Made by a program: the position numbers and the translations under genes
The notes under the pieces: model-generated
Told to the model about the DNA's origin: nothing
What the model saw: the letters and a program-made list of their open reading frames with translations, nothing else
Databases searched by the model: none
Shown here: positions 1-64,000 of the stretch, piece after piece
Layout: every line of letters starts with the position of its first letter
Numbering within the stretch: the first letter of the stretch is position 1
DNA from: Reticulascus tulasneorum
Lineage: Eukaryota; Ascomycota; Sordariomycetes; Glomerellales; Reticulascaceae
DNA length: 64,000 bases
Assembly: GCA_001557505.1 (NCBI GenBank)
Contig: LSAX01000009.1
Span: 620,001 to 684,000, forward strand
Direction of reading: 5' to 3'

Positions 1-1496
1 CATTTATCTGGCCGCCGTTCATACTTAATGGATACAACCGGCGTGTGCTTCCCTTGGACGCCTCCAGCAGGCTCTGTTGCAGAAAGTCAGGGAGTCTCAG
101 ATATGGAGTTGTCAATGTCCAACTGGCACATTCTGGCAGGACTGACAGCATTTTGACCAGAGCCCATTCATGAGTTGAGGATGACATATACCTCGAATGC
201 GCGTCTTTATGCTGACTGCCAAGCAAAGGAGTAAGTTGCATAAGTGGATAGACGACCGTGTCGGCTCGGACCTCTTTGTTCTCTGACATCAAAGGCAACT
301 TGTTCAAAAGTGGAATAGAAGAATATGACAATGGAGACGTTGGAATCAGTTCAGCCGTTTGTCTCCAGATTAAGGGATAAAAGACGCGTCGTGCAGTTTG
401 ATGGATTACTTCAAGATCTGTTTCGTCAAGAGGATTGAGGAGATAGTTTGAGTTTGGCCATTCGAACTCGAAGCATTCGCTGGTATCTTCTGTAGTGGAA
501 GGTAGAGAGGCAAGTACAAGGCGGTAGCAGAAATTGCCCAGTGTAATAACAAGCTCTTGCATGTACGCCGTCAGTTCCGATGATTGAAAGACGTAGTATC
601 TATCTTGCCTGTTGGAGAAATATTCGTCCGCCAGGTTTGCGCTTCAACGAGAGTTAGCGATCATGGCCTCCCTGAAATCCATGTTGCAGCAAGCTACTCA
701 CCCAGTAACAATGACTTCTTCGTCATCAAACCCGCATATCTTAATGTGTTGCAATCCGAACCCTTCGTTAATCTTCTTCGGTACGACATGCTTCAGAAAT
801 CCGCGGAGATTTGGTGTATGATATGCTCGTATTTCGACACGATGTGGACCAAACTCCTGCACTAGTGGCATCAAGAGTGATGCCGATGTCTGTGAACCGC
901 TATTGCTTCCCGGGTCCAGTCTTGTACTCCTCAACTTATCCACGAGAATGAACACTCTCAGATTAGAATGGTTGAGAAGAGAATCCCTTAGGGCTTTTCG
1001 CTGATTATTCGTTAGCAAATTAGATGCGCTCCAAGTCGTGTGGCCTGTCTCTTACCAGTAAGTGAGCATCACTGCCAATGTATAAACTGCTGAGGAAAAT
1101 ACAACGACTCGAGCTGAGGATCTTGGATATCAGAGCGTTGTAGAAGTCGACAGGTGAGTGGAGAATCTCAATATGTGAACTGTCTATCTCGAATCTCGGC
1201 AGTGTGAGATCAAACTCCTCCATCATGTGGCGTATGTTGGAGTCCATTGATGTAAGAGTAAGGATCCGGAGGGAGTGAATAGAACTGACTACTTGGACCG
1301 CTCTAACAACATGCCTTCAATATGATTGTGGAGAGAAATCAGCACAACTGAACACAGGACGGCAGCAGCATTAAAGACTTACATGAACTTGTCGATAACA
1401 ACTAATATTGCCGCTCTTCTTGCTCGCAGGTCCAACGCATTCCATACATGCAATACGCTGAACCCCTGTAGTTGCAAGCGAGGATCTTTGCCACAT
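1..1496 (-). CDS. PGS1: PGS1-like phosphatidylglycerophosphate synthase, 3' partial, probable frameshift
   Basis: By family, CDP-diacylglycerol-glycerol-3-phosphate 3-phosphatidyltransferase, the mitochondrial enzyme making phosphatidylglycerophosphate for cardiolipin; phospholipase-D fold. Visible motifs: PRFEIDSSHIEILHSPVDFY, then IFLSSLYIG, then the HKD-type GLQHIKICGFDD and ANLADEYFSNRQDRYYVF. Proposed exons on the minus strand: 1496-1383 (begins MWQRSSLATTG, basic and presequence-like), 1284-1056, 1000-702, and 641 to beyond the window edge. Introns 1001-1055 and 642-701 have good GT/CTAAC/AG signals and keep frame, and the last exon is open to base 1. Between GLQHTPHD (first frame) and EEFDLTLPRF (second frame), near 1214-1221, the frame changes by one base without room for an intron, so the copy may be broken or the base call wrong. 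If translation starts at the ATG at 1247 instead, the presequence is lost. Residues usual in the family (LRGTR, SGANLSNDYF) are changed, suggesting a diverged copy. Confidence 0.72.
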
Positions 1497-1837
1497 GTTG
1501 TCGCTAGACAAGTTTCCAATGTTGACCTTGGTGAGAAATTAGTGCTTAGCCAATCTGCACTCCTTTTTGACTTGGCTGACTGCTGCCGAAATGGACATGC
1601 TGTAGCTGCACAAGCGGGTTAAGCATCCGCCCCTCATTGAATATCAACCATTGGTTTAAGCTTTCCGAACACTGCCACCACCTCAGACTTCTCTTGTAGG
1701 CAATTGAACTGCATTTGTAAACAATAAGTAAGAGCCGAGAATAGCTTAGACAAAGACCTGATTCTCACTGGATAAAAAAGGCGCCTTTCTCTCTTGATAT
1801 CCATTATTGAGTGGTACAAGGCTATTCTGAAATCAAG

Positions 1838-2850
1838 ATGGACAGCATTCATGAGTTCGTCAGTCCCACTGACCGAGAGCTATCCTGGCTTGGGTCTTCC
1901 AGTCCTGTGCAAGCTATTGCCTCAACATTCGGTCTCAAGACGTTGCCTTTTCACATTGACCGAATAGTCCTTTCCCTCTTTTTCTTTCAGATTCTGTACT
2001 CATATCTAGCAGAGCCATTCACAAAACTACTGATTCCGAAGAAATGGGATGCCTTTACGAGCAAGGAGAAAGCAGACTGGAAATTGCGAGTCGTTTCATT
2101 TGCTCAGAGTGTGGTTATTGGCCCATTGTCATTATATGTTATTTGGGCCCAGCATTATAAATGGGATTCTCGCGGTGTGATTGAGCAGCTGTACGGTTAT
2201 TACGACTTTGAAACTCGGATAACAGATATTGCGTTTGGTTACTTTATCTGGCACCTTTTCATGATGGTAGTTGAATACGAAAAACATGGGATATCGATGG
2301 TTTTACATGCTGTCATTGGACTGGGCTTCATGGGCGGTGTTTATGTATGTGGTCTGTTGCTCTAATTACAACGAGATATGGTGGCTAATACGATCTTTAG
2401 TATCCATTCGCGTCCCATTCATTGCCATGGTTTCTGGTGTACGAAATAACCAACGTCAATCACAACCTCTATCGCTTCTTAGCTCGTTTAGGAAGAGGAT
2501 CATCATCGGCATCAGTTTTGAATGTACTGACTTGGATTGTGTCATTCTTTGTTGTTCGAATTCTCTGGGGCACATATGCCTCTGTGCGACTATTGATGGA
2601 CCTTACCAGGCTGAAAGATCAGCCCAAGATGGCTGAAGCCTTGGGACAAGACGAATTCAGGGTAGTAGAATCTCTGAGGAGCTTGGGACTAGAGCCAAAA
2701 CCAGTTGGACTGCTTGTTTTGGCCTGGTTCTATATGAGTGCAATTGCCTTTACTGTGCTAAACAACTTCTGGTTTTATATGATTGTCAAAACGACAGTTC
2801 AGAGGCTGTTTCGGAAGGACGGACGCAAGTCAGATAGGAAGGGACAATAG
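1838..2850 (+). CDS. TLC-domain multi-pass membrane protein
   Basis: Predicted 318-aa protein with at least six hydrophobic segments. Exons 1838-2344 and 2401-2850; the 56-bp intron starts GTATGT, has a GGCTAATAC branch-like site and ends CTTTAG, and joins the frame exactly. The fold resembles the TRAM/LAG1/CLN8 (TLC) group: FGYFIWHLFMMVVEYEKHG followed by a HAVIG segment, and after the intron a LPWFLVYEITNVNHNLYRF segment matching the family's conserved pattern before the last helices. Such proteins sit in the ER or Golgi membranes and act in lipid or ceramide homeostasis, but no substrate can be read from the sequence. The start at 1838 (ATCAAGATGG) is preferred over an in-frame ATG nine codons upstream because its context is stronger. 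The C-terminus is basic and cytosolic-looking. Confidence 0.8.
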
Positions 2851-3480
2851 AATGACGCCCATACTCATTTAGAAGGTAGTCAACAAAACATAAGCTTGGT
2901 TATTAGGTATTATTACACCTCCAGCCTGTTAATGGAAATATGGTGTGCGTCAGCTGCCGAATCCTTTTAGAAGCGCGTTTATGTGGAGATGTTAAATCGA
3001 CACAGTCTTATTGCTTTGCATCAAGAGTTGACCACTGGACTTCCACCGCGTGGTAAATTGTTAGCTTCGGGGTTTTAGACACCCAACTTACAAGAGACAG
3101 AATCATATCAACCTATAGTAGTACAAAAGTCGTCGCGAAACGATGCTCTGCTGTCGCAGGTTCACTATAATGTAGCAGCAGACTATAAATTTCATATCTT
3201 TGCAGATAATGACGTGCCATAACCTGGAATATCATCTACGGTTGACTGGCATCGTACATCACTCTATGTCTTACTCTTCCATATGTTGCGCCAGTTTAGT
3301 CGATATGGCGAGACATCCCGATATCGGACTCAAAATATCCACATTTACCTCAGTTTTGTCAGTCCCGTTTTGAAGCGGCGATTTTGTTTGCTGCTACGTC
3401 TTTGGTTTTCGAAACTAGACAGCAGTTCCAGCATCTCCATGATCTGGGCTGGAAAATAATCATCCCTCACGGTGTACAAA
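2851..3480. other. Intergenic, no gene recognised
   Basis: About 630 bp between two plus-strand genes. It has many stops in all frames and moderately AT-rich patches. I see no coding motif, tRNA or repeat. It should contain the 3' end of the TLC gene and the promoter of the thioesterase gene. Confidence 0.5.
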
Positions 3481-3987
3481 ATGTCTGGCACCTTATCTTC
3501 AGCTACGGGTCACCGAGTGGCCAACATGCCAATCGACCCGGACGCGGAAATCTTTACACACGTCACAAACTATATTTCCACTAGAGGAACGGCCTCGCCA
3601 ATCTACGCATTCCTATTCAATGAGGGCTTGACGCTCACGCATGCCTCGAAGGGCCTCGTCATAGCACGCCTAGTTCTTGCCGCGCCCCATCTCAATTCCT
3701 CGGGCGGACTCCACGGTGGTGTATCGTCAACGATCGTGGATTGGGCTGGGGGGCTGGCTATAGCGGCATGGGATCTCCGGAACGCAACTGGTGTGAGCGT
3801 GGACATCAATGTGAGCTACATTTCAAGTGCGAGACTGGGCGACGAGATTGAGATTGAGGGACGAGTGGAGAAGGTTGGAGGAAGCCTCGCATTTACCTCA
3901 GTAGGGATCTGGAAGGTCGATGCAGATAGCAAGAGAGGCACATTGGTATCAACCGGTAGGCATACAAAATTCGTGAGAAGCAGATGA
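3481..3987 (+). CDS. Hotdog-fold acyl-CoA thioesterase-like protein (PaaI/ACOT13 type)
   Basis: Single-exon 168-aa protein. The diagnostic piece is SGGLHGGVSSTIVDWAGGLA, the HGG(V/A)...D motif of the PaaI/THEM2 thioesterases, in which the residues after HGG lie at the active site of a dimer. It is followed by VSVDINVSYISSARLGDEIEIEGRV, the typical central beta-strand pattern of the hotdog fold. Length agrees with the family (130-180 aa). It likely hydrolyses an acyl-CoA thioester; the chain type cannot be predicted. The start ATG at 3481 is preferred over one three codons upstream. It converges with the SnoaL-like gene on the other strand. Confidence 0.82.
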   Translation: MSGTLSSATGHRVANMPIDPDAEIFTHVTNYISTRGTASPIYAFLFNEGLTLTHASKGLVIARLVLAAPHLNSSGGLHGGVSSTIVDWAGGLAIAAWDLRNATGVSVDINVSYISSARLGDEIEIEGRVEKVGGSLAFTSVGIWKVDADSKRGTLVSTGRHTKFVRSR

Positions 3988-4186
3988 GACGTCATTTTGG
4001 AGTTGTCTGGCAGCGCGATTCCGATATAGACTACATCTGTAAACATTTTCTTGAGCCTTGTCATGCAATCATGTCCTTACACCACAGTCGTGAAGCTCCT
4101 CTTCCAACACAGGCTGCAGCTGCGTATCGCTGTTCCAATCTTATTGGCCTCAAAACGTTTATCTAGCGTTGACTCGCTGGTTATGC

Positions 4187-4681
4187 TTACTTCGACCCCA
4201 GCCCTGTGATTACTTTCCTTCGATTCGAAATGGTGATGGGGTCCATAAAAGTCCTCAGCTCTCTAGCTTTCAGATCTACAGATTCTCTAGCCACTGAACT
4301 CAGCTCGATGATGTTGAACTCTTTGACCTTTAGCTCCTGTGCTTCCGAATCGTCTTTGAATACAGTGACGCTAGTCGACTCGTACATCACGGTCCGAGTC
4401 CCATCATTGTTCTCAATATCCCAAGCGACATGAATGTCATGCTCAAATTTGAGCAGCATCTTGCCTCTCATTTCAAACATTGGAATGAGTTCCTGGGCAG
4501 TTTGAGGCGATTTGCCATTGATAATGAATGTAGCATCAGCCAAAAGAAAGCTGGTGAAAGGCCGCGCATTGGAGTCTATTGAATCCAAGGCAGGAATAAA
4601 TTCCTTGAGAAATAGAAGACCGGGCGATGCGTCCGAGGGTATGGCATCGCCAGAACCGTGGTGAATGTTTGCATGAGACAT
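4187..4681 (-). CDS. SnoaL/NTF2-like small protein
   Basis: Single-exon 164-aa protein without signal peptide or membrane segment. The arrangement of one long N-terminal helix region, a FLLADATFIINGKSP segment, then strands such as HDIHVAWDIENNDGTRTVMYE and ELKVKEFNIIEL resembles the cone-shaped NTF2-like (SnoaL) fold. Fungal members are often unassigned, and some act as cyclases or isomerases in secondary metabolism. No catalytic residue set can be assigned here. It lies 112 bp downstream of the end of the MBOAT gene on the same strand, so the two may be functionally linked. The fold assignment rests on pattern only. Confidence 0.6.
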   Translation of the reverse strand: MSHANIHHGSGDAIPSDASPGLLFLKEFIPALDSIDSNARPFTSFLLADATFIINGKSPQTAQELIPMFEMRGKMLLKFEHDIHVAWDIENNDGTRTVMYESTSVTVFKDDSEAQELKVKEFNIIELSSVARESVDLKARELRTFMDPITISNRRKVITGLGSK

Positions 4682-4793
4682 TTTGAGAAGGCTCTGTTGG
4701 ATTGTATTTCTACAATTTGATGTCGGAAGGTGGTGTTGAAGTCTTCGTTCTGTTCTTCTTCACAGGAGGGGTTGGCAACGCAACGGGGAAATA

Positions 4794-6198
4794 TTATACC
4801 GTCTTATCATCGAATAAGATTGTTTGGTTAGGCCCAGGTCCTATGAATGTATTAGTGTCATCTTACTTTCCCCTCAGTTCAGTTCAGGTGATACTTACCA
4901 GAGTGTTCATAGAAGTAGCGAGTTGATTGTCCGAAACTGCTAGTGTTGAAGAAAACGTGATCGAAAATCTGCATACCTAAACCCTCAGCCACTGACTGAC
5001 TTTTCGGCTGACTTTTGTATGACCCTTGATGCATCTGTCCTTCATTCCCAGGAATGCAACGAGCCCAGGCAAACTCAGCCTTCGGCACACTCCAAAACAA
5101 GAAGATAAAGACCCAGCAGAACCCAAATGCTTTGGCAGCAACCGATTCCCGTTGACTCAGCTCTCTTCCAGGATATAGGCATTTTCTCGCGATGAACTGC
5201 AACACTATCTCGCCAACAACGGCCGCGCAATTCTGCATATACCACGCGATCTCCGTCCAAAAGGCACACGGGTATCCCCTTTCTACAGCCATGACACCGT
5301 GTAGAAGTCCACTGAAGGCAAAGATAAGAACGATGAAACCAAGACGACGAATGGGACCGAGCCTCCCTCTTGGAGGAACCCTCAAGATAAATCTAGTGAA
5401 GGTGGCGAACGTGCGATAGAAGATTCTGTCGAAGAACTTGGACCACATTCGGCCCACCGAGTAAGCCTGAGCGAACGACCCAAAGAGAGGCGGCCATTCC
5501 TCCGGTTCGTCAAGTCCGATTCCGACAAAAAAGCATGAGAAAGCACTATGCCACTTCGTATAGAGAACGTAGGCACCCCACGTCGTGTTGACTACTGCGT
5601 ACGCTCGGAATATGGTTTCTCGAAGCGTAACTTCGGAGAGTCGTCTGAAGTAATGTTGCTTCGACGGGTGATAATCTGCAAAAGTTACTTGAAAGAATTG
5701 GTTGAAGACGAGATGCTCGTTCTGATGAACATAATGTAGGACCAACGCCAGAAGTAAACGTCTTGCCACAAATCTCAGACGCCGTTGCCAAATGGCCTTG
5801 GGAAAATGTGGCTCTGACGACCTTTCGCTGTCCTTGACAGACAAATCCAGGACACCGGGTGCAATGTACTTCGTTCCGATGCAGCGGGCATTGAACATTG
5901 TCTTGTATGTTCCAAGTGTTTTGCGCCTCCAGCAACTGGACTCCAAATACGGGTGGCGATAATCATCCAAAAGGAGCATTGCACAATGCCCCAACGTCCA
6001 GATTAGTACCCCCTTGGCAATTGAGTCATGTGTGTGATCTGAGAAGCCTGCCAGCGAGAGGTCGCGAAAGATAGCCCCTACGAGGAAAGCCATGATGAGC
6101 ACCAAGTATGGTCTGAAGCGTCTCGGCCCGTTCCAAGCCACACCACATGTAGTCAGCCCGACGGCCATCTTAAACAAAATTCGGAGGATAACCCGCAT
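4794..6198 (-). CDS. MBOAT wax-synthase-like O-acyltransferase
   Basis: Polytopic membrane protein, 448 aa as modelled, of the fungal wax-synthase-like acyltransferase group. Members transfer acyl or acetyl groups to hydroxyls, several of them in meroterpenoid or other secondary pathways. Seen: a W-containing loop (SVGRMWSKFFDRIFYRTF) where relatives have FWGRRWHQ, and the conserved membrane histidine in AFSGLLHGVMA. Exons 6198-4899 and 4840-4794; intron 4841-4898 starts GTAAGT, has CACTAATAC and ends CATAG, giving a C-terminus GPGPNQTILFDDKTV. Without this intron the protein would end a few residues earlier in HSGKYHLN. The frame is open up to 6336 but the first true ATG is at 6198. The 46 upstream codons are hydrophobic (SLQTGLLILPL), so an unrecognised 5' exon ending near 6250 is possible. 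The motif loop lacks the usual histidine, so activity is uncertain. Confidence 0.75.
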
Positions 6199-6772
6199 TG
6201 TGTCAGAGAAAAGAGGGCAGTCCGAAAGAGGCAATATTAATAAACCAGTCTGTAAAGAAGAGTTGCAAAAACTGACACCGATGGACGGATGCGAGGAACA
6301 GACATCAATTACCAGCTGGCCGGCGCTATGTAACAAATGAGATTGGAATTCAACCTAAGGAGACGCTTATTTTCTTTCATAATCTTCTACTGGAGATTGG
6401 CTGCCTTTGTAGCAGCAAGCTACCTTCTAGGAGTGGAGCCAGAACTGATATATGCATTATCAAGGATAAGGTAGATTCTATGTTCCCATGGTTGACGTTC
6501 TCTAATTATTAGCATAGCCCGAAGCATGTAGAACTTTCAAAAGAAAAAGAAAAAAAGAAACTGCTAGATTTCTAATAGTTACGTCATATTATCTGTTGTT
6601 GAAAGCCCCGACTCAACTGGTTGTTACTTTTCATCTAAATCCTTCTTGTTCCTATATTCTATCTGGAGTCACCACCATCAGAGGCGAAGACATCGAAGTT
6701 TTTGAAGGAACTCGTAATGCTGAACCAACTTCCATCTCCTGTACCGCAACTTCTCACCCCCTGCTTCGAATA
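6199..6772. other. Intergenic, upstream of the MBOAT gene
   Basis: Holds the 5' region of the MBOAT gene, possibly an unrecognised first exon: 6199-6336 is open in its frame and a TTTACAG acceptor lies near 6250 on the minus strand. It also holds the 3' side of the amidase gene. An A/G-rich stretch lies near 6540-6562. No other gene is seen. Confidence 0.4.
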
Positions 6773-8849
6773 TTAGAATGCCGTTCGCCCGGTCTTCACC
6801 GTCTTCGCTATCTCCAAATCTGCCAAACGCTTAACCAGCTCGAGGAGCAAACCATCGCAGCCCGGCGCGGCAACGAGATCGATGTTGACGGGTATCTTCT
6901 CCTCCTGCAGGCTAATATAGCTCTGGTAGCTCACCTGGCCCATAGGTATACCCACCTGTGGACAGCCTGCAGCACTCGCCAAATAGTTGCTTGGCATGGT
7001 CGGGCCTCCTCCTGGAGTTGTGATGGATAGCGAGGTTGCGCCCGGCAGACTGTTCAAACTCTGTTCACGGTACGATGGAAGGCCGCCAGTGCCCATGTCG
7101 AGGACCATGATGCTATCGGAGCATGAGTCTGGATCCGGGCGTAATACATTCGTGGTGAAAAAGTCTTTAAACTCGGTTTTGATCGCTACCGCGGCCTCGT
7201 AATCCTCCACAGTTAAATTAACGCTGCGGCTGAATGCGCCGCGCGGATTCGGGTCCAGTGGAGGGTATCCAGCGCCAGGGAAGGCCACACTCCACGCCTC
7301 GGCCAAAGGGATGCCCACTTCGTGGTACGACACATACTCTGCCAGTCTGTTGCTGCTGAGCTGGAAGGCGGTGATGTTGGTTACGAGTGGATTCGACACG
7401 GCAGCGCGGAGTGTTGATGTGAAATTGATCGATGTGCGCACCATGCCAAACTCACTCTCCAGAGTGTCGATGAATGAATCGAAGATCGCTTGTGCGGCTG
7501 GGTTTTTGACAGGAAAGTAGTCCACAGGAACGATTATCTTGGTGGGTAGGCGACTGAAGGTGTTGTTCACCGGAACGGGCGAGTTTTCGAACCAGAGCGT
7601 GGCAACCTTGATGAACAGATGTGGATCTCTGGCGAAGAACCCAGCCGAGTCCATTTCCGTTGCCAGCGGTATCACGCCGGTCAAATCCATGCTACCCCAG
7701 GTCGGGCGGATGCCATAGCTACCAACAAGGGCAGCCGGCTTTCGCACACTGCCCCGCGTGTCGCTGCCGATGGTGATATCCAGCCAGTCATAACTTGCGA
7801 TGGCAGCTGCGCTGCCAGAAGATGAGGATGCTGCCGTTAAGTACCCATCACCTCGCGGATTCCACGGGTAGTGGATATCCAAAAACTGCCATGGATCGGC
7901 GCCATGGGCGAACTGGCTGGTTTTTGTCTTTCCCTGTTTGGATAAGCGTGAGTAATGGCTGTTTCGGGTGATCTTGGAATGAGATAGAATGTTGTGGACT
8001 TACGATGATGACGGCACCAAGCTCCAGCATCTTCTGCATCGGCACGGATGTTTTGTTGGAAACGGGATAGACCTCGGCGTAGCTCCTTGAGCCACCCCCT
8101 GTTTGCACGCCCTCGAGGTCATAGATATCCTTTAGAGCTACGCGGACGCCAGCGAGTGGCCGAACATCTCCCAACCAATACAGCCGTGACGGTACGGGAA
8201 TCCAAGCATCCTGCCAGGACGGTATAAAGAAGTCAACCGGCGCATATGCGCTGGAGCCCGGCACCGGCGTGACTCCGAACAGGAAGGCTTCTTGGTTATC
8301 CCTGTGCAGGGCATATGCCTGGCGAATGGTGATCCTAGACGGCCCGATCGAGAACATGTACGGCCCTGGCTGCAAGTCCCGGACGGTAGGTACACTTAGA
8401 ATGCTAATTCCGGACAAGCTGAGCCCCGAAGTGTTTAGACCGTTTGTTGGGAAGAGGTACTTTATTCCCGTGCTTGCGATCCACGAGCTCGCTGATGGGT
8501 CCAACATGGCGCCAGATGGCGTTGAGAGTACCAACGCTCCACCAAGAAACTCCTCTGTCCATACATCGTCGAGTGAAGCATATGTGCTTGTCAGATTGAA
8601 CAGAACGTCAGCCGTGATGAGTGCTTGGTCAGTTTTCAGTACTGTCAACGGCAAAAGTTCTTCCGCTGTGTACTCGCTGTCTCTGTAGCAGGTGCTGACC
8701 ACAGGAGCAGCGGGAGAATAGTACGTCGCATTTCCAAGCGTGTATGCAAATGCGCCAGACGCCGCCGTTGACAGCACCTCGATAGAACTCGCAGCAGTTG
8801 TTGTGGCCAACGACGCAGCAACAGCTGCCCAAAGCATGAAAGTACTCAT
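6773..8849 (-). CDS. Secreted amidase-signature family protein
   Basis: Predicted 668-aa protein. Exons 8849-8004 and 7933-6773; the 70-bp intron (GTAAGT...CAAACAG) keeps frame. It begins with a signal peptide ([20 protein letters not shown]). The N-terminal ~200 residues are an extra domain, followed by an amidase-signature domain. [11 protein letters not shown] carries the catalytic lysine, [15 protein letters not shown] the cis-serine loop, and [13 protein letters not shown] the nucleophile serine (Ser-cisSer-Lys triad). The family hydrolyses amide bonds, and fungal secreted members have unknown substrates. It is on the same strand as the MBOAT and GMC genes. The C-terminal half contains several NxT/S glycosylation sites (NNT, NFT, NIT, NLT), fitting secretion. 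Triad residues are all present. Confidence 0.88.
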
Positions 8850-10013
8850 CGTGAATCAACGTGAGCAGAAAATGACAGAAGTCTGAGAGTTTGACAGTTT
8901 ATATTATTGCGCAACCAATGCTGATCATTTATTATGTAGCAGCAACCCAGCGAGCTCTTGAGTGACGCCATAAGGCCCATTTTTGAGTCTTGGCTTCGGG
9001 ATCCTAAAGCCGTTGAATAATAACTGAGGCAGAAAACAAGAGCGCGTCATAACCGGGCCAAATCCCGAGCGTTAAGAGTGGGTTAAATGCAGCTCCGCCT
9101 TGCCCGGTCTTGGTAAACCATCCACCTGGGATCCGTCAAAAGAGTCCCTAGAGTAGGATTCCGTGCCGCATTAAGCATAGCGGCTTTGCCGAGTGATAAG
9201 AAAGTCGGACATTGCCATCCGGTCGGGTCGGACATTGCTAAATGACTGAATGATGCGGAGACGATAAGAGGCTGGGGAAGATTGCCGAGAAGGAGAATCC
9301 GAACGGGAGATAAGGACTCTTGCCGATCGTTGAATGGGGTCAATTAGATGGCAACTTGGGTGCGTTGACAATTGAATATTAATTATGTATACACTAGTTC
9401 TCTGCAGCCAACCCATACTGATAGAAATGGCCCAGAGTCACCTAGCTGTCATTCAAATCAAAACCCACGAACTCTAAGATGAGCTGCTGTAGTGCTTTTG
9501 CTTTGACAAGTGTGCATTTTGTATAGATATTTTGGCAATGAGATGACGCCGTTCTAACGCAAGGCAAGGAAAGAGGATGTTCCCAGCACAAAACTCTTCT
9601 CACCGCAGCCTCCCACTTTAATGACTGTGTAAGTAAGGCATGTCGGTGAGAAGATTTGTCTTCAGATGGAATTTTCATCAATGTACGTCAGATATGTATC
9701 CTACCCATGTACTTTTACATCACCCCCCTGCGTCACGCAGGAAAGTAATACTCTGGAAGTCGCCGGCGTAAAGTATGATGTTGGTGTGAATGCATTATAT
9801 TCTTTATTTTCATGAATTAAAAATCTTAAGGAACAAATGAAAGGTATGTCGGCCATCGTTAAGCAGATGATGTGGAGTGGCAATTGCCCATTAATCTTAA
9901 ATCCCGTAACCCATTATGCCGTTACGCCCATGATGCGAGGCTCTAGGTTATTCGCCGCCAGATTTTTTAGTATTTACCTCCCCTGTCTCCTTTCATGCGA
10001 GACAGTCTTTTCG
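8850..10013. other. Intergenic, no gene recognised
   Basis: About 1.16 kb between the start of the amidase gene and the end of the GMC gene. Only short open frames without recognisable motifs occur (for example minus-strand frames at 9083-9700). It should carry the amidase promoter. A short inverted sequence CCTGCGTCACGCAGG lies near 9727-9741. Confidence 0.45.
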
Positions 10014-12142
10014 CTAGATTCCCTTGATCAGATCCGCAGCCTTTTCGGCGATCGCATATACTGTGGCTTGGATATGGCAAGCCGGAATCAACGGAATGAC
10101 ACTCGCGTCCACCACCCTCAAGCCCTCGACGCCGTACACTGTCAGGTCGGGAGCTACGACGCCTCCTTGTGCCCTTGGAAGCAACGATGCAGTGCCTGCG
10201 GGGTGAGAAAAGCTGGGCTTAAGATTATTTCGCACAAAGTTCTCGAGTTGCTCATGAGTCGAAACAGCGGCGCCGGGGACGAATTCGTTCGCTTGGCGAA
10301 CTGCGACGGAGGGAGCGGACATGAACTTCCGCATCATTTTGATGGATAGGATGGCGAGTTCCACGTCGATCGGGTTGCGCAGGGCGCCGAAGTCGATCAA
10401 TGGTGATACTGCAGGATCTGGGTTGGTGCTGCTGATCTTAATTGTGCCTCGTTGAAGGGCTTTCTCGAGAGCCACGGCGCCACCGGCACCGCCTCCGAAG
10501 GGGAGCTCAAATACGGCTGAATCGGGGTCTCTGTACAAGTTCACAAGAAGTTCACGTTGTGCGAGGAAACCTGCCATCAGCTCGGGGCTTGCGCCGTAGG
10601 TTGCAGGGAGGAAGTCCTCGGCTTGTTGGTTCTCTAAGGTTTCGACTATTTGCTCCCAATCGGGAGTCAAGCCCTGGAGAGATAGGAAGACGATGTCACT
10701 GCCGTGAGCCATTGTCATGGGGCCGGTGCGGTTCGCCATGTACTCATCATATGCTGCGTTGAAGAATACTGGGTTGGTCATGGCGTTGCTTGATGGAGTT
10801 GAGTCGTTACCATCTTCAAATACTGTTAGTTTCAAGCTCTATCTTGCGAGTTGGGGTGGACGGGGACTTCATGTGACTTACTGGAGTATAAAACCAACAT
10901 CCATGGATGATCCTGGAAATTGGCGCCGACACCGGGCAGATCAGAAACAACGTTGATCCCCAAAGACTGCAGCAGCGGAGCTGGTCCTATGCCGCTCTGC
11001 TGTAGGATCCGGGGAGTCCCGATTGTGCCTGCAGCCATGATGACCTCTCTCCTGGCAGTGATATGCGTTGTGGTACCGGTATCACGGCTGACGATATTAA
11101 CTCCGTTGGTGACATTGCCGTTGAAAGTAATGGTCGAGGCGTAATGCTTGACCAATAGCTGGAGGTTCTGTCTCGTGCCCGCAACAGGCTCATAGTACCC
11201 CGTTCTAGAGGTCGAACGAGTCACGTTTATGGCCTCCATGTTCAGTGGAATATAGGCAACGCCAACGTTTGTGCCTCCAGCGCCATTGTCATTGAGAACG
11301 CGTACTTGCAGGTCCTCGACCCACGCTTCTCGTTGAATACCTGCAGTAATGCGGATTAACGAGGGTAAGTTCTGAGAAACGACTCATACGTACGAGCATC
11401 TGGCCACTGGTAGGATGGAAAGCCGACCTCAATCGGTCCATCGCCATAGGTGGTTTCGTCCCAAGTGTAGCCATACTTAGCCACCAAGGCTGCCGTAGGC
11501 GGTGTGAATGTGGTTGACTAACCAACAAGGAATGTTAGTCTGGCCTTAATCCTCATTTGTGCCGGACCCCATGGGACTGTTAGTCTTACCTTTTTAAAGT
11601 ACGTGGTCAGGCTATCCCATCCCCACCCCGGATTCCCGAGCGCCTCCCAGGCATCATAATCAGCAGCGGATCCACGATCAAACGCCATGCCGTTGATTTG
11701 AGAACCTCCTCCAACGACTGCCCCGACAGAGACTCCCCCGGTTTTGCTATTGAGCCCTACCTGGGGGATTGACGTATAGGCGATCATGTCTTCTGGGTGG
11801 TTGTCATTGGCGTACCACGGAATTGCCACGTCCCACCTGTTGTCGAAGTCTCCATACTCCACAACAAGCACGGTTACTACCTTGGTGTTAGTCAAAGTTT
11901 CGATTTATGGAGGATTCTCCCAGATTTGCATGTAACACACCATTGGCATCCTCTGTCAGCCTATTCGCCACCACAAGACCGCTTGTCCCTCCTCCCACAA
12001 TGACGTAGTCATACTCTGTCCCTATTTCAGCCACACTCCTCTTCACGAAACGAGAAGCTGGAAGTGGACTCGCGGGGAAGCACACTCCAGTACCGGCCAG
12101 AGCCAGGAGGCTTGCCACTGTAAGGGTGAAAACGCGTGACAT
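10014..12142 (-). CDS. Secreted GMC oxidoreductase (FAD-dependent alcohol dehydrogenase/oxidase-like)
   Basis: Predicted 626-aa flavoprotein. Exons 12142-11941, 11876-11590, 11517-11394, 11340-10882 and 10822-10014; all four introns (53-72 bp) restore frame. A signal peptide ([19 protein letters not shown]) precedes a Rossmann dinucleotide motif [18 protein letters not shown]. Next come the GMC signature segments [19 protein letters not shown] and [18 protein letters not shown]. Near the C-terminus are [11 protein letters not shown] and [18 protein letters not shown], holding the conserved active-site histidines. The family oxidises alcohols, sugars or pathway intermediates with FAD; close fungal relatives include oxidases of secondary pathways, but no substrate can be named. 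An in-frame upstream ATG (12253) is less likely because it would bury the signal peptide. Confidence 0.88.
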
Positions 12143-15100
12143 AGTGACGAGTATGGATGGCACCACGAACAGAGGAGAGGACAGCAAAGTGAAACCGAAG
12201 ATTAAAGCGTCTTGAGGTCTCGGTCCCGTCCAAGGTGAAATCAGTTGTTCCATCAGCTAGCTCTTATACTTCGCCTCTCCGACTAAGACTCCAATGGTAC
12301 CCTTACAACTGAACACATCCCAAGAACGACTGTGGCGGATCCAATCCCGCCGCCGCTCGACCCTAGTGCGCCCAATTGGTGAAAGTCCCTTGTTAACGGC
12401 CTTTTAGGACGTTCCGCGGTTCTAGGCGGGGTGACAGATCAATAGTTTGTTCGATTCTATGCAGAATAAATCGTCGCGAACCAGAAAGTTCAACCTTCCG
12501 GCCGTCAGCTGGCAGGCTAGGTGTCATTCAATGCAACTATAGCACAACTAGCCTACCAAACATCGTCGATTCAACGATCCGGGAAGACAGAAAACCAGGG
12601 GGCATTTTCTTCACCTGCCAATTTCACCCTGCACTGTGCCGCAAAGATTTTGCGGGAGGGATCTCGTTTAGAGCGATCCATCGCCTGGCCGTCCTGTGGC
12701 CTGGGCTGACATGGAGACCCCTCAATGTCACATTGCACGATTTGCATCCCGGAAAGCCCAGCAGGCAAAAATTTAGATTCGAGGCGCAATTGAATGTGCC
12801 TGGGTTCGCACAAGGAGTGGTGATATAGCTATATCACAGGATATAATGGCTTTACCAGATGATTTTCAGTTCTGGATCTTCGATATTGAGCGCGAACTAG
12901 CTTTGCGGCAAAATCATCGGCAATATGGATCCCCTGAACGTCTCATTTCCACATGCTTACCTCCGCTCCCATTCAACTATTATTAGCGGGCGTAGCAAGC
13001 CTGCGACCGCTTTACGTAGCAACTTACGCAGTGCTACTCAGTATATGCTATGCAGGTGCACCTTGGCCATGGGCTTGCTGGCCGAGCCAGTGAAGCTAGT
13101 TAAACACCCATCACTCACCACTAGACGTAAGGAGGAAGCAGATGTTGTCACCCCGGTTGCAATTCGTCCCATTCTTTCCCTTCATGCATCTTTTTATAAA
13201 TCCGGGATGGTTTATTATGGAGCTGCTGGTACCTTGCGGCCCCTGCACAAACGCCCTTCCATTGCATATCGAAATACCTGGCGGTGAAAATGCAGCGAGG
13301 CTTTTTCTCGTTGAATTTTCAGTTACCAGATCTTGGCGGCGGATTGCCACGTACACGAACCACCCTGCCAGGAATGTAGGAATGCTACCTTCAACAACAC
13401 TACTGTGAGTTGTAAGCGTCCAGCCAGCGCGGATGGACTGTCAAGGCACATAGCTGCACCGAAAGTCGGCTTCATGTGCAAGCAGCAGGTGACATCAGAT
13501 AGGCTCGATTCGTGCACCTGTGCAGACCCAGCACCACCCATGGACGGATGCCCAGCCTTAATCAGCAAGGCAAGTCAACAGATGCCATTGGTCTTGAGGG
13601 ATGGACTGGACTACGGTATCGAAGATACAGCACTCTATGGTCCGGGAAAGCCAATTGAAGCCACGCTGCGAACTTCAAATGTATTGTTGTAAATGGCATC
13701 AAAAGACACGAAAGTTGATTCTCTTGGACTTGGACCTGGATTGATGCATGATCTACGAACAGGTAATCGCTGCCAAGAGCGGCAATCGGAACCTTGCCGG
13801 GCAATGTGATAAAATACTGGTATTTCGTTGGCTTCTGAGGAACCGGGCAAGTGGGGAGCGCGCTAAAGCACAAGGCCGCTCTCGGCAGCAACGTTCCTGC
13901 AGTTCTTGCATTAATACTTCTTCAGCATCAGCACAGTCGCGGGCCAGGTGGGCATTGAACGTATGCGGTGAGTTTCTTAGGATTGAGAGTTGAACGGCCA
14001 TGTCTTGAAATGGGAGACGCGAGGCTCATGACCCACAGTACCGCCCCTGGTTACCAGATCATCAGCTCACACCCGCAGGCCAACACCGAGTCCCTAGACT
14101 AACCCACAACAGACTTTGCAGAGCGTTATCGCTACCGGCACAGCAGCTCTTTGGGTTCGGTCAAGTGCTTGGCCTTGATCAGGGCAAGGGGAATCTAATG
14201 GCATAGTCGAGAACCTCACGACGCCGGGATCAGCAAAGATGTTAATTAGCGTGACTTGGAAATATCGTGCATTGACGTGAGGCCGTCCTGGGCTGCATGC
14301 TTTGGCTCTGTGCCTACCACATGTGACGCAAACTAGCTACAGATTAACAAGACTGCTTTTCTATGAAAATGATCAGCCCGACCACGTACCGAAGGACGAG
14401 AGCTCTTGAACAGATTATCTACTTCGCACTATTGACCATATGGTTCTAAAACAAAAAACGACTCGATCCCTGTTTCAGTCTCAGGTAGAATGCGACGAGG
14501 TGGTACCGTGCTTAAACGCCGCCTGGAATCGCTATTGACACCGCCTAACGAAAGAGAAAGACATCCATGATCTTCCATCTCAGAACAATAAGAACTTCTC
14601 AGTCATGTTCACTAATGAAATTTAACTATTTGGTGGGGATTAGGCGGTGTCAATAAGTATTTCAGGCGGTGTTTAAAAACGGGACCCAAGAACAGGGCGT
14701 GTCCAGCGGTCGGCCCGCCTCGACGTTTGTACGCCGGGGTAGCGATTGGGTCACATACGGGCGACAAAGTTCGTCTGGAAGGTCGCTGCGTCTGGTCAGC
14801 CAGAAAATCCGGTAGGCGGACCCGCTGAGATACCGTCATTGGATACGATGCTGCAACGGGCTGCATCATAGGGCTACGAAGCAGGTTATCGGAGTGTGGG
14901 ATTTCTGACCCCCAATCTTGAGGCCGGTGCGCAATGTTCGTATACAAGCTGCAGCGGTGAGGGCCACCAATAGCTGCATTGCGGTGAGATTTTAAGGCCT
15001 TGCGATGTGTCTCCGGCATGAAATGCCTACCAGGCATTGTCAGGTGCCTAGTTTCATTCATACCTTCATGATCGTCACGAGCGTGTCCTCCCTCGTAGAC

Positions 15101-15450
15101 GAGCCATTAACACCCTGATGCTATCTCTTAGCCCCCAATTCGAACGCAAAGCCACACGAGAAGTTCACAGGCACTCTCATTCTTATAGGTCAGTCTTTGT
15201 ATCTTGGTGTGACTCCCATTATTGAAGCTGACCTTTTAGCCAAGGACTCCCGTGGTAGCGTGGCTGAACGGCAAGTAGCGGACCTATTTTTGCTGCCGGG
15301 TTGCCTCTGAAATGGACAGCCACAAGCCACAGCCAAGTACAAGAACGGCCCCCAATTGCCATAGAGCCACCTACTTTATAATTATTTGTCAAATAGTTGC
15401 GTTTGCCCACAATTTCCGTCGTTCTACACAGATACCAGACCAGGAGGAAT
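12143..15450. other. Long intergenic stretch; one hairpin element, no certain gene
   Basis: This 3.3-kb stretch lies between the divergently oriented GMC gene and Zn2Cys6 regulator. Open frames exist at 13333-13692 (plus, Cys-rich) and 13562-13891 (minus, contains KYQYFITLPGKVPIAALGSD), but I recognise neither and cannot build a convincing spliced gene. A 165-bp inverted-repeat element at 14512-14676 is listed separately. The rest shows stops in all frames. Confidence 0.4.
14512..14676. mobile_element. Small TTAA-ended hairpin (MITE-like) element
   Basis: Two 37-bp arms, 14512-14548 and 14640-14676, are inverted copies matching at 32 of 37 positions, including an exact 16-bp core TATTGACACCGCCTAA at 14533-14548 and its reverse complement at 14640-14655. 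Each arm contains two copies of a CRCCGCCT motif, and a 91-bp loop separates them. Both outer ends read TTAA, which is the target duplication of piggyBac-type elements, so this may be a tiny non-autonomous piggyBac-like element. With one copy visible, a regulatory palindrome for the adjacent Zn2Cys6 regulator is an alternative. Confidence 0.5.
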
Positions 15451-17611
15451 ATGGAGCCTACACGCGCACAACGTGGGAAGAGGAGGGCGAAGAGAGGGTC
15501 ATCGTGCATCACTTGCCGGCAGATGAAGGTACGTTGGGTGTCGAGACCCCCCAGCAGCGACAGGTGTGGCTTGCGGACTCGGATTCTAAGCCTTTGAATC
15601 CTCTTTAGCTCCGCTGTGATTCTGCAGACAGATACCCTGCCTCTTGCTCAAGATGCGTAAGAGTGGGGAGAGCATGCTCTCTAGATCCCGGCCTTAAAAG
15701 GTCTTCCAAGATTGAGTTTGTTTGAACCTCAGCACCGAAGCTCTGAGAGGCAACCACTAACTTTGACCTCTCTCGAAGTCTTCTCGCCCAGCTACAGAAG
15801 GAAATCAATGAGCTGCGGGAAGGACTGAAGACACGTGATACATCGTCGAGTAAGGATCCACCGCCTGTTAATATTCCTAGTGGAAGCAGCGGCGCAGAGG
15901 CCACAGATCTGGATGAATTTACCGAGACAACTGAGCTTCGGACGCAGACTCTGGAGGAAATTCGGATTACTCCGCCCGAGTTTCTGGAACTTGTCGGCAT
16001 GTAAGCAGCAAATGCTCCAACTACAAGTCCGCTCACGACGCCGATGTCTAACTCTTTATACCTCACAGATTCTATCTCCACTTCCATCCACAACTACCCT
16101 TCCTGCCAAAAAGTGCACTTCTGGTAAAGACTTGCACACATTGCCCGTTGTTGTTCTGGGCCATCGTGTCGGTCACGTGCAGGATCTCGGAGCAACACCT
16201 TAGCCTGTACACCAAGCTCGTATGGCCTCTAAGGCGGCTGGCCTTAGACTCGACTACTCAGGACATCACATCGCTATCACAGATCCAGGGTCTCATGCTG
16301 CTATGCCTCTGGCCTCTGCCCTTTGCCAGTTTGATCGATGACCCAGCGTGGACGTTTTGCGGTATTGCAACCCACAAAGCTCTGCAGATGGGCTTGCATC
16401 GGCCAGCTCATATCGAAGAATTCCTGAACGGCCAGGTCAAAAATGATGAGTTCCATGAGAGCAGACGCCACACTTGGTTAGCTTTGTTCGTTATCAACCA
16501 CTAGTTCGTGCAGCAAAGGTCATTCCACTACCATACCACCGACACTAACAGTTCATACAGCTTGAGTGTGCGCAACGGCATACCGGCAACGATTCGGCCA
16601 TGCCATACCATCTACAAGGCGATAGGCGATGAAGGAACATCTACGCCACCAGGTCTGAGGACCATTCTTGAAATCATGGTCAAGGACCACTCCATGTCTA
16701 CGGTTCTCGGACAGCACGAAGGGTCGTCAGATGGTCTTCACCCCGACCCATTACCTCTCATCGGAGCATACGAACGAGACTTAGACATGCTAGAAGCGCG
16801 GCTAGAACAGATATGGACGCCCATCATCGAAATGATGTTCCTCGGAGTCAAGATTCGACTCTACTCCTATGCATTGAGTGCGCCTATCCCGGCACCCAAT
16901 GACCTGGCATCCGGCCGCTACCAACTGACTCCCGGGACCCTCACCGGAGCAACAAACTACATCAGCAAGCTCTACTCGGCCACAATGCGCATCCTCTATC
17001 TTGCAACACAGGGTAGCCCGGACCCCGCCGCGGAACCCCGTGGGGACGATGAAGCACACCGCTACTGGAATGGCATGGACTTTCAGGCCCTCAGCGTCGG
17101 GGTGATGGTGCTTCTCCACATCACCCGACGAAGGCGGCATAACTTTGACCTTACCGAATCCCATACGGTGATCCTTCGCGCCTGGGCGCTCCTCAAGTCC
17201 TGTTCTGTCATACGTGGTGACATTTACAGTAGAATGTGCGACATCCTCGAGTACATTTCCAGCGTCGACTGGCCTTCCGAGGCCATGGCTACGCTTCAAC
17301 CGCAAATCCCCGAGTTGCTCGTGCATAGCCGCATGGGCAGCAACATTATCTTTGATCTGGTCAAGTGGGTACAACGAAAGTATCTCATAGGGGTGAGGTA
17401 TCCGAGGCTGTTGCTCGAGCACCAGCTTGAGAACCTGCATGTGACTGAAGGAGAACCAGATGAGGAGGAGGAGGCCGTACCAGCATCAGGGCTGGCGCTG
17501 GGAGCAGAAGAGACTGTGTCGGAGAACCTGGATAGTTTCTTTTGGCCGGAGTGGGATAGGGATATATTCGATAACGCGCATGTCTTTGAATCAGTTGGTG
17601 GATCGGACTAG
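15451..17611 (+). CDS. Zn(II)2Cys6 transcription factor with fungal middle-homology region
   Basis: Predicted 630-aa nuclear regulator. Exons 15451-15528, 15609-15715, 15779-16000, 16069-16503 and 16561-17611; phases agree at every junction. The first two exons build the binuclear zinc cluster CITCRQMK | LRCD...SCSRC, preceded by a basic stretch (QRGKRRAKRG). A short predicted coiled coil (LLAQLQKEINELREGLK) follows as linker/dimer region. Exon 4 holds the War1-like middle segment (HCPLLFWAIVSVTCR, LLLCLWPLPFASL, THKALQMGLHRP). The last intron has an unusual GTTCGT donor, needed to skip the TAG at 16502; if it is not spliced the protein ends at residue 280. The C-terminal tail is acidic, as in activation domains. 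Its position beside the acyltransferase, amidase and oxidoreductase genes makes it a candidate local regulator. Confidence 0.85.
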
Positions 17612-18258
17612 ACAAAGAGGAACGGACCGGATGTCAAGAACAAACCCTTGTAGAGATTTATAAAGTAGCATGCCTTCTAGATGCATATGAAAGAACACGA
17701 AGACTTAAACAGCGAGATAAATCGCGCCAAATAATACGCAGATTCCAGTATTGATTAAAGAATGACGCCACTGTGGCTGATAGGTCCCGCTAGGCGGTCG
17801 CTGATTCGATCCCAACGGCAAAAAGGTTAAAGTACGACATGTGACCAATTCTTGCAGTACTAGCATACCAAGCAAGCACAGTAGAACGTGGTTCGTGGTG
17901 TACAACAAGGTCACAACAGATTATACTAAGACGGGGTCCTATGCTAGTCCGAATACAACTTAGTAACGCAGGGTGGCATGAAGTCCCCGCTTGGCTTGAG
18001 CTCATTCCTCATTTTTGAGGGCGATGGCGTGAGGAATGGCGCAAATGGTTCAACAATGAGAAGCCAGCGGAAATCGCCAAACCGTAAAGACACCGATGTG
18101 GTTTAGAGCGTCTACAACTTATTCGAGTGACTACACCACGTCCTCTTCCCATCCCACACTCGGTGTTCAGGTTCTTATTGAACCTCTTCACACGAGGCCT
18201 GATCATATGAGATTCCGAATAATATTCCCATTGTCAAAATTAGATATCAAACATAACC
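17612..18258. other. Intergenic, no gene recognised
   Basis: About 650 bp between two plus-strand genes. Short open frames carry no motifs. A search by eye for tRNA A/B boxes gave no convincing hit (one TTCGATCC-like string near 17804-17811 has no cloverleaf around it). Confidence 0.45.
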
Positions 18259-18840
18259 ATGTTGCGAACTCGACTTGGTCCGCTATATAAGCGCGTATTT
18301 CAACACTCGACACCACCACTCGTTTCCCATGTCGGAGTTCGTTGCCGCCAATTTTCTGGTTCGTCGGTTTTACTTCAGACCATTAATCTCCAGATCCATG
18401 GTCAAGGGACTGGCACTATCCAAACCGTTTCAGTACAGGACAAGCCGTACACTATACCAGCGGACACGTACACTGTCTTAGGAGGCAAAGATTCTGCCCC
18501 ATCGCCAGTCGCCTACTCTCTAGCTAGTCTGAGTTCTTGCAACCAGGTTACCGGCTTTGTGGTTGCAAAGGATCATGGCATTACTCTTGGCGAGTGGCAA
18601 GTCACAGTACAGGGGGTCCTGCCAACGGCTGTGCTGGTTCAAGGAGAGAAAGGCAACGCGAACTGGGAGAGAGTGTCTTTGAAAGCTCGCATCCAGACAA
18701 ATATCAAAGGAGGTAGCGAAGACTCCAAGTTTAAGCATTTTGTCGCTGAGATCGAGCGCAGGTGCCCGATCACGCAACTTTTCAAGCTCAGTGGGGTGGC
18801 ATTTACTAGTGAGTGGGTGAATGAGCCCCTGGGCAAGTGA
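18259..18840 (+). CDS. OsmC/Ohr-family protein, probably mitochondrial
   Basis: Single-exon 193-aa protein. The N-terminus is a mitochondrial-type presequence (MLRTRLGPLYKRVF ... RQFSGSS), and the body matches the OsmC/Ohr fold. It carries the two separated redox-active cysteines of the family, SLSSCNQVTGFVVAKDHGI and IERRCPITQLFKLSGV. In bacteria and fungi these reduce organic hydroperoxides or handle osmotic and oxidative stress through a Cys-Cys pair. Both cysteines are present here, so peroxidase activity is plausible. It starts from the ATG at 18259. It ends 488 bp before the stop codon of the convergent subtilase gene. Confidence 0.86.
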   Translation: MLRTRLGPLYKRVFQHSTPPLVSHVGVRCRQFSGSSVLLQTINLQIHGQGTGTIQTVSVQDKPYTIPADTYTVLGGKDSAPSPVAYSLASLSSCNQVTGFVVAKDHGITLGEWQVTVQGVLPTAVLVQGEKGNANWERVSLKARIQTNIKGGSEDSKFKHFVAEIERRCPITQLFKLSGVAFTSEWVNEPLGK

Positions 18841-19328
18841 CTGAGACGGAGCTCGAGTCTCTCAAAGTAGGCAGCACTGAGTGGTATCCACATGCAGTGC
18901 CACGAATCTAATGTGTCGTTAATCAGAAATGGAAGAATTATGATGATAGTTTATGTCAGTTAAGCAACATGGCCTGGATTTAAAGGCCTGATCATGAAGT
19001 AACTAGCGTGATCTGAGATGCTGTCCGTGCTAACTAAGCTAGCAGTCAGTTGACAGTCGAAATTGTCTTATCTAAATTTGTAGCAATCTTCACCTAGGCC
19101 GACGACCCAAGTTGTACCACTCAACTTGATTACATATGAGTTGAACACAGAGTTCAACTAAGCTGTGTTCTCGTTAATATCAAAGGTAACTCCTACATAT
19201 TACGTTTCCATCATGCTAAGACCTATCTTGTTCAACCATAAGCAGATCCATAAAGCAAGTGGAAATGATCGTAGAAGCGACTAAATAGTAGGACGACTGG
19301 ACCATCATCGTCTTGAACCATGTGGTGT
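18841..19328. other. Intergenic between convergent genes
   Basis: About 490 bp, AT-rich, between the 3' ends of the OsmC-like gene and the first subtilase. No open frame or repeat of note; likely contains both polyadenylation regions. Confidence 0.5.
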
Positions 19329-22300
19329 TTAAGGCTTGGGGAGAACGGTAAAGGGGCGATTCCAGAAACTCCAGTTGTCCGAAGCCTCGCGTCTTCCAAA
19401 CGGCTTCAGGGCAGCAAATCTCATACTAGTCGGTTAGAACATTTGATTAGCAGTGCTCTTTAATTCGCATGTGGAGTACAGGTCTTCCTTACGTGTAGTT
19501 GCCCGGGGCAATCTGAGTGCCATTGGCAAAACGGCCGAGCCACCAATATTGCGTATAGTCCTGGTTAAACGAGCCCCGAAAATTCTGCATCATGGGGAAG
19601 GCTACGAGGTCGTTCTCATCATTTATCTCTGGATCGAAATATTGGTAGTGTTTGGCCTCGTCGTAGCTAGTGGCCGAGCCGACATAGCCGCCGACGCCCG
19701 GGGCAGGGGGATATCTCCAGTTTCTCTCCTTCCACCCTGCTTCGAAGATCTAGTGCGTGGTTGGATTAGTGTACCCAGCTTAGACAAGACATGTACCAGA
19801 GACACTTACATCCCACCGAATCTCCTCAGACCCCCAGCGCGTGGAGATGAACATTCTCGCAAAATCCTGGACTTCACTATCTGCCTGGAATGTGAACCTT
19901 TGAAGCAAGTTAGTGCCACGTTCGACGCTGCCCTTCGAACAACGAGCCATATCTAAAGCACTCACGTCGGTTTCTCGTCAATATCAACAAAGTCCCATGT
20001 TGATCGACAATCAGGGGAGCCGGCGTCAAACATATTGTCGAAGGTCTTCTTGATATCCGCGCCCACACCTACAAAGCGAGTGAGCTCACAACCCATGAGA
20101 GCATCACAACGTGCGTGGCTTACCAGCGTAAATAACAGCGTGCTCATGCCCGTTATTTCCATTTATGAGAACCTTGCCGCCGTACACAGGCAAGGCCTTT
20201 TCGTTCAAACCCTCAGGACTTTGAAAGCTAATTCTAATAGAGAACGTCAGTTAAAGCACATTTTGGCTCAATTTTAAGACATACTCAGCAGTCTTGGTTT
20301 GGCCTGGGTTGAGAGTGAACTTTCTCGAAGGCAGCTTAACCTTGGGTGCTACTTGGATAGGCCTCCATTGCCCATATGCCTGGCCAGGTACGATGGAGGG
20401 ATTGTCCCCCACAGGTAAACCCGGAAAGCCGAAGGATTCAAAGCCGCCAGCCTCTTCAAGTGAGAATGTGAAGGTGACGGGTTCCGTGCCCTTGTTCGTG
20501 ATATCGACCTTGTGGTAGCGGTTGAAATTATGAGTATCGTTTAGGGCGAACTTGGTGAATGATATCGAGGTGCTGGACTGTTCCAAAAGTTTGACGGCAT
20601 TGACCAAGCCAGCACCTACTTGCAGAGGGTTTGCCCAGACACCAATGTCATCGGTTGACTGTCCGTCGTTCCATTTGACAGACGAAGCGGTAGACATAAT
20701 CCGAGCTGCTAGTTCCTTTCCAAAACCAGGCCCGTGGATCTTTTTCCCTCCGTGCTTGCTGATATAGAGAGCTGCAACGCCAGCAACATAAGGGCATGCC
20801 ATCGAGGTACCACTCAACGCTTCGTAGGTGTCTGGAGGGTAGGTACTGAAAATAGAGCCTCCAGGAGCAGCAACATCGGGCTTGACATCAAGCTGATAAG
20901 TACTTCCCAGGGAAGAAAAGGTGCTAGCAAAGCCGCCGAAATCGCTCTTGACGCCGACAAGTTGATAATCGGGATCCCGAGAAAAGTTGCCGGTGACCGA
21001 GCCGCCAGCTATAACTGTTTTGATAATAGCAACTCCTGCCTTTTCCTCGATCATCCCCATCGTGGTAATATTGTTATCTGACATGGGAGCGAATAGGAAA
21101 ACCTCCGGGTTGTGGTGGAAGAGAATGTACCTTCCACCAAATGCCTCAATATTACTCTGCTTCTGGTAATAAGAGCACACCCCTTTTCCGATAGGTGTGA
21201 GGACAATTACATTGGATAAGTCGGGTGTATCCGCTGGTAGTTCTTTGCAGGCATAGTCTAGGTCAGTCAAGTTCAGTGAAAGCGGATAGATTGGCAACCC
21301 CGATGCTTCTTTAGGAATGCTGGCTTGAACGTATAGGTAAGCAATGCTTGTTACGTTTGAGACGCCATCTAGGGTAAAGGTGACATCGATTGATGGTTTG
21401 GCGAAGACGCTGGCATCGACTGATGCCACGGAGAGGACATTGGATCCTGATGAGCCGGTACTGGCGAAAAAAGGGCCTTCATCGCCGTTGTTACCGGCGG
21501 CGATTGTGACGAGGATTCCGGTTTCTACGATGCGCGACGCCACTACGGCCCAAGCATCGCCACTCCATCCTCCTGGTCGACCAATACTAGAGGTAATGAT
21601 ATCAACCTACAAGTTTAAGTAAAAGTCAGTCACACATCCAGTCGGATGTAAAGCTCGAGAGGCGAATCCGAATCTCTGGGCTGGGGGAACGCTTACATCG
21701 GCTTCGTATGCTGCCAAGAAGGCGTCGATCAACGTATCCTCATCAGTACCGTCCTGAACACGAATTAGCATCTTGGGACACAATCGCCTAGAAGCAGTGA
21801 ATTTACATCTTGACTGAAGACTTTGTATGCCAGGATCGTTGCCTTGGGCGCCACGCCCTGCCAGCTATGTTAATCATTATTTGTCAGTTCATAACCCGGT
21901 AGCCAGGAGGCACATACGTCTCGGTTTCACCAACAATGATTCCAGCGACGTGAGTTCCATGGCCTTCTTGGTCATCGGGATCGTTGTCTGGTTCCTTTTC
22001 GCCGCTCTCTGGCCAAACTATTCAACTGTCAGTCGAGCTTCTCCGTCTACTTATTTAGCGATCTTCATGTCTTACATCCATTACCAACAAAATCCCAGCC
22101 ACCAGCAATCTTATAGCCAGGTCCGTAACCTCCGCCAAGCTATAAAGGCGTAAGTCATCATCTAAGATCAGTTTCGGTAGAAAGTCGCCAACATACAGCA
22201 GGATGTTGGTAGTGTATACCAGTATCAACAACAGCGATCAGGACACCTTCTCCCAGAATCCCCTGCTCGTGCACTTTGTCCACACCAGTCATATCATGAA

Positions 22301-22745
22301 TGGTATAGTTTCCAGCATGAGCATTGCTACTAAATGACTGTCGCTCGCCGACTGGGGGAGCCAATTGAATCCTTCCTGATTGCCAAACTTTGTTGACCTG
22401 GGTCAGAGCTTGGAGAGAATCGCCATTCTCGTCTATGGATTCGACGCTAACACCGGTGAAGATATCACTGTTAAATACCCGTAGAAGCTTTGTCCCTTCT
22501 CGGGAGCCAATTTCATCCGCAAGCGTTTGCAAGTCGACGCCCTAAGAGAGGAATGTTAACCCAGCAATTACTTCATTGGTGTTTCAGGGTCATCAAATCA
22601 CCTCTGCAGCTTCGATTATATATCGTTTCGTCGTAGCAGCTTCGGTTTGAAAATTTGTACTTTTCGCAGGCTCGCTTTGTCGTCTTCCCAAGGCCGAAAC
22701 CGTTCCGGTGAGAGCCAAAACGGCGAGGAAGCTGACCAAATGCAT
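19329..22745 (-). CDS. Secreted subtilisin-like serine protease (S8A, PA domain), copy 1
   Basis: Predicted 912 aa in 12 exons: 22745-22602, 22541-22197, 22139-22076, 22017-21918, 21864-21807, 21753-21697, 21606-20285, 20227-20124, 20068-19966, 19897-19810, 19749-19493 and 19425-19329; every junction keeps phase. Order: signal peptide (MHLVSFLAVLALTGTVSA), propeptide, subtilase domain with catalytic Asp ~154 (VVDTGIHYQHP), His ~204 (GHGTHVAGI) and Ser ~524 (LSGTSMACPYVAGVAALY). A PA insert (SNVIVLTPIGKGVCSYY) lies before the Ser, followed by a beta-rich Fn3-like C-terminal region. This is the large extracellular minor-protease (Vpr/C5a-peptidase-like) type common in soil, plant- and insect-associated fungi; it degrades proteins outside the cell. 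It is a paralogue of the gene at 32935-36376, with most intron positions shared. Confidence 0.9.
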
Positions 22746-25466
22746 CTTTCGTCTGACCCGAGGATTGAGTGTGATAAAGTTTTCTTGCGCAACTCCAAGA
22801 TTGCTGGAAAAGGGCTAAACATGGGAATGCGTGCATTTATATTTCACCGAATCCCGTATTAGCCCTTTGGCTGAATGGAGCAGTGGAGATGTTTCGGGAA
22901 CTTGGTTTCCGTATCTGCTACTGCAATAGGCAAGTAACATGATGGTCTAAATGCATGGGCTAATTCGTGGATTCACATCAAGGACGGCGTGACGGGCCGC
23001 CTACTCACGAGCGGTTCTGGGAGAGGCAGTTGAATCATCCGAGGGCATTCAACTCCATCGGCCATTAAAGGCTTCATAAATGGTCGACAAGCCTCAAGGT
23101 ATTTGACGACTAACTACAAATAGCAGCTGTAAAGACATATCCAGTCCTGTTCTTATGTTAGCACGTGGGTTCCAAATACCAAACGGTGGTTCACACCCGA
23201 CTCCGCATCCGGCGCATGGGGCTACCCCTGGCCAACATCGCTATTACAAGTGTATAGAATCAATGATCCTAGGAATTCACGGCCCCCACCTCCATATTTC
23301 GATTGTTAATGCATCACATTGCATGGTAGAGGGGCATATGCCTGTTAGTTAAGATCATAGCTACTGAACTACTTGGCATGAATTTAATATGGTGAAAGCT
23401 AGCATCGCGTGAGAGACTCTTATCGGTTTGTTTGGTTGTGTCTGGTGAGCGTATATGTCTTTTGACGTTCTCTGCCGACTGGGACACGATGTGTCTTGAG
23501 GAGGTTGTATCTCGTACCTTCACTCTGGGACTACGACCGTGTCGGCTTCGATTAACTCCGAAAGAGAACGTGCGTGGAGCATGGGAGTGATTATGATCTG
23601 CATATCCAGGGGAAGCTCGGACCCTAAGAGGCATCCCTAGACCGTAGGCAAGGTCGTAGTATCCATACCTCTATTCGACTTAGATCAAAATCTGTATCCA
23701 ATTAACTTTGGGTGGCAGAGTCCGGAGAATTTACAATAAGCACCCGGGCGAGACTCGTATGCCTCAATCTCACCGACACAAAGAACAGTCTGAAACATTT
23801 CTCAAGGACGTAGGTATTTACAGCAGACTTGGATGGAACTGCTGCAGGCTCGGTAAATTGTTTTTTAGAATATGTGTATCTAAACTATAGTTAAAGCTCT
23901 GATTCTATGAGATCATGAGGCCTGTAAATGCTCCTTTGTAAGATCATGATGATATATCATTCAGAGATGGCAGCTCATCGGAGCCTTGAGCAGTTCCAAC
24001 AGAGATGCCATCGTACCCTACCACCATGACGACTTTCTCAGCCCCGCATTCATCCACAATACCTAAAGTTTGGTTGCCCGTGCCGCCGTGAGGGCGGGTC
24101 TGTGCCTCAATTCGACAATCGCTCACCTTCCACACCAAACCATAACGGGCAGCTCGTTCGTGAGCTCCATCTTGCTGAGAAGTCATATTGACAACCTCCT
24201 CCAGTACAGAACCTTTAGGCGTCTTATGCAAGCGAAAAGGATAACTGCGTGCAGCGGACCAGACCTGCCTAACTTTGTTGCTGCGCCTCTGCATACCGCA
24301 TAGCTCATGTTAACACCGGCCGCCCGACTATCGGAGGCAGCATCAACTGCCGGTGAATACGAACTGTTACATGGTGTGTGAGCTATAGCCAGGGGTAACA
24401 GACCTTGTCGGAACACATCAGGATGGACTGAGGCTCGTAATGGCAGACTTCAACCCTATTGGCCCCCCCATATTTCAAGTTCAAGGCTTATCGGGAAGGA
24501 AACTAAAAACATGGTACATAGCTTGACTAAGAATGCTTGTTGCTTTTACAGCAATGTGCGGGCTTGATAGTTACAAGCCAGTGAGGGTTGCTATTGCCTC
24601 GCATGGATGGATATCAGAGGAGACATAGCGCATTGGCAGTGTAGAATCCATAATGTATCAGCCTGCTAGGATTTCAGCACCATTAGATGACAGACATCGC
24701 AAAGGACACTGACCTTCGTCGATGTGTCAGACCCGGACCTGTTTTCGGGCCCGGCCCGGGACTTGACCACAATCAGGGTTGGGAATAAGGGAAACCCCTT
24801 CGACAGAAACCGTTGCTAATATAGTTTGGCGACGCGGATGTTGACGGAAGCGGAAGGGAGGAAGATTCGGGGATCTGTCTTGTGTCTACAGCACCCGGGT
24901 GGATGTCTCGTTAAGCCCCCAAACGAGATGCTCCCTCCATCCCGCGTCTATTCCCGCCATCCTTATTACGAGTTAAAGAATTCACAACACCATGAAGAGA
25001 ATCTCAGCGAGGTCATGGTCAAAGACTGAAAGGTCAGGGGGGGGACGACATGCCATATTATTACCTTGCTGCTGGTGTGCGATGGGTGCTGAGGGGGATG
25101 GTGACGAATCCACGTACTTCGACGTTCAAAGATGAGCGTTAAGGTTTGGAAAGTTTCGGAGCCTTTTGATCACGGGTCTAAAAGAGTGTAATTCAAATGT
25201 TATGGGCAACATGAAATGGAGAAATGAGGTTTATATGCGAGTCCATTCACGAAGTGGCCTCTGAGCGTATGAATTCACTTCCTCCCGAGATATCTTCTAC
25301 AATCGTAGCCGAGTGGTCTAATATACATCCTAGCAATTTACGTGTTGGAAGATCAACAGACTGTCGCACCAGTTGAGCCGCAGATGCAAGCCGTTCTCTG
25401 AAGTCAACCACACGGCAGCTAACTGCTCAGCGTAACATGGCTGGGTACGTCGTTTTTGCCGGTTGC
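22746..25466. other. Long intergenic stretch, no certain gene
   Basis: About 2.7 kb upstream of subtilase 1. A minus-strand frame at 23944-24294 reads like protein (RYGLVWKVSDCRIEAQ ... GAEKVVMVVGYDG) and could be part of a small secreted protein, possibly with an intron around 24070-24130. I recognise no family and find no convincing start. A GC-rich near-palindrome (CGGGCCCGGCCCGGG) lies near 24748-24762. Otherwise stops occur in all frames. Confidence 0.35.
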
Positions 25467-26063
25467 TTACCTCCTCCTACGGCCATTTCCTCGCCTCGTA
25501 ACACCCATGACCTCATCCAGCATCATCCAGAATAACATGGCCTTAATATTCACCCACGCCCAATCCTTCGTCGACTGAGGCGTCGCGTGCCATCCAAGAA
25601 CCCACAAGCCCGCAATAGCACCAACCACAATGCTCCTTCGCAGAATCTCGCTGGGGCCAAACTCGGCCAGGCAGAGAAGCATGCCCTCGCACAACGCATA
25701 TGGCCAATAGTTGTCGGGGTGCCACACGAACGCAACATCGTGCCCTTTCTGGACCCTGCCGTCGCGGATGACGGTGCTGCTGGGGCCGGGAATCATGATA
25801 GCCAGGGCCGACTTGACAGATGCGATGCGCCATTGAAAGTAGCACGCGCAAATGAGAACTATGCCCGCGCCCATGCGGTCGATGAAGAAGCTGCCTTGGA
25901 TGTCGACGACCCAGGAAATGGGAGTGAAGGGCGTGGCGGCGGAGTAGAGGAGAACGATGAGAGCGACGGAAGAGAGTTGGCGAAGGAGAACATTGCTAGT
26001 TCCAGGTGGCTCGCGGTATGAATATGTGGAACCGGGGTCCCGAGTGTAGGTTCCTCTTGACAT
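25467..26063 (-). CDS. Hypothetical four-helix membrane protein
   Basis: Not recognised. As drawn from the ATG at 26063 it is 198 aa, with four hydrophobic stretches: VLLRQLSSVALIVLLYSAA; MGAGIVLICACYFQW; YALCEGMLLCLAEF; IVVGAIAGLWVLGW, plus a final WVNIKAMLFWMML. The tail is very basic (RRGNGRRRR). The frame stays open 33 codons upstream of this ATG without another ATG, so a 5' exon may be missing. The charge pattern (basic C-terminus, polar N-terminus) suggests a small plasma- or endomembrane protein. No catalytic motif is seen. It lies between two secreted-protease genes, but no functional link can be shown. Confidence 0.5.
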   Translation of the reverse strand: MSRGTYTRDPGSTYSYREPPGTSNVLLRQLSSVALIVLLYSAATPFTPISWVVDIQGSFFIDRMGAGIVLICACYFQWRIASVKSALAIMIPGPSSTVIRDGRVQKGHDVAFVWHPDNYWPYALCEGMLLCLAEFGPSEILRRSIVVGAIAGLWVLGWHATPQSTKDWAWVNIKAMLFWMMLDEVMGVTRRGNGRRRR

Positions 26064-26735
26064 TGTGACGTTTGAAGAAGTGTTCGACAGAATGGGTTGG
26101 GATCCTCGAGGACTTCGCGGGGCACTAGGCTGTTTGACAGGGTTGAACGAGACGAGACCCAACAGCTTGCACGCCTGTTATTAGTGCTGGGCGAGATGTT
26201 GCATCAACGCACTTCACAGAAATGAGAGCAAAAGCAAACAAATTCTGAATTTGGTGTTCTGGAGTTTCCTGCTTGTTTATAAAGGATCCATGCCGCGGGG
26301 GCTGGTGCCTAACTTTTCACGTTTGCACCGTGCCCTCTCCAGGGGGTGTTCATCACAGTTACACGCAAATCCCATGGCGTCGCCAACGGGCCGCAGCCAC
26401 CCAATCCTTAGCAGTTGGTACTTGTGTTATGCTACGCCACAATCAATTCCTTCTTGAGCCATTTTGGATCTAAAATTAGGGCTCCATTTGGTGAACCAAC
26501 ACAGTCTGTTGGTTTCAGAACCGATTTCTTCGACGCCAATACGGGCAATTTGGCTGGTTCTGGTGTACGAAGTTGGTCCGTTTAGATCTGTGCGGAAATG
26601 TGGCGGAATCGATTGGACATCACGAAATCCGTCAGCAGGCATCACGGTTCCCACCTCCGCACCCTGCACAGGAATCGGATGACTGGTCTGTTTTTGTTCA
26701 CAACACGCTGAGCTGCTATTAGCTAGTCTAGCAGC
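26064..26735. other. Intergenic, no gene recognised
   Basis: About 670 bp. Short plus-strand frames at 26251-26682 lack motifs. The first ~100 bp on the right of the membrane-protein gene are open in its frame and may be coding. No repeat seen. Confidence 0.4.
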
Positions 26736-29000
26736 TCATATAATACCTGCCAGAAGAGTCACCGCAGTGCCGACCACGATAACAGTAATCAAGCTCCCAC
26801 CGTCTCTCAGCGACACAGCAGCGCTTTCGCCGGCAAAGAATTTTCTCGGCACGTCACCTGGACCCGGCGCCCAAGTGTAATTCGTGGCGACAAGTGAAGT
26901 CCATTCCGGTGTCAAGGTTCCCATCGTGCCATTTTCATGAACTGTCGATCCCGGCACGCACTTGCCCCCATTCCACCTCACGTCTGCAACAGCCTCCCAC
27001 AGCCTCGTCATATTTGTCAGGGTGTCCCAGGTGTAGAATAGACGGCAATTTGCAGCCTCGTACAGAAACTGCACCGGTATGCCGAAGGTATCATTCTTGA
27101 GATGTGAGTTCCCCATGTTAACCAAGCACTCCGAGTAACCCGCTCGACCTCGGATTGGTGCCTGGCTTTCCTTGAACGGTGTGATGTCAACATTTTCCGG
27201 GGGATCAGTGTCGTACAGCATACTATATGTATACTGTGCCTCCCACAGGCTACTAACTGGCCCGCCTTTGGTTCCTCCAATAGCTTGCATTGGTGTCTCC
27301 ATGGGGCGACCACCTAACGCGACGGTGGCAACACCATAATGACGGGACATGAGGCCGACCAAGATAGCACATGCGGAGCTACATTGCCCGTCTGTGAGGA
27401 TGACCATATTCCCTGGGTCAAACCACTGTTCCTGCAAATAAGGATTACCTTCGGATATGACATCACTAGGATGTGATGTCCTAGTGAAGCTATCCCCGAG
27501 CATCAACTCAGGCCCAAACATTTGTTCAAATGATGTGAAGTTCCCAAACTCGGCATTCCGGAACGTCTCCGTGCTAAATGGCCAGGTGAAAGAGTTTCCC
27601 GTGGCTTCGAGAGATGTGCCCAACCAATGTAGAGCTGGGTGTGCTCGGGCTCGCATCCCCATCCAGAACTCCTGCTTCGGCATCAATGACAAGAAGATGA
27701 GCACAAGATGGGCAATAGTGCCACCTCCATTGCCTTGCAGATCTAGAATAAGTCTTGTTTTGCCTGAAGCCCTGCTCGCTTCGACGAATTCCGTCAGGAC
27801 TCGTATGGTATCATCAATATCCTCCGGTATGCCGGTATCACCGTTTGGGCTGATGAACTGATTCACTACCAGCACAGCTGTTTGGTCTAGCAGCAGCGAG
27901 TTGAAGAAATAACCGCTTATGAAGTTGTCCATGTGCTTCACGACAGGGTCAGGATATCCAACGAGATCTGGACGGAAGCCAGGACTCCACGAGGGTGATT
28001 CTGGTTCATCAGAGGCTGGTATTTCCACCTGTTCATGCAGTTCAGAACCAGAACCGATACCGGAAAAGTTCCCCACGATGAATGCTTTGTTGGAGAATCC
28101 AATGATAGTGCCATTTGAGAACTCTACCGATGTCTCGTCCGGTAAGTTCGTGTGCACGTACTGGCTGGCCCAGGGTGTAAGATGAGAATTCGATAACGCT
28201 GCACTGAATAATTGGGCGTTGTAGCTGGCATCGGGATCATGATATGCGGCGTTATCTATAGCCCGTTGTTGTAGCCACTCGGTAATTGGAACCGAGTCGA
28301 GGGCCGCAACATCTGACGCAAGGTATCCTTGTCTTAAACTCTGTTCGTAATCCGCTACCCTTGTGTTAGTATCTGTCTGCTGTTAAATAGACTATGAGTC
28401 ATCTTACCATAAAGATAAACTTTAGGAATACTGAGACTGTCGTTCGATATGGAGACGAATTCAGCAGCCAGTGTGAAATTAAACAGGCTCAGCAGCGCGG
28501 GGACATAGTTCAAGTGTCCATCGCGAGGTTTGACATTGATGAGCCTGTAGATATCGATTACAAAGTCGTATTGAGAGCCATACGCACCCTCTTGGAGATT
28601 TCTTGAGATATTCTGAAGACCACCAAAAATGTCGACTCCTGCAACCAGGTAGCCTTGTGGAGGATCTGGGAGGAGCTTGATGGTGCTTTGAAATTCAAGC
28701 CAAGGGCCAAGGTATTTTATCAAGGCGAGGTCTCTTTCAGTGGCCACGGGAATGGACCGGAGGCATTCGTACGCTAGTGATGGTTTCACAAAGGCCGATT
28801 CTTCAAGAGTCAGCTTCCTCATCTTCAAGATTGCATTAAGTGTGTAACGGCATCATACCTGTCTCATTCCTGTCGGCAAAAGACTCAAGAGTACTGCTAA
28901 TCCGAGCACAAGGATCTTCGCTACTTTGTCGTCTTGGAAGTCCAGCAGCCAGGGTCGCGAGGAAAAGGACCCAAGCCAGATCCGAAGCCTTCCTGAGCAT
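26736..29000 (-). CDS. Secreted S41-family (CPAF/tail-specific-like) serine protease, likely GPI-anchored
   Basis: Predicted 717 aa. Exons 29000-28859, 28800-28408 and 28354-26736; both introns (58 and 53 bp) keep phase. Signal peptide MLRKASDLAWVLFLATLAAG, then DPCARISSTLESF, then the N-terminal domain found in fungal S41 proteins (ESAFVKPSLAYECLRSIP). The protease core includes TRLILDLQGNGGG and the nucleophile region ILTDGQCSSACAILVGLM, where the Ser after Cys-Ser matches the S41 catalytic serine. Ten or more N-glycosylation sites are present. The last 20 residues are hydrophobic (GSLITVIVVGTAVTLLAG) after a small-residue stretch, typical of GPI attachment. It likely acts at the cell surface on peptides. 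It lies between the two subtilases on the same strand. Confidence 0.87.
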
Positions 29001-29983
29001 TGTCGAGACGCAAATATCAGTGTTCACGCTCTTAATTTGACGACCATTTAACCCTAGCGCTTCCGTGCGGTTAGCAGTATCTTCTTATCTCTCCAGAATA
29101 TTGGAGCAATCGGTCTGAGTCAAACTTCATGGGATTCTTGAGTATTGTAGGCAGCAAACATCCTTGGAACTTGGAAAGACATCATGGTGGTACATTACAT
29201 CGCGGGATGCGGAGATGAGCCAGACAACGCTTTCGTCGATATTGACCAGTACGGAGCCCTGAAAGCTGCATGTTGGTTCGAAAATTAATTTCTGATGAGA
29301 CCCCAGGTCTAGTGGGCGGAGCAGCGGCGTAGCCAGCCTAATGCCTGTTTGTGTTACATTGCAGGCAGCATCGCGTGCATCGCATGCATCAAAGCGGCAC
29401 AGCGACGCCCGAGCATTGCTACGCGTACTCAGCACGTGTCAGCTATCGTATCAATATCTCTACGAGGCTTTAGGTTCTCTAAGATAAATCTGGCAGAAAG
29501 GAAAAGGTGGTTATATTGAAGTTTTTCGTAGTTTATGGCCCAACTCCATTTTACATTCTAAGCTCTTTTTTTGCGAACAAATTAAATATCAATCTGCATA
29601 TTATGTGAGAGCCTGAACTGTAACCTCATGCTAGGTACGTGCATCGACAGTTATCAGGTCATGGGAAGAGATTTAGATTGACATCCCGTGTCCAGTTTCG
29701 ACATTTGTGAGGTCTCAAACTTATACTAACATCGTCATTGATTGGCTTCAAGAGGCCAGCATCCGAAATGTGTTGGCTCTCGTGGATATTTGAAACCGTC
29801 AGCAATACACCGCGTTCCTGGTTCCTGAAATAAACCCCAAATGCTTATTATTTTGACTTCTCAGGAGGAGAATGTTTAGGGACTTAATCTATCATGCTAG
29901 TGATCTGTCTGAATTCAGAGGTATTCCCCCAAAGAGACAAATTCTGCCCACCGCTTCCAGGCCAGTTGACATCTGAATCCAAG
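29001..29983. other. Intergenic, no certain gene
   Basis: About 980 bp between the start of the S41 gene and the end of the Clr5-TPR gene. A 102-codon minus-strand frame (29127-29435) has no recognisable motif and a weak start. The stretch near 29500-29640 is AT-rich. Confidence 0.4.
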
Positions 29984-32299
29984 CTATACTTCCCCGACTG
30001 TCAGATTGCCCGCCCACTTGTGTAGCATAGCGTGGGAGCTCACTGTGTCCGGATGATATGGGCCCAGGACATTCTTCTGGCTTCGAAGACAATCCCCCAT
30101 CAAGGATATGGCATCGCCATGACGACCTAGGTTGTACCTAATACAAGCAAGAATACGGTTTCCGAATAACGTGTTGGGGTGCTCCTCTCCCAACACTCTC
30201 TTGCTCGCCTCCAATACTGATAGCTGTAACGACTCAGCCTCCTCAAATCGGCCTTGCTGATTATACGTTGTTGCTAGATTGCACATGCAGAATAGCGTGT
30301 CGGGGTGCTCCTCTCCTAGCACTCTCTTTCTCGCCTCTAATACGAATGTCAGTAGCGATTCGGCCTCCTTAATTCGGCCTTGTTTGCTATACGTAATTGC
30401 TAGATTGCCCATGCTAAATAGCGTCTTGGGGTGCTCCTCTCCTAATATTCTCTTTCTCGTTTCTAATACCAATATCCCTAACGATTCGGCCTCCTTAAAT
30501 CGGCCTTGCTGATTATACGTTGTTGCTAGATTGCACATGCAGAATAGCGTGTCGGGGTGCTCCTCTCCTAGCATTCTCTTTATCGCGTCGAAGACTAACA
30601 TCTGTAGTGGCTCGGCCTCCTCAAATCGGCCTTGTTTGCTATACGTTGCTGCTAGATTGCTCATGCAGAATAGCGTCTCGGGGTGCTCCTCTCCCAACAC
30701 TCTCTTGCTCGCCTCTAATACTGATAGCTGTAACGACTCAGCCTCCTCAAATCGGCCTTGTGCCCAGTATATATTCGCCAGATTATCCTGAGATCCAAGC
30801 GTGTCTGGGTGTTCCTCTCCTAATTCCTTCAAACAAATCCCAAGGCCTTTCACTTGTAGTTCCTCGGCCTCCTTATGTCGACCTTGATCACTATATATTC
30901 TTGATAGGTCTTTCATAATTCTCAGCGTCTCTGGATGGTCAAGCGCAAGTAAGCGTGTGAGAGTTTCGTAAGCCCTTCGATAAAATCTTTCGGCCACCTG
31001 AAAATGTCCTTGTCGGTATAGGATGTTTCCGAGTAGTCTGAGCGAGTTGGCTGTCTGCCTATTGTTGTCTCCATTCCATTTACGGCAGGCAGACACCAGC
31101 TTTCGAGACACCTCTTCTGCAGATCGGTATCGACCTTGATCTACAAGCAAGGTGCCTAATTCCTCTAACGTGTCCAGGGTTTCCGGTTGATCTTCTCCAT
31201 GCTGTTTCTGTAACGCAACCAGCTGATGTCTCAGTTGCACCTCGTCGGAATGTCTGTACCTCGAAGGTGTTGGCGGTGGAAACTGCGGTTCGGAGCACTC
31301 CCCGTGATGCAAGTTTGGTGAAGGATCCCAGGTGGCAACGGGATGGCTCGGTCCCGGACTTTGCCCCTGAAACCTACTGCTGTTTGATAATTCGACTGTC
31401 AAGATAGACATTGCTGGAGTGGCGGGCATGTATCTCGGAGTAGACGTCGGTGCTTCAGCTCCAAACTCCGGGTTCTCGACATGGCTTGCTGGAGTATTGG
31501 CTGCAGAACCATCACCGAATGGTGTCCAGCAAGTGATGACTTTCGGTGTATCTTCGATCGTCAGCGTCGGTTGGCATCATGTGGCACGCAGAGAAGGTGG
31601 TTATCCTTTACCTCCATCAGAGGGCGGAACAGTAAGCATTTCGGTCGGACTTTTGTTTCGCTCCGCCCAACGGTCAATCTTTTCTGGTGGCACAATTTCA
31701 TTCCTTACCCTGAAGAGTAGATCTGGTTTGTTTGTCTCTTTGAGCCTTCGTTTCTGCCGTTTCCGGAAGATGGCCTCCATTTCCTCTTTTTTAACGTTTT
31801 TTCCCAGGCCCCATTTTTCAAGTTGGGTCTTGTATTGTCTTTCGCTTCTCAAGTCAGCTCATGTAAGCATCGATATGAAGAGACTAACGTACGTAGCCTC
31901 AAGCTTGAATTCCTCGTTTACTTGGGCCCTAACCTGTGAAATTGTTTGGTCCAGCGTGATATGAAGCTCAATAATGCAAGCCTTGGCCGGCTCCCATTTG
32001 TCTGCTTTCAGAGTCGGAGCCTTACGCTTCCGTTTCCTAGTCGGCGGTGGCAGCATTGGCGGAGGATCAGTAGTGTCTCGAGCGAGTTCAGCACTAGTCC
32101 TCATGTCGTTGAATTCGAACTGAAGATGATGTTCATCGCCTAAGGGATAATCAGCAAAGAGCTCATTATAATTGCCGTGAGGTTGTTCGTGTATAGGTAG
32201 ATCCGGGAGTTGAATATCGAAATCGGGAAGATCTTGTTCAGGAAACCATCCATGATCTAGAGCGATCTCATTCATACTCGTTGCAGGTGCATGGGCCAT
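29984..32299 (-). CDS. Clr5-domain protein with C-terminal TPR array
   Basis: Predicted 736 aa. Exons 32299-31893, 31847-31612 and 31551-29984; the introns (45 and 60 bp) both restore phase. Order: acidic N-terminus, a basic nuclear-type patch (PPTRKRKRKAP), then a Clr5 domain split by the first intron (KWEPAKACIIELHITLDQTI ... ATSERQYKTQLEKWGLGKNV). A linker and about ten 42-residue tetratricopeptide repeats of the kinesin-light-chain kind follow (unit: G-EHPDTLFCMCNLATTYNQQG). Clr5 domains are fungal N-terminal modules thought to bind nucleic acid or recruit partners. TPR arrays with near-identical units are typical of fungal NLR-type receptors and signalling scaffolds. No NACHT/NB-ARC domain is present, so this would be an adaptor or a truncated receptor-like protein. 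It lies 635 bp from the end of subtilase 2. Confidence 0.85.
30160..30830 (-). repeat. Near-identical 126-bp tandem TPR units
   Basis: The plus-strand marker GGGGTGCTCCTCTCC recurs at 30176, 30302, 30428, 30554 and 30680, and in altered form near 30806, exactly 126 bp apart. Each unit codes one 42-residue TPR. The middle copies differ at only a few positions, many in codons for surface residues, whereas the outer repeats (30880-31200) are more diverged. Confidence 0.9.
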
Positions 32300-32934
32300 T
32301 GCGAGAATTAATTCAGTAACAAGCAGATTTTGTCGGGGATTCGATTGCTGGGGCGGATGCGACGCATTATGAATAGGCCGGCGAGCACGAAGCTCTTGCT
32401 TGATTGGACACTCAAAAGTACAATTCTGCTACCATCAACCAGCTTGTGACAAAAGAGGCAAGGGGCAGCCAGTCTGTGCTCTGGTACATGACCACCCCAC
32501 CACCAACCGGAATACGACGCCCGACGCTCAACTTGGTAGCTAGTTACGGGAATATTCAAGTCAACTCTGTAGTGGATATGAAGTAAAATATGTAGGAAAA
32601 TCCTGTCAAGTCTGATGCTGCCTTCTAATTAGGTAATTACTTGCTTAGCACAACTCGTCTGCAATGCCAAAACAACCACCATCCTTCCTTGTCACCAACA
32701 ACCCAACTTCCTGCCTGACCCATGAGGCAGACCATTTGTGGCGTTGGGCTGCGAAGCAACCAGCCCCGAAAAATAAACATGGCCTGTGAGTCGCACAAGC
32801 TGATTGTACTTTTGCAAACGAATCAAAAGCCCAGGATCAAGTACCTGTGTAGTTGAGCCGATAAGACTCGGAAGCCGACCCCTGAATCGATTGCTCCATT
32901 CTCCCCCTTCTTCTTCAGTCCCAGTCCTCTGCAA
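32300..32934. other. Intergenic between subtilase 2 and the Clr5-TPR gene
   Basis: About 635 bp; the 3' end of the subtilase 2 gene lies at the right and the start of the Clr5-TPR gene at the left. No gene motif seen. Should include the Clr5-TPR promoter. Confidence 0.5.
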
Positions 32935-35900
32935 TTACGGTCCGGACTGTCCCACTGGTAACACCGTGATCTGGGGCGTTTTCCAGATATCCCAGTTATC
33001 TGAATGCTCCGGCACGCCAAACGGAATGAGTGCCGCGAATCTTATGCTATACACGAGGTGTTGTCTCAGCTAAATCGTACGCAGCACTTGCAGGGTAAGC
33101 GGGAGGGGAAGACATACGTGTAGACTCCTGGGGTTATCTGTGACCCGTTGGCAAATTTTCCAAACCACAAATATTGATGTTGGAAGCCGGACCAAGCCCT
33201 GCCCGTGCGGAAGACGTCCCGCACTGGGAATGGCAGCACCATGTCCGTGTCGTCTTGCGAACCATCAAACCCCCAGCCGCTACCATAGGCATAGTAGGTG
33301 GCCGAACCGAGATAGCCGTTTTCACCGACAACAGGCGGGTAGGTCCACCGATTCTCCTTCCAGTTGGGCTCATATATCTATCAAAGCCGCATATTAGTAT
33401 GTAGCCCTCCAAGACGAAGACGGCCGGCATAGGGCGCGCTTTGTTGGCGAAGACACTTACATCCCAGCGTATCTCCTTTGTTCCCCATCTGTTCTCGATT
33501 ATGACCTTGGGGAAGTCCTGCGAATACCAGCTCGTGTTGAATGAGTAGCTGTTCGGCGCATTAGTCTCCAACTCCCGATAGCTTATTAAGAAAGGGCTGG
33601 GCCGCAAATCTCTGCAAGGGTACTCACCGGTGGTGAGTATCAATGTCGTTTCGACCAACTCCTGCTTGCTGGAATGGCGTTGTGTCTGAGAAAAACGCCC
33701 CTCTCATGTTTTTCTTGAGATCGAAAGCCGCGCCTGGAAACGGAGGAAAGGTGTGGATTAGCAGAAGCTCAAATGTAAAAGAAGATTTCAGATGCTTACC
33801 CATATATGGAACTGAGAGTTCTTCCCCATTGCTGCCGGAAATGAGAATCTTGCCGCTGTATACAGGAAGACGGGATGCGTCCAGGCCTTTGGGATAGTCG
33901 AAGTTGAACTTGGCTTTCTTCGTCTCTCCTGGCTTCACTGTGAAAGTTCCTGACGGGAACGACACGTTTGGCACCATGGTGATAGGCTGGAGCTCGAAAT
34001 ACGCGGAGAGAGAGTTCGCATACGCCGACTGCGCCTCGAACCCTCCTGCGGGCTGGAGGCTGAATTTGTACGTGATGGCCGTCTTCCCGTTGTTCGTAAT
34101 ATCAACAGGATGATACCGGCTGAAGTGCGCAGTGTCGTTCAACGCGATGATGTCAAACGCAAGAGACGTGCTGTAGTTGAGCAGCTTCATGGCTTGGATC
34201 ATGCCGGCACCAACCTGTGGCACAGGCGCCCAGTATCCGTAGTTGATCGGTTCATTCTCCGGGGCTACCACCTGCCACGGCACAGCACCGCCGCTGGATA
34301 CAATGCGCCGCATGAGGTCTTTGGCAAAGCCTGGAGGGTTGGCCTTGCGGCCGCCAAACTTCCCAATGTACAGCGCCGCGACTCCGGCCACATACGGGCA
34401 TGCCATACTCGTGCCGCTCAGGACCTCCCAGCCGTTGTTCAAGAATGTGCTATAGATGTGGCTGCCAGGAGCAGCAATATCCGGCTTGATTTCGAGCTCG
34501 AAAGTGCCGCCCCAGCTGGTGTACTGCGCAGGGATTCCACCAGCTGAATTGAAGACACCAACACTGCGGCCGTCTTGGGATGAGAAGTTGACCGTAACGC
34601 TGCCTCCGGCTTTGACTGTGGCAATGATAAGCTCACCGGCTTTGGCCTCAATCATCGCCATCTTCGGGTGTGTCGCGTCAGTCGAGCTAGTCGGCCAGGT
34701 GGTTTTCCTATCATCGTTATAGATAAGCAAGTATCTGGCACCAAACGCCTCCACGTTAGCTTGCTGGTCGGAGAACTGGCACTGGCCTCGCCGGACGAGC
34801 GCTATCCTTCCTCTAAGGTCTGGAGTGTCCTCAGGAAGCGGGCTACAGGCGTCGACCGGATTGTCACTGTCGAGCGACAACGGCAGAATAGGATACCACA
34901 CGTCATCCCAAAGATAGAATTCACCAGTCCACCGATCTTGCTGGGGCATGTAAGCCAAAGTGGTTACGTTGGTCTGGCCACCGACTGTAACGTAGGCTAT
35001 AAAGGGAATGGCGGGTAGCACGGTTGGGTCGATCGATGCGACAGCGAGAACGTCCTTGCCGGAAGAGCCAGAGCTGGCGAAGAAAGGCCCCCACTCGCCC
35101 AGATTTCCTGCGGAGATGGTTACAACTACTCCCTCTTGGACGAGGCGAGAGGCGACCAGTTGCCAGGCGCCTGAAGAGTAACCATTTACTCCGCCAATGC
35201 TTGCTGTAATGATGTCCGCCTAGTGGAAAGTTAGTTCTGATGTTCATTCCAGTTTGAAGGATTGGTTAGTGAATATGACGGTGGCTAATAATCAATAGAA
35301 GCTTTAATGAAGAGTTGCAATGAGGGGGAAAGGAAAGGGAGGTTTACGCCGTCATCATATGCCATAAGAAAAGCTTCGATCAGAGTGTCATCATCCACTT
35401 GACCCTGGAGCATCAATTTGTCAGTGCTTGTGCAGTTGTTTGTGGATAGAAGAATTCTCTCACCTCAGGTGTGAAAACCTTGTACGAGAGTAAGGTCGCG
35501 TCCGGAGCCACACCAGTGAAACTTCCGCTCGCGTTAGCAGGAATCTCGATGCACACTAGCAGCAGAAACTCACGTGTCTGTTTTACCCGCAATGATTCCA
35601 GCAACGTGAGTTCCATGTCCTGTGACATCGATGGGATCCTCATCGGGTTCCTTGGGAGCGTATGGCCAAACTATCATCATCATTATCTTGTTAGAATGCC
35701 ATTTCGAGTCGAGTAGTTTGTAAGAGAGGAGGCTTGCTTACGCCCGTCGCCAACAAGATCGTACCCGCCTGCAACCTTGAAGCCAGGTCCGAAGCCACCC
35801 CCAAGCTGCTCTTTGTCAGTTGTGCACAATTCAAAAGACATGGACAGGTCATACGGCCGGGTGATTGTAGTAAACCCCAGTGTCAACCATAGCGATGACG

Positions 35901-36376
35901 ACTCCCTTTCCGAGATAGCCCGCCTCATGAGCCTTGTCAACACCAGTCAAGTGGTGGACAGTATAGTCGAGGGCGGCCTCATCATTTTCGAACGATGCAC
36001 TGCTGTTCAAGGGAGAAAGTTGCATACGAGCCTGGGTCCATGCCTGCGCTACCTCGGCGACGCCTTGCAGGGTGTCGATGTTGTCTGTCTCCGACTCGAT
36101 GCTGAATCCAGTGAATATGTCCGAGTCGAATGTTTTCAGCACCTTGGCTCCTCCTGCAGTGATCCTTTTGGACAAGTCGGCAAGATTGGTTCCCTAACGG
36201 AACAGTTAGACCCCAATCTTATGCGTCTCTACAACGGCGGAACTTGCCTTGGCAACTTCGACAACAAACTTCTTGGGAGCTCGGTTACTAGGCTCCGTAT
36301 CAGTCAGGCTCCTCCTTGGAAGAGAGGCCAGCGCCCCGGTAAGGGAAGCTGCGAAGAGCGCGATTGTGTAATGCAT
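32935..36376 (-). CDS. Secreted subtilisin-like serine protease (S8A, PA domain), copy 2
   Basis: Predicted 909 aa in 11 exons: 36376-36248, 36193-35855, 35805-35742, 35670-35574, 35521-35464, 35404-35348, 35219-33800, 33733-33628, 33548-33461, 33377-33118 and 33046-32935. Signal peptide MHYTIALFAASLTGALA, propeptide, then catalytic Asp ~147 (MVDTGVYYNHP), His ~196 (GHGTHVAGI) and Ser ~519 (LSGTSMACPYVAGVAALY). A PA insert (RIALVRRGQCQFS) and an Fn3-like C-terminal region complete it. The first intron (36194-36247) begins GCAAGT and is therefore a GC-AG intron. Exon lengths 64, 58, 57 and 88 nt are identical to those of copy 1, showing common descent, but copy 1's intron at 20228-20284 is absent here. 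Role: extracellular protein degradation. Confidence 0.9.
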
Positions 36377-37656
36377 CTTCGTCTAAAGGTCCCCTAGTGG
36401 ATGTCTGGGCAACGGTGTTACCGAGCCATATTACGAAGGAAATGCCCGCAGTTTTATCATCTAACGGTCATACTACGATTATTTACTAGCCTTCCTCATT
36501 CGACGAACCCTCGAACATGAAGCCCTACGAAGAGTATGCGTCACGGCGGCGCGCTGACCAGGGACTAACATCGAACGGGCCATGCCACGATTCGCGGTTG
36601 GAACTGCTGGTTTCGGAGGCGAAAGAATCGCTTACGACAGAGTCTGTTGACGGATTAGGATTTATCAAGGCAGTCTCTTGGATTGTAGAAGCGATATGCC
36701 CCTCATGGTCAACCTTCTACAAAGTATTTACAAGGATGCAGTACTGGTGCCAATTTCCGGTTTTGTAAGGTGAGAAGGAGAACGCCATGGCGTGCATGAC
36801 AATGTAACCCAAAGACTTTGGCTCGTTTTGTCAGCAATGGTTTTCGGACAAAGAGCCGGCAGGCCAAAACTTGGGAGGTAGTAATAACATGCTTGAAATA
36901 GTGCATCTGTCAGACGTGCAAGGACGCCAGGCATTTGGTTGTGTGGTGCGTCCAACTAGGCTGATGCACTGTTATCAAGATCCTTCCCCATTCATGTGCC
37001 CCATTCAAACAGGACCGACCACGCTCACTCTCAACCAGAACTGCACCCTTTCCCTTTTTCTTAATATTGGCATGCAGACCGTGTCGGATGGTTGTCGCCG
37101 GCGATAGGATCCCGGAGATCGGGATAGGCTTGACATACGAGCAAGTACGGCGACTGGGACATAGTTAGGGACCAGAACGTGCACTCACAGCACAACCCAT
37201 TGTCGCCTTCCAAAGAGCATCTTGACTGGCCGCTCCTCTAGCACTTCTTCTCGCTCGACAGCCAACACCTCCGCCATACCACGCCGGCCTCCGTCGTCCA
37301 CACCCCCAAGCGCTTTCTTAGCGTTTCCGCCGAACGCCCCGGATTAAAATTACCGCCAAACTTGCAGCGGCCGGTGCTCCGAAACACTGGCCTCGTTGTT
37401 GGCAAGACCTGTGGACACCATGCTGGTCTGGAGGTCAGAGCCGATTGCATCGGGATGCTCCGGACAAATTGGGTGCTGCAGACGAGAGCGGGATTGAGTC
37501 ATAGATGGATGGCGATGCCGCGATTATCACCAACAAGCCAATAGGCACAAACCAATATGAGTCAGGCCATTATCGTCGTTGAGGCATCAAAACCCCGACA
37601 TCACATCTCTGCAGCAACTCTCGTATCAGCAACGCAATCTCACAAAATCACCAGCA
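36377..37656. other. Intergenic, no gene recognised
   Basis: About 1.28 kb between the start of subtilase 2 and a broken 2EXR gene. A plus-strand frame at 36517-36768 has no motif. Contains the subtilase 2 promoter. No repeat identified. Confidence 0.4.
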
Positions 37657-38293
37657 ATGGCGGCCTTTTTCCTCTTTCCTCACCTCCCTTCCGAGCTCCG
37701 CAACCACATCTGGGAACTTTCCATCTGGCCACGAGAAGTCATAGTCGTACCACACCCCGGAGCGGGCTCATTAGACTACTACTCCTGCCTGACCAAAGTA
37801 CCAGCAGTACTACACGCCTCTGCGGAATCTCGCTCGGAACTTCAGTCATTTTACATCATGGCATTGTCTACGGCCAGCACCCGCGATATGTATCTATTCG
37901 AAAACTTGTAATACCCGACTCTTCGTCGCTGAGAGCCAGCTTATCCGACGACTAAAGATTGATGTGGGCTCTTTAGATATGTTCTTTGAAACTGCATCAT
38001 CAGAAGGACGTACATTCTATTCTATTTCTTCCGGCATTGCGTGGCTGCCTTCATTGGAGTACCTTATCATTATAGCGAAAGGCACATTTGCAGAGGACTG
38101 GTTAAACTGGTATGCGGCGGTCAATGATGTACACGAGTGCAGAGAGACGCCAATCCAGGTAAGGGTAATTGGCCCTGATGATGAGATAAACTCGGGGAAC
38201 TATCAGAGGCGGGATAGAGATCGTCGTAAGGAGCTAGCCGCGAGATATTCAGATTATGAGATTTCGGACTCGGAGGGGTCAGCAGAGCTCTAG
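37657..38293 (+). pseudogene. Frameshifted 2EXR-domain protein
   Basis: The start MAAFFLFPHLPSELRNHIWE is the signature of the fungal 2EXR domain, followed by PAVLHASAESRSEL. This frame stops at 37909-37911. The remaining half reads in another frame from about 37940 (ESQLIRRLKIDVGSLDMFF ... LPSLEYLIIIAKG) to the stop at 38293, and resembles the C-terminal part of the same family. A stretch in the third frame (YGQHPRYVSIRKL) between them also looks coding. No intron of normal size with matching phase joins the first frame to the second, so one or two frameshifts between 37850 and 37945 are likely. The function of intact relatives is unknown. Confidence 0.5.
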
Positions 38294-38654
38294 GATGCCT
38301 ACCCTCCGGACGTCTCGCAAGTCGGATGGCCTTGCGACACTTCATATCCAGACCCGTACCACTCCGATTAGGCCCAATCACATCACTAGAAATGCGTACG
38401 TGCCGTGGTTGTAGTACGCAGTTCGGAGTCCTCAATTGAGACATGGAACGGCGGGTTCTGTGATTGTCAAAGTCGGTAAGCCTACCGGTGGCATCATGGA
38501 TGGCTGCTCGGGACATCGAACAAGGCTCGCAGGGGTTAATTACAGGTGTAAGATGGTACTGGTAGGGTGTTGCAAGATAACTTAGCAGTAAAGGGCGGTA
38601 AGTCACGACATGTAGGCAATGAGGATGATCCGGAAAATTTGACAAAGAAAAAAA

Positions 38655-38672
38655 GGGGGGGGGGGGGGGGGG
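38655..38672. repeat. 18-base poly-G tract after an A run
   Basis: Eighteen consecutive G on the plus strand, directly preceded by seven A and followed by AAACCCCC. Its length is prone to slippage and sequencing error; G-quadruplex formation is possible. Confidence 0.9.
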
Positions 38673-39035
38673 AAACCCCCACAGAGAAACTATAGCGCGT
38701 TCGGGCAATTACTTGGCTGTGCCCTCGTGGTCTCCAAGTAGTAAGATTGATTTGTGTACAGTGATTACCGCAGTGTTCAGAGGGTAAATACCAGGGTCGC
38801 AGGGAACAACTCTTTGTACGGGCAAGTTGTAAACTGCAGTAGGCGGTGCCCATGCCGAGATGCTGGCGCAGTCTTCCCCAGACCAATACTGCACCCAGGT
38901 GAGATTAGCGCGACAACGCACCATATCCTCTCGCCCAAGGCAGATTTCAATCCCGCTATGGCTCAACTGCAGCACTCTCAATCCAGCTGCTGTTCAGGCA
39001 TTTGGATTACTTCGATGGCTACCTTAGTCTAGCTC

Positions 39036-39431
39036 TCATCTCAGCTTGGCTCCAGGTGGGCGGGATCTCAGGGACCCACTATCATTCGAATGTCGAAGTA
39101 TAATAACGAGCTGCGACTCACTCGCTAGCTTTTGATCGCATTGTGAGATTTCACCCTGCTTGCTTCCTCCCGTTGGGTCAGTGGCCATGTGACCAGATTC
39201 AGTTCTGCTATGCGGCAGTCCAAGGCAAGTATAGAGCCTTACCTGACCTGGAAGACTGCTCGAGAACGCCGTGGCGTCAACTAAGGCTCCTGATCCGGTA
39301 AGCTCCAGGAGCTCCCAGCCGTGAAGCTTTCGCCCGCCATTAGGACGCTGGCGTTTTGCCAACCCCTCCAAGTCAAATGATGCCGTCTTGGCAAGCGCTT
39401 CAAACGCTGTGCAGTACCGATGAGCTTGCAT
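39036..39431 (-). CDS. Hypothetical protein fragment (weak)
   Basis: A 131-codon frame beginning MQAHRYCTAFEALAKTASFD at a genuine ATG. The first 60 residues (GGRKLHGWELLELTGSGALVDATAF) look like protein. After SSSLPGQ a GTAAGG donor near 39237 suggests an intron, and the downstream sequence loses protein character. No family recognised and no 3' exon could be placed. Confidence 0.2.
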   Translation of the reverse strand: MQAHRYCTAFEALAKTASFDLEGLAKRQRPNGGRKLHGWELLELTGSGALVDATAFSSSLPGQVRLYTCLGLPHSRTESGHMATDPTGGSKQGEISQCDQKLASESQLVIILRHSNDSGSLRSRPPGAKLR

Positions 39432-39674
39432 AGCCTCTAGCTGGAACTATCGAAATGGGCAATTCAAGTACGTAAGGCGGAGCCAATGAGGCTCTATTGC
39501 GGTGAGCTGGAGCGAATAGGAAACTGTGTAGGCCCGAGTGCACCACCACTTATAAGAGCACCGCAGAGCCCGTGATGCCTTCATGTTGCACTCCATGTTC
39601 AGTTCCGTGTTCTATTCCACTTCGAAAAATCTAGTCTCGCCCAAGTATCTTGTCCGCCGACGTATACCAACAAT

Positions 39675-40891
39675 ATGGAGTTCTGTAACATTCCCCCAGA
39701 CACGGTCATTGGACTGAACAGGACCGACAACACAAGTCTGATATACAGCGACTTCAGCACCTCCCGCGCAAACATGGGACCCTGCGGTGAGCCGACGTAT
39801 TTGAGGCCTGACCCAGGAGGCTGCCTCCTCCCCTGGCCGTACACGCTTGCCTGGATCCTCATTCATCTGCCCGTCACAATCCTCAGAGTGACGAGATGGG
39901 AGAAGGTGCAGACGTTGTCCATCCTGCTCGCCTTCTTCAGCGTCTACTTCACGGCCCAGGCGTACACGACACACATGTCGCCTGACCAGATCCTGGTGTG
40001 GATGCCCCTGGCTATTGTGCTCGATATCGGTGCCATGATGCAGCTTGTCTTCCTCGTGGTAGAGGAGAATGGTGTCTCGCTGCTGTGGTATGCTCTGCGA
40101 GGGTCCATTCTGCGACCGTGTACTGGTGGGAGAAGACGCAGCTCGGAAAAACTGGCGCGGCAGCCACGAGAGGATGGCAGAGGTAAAAGATATCACACCA
40201 TTTGACCGGCTCATGCTAACATTGCCTTCCAGTCGAGGTCGTTAACCTGGGTCCCGAACCTGTCCCCGAAGGCCGCGGCCTGGTCGGCAAAGCCTGGCTC
40301 ACGGTTCTCGCCTTGGCTCTCCTCATTACGCTTCTAATCCTCCAAATAATCGGTCTTGCTTCCGCCGCCCGCGGTCGCCATGTCCAGTCGCTGAAAGCGG
40401 TCTGGTGCTCCCCGATGTTTCAGTCCTCTCTCTCCGTCCTCGCAAGCTGTGGTCAAGCCCCATACCCGGTCGACCTCTCCGCCAGTCAGGGAATCGGCTG
40501 CATCAATCTTCCCGCTGACGACCAGTACCGCTGGCTGACTGCCACCGTGGCCGTGCTCTCCATCTCGCTCTTCTTCGAGGTCTGCGACGCTGCGATACTG
40601 ATCATGGTTGGCAACAGGACAAAATGGTTGGGCGCTAGCATGCAAAGGCCGTGGTTCACGATGCTTACGGGCAATGTGGTTCTTTTCTCAATTCTGGTAG
40701 TTGGGGTCGTGAGCTCGACACAGTTGCCGCGATATGTAAGTCGTGTGGTGTTGGTTTTCAAATATGAGCAGAGTATTCAGTCCGCAACGGTCTGCAGCGG
40801 CACGCTGATATCGTCAGGGGTGCGGGGTGCCATTATTGGTTGGACCGATGGATTTTTGCATAGCTGGGGCGATACATATCAGGGGTTCTAA
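39675..40891 (+). CDS. Hypothetical polytopic membrane protein
   Basis: Predicted 388 aa. Exons 39675-40182 and 40233-40891; the 50-bp intron (GTAAAAG, GCTAAC, TTCCAG) keeps phase. Hydrophobic segments: LPWPYTLAWILIHLPVTILR, VQTLSILLAFFSVYF, ILVWMPLAIVLDIGAMMQLV, then after a basic loop WLTVLALALLITLLILQIIG, TATVAVLSISLFFEV and MLTGNVVLFSILVVGVVSS, i.e. about six passes. It begins with a short lumenal/outside segment with two NxT/S sites. Family not recognised by name, although the layout resembles unnamed fungal membrane proteins. At 40736 a GTAAGT inside the last exon could start a 45-nt in-frame intron ending TATTCAG, so two isoforms differing by 15 residues are possible. Confidence 0.68.
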
Positions 40892-41092
40892 GTGGTGATC
40901 ATGATTCATGAAGTAGCTCTCATATTTTATTCTCTCATACTCTAGCAACCGAGTTCTGCAACTATTCTAGTCTCAATCTGAGCAGCAAGGCATAGTAAAG
41001 CGCATATGCTTGAATCCATTCGCACACATCTTGCTCGTCAATGCGTCCACAATCTCCGTCTGAAGGTACTGAAGGTACTCACAGTACTACGA

Positions 41093-43087
41093 TCAGCAAC
41101 CGTCTTTGGTCTTTTTATGCTCTGACCTACGAGCTGCCTCCAAGGCACTCAGATGAAATTGCTCAGCCAGAGTCATAGACATTGGTGAGGATGCGTGCTC
41201 ACTTGAAGCTGGCGAAGCTTCTGGGACCGACGAAGCTTCCGGGATTGGCAAGGCTTCTGGGATTGGCGAGGCTTCCGGGACTGGCGAAGCTTCCGGGACT
41301 GGCGAAGCTTCCGGGACTGGCGAAGCTTCCGGGACTGACGACACATGCAATGCTGGTGATCTTGGTTGTACTGGCAGTGCTAGCACCATTCCCGACGATC
41401 GTCGTATCCCCGGTCGTTGTGGCGGTAGTTGCGATGGCCATGGCACTCGCGATGATCTCGGCCTGTTCGACTCTCGCAATGCCTGTAGCACTCCTAATAC
41501 CGGGACATCCCTGACAAGTCCAACATGAAGCTTATGAAGTTCTTTTCCGTTCCGAAGCTTCATGATCCATCCACTCTCGTTCGGCGCGGTCTTCTTCGTC
41601 AGATTTGCTTGACGAAACTGGTCAGGTCTCTGGTTTGGATTGAGATACTTGTAAGAGGCAACCAAATCGCTAAATGCCCGCTTACCTTGAGGTGTCTGGG
41701 GCAGTGGGGTTGATAAGCGACGAAAGGGATTCTCATAGGCATCGTAAGGTTGTTCGTCGCTGTCCTGATTATCAGTAAGATCGATTGCTTGAGAGTGTCC
41801 ATCGCTGTATTGATCCTCCATGTCAAGCATGTCTACATCCTCTCGATCATGATGATGTTCATCGTTGTCCTGGTCATCAATGAGGTCGACTACCTCGGAA
41901 TTTCCATCAACGACGTCCTCCTCGATGTCAAGCATATCTGCATCCTCGATGTCCTCCTCGATGTCAAGCTTGTCTGCATCCTCTTGATCATCATTCACAA
42001 ATGAAAAGACAATATTATCTGGTTCGAAGCCCTCGATCTCAGCAATATAAGCTCTCAGCTCATCATCCTCCATCTCGTCCTCCGAATCATCGCTCTGAAT
42101 GGTCATGTGTCCGCCGTACACCCTTTTTGGCCGCGGAGTCGGCAACGAGCTGTCGAGAACAAATGGCCAGACATGAATCGTAAACTCGACACCAGTCGCG
42201 GCACTAAGTCTTTTCAAAAAGGGGACGCAATTGCCTGTCGTTCGTTCCGGTGTTCCACAAGGCTGGCGATTCAGATGGATTTCGTAAACCGGCTTGACAA
42301 TGAGGCCAGCGATTTCCTGTTTGAGAGCTCGAAAGTTATCTCTAGTGCAGACACCCCCTTTCTGTTTGATCTTGAAAAGCTTGAACAAAACGCAAATAGC
42401 AAAAACTGCCAGCTTCTTTTCCACATGAGTGGCGGCCCAGGAACCCTCTTGCTCCCTAGTAGCCTTTTTGCCAGCACCATCATACACTGCAAACTTCATG
42501 TTGATGCCGAGCAATTTGGCGAAACTCTTCACACGGTCGACGTATTCATCCTTCCCGCTTATTGTGAGCTTGTGGATGTGGAGTTGATGTTGATCGCTCG
42601 TTCCAGCACCGACTCCGCGACTGGCGAGGAATCCCATTGTCCTTAGCGCGAATCGATGTTTCTCGTGCCAGAGATCATAAAGATTTTCCGAGGCAGATGA
42701 TGGTAGATTTGTATGAGCCCAGTGTTGATACACGGTGAATTGCGGCAGCTGTTTGTCGTCTGTATGAAAGTACATGCCACTCATCACTCCCCGCAGCATT
42801 TTGGTCTTTCCCATACTCGTCTTGCCAGAAGAATCTTGCATCATTGGGGGAAGGAACTTGCCACAAGCGACTTGCACCAGAACATCAAAGCGAGGGGTTT
42901 CGTCAGTGCTGTCCCATGTCTTGTAAAACATCAAGTTTCTTGCCGGGTCTGTTGTTAGAAAGGCGTGGCCATCTTCGGCTGAGTGTTGAGGGTGGTGGCT
43001 GTCCTTCAAATCAGAGTTGTTCTCCTCCGTTCCTGGAAGCGAAAGGTCCGGATCGCATCCAGGAGAAGATCTTGCCAGGGAGGACAT
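41093..43087 (-). CDS. Large protein with deaminase-like H-x-E / C...C signature and low-complexity tail
   Basis: Single exon, 664 aa from the first ATG at 43087; the frame is open 56 codons further upstream without an ATG. Residues ~190-310 give a pattern like zinc-dependent deaminases. THVEKKLAVFAI (His ~221, Glu ~223) sits in a helix; a strand ends in IHLNRQPC (Cys ~277); a second Cys ~287 is in GNCVPFLKRL; then comes a strand GVEFTIHVW. In known deaminases H-x-E and P-C-x-x-C bind zinc and supply the proton donor; here the cysteines are nine residues apart, which is unusual. The middle is acidic with repeats of DADMLDIEED and two SUMO-interacting-like motifs (VVDLIDD, AIDLTDN). The C-terminus has VPEASP repeats. 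The deaminase assignment is my inference, and the gene otherwise resembles no family I know. Confidence 0.6.
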   Translation of the reverse strand: MSSLARSSPGCDPDLSLPGTEENNSDLKDSHHPQHSAEDGHAFLTTDPARNLMFYKTWDSTDETPRFDVLVQVACGKFLPPMMQDSSGKTSMGKTKMLRGVMSGMYFHTDDKQLPQFTVYQHWAHTNLPSSASENLYDLWHEKHRFALRTMGFLASRGVGAGTSDQHQLHIHKLTISGKDEYVDRVKSFAKLLGINMKFAVYDGAGKKATREQEGSWAATHVEKKLAVFAICVLFKLFKIKQKGGVCTRDNFRALKQEIAGLIVKPVYEIHLNRQPCGTPERTTGNCVPFLKRLSAATGVEFTIHVWPFVLDSSLPTPRPKRVYGGHMTIQSDDSEDEMEDDELRAYIAEIEGFEPDNIVFSFVNDDQEDADKLDIEEDIEDADMLDIEEDVVDGNSEVVDLIDDQDNDEHHHDREDVDMLDMEDQYSDGHSQAIDLTDNQDSDEQPYDAYENPFRRLSTPLPQTPQGKRAFSDLVASYKYLNPNQRPDQFRQANLTKKTAPNESGWIMKLRNGKELHKLHVGLVRDVPVLGVLQALRESNRPRSSRVPWPSQLPPQRPGIRRSSGMVLALPVQPRSPALHVSSVPEASPVPEASPVPEASPVPEASPIPEALPIPEASSVPEASPASSEHASSPMSMTLAEQFHLSALEAARRSEHKKTKDGC
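41211..41338 (-). repeat. 18-bp tandem repeat coding VPEASP
   Basis: About seven copies of an 18-bp unit (plus strand GGCGAAGCTTCCGGGACT) in frame with the gene, coding VPEASP or variants (IPEALP, IPEASS). The middle copies are identical, the outer ones diverged, so copy number probably varies. Confidence 0.9.
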
Positions 43088-43562
43088 AAATGCGGCTGCT
43101 TGAAGGAATGATTTGAACACCGAAATATGAAGTTTGAGTAATGCGGAGAGGAAGTAGTCGCAGGGAAATTGGAGAAGCGTTGCAGCGGATGTGTGGTATT
43201 GCGAGACCTCGGACGATGGTGAAGCTGCTGTGATGCCTCCAGTCTGGTCAAGCAAACAGGGAAGAAAAGAATGATGCTAGAGCTCCAGGGGTGTCTACAA
43301 TATGAAGGGTCCACAGGTTTCGAAATTGCCATAGAAGCTGCGACAGATGGAGAGTGGTATGCATCATAGAGGTAGTTGCTTTACATAAGGTTGACAGAAT
43401 TTACTTGGGTTAAGGCAAGAACAACGGCGCCATGTTACGAGGATAAGGAAGGCGAGAATATAAAGTGTGGTTTGGGAGGAGGTCGGTCAAATGAGTTTCA
43501 TTTTCAGACGCCTAGCCCAATGCATTCCCGTAGACGAAGCCTCGTTACAGACGTGCAGGTAT
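43088..43562. other. Short intergenic region
   Basis: About 475 bp between the 3' end of RPS19 and the start of the deaminase-like gene; the 43088-43255 part is open in the latter's frame and may be a 5' coding extension or 5' leader. No other feature seen. Confidence 0.45.
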
Positions 43563-44368
43563 CTATTCCTCATCTTCCTCCTCCTCCTCGGCCTCAGCGG
43601 TAGTCTGGGCGATTCCTGTTCCAGCATTAGCGCGTGTTACTACATGTTATGCGAGGGTTCAAGTAACTTACGGTCCAAATCTCGCTGGCCGGACTGTGTA
43701 ATTCGTCGGCCGCCCTTCTCCTCATCCTTCTCAAGGACGCCAATCTTCTCCAGCGCTTGGAAAACCTTGCGATCGACGCTGCCGCTGGCATCGACGTGCT
43801 TGGAGGGTCGGGTGCCTCTGTTCTTAGCGGAACCGTGGACCTTTCGCAGACGGCCTACACCGACATTCTTTCTCAGGTAGACATGTCGGGCAATCGAAGC
43901 AGCTCGGACATAGAACCAGTCGATGTTCTGGGGTGGCATCTCCTTCGCGGGACCAGTCTTGACGAGATCGACCCAACCTGCAGGTTATTAGGGACAACTG
44001 ATGTGGGCAACGGGAGTGTGACAAGGGACATACCTGGAATGGGCAGCTTGCCTTGCCTTTTCAGGAAAGCGGCATAAGCGTTGATGAACTTGTGGCTCTG
44101 ACAAGAAGAATACCATTAGCATGATTCCGTCGTCAGAAGTCTTTCGACCCCCTCGCGCCTGCTCATAGTATAATCCAATATCCAATATTCCGATCCTCAT
44201 TGCCTGTATATGCTCGTGACCCTCAGCGCAAGAATGTCTCGTCTTCGCTGCCTCGTCTTCGCCAGGGACTGGAGCAGCAACTCATCGGATCGGTTGGAGG
44301 TATGTCGACCACTGAATAGTAAAGGTTTAACCTACATCCACATCGCGTACGGTAACTCCACCAGCCAT
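43563..44368 (-). CDS. RPS19: 40S ribosomal protein eS19
   Basis: Predicted 151-aa cytosolic small-subunit protein. Exons 44368-44336, 44097-44034, 43977-43672 and 43615-43563; all junctions keep phase. The whole family sequence is present: MAGGVTVRDVD, KFINAYAAFLKRQGKLPIPG, WFYVRAASIARHVYLRK, RPSKHVDASGSVDRKV, LEKDEEKGGRRITQSGQRDL, then an acidic tail EEEEEDEE. The 238-bp first intron, right after the eleventh codon, is much longer than others here, a common arrangement in fungal ribosomal-protein genes where it can carry regulatory sequence. Essential for 40S maturation. The acidic tail and AEMPPQN-type region agree with Sordariomycete copies. Confidence 0.97.
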
Positions 44369-45078
44369 GTTTGCGGTGATTTTTTCGTGAAGAGTTACTG
44401 CTGATTGAAGGAAGCCGTGATGTTTTGCAGAGGAGTTTTTTTGGTGGTTGACCTTGAACTCTTGGCGGGTTAGGGCCTGCCCTTCAGAGCACGTGGTGGT
44501 GTGACAGCAGATCACGTGACTAGGACACCCCTCACAGTGCAATCAATCCCTGCATCTCTGACTGTGCTAGTGCTTCTCGACAAGATGTTCCTAACCTGGA
44601 TTGCGAAAAGTGGTTCAGCTCTTAATATGTAGGTTCAAAGTCTTTCTAATGAGAGCAGTACGAAGGTATATGTGTCGACCGCGCAAAGGCCTGTATCATT
44701 GCCACCTCTGAGCCACAGGCAGCACATGTTCAAAGATGTACGTTCATCGAGACACATCCCAGGATGATGCATTCCAATTCAAGTCCAGAGATCAAGGTAA
44801 GGTGTAGTTTTAAGCAGTAAGGGCAATTATTTTACTGCAGCAAGTTGCTTCTATTCACGTCTATATACGCGGGTATGATCAAGCGACACAAATGGTATGA
44901 CCTAAAACGCCGACAGCATGCAAGTCATGGTATCGTCAAACTAACGTTGTTCCAACAACAATATCCTGGATGGCTACCGAGCCAAGTCCACGCAATCCAC
45001 TCATCCTCTTCAAAGTTTGAAACGAGATGCTCGAATCAAAGCCATGGGGCTTCCTGTCCTTCCTCCCTCTCGTTGTGC
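44369..45078. other. Intergenic, contains RPS19 promoter
   Basis: About 710 bp between the start of RPS19 and the stop of the ZIP gene. No coding motif. A pyrimidine/AC-rich part near 44500-44560 could belong to the ribosomal-protein promoter, but no specific element was identified. Confidence 0.45.
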
Positions 45079-46260
45079 TCATGCCCAGTTTGCCAATACC
45101 GCCATCACACCGGCCCCAGCAGCAACGCACCCGAACGCGAAGAACTGCTGCTTCATCGGCGCACTTCTCATCTCTGGGTTGAACATGAACTCATGAGCCA
45201 ATAACTCTACCAAGCCCGTATACATCAGAATACCAGCACTGATCGCGTCAAATATCCCATTAACCAGCAGCTGGTTTTCGGCGTTACTCGGCCGTGCTGC
45301 CAGGCCGACAGCGATGGCAATTGGTGTGGAAAGGCCATAGATGACTGCAAGAAGGTATGGCCACCACCACCGATGACCCGGCCATGGAGCAATGGCTAAC
45401 CGAGATCCAAGACCAAGCCCCTCGAATCCCTGATGGAAGACAAGTACGACGAGAAGAACGACGAGGTCCTTCGAAGTGGCCAGGACGAGCCCAATGAAGA
45501 TGCTGTGGAAGACAACACCGAATTCGAGGATGAAGATGGCGGTCAGCTGCCCAGCAAATGCTTTATGACTGTCGCCCTCCACATGATCTCGACCGTGTCC
45601 TAGGTGATCCCGTCCTCCAGGCGGATAGCTGAGATCATCCGGCAATCCAGGTATCCTTCGCGAATCGGGGCGATTCGGGACTCCATTGTGCGCATCGGTA
45701 TCCTCCTGACCCGCAGGGAAATTCTCCTCGTCGATTCCACTTCCGTCGCTTTGATTCTTAGTCTTACTGAGCATATCAGGCGATGGTTCGAGATCCAACT
45801 CATGATCGTGGCCGTGCGAGAAAGCCCTGGATCCATAGCTGGAAGCCACCATCTCAATCAGAAACATCATCATGACCGTCATGAGCCCAATGGCGAAGGC
45901 CCAGTCATATTCACCAAGCCTTGGTGCCAGACACTCGTTGTGCAAAGCCTCGACGGCAGGAGACAGAAGATGCATCCACGCCGTCGCAATAATAACACCT
46001 GTACCGATGTATTTAAAGATGAAGAAAGTCATCTTCGGTACGTGCATCCTCGTCGATCTGGCCATCATTATCGGCGCAAGCGCGCCGAGGAGGGCAGCCA
46101 CCAATATGATGAAGATGGAGGCTATTCGAAGGCCAAAATTGCTTATGTCGACTGGGTCTCCACCGCAAGCTGATGAGGAATCGGCAGAGCCCGGTACTGA
46201 ATCTGTACCTGCTGTCTCTTCTTGCCGCAGCGCGAGCAGCGTCGCAGCCGAGAGAGACAT
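45079..46260 (-). CDS. ZIP-family zinc/iron transporter (plasma-membrane ZRT-like)
   Basis: Single-exon 393-aa protein from the ATG at 46260. Eight hydrophobic segments in the ZIP layout, the first three FGLRIASIFIILVAALLG, FIFKYIGTGVIIATAWMHLL and WAFAIGLMTVMMMFLIEM. A cytosolic loop is rich in His and acidic residues (SHGHDHELD, HLGHGRDHVEGDSH). The metal-binding helices carry FGVVFHSIFIGLVL and FHQGFEGLGLGSRL, the HSxxIG and HxxxEG signatures. These transporters import zinc (or iron) into the cytosol and are normally induced by zinc starvation. The last helix ends shortly before the stop, as usual. Confidence 0.95.
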   Translation of the reverse strand: MSLSAATLLALRQEETAGTDSVPGSADSSSACGGDPVDISNFGLRIASIFIILVAALLGALAPIMMARSTRMHVPKMTFFIFKYIGTGVIIATAWMHLLSPAVEALHNECLAPRLGEYDWAFAIGLMTVMMMFLIEMVASSYGSRAFSHGHDHELDLEPSPDMLSKTKNQSDGSGIDEENFPAGQEDTDAHNGVPNRPDSRRIPGLPDDLSYPPGGRDHLGHGRDHVEGDSHKAFAGQLTAIFILEFGVVFHSIFIGLVLATSKDLVVLLVVLVFHQGFEGLGLGSRLAIAPWPGHRWWWPYLLAVIYGLSTPIAIAVGLAARPSNAENQLLVNGIFDAISAGILMYTGLVELLAHEFMFNPEMRSAPMKQQFFAFGCVAAGAGVMAVLANWA

Positions 46261-48824
46261 GTCGAAAAGTCGCAACCACACCGGAAGTACTGATTGCGCT
46301 GATTAAGTGGTGGGGCGCGCCCGGAGAACTCGCGAGGGCCCCTTCTCAGCGAGCAATGACGTGAAGCCCAATTGTAGGCACAGCTGGCCCCTCGACGAAC
46401 TGCTCCCGCCTCGCACCTCGACTCTGGACAAAGTAGGACCCGCGTTCCTGCAGCGTATGGGCGGAATCGTATTTGAATGGCCGGAATGCGCCTGTGGCTT
46501 GGAAAGTGCACGTCGAGTGGCAGACCAAAATACCGAGATTGTACGGATGGCCAATGAGAAAGCGCACCTACTTGAAGATCTGTTCAGATCTAGGCAGGCT
46601 GAGGCGATGAAAAGCTGTGCAACGAGGGAAAGGAATATATATGTGCCAAGAACACAGAAATGAAGGGTGCGAGGGCGCTTCGTAAGGTGGGCGGGATCTG
46701 ATGCTGGTGGGTGAGAACCTGGATGGTCCTCCCTCGATTCTTTCGATTTGAGATGTTTAAATCCACACACATCCAAATTTAGTGAGCCAAAAGGGTGCCC
46801 AAGAATCGGAACACGGCACCTTGCAGGCAGAGTAATACTTTATTACGCGTCTGCTCGGTTGTAATGGAAATAAAGCTTGGCCAAGGGTTCTCGTGAAGAA
46901 TGACCTTCACGAGATTTTGGTGCTGGCGATGCATGAACATGCGCGAGTTGTCTCACGCACCCTGCTCTCGTGACGAGTCATGCGCAACGGTCTTTAAACA
47001 AAAAGACGCCATGATTTATACGATCCAATTGACCCGTAGAAAATGGGACAAAGAGAGCAGAAGCCCACGAATTGCACCGGGATTTTCCTGCCATGCGACC
47101 GCCAGAAGTGGGAGGTGGATAGTGAGCGTTGGATTGAGAACCTTGATGGCCACCCAGCACGGGCTTGAATCAGAGATTGTCGGGTTGGGCGGAACGCCTG
47201 GTTTTCGTTCTTTCAGCTCTATATTAAATTGTGACGTAGGCGTTTGCTTTACTTCTGGCCACCGAATGTTTATTATTTCCAGCGTCCGGCTACAGCAGAC
47301 CATTGATTGTTGGTTTGGTTTGGTTAACAGGATGTTGGTCTGAGATGTCTTCGCCATCGGGGTTTGAGGCTCACCACCCTGGCCCCCACGGCTTCCGTCA
47401 TCTTTCCAGCGCGTGCATCTTCAATCCCGACCCCTGTCCCCGCCATTCCGCCATCTTCTAATTCCAACCCAGCGCTTATCTCGTTCATTTCAGATGTGCA
47501 GGAAAGACTTGAGGCTGCCGCCACCGGACTTTCGTTTCGCTATTTGCACCTCCGGGAAACTCCCGTTCACATACGGATTAGTCACCAGCTTATGAAGGAA
47601 ATCACGGACATATCTCTGTATCTCGCAAGCGAGATCCTGGATGAGTATAATGATTCCCTTTTATACTGTTTAGGAGAGACGATGTGGAGGTTGTTCCACG
47701 ATATGCTGCTGTGGACCGGTTGTTGTTTTCAAGGACTGTCCAAACAGTCGCCGGACTTGGCCCGGGGTTATCTATAGAAATGAAATATCCTGCACGTTGC
47801 CGTCGATAAGACGAAAAGCACCTCACAACCTACATTGATATACGCTAGGATACCCCGCCTTCGGTGACGGCGTAGTCGTCCGAAAAGCCAGCAGAGTTAA
47901 CATTTCGCATGAGCTGTGACATTGACAGATAGGGAAAGATGAGAAAGGCAAGGATATGGAGGATCGGACCATTCCTTGGTATCTTCCACAACACGTAAAG
48001 CGTGCTACCGGTGATCTAGTTATAGCAGGTAGGTGATCATCGATTCTGCAGTGTTACTGGAGACACAAAGGCTTTGCTCGCGTAACAAAGATTGTTTACC
48101 TAGGTTTTTCTATTAGACTAGACAAGTATTATGTAATGAAGCATGTTGGTTAATCCAATGTCTCCCCATCATTAGTCATATTACGACAGGTGCAGGCTGT
48201 TGCAAGCGGTCCTGCCAGAAGCCACACACAGAGCCCCGGGATGGTGCAGACGAGAAATGTGTTGACATCTGGACAATCATTGGACAAGTCATCTACGCAA
48301 CTTGCGAGCCCATCCGCGCAGTGATGGTCAAGCGGACTGCTTCATATCCCTCAGCACCGTACGCACCGCAGTCGGCATGTGCGCCTTGTACGCTAACACC
48401 GACATGACACACATTCGCTATATTTGACGGCGGCATGATGCTTGCGCTGCTCGGCTACACAGAGAGGCATGGCCGACGACTCCAGAGTGATTGCCGAGCC
48501 ACTCAGCTATGGTAGACCGTGGTTAATTATGATGTGGATCATGAAAAGCAGGAGCGGCTTTGGACGGCGCGAGAACCTTGATGGGCCGCTAAATCCTGCT
48601 TGAAATCTCCGACTGAGTCCAGATAACTGGGAATCCCAATTCAACGACGTGCTTGTCGAGATTTAGTTGCTACGGCTGCCCCATGTACTGGACCCGCAGG
48701 CAAGTGCTGGGACCTTGATGGCGGAAACGGCTGCTGCAAGCATGCATCGTATCCAACGCCTGGCGGGTCTCGTGGTTGGGGATCAAGTGGCAGCGCTGCT
48801 CGTGCGCCCTCCAAGTCTACCCAA
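46261..48824. other. Long intergenic stretch between ZIP and MDM10 genes
   Basis: About 2.56 kb. One weak plus-strand frame (47364-47777) is listed separately. Elsewhere no motif, tRNA or repeat was recognised. The part next to 46260 should hold the ZIP promoter. Confidence 0.4.
47364..47777 (+). CDS. Hypothetical small protein (weak)
   Basis: A 137-codon frame. The middle (SFISDVQERLEAAATGLSFR, HQLMKEITDISLYLASEILD) reads like alpha-helical protein, but the first 35 residues are low complexity and no family is recognised. The start codon of the frame, ATG or not, is weak in context. It could also be an exon of a larger spliced gene that I cannot complete. Confidence 0.25.
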   Translation: MRLTTLAPTASVIFPARASSIPTPVPAIPPSSNSNPALISFISDVQERLEAAATGLSFRYLHLRETPVHIRISHQLMKEITDISLYLASEILDEYNDSLLYCLGETMWRLFHDMLLWTGCCFQGLSKQSPDLARGYL

Positions 48825-50171
48825 TCAGGATGAGAACTGAATCTCCAGTCCCAGTGTGCGAAACGGGGAGTCAAGCTTTCGGAGATCGATGCCGCTCCCT
48901 AAACTGAATAGTAAAGATTGGACTCGCCCTTCCCAGAGGATACCAATCTTGAGGTTCTGGTCTAGACGTGCCTTGATTACGCCTGCATACTCGTCGTCTG
49001 ACTTCTTCGAAATCCTCCCATCCTGATCCAAGTCTTCTACCACCTTCGGTTCGGGGTCGTCCAGCCTCCACTCCAACTTTGCCTGGAAACTTCGCTCCTT
49101 CTGCTTCACAAGCCGTTCTGCGGATAGCGCGGAGTCTATACTGTTCCCAAGGAAGCTCTTCCTCCAGAGTTCCATACCCACTGACCAGTCGCTTTCGTAA
49201 CTGTAGACGTTGAACTCCATGCGAGTGGCAAGGCTGCAATGCCTCCCTGCCACGACCGCATATGTTGCGCTGATGTTGCCCATCAAAGGATTGAGTGTTA
49301 AAGTCGCCGTCAGCGGCGTTCCAGAATGGGTGGGAAGAGTAGCAAATCGTGCTCCAAGACTGACACCACCGGATTTGTTGAGTGTCCCATAGTATATCTC
49401 GCCACCAGTGCTAAATCGCCCGTATATCCTCTCCCGCTCGCTGCCGTTTGAGGAAGATCCGGGATCGTCGCCCAAGGGCCGTGTGCCCAAAGGAAGAATT
49501 TCCTCCGCGTCGCCGCCAAAGTTATAGACACCTCTGAGGCCCAACAAGCCGCCGTCCGAGGAAGCGAGACCTTCCACGGCATATCTCCCCACATCATATT
49601 GCGCCAGACCCAGCACAGTGCCGCCATTGCGCAAGAATTGCCCAGAGACCGCGCTCAGCTGCAATTGGAGCGCAGGTGAAACCCGCTTCACGACAAGCGC
49701 TTCAAGAAGAGATTGGGGAAGGTAAAGCCGGCCATAGAGCAGCGACGCGGCCGAAGGGCTTAGCACTGGGTATGGGGCCAAGGTTTCTGGGCGAGAAAGC
49801 TCGACAAGCGGCCGGTAGGATCGTAACAGGGTCGGCAGAGGTATCGCAGCAGATTGCGATGTAAGGTTCGCGCGTAGAGGTACGGAGGAGTAGAGATATG
49901 AGATCGAGCCATCGACAACGCCCACCGAGCCGAGCTGGTAGGAGGTTGCGAAATGAGGCGTCGAGAGGGACGAAAGGGTCAATCGCAGGCCTCGGGGGGT
50001 ATGAAAGTTCAACAGTGCTAATCAGTTCCTGGTCAGCAGAGGCCGCATATTCTGGAAGTTGGGGCAGGCTCTACCATCAGCTGTCGAGTTGAGCGAGGAG
50101 TAGGAATTGTCCCGATTCCAGCCAGTCGCCTCGTAGAATGCATGCTGCACGTAGTCCATGAATTCTCTCAT
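48825..50171 (-). CDS. MDM10: Mdm10, ERMES mitochondrial beta-barrel subunit
   Basis: Predicted 429-aa outer-membrane beta-barrel protein. Exons 50171-50075 and 50017-48825; the 57-bp intron joins STAD and [13 protein letters not shown] in phase. It begins with the conserved [20 protein letters not shown] and contains [23 protein letters not shown] and the C-terminal beta signal region ([20 protein letters not shown] ... LGLEIQFSS). Mdm10 anchors the ER-mitochondria encounter structure (with Mdm12, Mmm1, Mdm34) and also serves in the SAM complex for barrel assembly. An upstream in-frame ATG at 50204 would add eleven residues; the later start matches the family. Internal acidic insertion ([16 protein letters not shown]) is as in other filamentous fungi. 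Confidence 0.96.
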
Positions 50172-51399
50172 TTTGTCCAACTGCCTATGCTTACCCGAAG
50201 GCAAGCCGCACTACAGCCCTATCGAGCTGGAAACATTTGTTGTCGGCCTTGTCACAAGATGCCGTGTATTTCTAGAGAAGCTTGAAGATCTTGGGTCAAT
50301 GTGGTTTGGAGAAATCGGCGTCACAATAAGAACTTCGTCCCTCGGCAATAGCTCGGCTATTCTGGTTCATCCGCTATGGACGGTGAAGCCCACACATTGG
50401 GTGGACTGGTTGACTCAGCGGCATCGACGATGAAATTAAATACTTTTATGTCTTCTTGTTCCCATACGAACGCTTCCTAATTGAATAGTGCCTTCGTTCG
50501 TGTTGAGCTGGGCAGGCAAGCACGCCAAATGATATGTGCTAACGTCCAATGGTTGAACACGGGAGAATCCACCAAACTTGAGTTTGTAGTTGGATATTCA
50601 ACTGCTATCCATGCAATCATCAAGGTGAATGCTGTATCGAATCTTGAAGGAAATACATATCATGGAGTTTTGTATAGTAAATAGAACAGTTGAATATCTA
50701 GTAAAAGCTCTGAAATATTCACACAAATTTCTGTGTTCCTACAAGACCTAGATATCATGCGCTTTGGGGTTTGTGTAAACCAAGGCAGATTCATCGCTGC
50801 AATCCGAGTAACGCCAAACAACAAAGCCACAAGTGCCATACGCTCAGAGAATGGAAAAGCATCTGCAATAGCAAGGGCCGAAGACCGCTCTCAGGATCAG
50901 ATTGCAATCTCAAGAGACAGGAGTAGGTCCAATCCAGTAAAGAAACCCAATGCAGGTGAAGAACAACATCGACAACGCCCGCTCACGCTGGCGTGGCCAG
51001 CAGCGGCTGAAAGGCACACGTCACCCTGCGACGACGCACCACTCGCTAATACCGAAACTACCTGGCAATGCTACCTAAACCCACGCCATAGCCTAACTAA
51101 AATACCCAGCGAATTGGAGCTCTTCTCCCCACAATCAAATGTTATCTAGTTAGGATCGTCCTATTGAACAGCTACGGTGACCCTGACCCGGTTGCGCAGG
51201 GCTGCACGTCAGTTCCCAGATAACGTGTTTACCATCCTTCCATCCCACTTTCCATTGAGGCAGCCGGGACGTTGGAAGCTTGATTTTTTTAGTGCGTTGC
51301 GGAATCTGGGGTCGAATATTAATCGGGCTGTCAATCACCAAGCGAGTTTGTCTGTACCTAGGTATTTGACCATCGACGCAACAACGAGGCAACATTACC
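50172..51399. other. Intergenic, no gene recognised
   Basis: About 1.23 kb. Plus-strand frames at 50733-51149 and 51177-51482 lack recognised motifs. Contains the MDM10 promoter and that of the ankyrin gene. Confidence 0.4.
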
Positions 51400-54194
51400 A
51401 TGAACGTCTTCTCCGTTGCTTCAGTCGCATCCGACTGTACGAATATCTCGCATCGCGCGCTATCGGCCTCTATCGAACTTGATGCAATTACCCAAAGGCT
51501 GGAAAGAAGCGACCCCAATCTCCAGGAGCTCGGCGCCCTGTCAATACAGTTGCAGGAATTCAAACATAATGTAGACAACTTGCACCGCACCCTAGACCAT
51601 TCTAGCGTCATCTCGGGTGGGGTGCAGGCATTACTCACTCAATCTCTGAGATCATGTGATGAGGCGGCAGCAGTTATGGGCAAGCAGGTTATGAGGCTTG
51701 GACCGGAGACACTCAAGGCTCTCAAAGTCGAGGCCGTAGCCGTGTATCACGAGCTTCTCGTTGCCAACTCGGAGCTCTTCCAATTCTTAGGCAGGCAGCT
51801 TTCCATGTGGGGAATCTTTACCATGAAATCTGATGATATCTCCGCTAACATTTAATAGTACACAAAGAGAGGCACAAGATAGCATGCTAGAGAACTCCGA
51901 TAGTCAACAGATTATACAGAGAGCCCAAAGCAGTTCTCGAAATGCTTTCCAGGAAACAAATATCCTTCTTGACGAGATAACCCCCGGCAGCGGAGGCGCT
52001 CCAGGCCCTGCGCAAACTACTGCAGAGCCTCCGCCTTATGGGCCCTCCCAACCCTCCCCCTCAAAGCAGGCGGCGTATGCATTCCCTATTGGTCTGTCAT
52101 CGCTGACCAATTCATTCAAAGCCATGACAGCGAGCCTCCGAGCTAAGCCTGAGCCATTTGTTGTAAGTCAAAACACCCCCATTCCGCCACCCCCCCCATT
52201 CCGCCACAGTGCACCACCAAAAAGCTGGGTCAATATCTCAACAACCACTTAGTTCTAAATATCTAGATTTTCATGGTAAATCTAGTATATTAATAAAAGA
52301 TAGATTCCAAGAGGGGTGCAAAATCGGACTGAAATTGGCCGAGATATTCAACAGCAAAGATATTTACATAGTAAATCCGTACCACCCCAACTTCACCAAA
52401 CAAGGAATTAAAATTGAATTGAAAATCTAGTATAATATTAGAGGCCAAGAAAAGCTCTAGGCATATTTCTATTTTGTGGTAGCTAAAATGGTCGAAATCT
52501 AAGCTCTAAAATAAGAAATCCCCTATTAAAATTTAGTAAGGAAAATACTAAACTTTCTATAGCATTTTGATCCATTTAGTTACCACAAAATAAAAATATT
52601 CCCAGAGCTTCTCTTGGCCTCTAATATTATATTAGATTTTCAATTCAATTTTAATTCCTTGTTTGGTGAAGTTGGGGTGGTACGGATTTACTATGTAAAT
52701 ATCTTTGCTGTTGAATATCTCGGCCAATTTCAGTCCGATTTTGCACCCCTTTTGGAATCTATCTTCTATTAATATATTAGATTTACTATTAAAATCTTAA
52801 GTTGTTGAGTTAAACCCTTGTTGAGATATTGACCCTTGTAAATCTAGCTTTTTTGGTGGTTGCAGGGTGGCGGAATGGGGGGGGTGGCGGAATGGGGGTG
52901 TTTTGACTTACCTCTATGCCAGGCCACAACTAGAGGAGAAATCTCACAGATGAAAGGACTCGTGGGGCAAGGCGTGAACATCAATGGGAGGAATGAAGAA
53001 GGCAACACTGCACTGATCTGCGCTATTCTCTCGCACCAGGACGATGCGATGAAATTCCTGCTCAATGCCGGAGCGGACCATACTGCCAAGGACTCTACGA
53101 AGAAGATTCCACCGCTGTTCCACGCTGCGTCTGTCGGAAACTTGAATGGTGCCAGACTGTTACTTAGCAAGGGCGCTAATGTGAACGAAAAGAGTTGGGC
53201 AGGGCAGCCGTTCTTCGTCGATGTTGTGGCGAGCGACAACATTGACGGCATTAAGTTCTGCCTCGAGCTTGGAGCTAGCGCCAATACAAGAAGCATCTCC
53301 GGACGGCAGGTTCTCGCACAAGCAGTCCTAAAAGGCAATATAAACGCTGTCAAGCTCCTCTTACAGTACGGCGCGGATCCTAATGCGTACGATATCACTG
53401 GCTCGTCCCTGATATCTACAGCCATCGCACAAGATCATAACGACCTAGTTCAGCTTCTACTAAGCTCAGGGGCAGATCCGAACTCGCGGACTTCGACTGG
53501 AGTGGCCATACTGGTTGAAGCAGTACAGAAAAATAAGCCACAGCTTGCCAAAGCTCTACTAGCGCGTGGTGCAAATGCCAATTCCCGAGACCTCTATGGC
53601 CAACTCATCATTCTGGCTGTGGCTAAGGATACCAATCTGCAGAAGAGCAGAAAGACCGAGTTCATACAGATGCTCCTTGCCCATGGAGCTACCCCTACAA
53701 CTACAGATTCATGGGGTGTTTCTGTGGTATGCCACGTCATCGGCGACGGGAACGTTGATCAATTGAAAGCATTGCTGGAACATGGCGCCGACGCTAACGC
53801 GATCATGAGTACTGGAGAGACTCTCCTTCTGTACGCTATGGATCATGAGTGGCAACCGCATGTGAAACTGCTTCTAAAGCATGGCGCAAACCCAAACACG
53901 GCGGATAAGAAGGGTCGGACGCCACTGATGCAGGCTCTCCAGAGCCAGGCGCCGGATCTCGTTCGATTGTTGAAACAACACGGTGCTGATGTTAACAAAC
54001 CCGGACAAATATCTCCGTTAGACTTTGCAAAGGCTTTGGGAAATAGGGAGGTGCTAGACTCGTTGGGTGTTAGCTTGCCGGGCCCGAGTCCAGCAGTAGC
54101 AGCTCGCGCCACGGCGCCTACAAGTCGCACTGAAGCGCCGCCGCGAGCTGAGTCTCCACCCCCTGGATATGAAATGATAGCGCCGAAAGGTTGA
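51400..54194 (+). CDS. Ankyrin-repeat protein, interrupted by a foldback element
   Basis: The 5' part has exons 51400-51806 and 51859 to at least 52162, coding a helical N-terminal domain like those heading fungal STAND/ankyrin proteins (MNVFSVASVASDCTNISHRA, LQEFKHNVDNLHRTLDH), then a proline/serine linker (AEPPPYGPSQPSP). The 3' part, 52911-54194, codes about ten ankyrin repeats (GNTALICAILSHQDDAMKFL, KLLLKHGANPNTADKKGRTP) and a proline-rich tail ending PPPGYEMIAPKG. A 743-bp mobile element separates them. Reading through it stops within about 30 codons. Removing it with one TA copy restores an unbroken frame, and splicing from the GTAAGT at 52163 to the CAG ending at 52922 is also in frame and loses five residues. 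Ankyrin arrays bind proteins; the domain order suggests a signalling or non-self-recognition role. Confidence 0.75.
52166..52908. mobile_element. 743-bp Fot1/pogo-like foldback MITE inside the ankyrin gene
   Basis: The ends are perfect 42-bp inverted repeats (52166-52207 and 52867-52908) starting AGTCAAAACACCCCC and containing two copies of CCCCCATTCCGCCAC. They continue as long imperfect arms (to about 52490 and from about 52573), so nearly the whole element folds on itself around an ~80-bp loop. A TA dinucleotide flanks each side (52164-52165, 52909-52910), the target duplication of Tc1/mariner-pogo elements; AGTCAA-type ends are those I know from fungal Fot1. No transposase frame is present, so it is non-autonomous. 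The interior is AT-rich, unlike the flanks. Confidence 0.85.
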
Positions 54195-54433
54195 TTTATT
54201 TTGGTATCTGTCCGGTTTAAGGGCCCTCGGCGATTGTGTAATACCCTCATTTTGTGTAATGGAAGTAAGGTGACGGTCAATGTATTATGTTCACCAGTTC
54301 GTTGTTTGTATATGTTGTCTATAGACTACCGGCTCCAGCGGTCTTCTCCCTTCATCAAGTCACGATTGCGACAAATGGTATACTATCACTAGCGTACAAT
54401 AACAAGGCTATTAAAGCAGTCTTCAAACCTAAA

Positions 54434-55966
54434 TCAATCATTCTTCCCAGAGCTAGACGTCGACCGAAACGTAGTTGCTCTTCGAACAACTTGTACCACC
54501 GCCTTGTTCGGATCTTCATGGTGCGCCCACCAGTGCCATGCCCACGCCAGCATCAGCACAGATATGGTCAACGGGACTGAGATCCACCACAGCCACTTGA
54601 ATAGCGGGGTGCATGCAATCTTCCACAGCCCCTCCTTGTCATCGGGCTCGGACAGGAACAATTGACTGCCAACCACACTCGCGACGCCAGTGGTGGGCAG
54701 GAAGATCATGGTGATGACGGCGATGATTTTCATCGACGTCGAGTCTTGAACCATCAGCATGGAGTCTTGCTGAGTCACCAAATTGAAAGACAGAGTGATG
54801 GCGTTATCAATCCGTTTCTGGAGGCTGGTCAATCGAAGCTTGCTGGACTTGAAGAGCGACCTTCTGTATTGTAGACATTCTTTCATTTGACCGAGAACCG
54901 CCTCTCTGTCTGGCTCGCCGTCGTCAGCTTGACGTAACCTCTCAGGGTCGAGGTGAGACTTGGTTCCATCGACTACCATTATGCAGGAATCTATAGCTTC
55001 GGCAATGTGGATGATGTGCTTGGCGCAGTTGTGCAGTGCCACAAAGTTGATCTTCTTGTTCATCTTTCGCACATTTTTCGTCTGGGCGTAGTTTAGGATT
55101 TGCTATCATCATTAGCTTTGCGGCCAAGGCGGTTCATATGAACTAACTTACATGCTCCAGTGGCCCGAACACAGTGTTCATGTTCCAGACCGTGTCATCA
55201 ACTTCCAGAAAGAGGCCGTCTAGAACAAGATCGAAAAGGACGAGAGGCTCAATGAGGACATCCGCCCACGCACCACCCTCAATGAAATCGTGTAGTCTTT
55301 TCCGCACTCTTGGAGTTGCACCGAAACAGACGAGCGTGGTGTCACCGCTTTGGTTGGTTCGAAGGAAGAAGCCAGACCGGTGCCAGCTGTAATCCGCCTG
55401 GGGCAAGGCGGGAGCATGGATTCCCAGCCGCGCAGCGCGGTTGTCGACTACCGGGCTACCGTGGCCGTTTGTAGTGATTTCTATGTTCTTGCAAAGGAAG
55501 TGAAACCAAGCGCTGGAACCGTTGGAATCCGTGCTGGTCCCGAAGCTATGGCTCACTGAGTGCAGCCTCTCTGTTGCGAAGCATCCCGGTATCTTGAGAA
55601 TGTCAAATAGCTCAAGCATCTGTGGTACAGCATCTCTTCTCGGGAGATCAAGCGGTGCAAATCTATGGATTTAGGTTAGTTGGTGCTTTATGCCGCTTGT
55701 AGGTCAAATTGCCGACTCACATGATGCGCAATTTGGCTCGAGTCTCAAGACTCTTCAGGCTTACTACGTGACCCGACCAGTTACCTGCCGGAAAATCTGC
55801 CTGTTTCTCAGTAATGGCTTCTACTGAAATATCACAGCGTATTGGACGACATACCGTGTGTTACCTCCCATATGTCAATGGCCCATTGCGGCTGCAAGCT
55901 CATAGGAGTGCTCGCCGCCAACTGCTCGAACGCAGTATATGGGTGCAAAACTTTGGTCCACGACAT
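54434..55966 (-). CDS. CorA-like two-TM membrane protein
   Basis: Predicted 455 aa. Exons 55966-55865, 55806-55721, 55662-55152 and 55102-54434; phases agree. The last exon has a long helical region (LTSLQKRIDNAITLSFNLVTQQDSM) leading to two C-terminal membrane helices (IIAVITMIFLPTTGVASVVG and WLWWISVPLTISVLMLAWAW), the layout of CorA/ZntB magnesium-transporter-like proteins. The hallmark GMN after the first helix is absent (it reads VGSQLF), as in many fungal CorA-like proteins that are probably not magnesium channels. The N-terminal half has no recognised domain. The gene converges with the ankyrin gene (239 bp between stops). The first intron is the least certain; its length (58 bp) and phase support it. 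Confidence 0.75.
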
Positions 55967-57117
55967 GGCGCTTGAGTTTGTAGCTTTGGATCTGCCAGTT
56001 CTTTCGGGGGAAACCGAGATCAAGGCTTAAAAGCGAATGATCGTTCTACAAGCCGATTGCTGTATCACAAGAAAGTGAACTGCCGCTTATGTGGAGAGGA
56101 GAACCAAAGGCGGGAGACCACGAAGGTCGAGACTCGCAATGGCGTTGGCTATTCCGCCGAGCTTGCGGCTGAAAGCCTAGATTCTCATATGCCCAGACCG
56201 AAACTGGGATACTCATGCAATCACGTTCATGATTTCATTGCGATCATGCCGTAAGAAATGAGTTCGTTACACATTAATGTCTGCTCTGGTCATGATATGA
56301 ATGTTTGGCGCTTGTGGCTGAGGCCCCCTGATCGACTGTGCACGCAGTGGCGTCCTCTCATAGCTCACACAATTCCCTGTCTTGATCCGCAATCCCGACA
56401 ATGGGATGCCGCAACTTGACTGCCGACCATGGAATGGCAAGGCTGCCCAATCATGAAATCCTGGTGACATGAGCAAACAGGCACTGTGCCAAGACTTAAC
56501 TTTCTCAGGTAAGACCAGTTAGGGGCCTAGGCAAACCTGCGGCACCGTCTGCAGGTACTTTTATGCAATGCACGGCAAATTTTTCCCTGAATGTGCGATG
56601 GAGGTGGTGTCGGCGTTTGTGTGATGGGTGCGCCACGGGGATGGCTTACCCAATATATTGGGTCGCAGGGGCTAATCGACGGATCCAGCCGACGCCAGAT
56701 CTCTCCTTCAATCCTACTTCGTACTATCGATACATCGTGTATCAACCCCTCATGTCTACATGGAAAACTCCGTGACGGCTGCCCAATCACGGTCATGAAA
56801 GCGCAAGGCTCTATGCACGTCTCGCGAGATATCACAGCGCGGCACGCCATGATACAAAAGTGGCATCACTCACAATGCGTCAATGGCATCTTCAAGCCTT
56901 GTAATTCGTCTCGTCGCTTATCAGCTGAAGAGGAGGCGCAGATATTGAATCTTGTCTCTTTTCTCGTTCACATTTCGGAATCAGGGGGTTGATACGCAGT
57001 ATTCATTTTGATATTTTACATACCAGCCATGCCCAGTCTGTGTGCCGCACAAGATTAACCACTTCTTCGACACCTGATCTACTGCCCAGCAACTGCGAGC
57101 CCTGGAACTACTTAATC
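55967..57117. other. Intergenic between divergent genes
   Basis: About 1.15 kb between the starts of the CorA-like and HET-like genes, hence a shared upstream region. Short plus-strand frames (56057-56254, 56591-56992) show no motifs. Confidence 0.4.
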
Positions 57118-60100
57118 ATGGTATGTCCAACCCGATCATAACTTCTCTGCCCCAACTTAAGTCAGAACAGGCACATCTCCACGGCGGCGACTTTGATCCC
57201 AACTCTCCTGACCAAGTGAGCTACACGACAAGGCTGTGTTCTTTCTCCACCACTAACAACTCGTTAGTATCAGGCCGCAGAAGCACAAATCCCACAGAAG
57301 CAGGGAAGGACATACCATCAGAGTGGTCCTGTTACTGTACGTTTACCGCAATTCTCGTTTGTCTAAATCTCACACACTTTCTCAGTCGCATCCTTATAAT
57401 CAAAAACTCGAATATTCTCCAACTTCGCCAGGAGGGTCATCTATATCTACTCCAAGCCAAGCATACTATCAAACTCCACCACCTCAATTTACACCTATGG
57501 CCCAGCAACACTATCCCCAACAGCCTTATCAGACCCAGCAGCCTTACATGCAACAGCAGTACCAACAGCCTGTGAGTATACGTAACCTAGCCTTTCCATT
57601 AGTGTTTCAAGACTAACCAAGTAACTGCAGGCATATGGCGGCAACCATGGTGTACACGCTCCGCAACAGGATAGCCAAGGGGGCACAATGGTAAATTCAC
57701 TCTGTTGTTGGTTTTTCCGCTAGCATAGAACTCTATTGAGACCTAGTTAGGGCGAAAAATCCGTTGTTACGACTGAGATCACAACAGTCTCAAGCCCCAT
57801 AGATGTATGCCGCCCTCGGCCCTTGGTGAGACTTTGGCTGATCCGTGATATCGTAGAAACCCGATAAAGAGTTCCCAGTCCGCCTCAAGGGCTCCTATCA
57901 TATTTTCTCGTCCCCGGTTTCTTTCCGTTGGCACGGACCCCATCATTATCAGAAGCCAGGATGGGCCTACCAATCCAATCAGAAGCATCGCCATCGTGAT
58001 TTCGCCGGGAGAGTCTCGAACAAGCGATTGAGCGACCGGTATCTGCACCACACTGATGGCTATCTCCGCAAGTTGATTGTCCAAACCACGGACGATATTT
58101 TCAAAGAGGCAGGTAACTCCACTTGGAATCGGACCTATGTTCGCAAGGTTGCCCCACTCAGAGTTCGCATTGCCACCTGGGTCGTCGACTTCACGTATGA
58201 TCCTGAGAGCTGGAATGACTGGGGCATCATGATTATCCGAGCCTTGCCAGCTGCCATTGCCATGACACTAGTTGTAGGTACCACATACACTCACTCTGTT
58301 TTTCACGCTCTGACGTATTAGTGCTGGGATATCACACCACGACGTTGGGAGTTCAATGGGTGTTACGCACCCGTGAACTACCTGTATCATGGAGATGCTA
58401 AAGTTTGGAGCAACAATCTTGAGAATCGTCGAGGTCTGTCATCTGTGGCTCGCAAGGACGAAGTGTACCGCGCTCTCAAGCCCCGCCACCTTTGCTTCCT
58501 CAAGAACCCCTACGATGATGAACTGCACGGCATTGATGTTCGCCCAGTCGAACAGTGGGAGGCCACTGATGGCAAAGATGCCAACCTTGGCTATCTCTTC
58601 ATTGCGTACTCAACGCGCCACTTTAGCCATACATCCAGAGATGACATGGTCGCACTTCACCAAATTGCCGAAACAGCAGCCAGAGCTGCTAAGCTTCCCG
58701 CTTACTGGGTTGCGTGCAGCTGCATGAAGGAAAAGAGTGAAAAAGAAGCAGATGTATGAGTTCCTTGTATACTCATACTCTGAATATCATTGCTGACTTA
58801 ATCAGGTTTATCGAATATCTGACATTCTTCGCGGAGCTCAGGGCATGATCATTGCCGTGGGCAAATCGCAGGCTCAATCTGCGGAAGTCACAGGCAAAGC
58901 CAACACCGATGCACTGCTCCGTGAATGGGGTGATCGTATGTGGACATTCCCAGAGGTCCTGCTCAGTCCTGGGCAAAATATTCCCGTGTACACTCGTGGA
59001 AGTGATCTCCGAGCTCCACTCAGTCTGAGCAAGAATCAATTCGCTGCCCGAGTGTGGTTGAAAACAGACGCAGACGTGTCCAAGCAGCTTACCGACCACT
59101 ATCTTGGCAACCTCAACCTCAGTAGACTAGAGCTCGCTGTATTGGGCCTCAAATGCCTATATAGTAGGCAGACCACAGAATTCTTCAAAGGCGACCATGC
59201 GTACGCACTGATGGGTCTTTTGAGACTGCGACCTCAGGTTGACCAAACCGATAGTCCGTTCCAGGCATTCGCAAGGTACGTATTATCCAACCTGAACTCA
59301 CTACTTGCTAATTTGAGTCAAAAGATTGTCTCTTGCCAACGACTCGGACATGCTACTCGAGCGATACATGTGCACCCTCCCGTTGAGTCTCACGCAGCCA
59401 TGGTACAACATGGAAGATGCATACCACTCTTCACTCTGGGACATTACGCCATACTGTCAGGTTGCAGCCGTTTGTAACAATGACAGCGTAATACTAGATG
59501 GTGCCAGAGGCGCTAGCATTCGCTGGAAGTCTTTCTACCCCGTATACTACGGCCGGAAAGACTCCTTTAGACGCATGTTTGCAGGCATGGTCATGGAATA
59601 TAATGGCGTCAATCTCATACTCGCCAGTGTGTTCTTCGCATACGGCCCACTGAGTCCAATTTTCGTTCTCATCGGCATTATTTTTTTCGCCATCTTTTTG
59701 TACTTCTGGATCATGATGCCGACTCTTGTCAGGCTCATCTATGGCGGTAAGTTCGGCGAGGTCCAGGCTGCCCTGTTTGGCGTCGAGGGCTACTTGAACC
59801 AGCCGACGATCGAACGAGCTCTCTTTGGCGGGAATTTTGGAAGAATGAGCTGGAGTGTCAATGGAAGTCCTTTAAGTCGAAGCTATGTCAACGAATTTGG
59901 CGAACGCGTTGGCATGGATCCGACAAAGGACACGGATGTTCGTATTGCAGTTGAGAAAGCCAAGACAGCTAAGCCTGGCGACTTGAGAGTGAGTTCCATC
60001 TCGAGTCCCCTTCGCACCGGAACTCACTTATTAACGATTCACAGGTCTTCACTCTTGTCGATACATACAACATGGAGATCACCCTCTTCGAGGCAGTTAG

Positions 60101-60314
60101 ACCCCCGGTGTGTGTCTTCCTTTGTGCGTCCGAGGGAGGCATGCAACGCGCCATCGGCTGCTCCTACGACTGGACATCGCAAACCATGTATCGCGAGACT
60201 GTGCTGCGCATGCCTACTACGGTGTTGAACCGTATTGATAGAGTCCCGAGATTTAGGCTTGGACTCAAGAGGCCGGATACGCCTGCGTATCCTGTACAGG
60301 CCAGTCCTGTTTGA
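57118..60314 (+). CDS. HET-like membrane protein with Q/P-rich N-terminus
   Basis: Predicted 887 aa in 11 exons: 57118-57120, 57171-57215, 57274-57336, 57386-57571, 57631-57690, 57751-57804, 57857-58273, 58322-58753, 58806-59275, 59325-59988 and 60045-60314. The first exon is just the ATG, and the first seven introns are all phase 0. Residues ~30-140 are Q/P/Y-rich (QQPYQTQQPYMQQQYQQP). Residues ~370-500 resemble a diverged heterokaryon-incompatibility (HET) domain: LGYLFIAYSTRHFS, LPAYWVACSCM, YRISDILRGAQGMIIAVG and REWGDRMWTFPEVLLSP correspond to the LSYVWG, WVDALCI, M-IY-A and W-R-WT-QE motifs. Two or three membrane helices follow (NLILASVFFAYGPLSPIFV, LIGIIFFAIFLYFWIMM). HET proteins trigger cell death on non-self contact; for this membrane-bound variant that is inference. 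Confidence 0.75.
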
Positions 60315-61299
60315 GACTTTTTGCTAACTTAAGATGCAAATGCGTCGGGTTGGATGGTGTTTCTTGGCGAGACTGGCTCGAATGATTCATTGTAATCGCT
60401 TTTCTTTTGTCCTGCAGACAAATGTTTTCTCTGTTGGCGCTTAAATGTTCTGGTCTAATCACATTACATAACTCACTAAGACTTTTCAATATTATTTCAG
60501 AGACGATCGTGATACACTTTGTCTTGAATGCCACACGACTCCTGCTAAGTCATCATGTTAAGGGCCTACACAGTAGTACAATTGGGGAGATGGAAAACGC
60601 GTCACTCCCTGTAGGCGTCATGAACCATTTCCTTCATAAGAAAATTGACGGTTCACAAGTAGAATCTCGTGCCCGAGGCAATCGGAATATGCAGCTCAAC
60701 TCCCTAGGTAATTTGTCTAGTGGCTCGGCGCTGTAGGGCATCACGACCCCCCAATGGGGCTGCGCTGGGGGAGCAAGAGAGAGCCGGTCGTGTCATGGAA
60801 GTTGAAACTGCCAACTACCTACGCTTGGCTGGCCAGACACAAAGCTGAGACTTGCTGGATCAAAAGGTCACTAATTAATCTGTAGATTCCCCACCCACCT
60901 GCGGGACCCGAGCCAGAGCGAAGGCTCTTTGCTGGGCATGGGTCAGTTCAGCTGCCCCTCAAGTAAGCCATGTGGCGCTGCAATAATCCCTTCTCTTCCG
61001 CGTATTACTGGCGGAGATGGTTCCTACAGGCCCGTGAATCCACCTCAGCCAGCCAGCGGATATCCGTTGCGGGAGGCTAATTAATGGGCAGCAGCTCGCC
61101 CAATCCGCAGTCGACACACAATCCCAAAGTGAGCTGTAGGTTCGAGGCGTCCAGTAGCCGAGTCTCACAATCGATAGCTTTCTCGCAAGTCCGGGCATAG
61201 CATTCAAAAACCGACGACTGCCCACGATGCGAAGTCCAAATCCTTTTGTCATCTTCCTTCTAGAAAGAGACGCTGCTCTTTACCTCTAATTTCACTTCA
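60315..61299. other. Intergenic, no gene recognised
   Basis: About 985 bp between the HET-like and DUF2235 genes, both on the plus strand. Only short frames without motifs. Contains the DUF2235 promoter. Confidence 0.45.
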
Positions 61300-63788
61300 A
61301 TGGCATCGGATTCGACAACTGCTAGGGTCGTACCCTGCGCACATAGAACGGCAGCCGCACTGTACCCAAACAGCAAGCGACTTATCGTTTGTTGCGATGG
61401 AACTTGGAACAACACGTATGCCATCGCGCTGCAGACTTTTGGAATGGCTTGCTAATCGCGCTCTACTGACAGAAACGATCTTGGCCGCGGCCCGGCTAGT
61501 AACGTCAGCCGGCTTTCCGGTGCCGTCGCTCACAAATGCTGCTCCGGGATGCCTCAAATCGTCTATTACCACCCAGGAGCAGGAACCGAAGCCTCTCAGG
61601 TGGCACGCACTTTAGGAGGCATGTTTGGCGTGGGAGTGGCTCAGGCAGGTTGCCCCTTGTCATTGGTCTTGAGGATCAGACAGGAATCTAACAGTTCCAT
61701 GATCGCAGGACATTGTGGAGGCTTATCGATTTATATGCGATAATTACAACCCTGGGGATGAGATCATTCTCATTGGCTTCTCCCGGGGGGCTTTCACAGC
61801 TCGTTCAGTTGCCGGCATGGTCTGCGCTCTTGGGTTCCTCAACCGTGCCGGCTTGGATAACCTGCCCAACATCTTCCACGACTACCAGACATGGCAGGAC
61901 TGGAAGGACCCGGACAAGTACGATGAGAATGTACATCTCTCGGGCTTTACTCTCGGGAATCTGGAGAGGGTAAAAAGATTCCAGGCAGCAAGGCAATCGA
62001 CCAAATCGGCGGAGGCCAAAGTGCCATGGGAAGGAGGCGAACCTAGCTTGGTAGCAAAACTCGTCGATGAGAAGAGGGAATTCTTCAAATCTCTAACGGA
62101 AATGGTGGTCGAGGGCGAATCTAAGCCGAAAGAGAAAAAGATGCACCTCGGGAGGATGGCGAAGGCCTACCGAGAATTGCTGGCAAGGGTAAGCAACATT
62201 CATTTCCACGCTACCTGGCTGAGCTAAAGATCTGACCACATTGATACACTAGCACGAAATGTCATTAGTGATGCGTACCGACGAGCTTGATAGCGACGGG
62301 AATATCAAGTTTTCACCTGTTGAGGGAAAGGTTCGCGCAGTTGGTTAGTTCAGCCCCGTCATGCGACGAAAAGTCGATCTCATCGTTACTCATATACTCT
62401 CAAATCTAGGTGTTTGGGATACTGTAGGAAGTCTCGGTATGCCAAAGATGCCATGGGCTCATTACCACAACGGCCGCGGTGATGACGAGGTAACAGGTTT
62501 GACCAGAAGCTTTGATTACTTGAGACAATCGCTGATCGGTACAATAGTTGCGATTTGAGAGTCTCGATGTTCACCCCAACGTCGACTTCGCATTCCATGC
62601 ACTGGCCTTAGATGAATGGCGCTTTGCCTTCGGTCCAACCATGTGGGGTCGAAAGAATAACAATCGCACTGAGCTTCGGCAAGTCTGGTTCCCAGGCACT
62701 CACTGCAATGTAGGAGGAGGTTGGCCAGACCAACAAATTGCGACCATCTCGCTTGCATGTACTGTATCCCGTTATCAGCAATTGCTTTCGAAGTCGAAGC
62801 TGACCAGTATTCTACAGGGATGGCGGACCAACTGACATCCATCGGAGTGGAATTTAGCAAGTCGGAGATGAGCCGCATCTTCTACTCGGTTAATCCAGGC
62901 GTTGAGGTCCGGAAATGGGGCATGGGCAAGATATGCAGCCCCAATGGCGCAACCTCATACCCTGACAGGGCTTACTCCTGGGCTACAGCGCCGTACCGCA
63001 AGGTTGTTGGGACAAGCACTGAGATTTCGCCCCGGACACCAGGAATGTACACCGCGGACGGCAAGCGCGATGAGCCACTCATTAAGCCGAACGAGCTAGT
63101 GCACCCCTCAGTGAGGATTCGGTATCTTTACGATGGAATGGGTCTAGACGACACAGAGGTTTGGAGATGCCGTGCGTTGACAGAGAACAAGTATGCTCTT
63201 GTTAGCTACAAAGAACCATTGGTTCAGATCCGGTCAGGCCGTGTCCCGGGTGCTCTCGGAATCTATCATACCACACATGGAGCGGTGACTCCTTTCTACG
63301 ATGTTGTGCCGGACAACGTTGATGCCAAGCAGACACTGGTTAGAGTTGAGCAGCCTCATGAGGTCGATGATCTCTTCAAGCTTGATACGCCAACCGTGCA
63401 TTGGGCTTGGGTACGAGACGGAAAGGAACTTCCGGAAGAGCATATCGGCATGTGGGAGCGGATGTTCATCAAGGTCAACGAAAAGGTACTGGGCTGGTGG
63501 GAAAAGGACCAAGCAGCGAAAAAGAAGGCAGAGGAGGAGAAAAAAGCAGCAGAACGCGCCAACATGTGGGAAGCCAAGCGCTGGACTTCAGACACCTTGG
63601 CTAATGCTGGTGCTGGTCTTGGCTCGGTTCTGCAAACAGCCACTGGCAAGCTCGCTGGAGGCTCATTGACTAAGATCAAGCCTGAAGCGTTTACCCTCAA
63701 GTACGGGTATCACGACATGGTGTCGTGGCAGCAGGCGGATACGACGAGGAACTCTCGACCGCGTATCAATGGGCGAATCGGAGGGTAG
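61300..63788 (+). CDS. DUF2235 alpha/beta-hydrolase-like protein (Tle1-type)
   Basis: Predicted 706 aa. Exons 61300-61415, 61473-61644, 61709-62188, 62253-62343, 62410-62489, 62548-62758 and 62818-63788; phases agree. Motifs of the DUF2235 hydrolase domain: LIVCCDGTWN near the N-terminus, the nucleophile elbow GFSRGAFTARSVAG, VWDTVGSLG (acid residue) and WFPGTHCNVGGGW (histidine), giving a Ser-Asp-His triad. Bacterial relatives are type VI secretion phospholipase effectors (Tle1), and fungal copies are mostly uncharacterised. The second intron (61645-61708) uses a GC donor (GCAGGT). The C-terminal quarter contains a charged coiled coil (KDQAAKKKAEEEKKAAERAN). No signal peptide. It lies downstream of, and in line with, the HET-like gene. 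Confidence 0.85.
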
Positions 63789-64000
63789 TTTCCGAACTTG
63801 GCAACTCTGTCTTTGTAACATCCTCAGAAGAGGCTATCAATGTCCGATCAAGAGTATTGAAATATGGAAGATTGGAGTGTTTGAAGAGAATGATGACACG
63901 GGACATTGTCCCTTTCCAGAGACAAGCAAGTAAATGACAACACTATAATCTGTATGAGTGAACCAGGCATCTTAACAATATTTCACCACTTGGCAGAATA

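Follow-up and report, generated by a model that had tools for sequence, protein, structure and literature searches.

Rushforth and Anderson reportedly found in 1996 that Tc1 elements lying in exons of C. elegans are removed by splicing, and Menssen et al. are said to have described the same in 1990 for En/dSpm in exons of maize. In some introner families, the target duplication or an adjacent exon supplies part of the splice sites, some families alter the coding length, and the number of copies present as introns in a genome runs from 5 to more than 2000, depending on the family; the ascomycete introners are described as having neither terminal inverted repeats nor target duplications (PMC9860276). 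Tc1/mariner-type MITEs of Sclerotinia measure 481 to 813 nt (PMC4188875). In Hypoxylaceae, introns with inverted repeats of 45 to 55 nt are removed in vivo, removal having been confirmed for 31 of 36 stwintrons and 11 of 12 shortened introns (PMC8469720).

Here we analyze a foldback MITE in a 64,000-nt stretch of the Reticulascus tulasneorum genome (contig LSAX01000009.1, positions 620,001 to 684,000), referred to below as the window. The element, its TA target duplication, its family of relatives in the same genome, the ancestrally continuous ankyrin exon that it divides, and the frame arithmetic across it are shown here. The most probable explanation, in our judgment, is a recent insertion that breaks the gene, with partial splicing as a possibility. 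We infer that the insertion impairs the gene and that splicing, should it occur, is partial.

Anatomy and family of the element

The element occupies 743 bp (52166-52908, no strand assigned), and inspection of the sequence places its TA duplication at 52164-52165 and 52909-52910 on the plus strand. The terminal inverted repeats, at 52166-52207 (plus) and 52867-52908 (minus), are perfect over 42 bp, the first mismatch falling directly after base 42. Farther in, a left inner arm of 272 nt (52227-52498, plus) is 90% complementary to a right inner arm of the same length (52564-52835, minus), and 65 nt separate the two. Each end also contains short direct repeats, two copies of 15 or 17 nt with a spacing of 17 nt. 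Among frames of at least 60 aa, the longest lying wholly within this copy is 73 aa, so the copy is without a transposase. The window gave no Rfam match at the gathering threshold and no tRNA.

A search of the 42.8-Mb genome (35 contigs) found at least six copies, L001 to L006, with 99 to 100% identity over most or all of their length; one is 726 bp long and the rest are 742 to 744 bp. The window copy is 99.6% identical to two others and 99% identical to the remaining three; its alignment with the copy at C34:1362371 has 2 mismatches and 1 gap in 743 columns. The sequence-only reading had dated the insertion by its near-identical arms, an argument that fails: all six copies match themselves in reverse at 84 to 85%, and arm divergence is therefore a property of the family. 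The insertion is recent because the copies are nearly identical to one another.

The 26-bp end of the element, with up to 3 mismatches, has 34 matches in the genome (reversed control pattern, 0). Fifteen two-ended insertions, the window included, account for 29 of these; the remaining 5 were left as single ends with no partner assigned. TA stands on both sides of the window copy and of 13 other paired copies, as a TA target duplication would have it. Six of the 15 insertions are 1.81 to 1.89 kb long and share the same 26-bp end (0 to 3 mismatches), and two of these six (C35:792881 and C17:1217753; 1.86 to 1.89 kb) contain DDE_1 (PF03184) matches, both with stops. Because its ends are those of long elements with DDE_1 matches, the 743-bp element is best placed, from sequence, among the Fot1/pogo-type Tc1/mariner transposons, as a non-autonomous MITE.

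With the donor G included, a 15-base end pattern (up to 1 mismatch) has 27 matches (reversed control, 4), of which 4 lie away from the 26-bp end matches (C2:2929625, C12:4778093, C15:38854, and C35:1132619). Older, decayed intron copies were considered and rejected on the outcome of these end searches. A pattern search of the genome for a shorter variant, with 400 to 430 nt between GTAAGTCAA and TTGACTTA, found none.

One stop-free pogo/Fot1-like transposase frame was found, of 525 aa with DDE_1, in the locus L042 (2070-3647, contig C1). This element has AGTCAATTGG ends and inverted repeats of about 54 bp that are 87% alike, and three further places in the genome match it. It was rejected as the direct partner of the 743-bp MITE, the ends of the two differing after AGTCAA.

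The copies also differ in RIP-like bias. In the six short ones, (CpA+TpG)/(ApC+GpT) is 1.22 to 1.26 versus 1.29 for the window, and TpA/ApT is raised, at 0.92 to 0.95 versus 0.69, which amounts to little bias. In the six long relatives (L030 to L035), the two ratios extend from 1.02 and 1.05, a mild bias, to 0.39 and 1.31, a strong one, and GC falls as low as 0.205 (L034). The spread of the short copies may postdate the last round of RIP.

The interrupted exon and its potential splice signals

The ankyrin gene begins at a start codon at 51400. Its exon 1 (51400-51806, plus strand, as are all gene and splice features below) is an open reading frame 43% identical to the N terminus of the relative P0010 (E = 5e-26), with no Pfam match in that part. 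A candidate native intron 1 of 52 nt follows (51807-51858), recognized by its pattern (GTGGGG ... GCTAAC ... TAG), by frames that fit on both sides, and by flanking exons that match P0010. Exon 2 is divided by the element into an upstream part, 51859-52165, which includes one TA and matches P0010 as far as PEPFV (38% identity, E = 5e-16), and a downstream part, 52911-54194, which by Pfam (Ank_2, 3e-77) and alignment carries the ankyrin repeats to the stop codon.

Several comparisons bear on the state of the site before insertion. In P0010, the upstream match ends at PEPFV and passes directly into ALCQA with no break at the insertion site. An xxCQA motif with sequence continuing upstream is present in 42 of 59 relatives, a count biased by a search pattern that itself demands CQA. 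Three Xylariaceae relatives (P0043, P0050, and P0056) read KPEPFVVPLCQA, letter-identical to the empty-site reading of the window gene. Since these relatives run through unbroken, the insertion site belongs to a continuous exon. Those of the gene's best protein relatives that carry a name belong to Neonectria, Fusarium, Coniochaeta, and comparable fungi. With the flanks joined at a single TA, the frame is open for 540 codons. The sequence-only reading was thus correct about a 743-bp element with perfect 42-bp repeats and a TA duplication in an ankyrin coding exon, and about the frame that clean excision restores.

The same reading had pointed to splice signals at the element's borders, and these are present. 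The potential donor GTAAGT (52163-52168), the only plus-strand GTRNGT in 51858-53100, is made up of a host G, the duplicated TA, and AGT from the element. The potential acceptor, a CAG followed by G (52920-52922), is wholly host sequence and ends 12 bases past the right TA. Two potential branch motifs lie between them, TTGAC inside the right end (52903-52907) and CTTAC (52907-52911), which combines the element end, TA, and a host C; their A residues are 16 and 12 nt, respectively, before the last base of the CAG. These signals (GTAAGT, TTGAC/CTTAC, and CAG) follow the GT-branch-AG order of a U2 spliceosomal intron with fungal-like motifs. Splicing of 52163-52922 would join GTT to GCC, phase 0 to phase 0 as had been claimed, keeping the frame and removing V-P-L-C-Q. 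The cost had been put at only five residues; the number is right, the "only" an understatement, as an alignment of the window gene with 18 chosen relatives has the C invariant (19/19) and the Q kept in 18 of 19.

In the reading that we favor, a recent non-autonomous Fot1/pogo-type copy inserted at a TA in ankyrin exon 2. The layout follows from the fixed ends of the family: a G in front of the target TA turns AGTCAA into GTAAGT, and the opposite end contributes a TTGAC usable as a branch motif. At the window site, a host CAG happens to fall in frame. The default product would be a truncated protein: in unspliced RNA, the frame runs 28 codons into the element and then stops, ahead of the ankyrin repeats. 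Against an impaired gene, exon 2 shows no further stop or frame break, though none would be expected to have built up after so recent an insertion.

A possible but unlikely alternative is that 52163-52922 became a new intron of 760 nt at transposition and is spliced from most transcripts, giving a near-normal ankyrin protein minus VPLCQ. The near-optimal donor, the CAG|G acceptor, and the preserved frame speak for it, as do the branch motifs, both of which are attested as minor motifs in Fusarium (PMC5677156). The loss of an invariant C and a near-invariant Q speaks against it, and so does length: 760 nt compares with 52 nt for the gene's own intron 1 candidate and falls outside the 42 to 529 nt (median, 57) of 2022 Fusarium core-gene introns, a set that may not reflect the host's own distribution (PMC5677156). 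In those introns, CTRAY makes up 91% of branch sites. Among the three CTRAY motifs followed by YAG at the scanned distance in 52100-53100, none serves the CAG at 52922; one, at 52621, lies in the element and leads to a TAG inside it.

RNA structure bears on this alternative in both directions. Folding predictions for 51858-53300 and 52000-53050 put every base of the donor in a pair with 52906-52911 (probability about 1) and leave little of the acceptor free (mean unpaired, 0.21), which counts against splicing from the finished RNA. For nascent RNA that still lacks the right arm, the predicted unpaired share of the donor is 48 to 73%. The right end of the element reads like the 5' end of U1. 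Predicted binding to the donor is -10.7 kcal/mol for a 17-nt piece of the right end versus -5.4 kcal/mol for an 11-nt U1 end, the pieces differing in length. The pairing objection is not decisive, because the inverted-repeat introns of Hypoxylaceae are spliced in vivo (PMC8469720). The anatomy of the element allows splicing, and splicing itself is a prediction.

Other exonic insertions and chance controls

We compared 18 two-ended insertions, 15 with the ends of the window element and 3 of the L042 type. Seven of the 18 cross an open frame that is at least 90 codons long and leaves 15 or more codons to either side of the insertion, and three exonic insertions have homology on both sides: the window copy, L027, and L031. 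Of the six copies of the 743-bp MITE, two (window and L027) are exonic by two-sided homology, and a sense-oriented donor is present in the window copy alone; the other four were judged by open frames, with Pfam in addition for L024.

In L027 (C34:1362371-1363117; 3372-4117), the same MITE sits in a conserved exon for a protein of about 390 aa and unknown function, 82 to 83% identical to its closest relatives, one of them from Pyrenochaeta. The sequence continues through the insertion site in 14 of 19 relatives, the other 5 being unmatched by the search motif. The junction is CTAAGT, and because it provides no donor, the L027 gene looks broken; this copy speaks against introner membership.

L031 (C17:1217018-1218906, minus strand; 3519-5407) favors the intron reading. 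Here a 1885-bp relative lies inside a DUF6601 frame, with Pfam positions 57-170 matched before it and 184-222 after it, the downstream match standing exactly at the cutoff (27 bits). The layout is repeated as AAC|GTAAGT ... TTGACTTACTTTCATAG|G (GTAAGT, TTGAC, and TAG), the frame is kept, and 4 residues would be lost. The assignment as an exon rests on Pfam DUF6601 alone, since none of the 6 candidate protein relatives of the tested piece was significant. This gene may itself be broken, because Pfam positions 1-56 were unmatched in that piece.

Four further loci were kept out of the exonic count. L030 (2939-5417) has a long copy between an apparent upstream coding stretch and an ankyrin exon, with frames that do not match; the locus may be rearranged. 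Its Pfam match is on the downstream side, the side tested, and its upstream reading does not fit; a donor is present, and the only in-frame acceptor within 60 nt is GAG. L024, L035, and L044 cross open frames of 99 to 109 codons; Pfam was run on the two flanks of L024 and of L044 and on the downstream flank of L035, and matched none of these pieces. The genome search for same-ended copies proposed in the sequence-only reading yields 15 two-ended insertions, and the frame-keeping layout in two of the three homology-supported exonic insertions, the window included (two of four if L030 is counted).

How often such a layout arises by chance was estimated from 1565 TA sites in 39 mechanical open reading frames of at least 250 aa (window and L023 to L047), which may include frames of the elements. 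A G precedes the TA at 351 of these sites. A frame-keeping YAG after G-TA, at a cost of up to 18, 30, 45, or 60 nt, is available at 39, 69, 101, and 126 sites, respectively (2.5, 4.4, 6.5, and 8.1%). This chance rate of 2.5 to 8% per coding TA speaks for the gene-breaking reading. In a smaller control of 108 TA sites (three exons, two genes), the layout occurs at 3 if the YAG must lie within 20 nt and at 7 if up to 60 nt is allowed.

Two of three insertions with the layout is more than these rates predict, P being 0.002 to 0.018 at the background rate of G. Among the 36 ends of the 18 insertions, 17 have a G in front of the target TA, about twice the background of 24 to 26% (P = 0.002 to 0.004), and the family may thus prefer G-TA targets. 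At the observed G rate, P becomes 0.008 to 0.077 for two of three and 0.015 to 0.136 for two of four. The tests are post hoc with a tiny n, and because the window was itself picked for its layout, the enrichment is weaker without it: the layout is then present in one of two insertions, with P values of 0.05 to 0.16 (background G rate) and 0.10 to 0.31 (observed G rate). We regard the enrichment among exonic insertions as a lead, not a result.

Remaining readings and comparison with known systems

Two other outcomes of the insertion deserve mention. An ATG within the right terminal repeat (52875-52877) is in frame with the ankyrin exon and would give MGGVAEWGCFDL-PLCQATTR, so that the element could provide both transcription and a start codon for an N-terminally shortened protein with PLCQ and all ankyrin repeats intact; we think this improbable, the promoter being putative only and an outward frame fitting any coding target about 1 time in 3 by chance. 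That the gene had already lost its function, making the insertion neutral, is very improbable: the insertion does persist in the assembled strain and the genome has many ankyrin stretches (116 matches), but both parts of exon 2 are open, and no close paralogue was found that could serve as a backup, the next best genome match being 33% identical among the 98 of 203 candidates scored.

A recent gene-breaking insertion thus remains the preferred reading. A broader conjecture, which we put forward tentatively and consider doubtful, is that AGTCAA...TTGACT ends of Fot1/pogo-type elements harbor a donor and a branch site in latent form, that exonic insertions at G-TA start out as introns wherever a YAG follows within a few bases, and that surviving exonic copies are enriched for the layout. 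Ascomycetes would then have a route of intron gain through elements with terminal inverted repeats and target duplications. If the window element is spliced, an ascomycete intron gain would have been caught at its first step, with target duplication, terminal repeats, and source family intact, and exonic Fot1-like insertions with RNA data could be checked against a simple rule, G-TA with an in-frame YAG close by. Otherwise it is an ordinary gene-breaking MITE, and a warning that to gene predictors AGTCAA-ended transposons make convincing false introns. The element is real and of an ordinary kind; the splice layout is striking but unproven.

Removal of exonic transposons by splicing, reported for Tc1 and dSpm, speaks for the new-intron alternative. 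As is said of Tc1 and En/dSpm, the window element has splice signals at or beside its ends within an exon; unlike those cases, reportedly demonstrated on transcripts, splicing here is a prediction. The element resembles the Sclerotinia MITEs in size, in being non-autonomous, and in having the inverted ends of Tc1/mariner elements of about 1.8 to 1.9 kb, and here a TA duplication is present; it differs from them in having foldback arms over nearly its whole length and in lying in an exon at a GTA target (PMC4188875). With the symmetrical sister (stw)introns of Hypoxylaceae it shares terminal inverted repeats that include splice signals (45 to 55 nt there); those introns are without target duplications, far shorter (e.g., 207 nt), seamless, and confirmed in RNA (PMC8469720).

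Like introners, the window element is non-autonomous, with terminal inverted repeats and a target duplication. Its putative donor combines host G, duplicated TA, and element AGT, its putative acceptor is all host sequence, and some described introner families likewise recruit splice sites in part from the duplication and the flanking exon; unlike the described families, its layout occurs in one of two exonic copies of the MITE and is not recurrent (PMC9860276). Membership in an introner family was rejected, no recurrent exonic copies with the layout having been found. The idea of a foldback MITE turned intron therefore stands insofar as the layout would permit splicing and L031 repeats it, and falls short of an introner, the more so with L027 lacking a donor. 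A literature search by title, with subscription papers mostly outside it, found no report of a Fot1-type MITE acting as an intron. The splicing-out mechanism, if real, is known elsewhere; for an ascomycete element with terminal inverted repeats and a target duplication it would, by the literature searched, be new.
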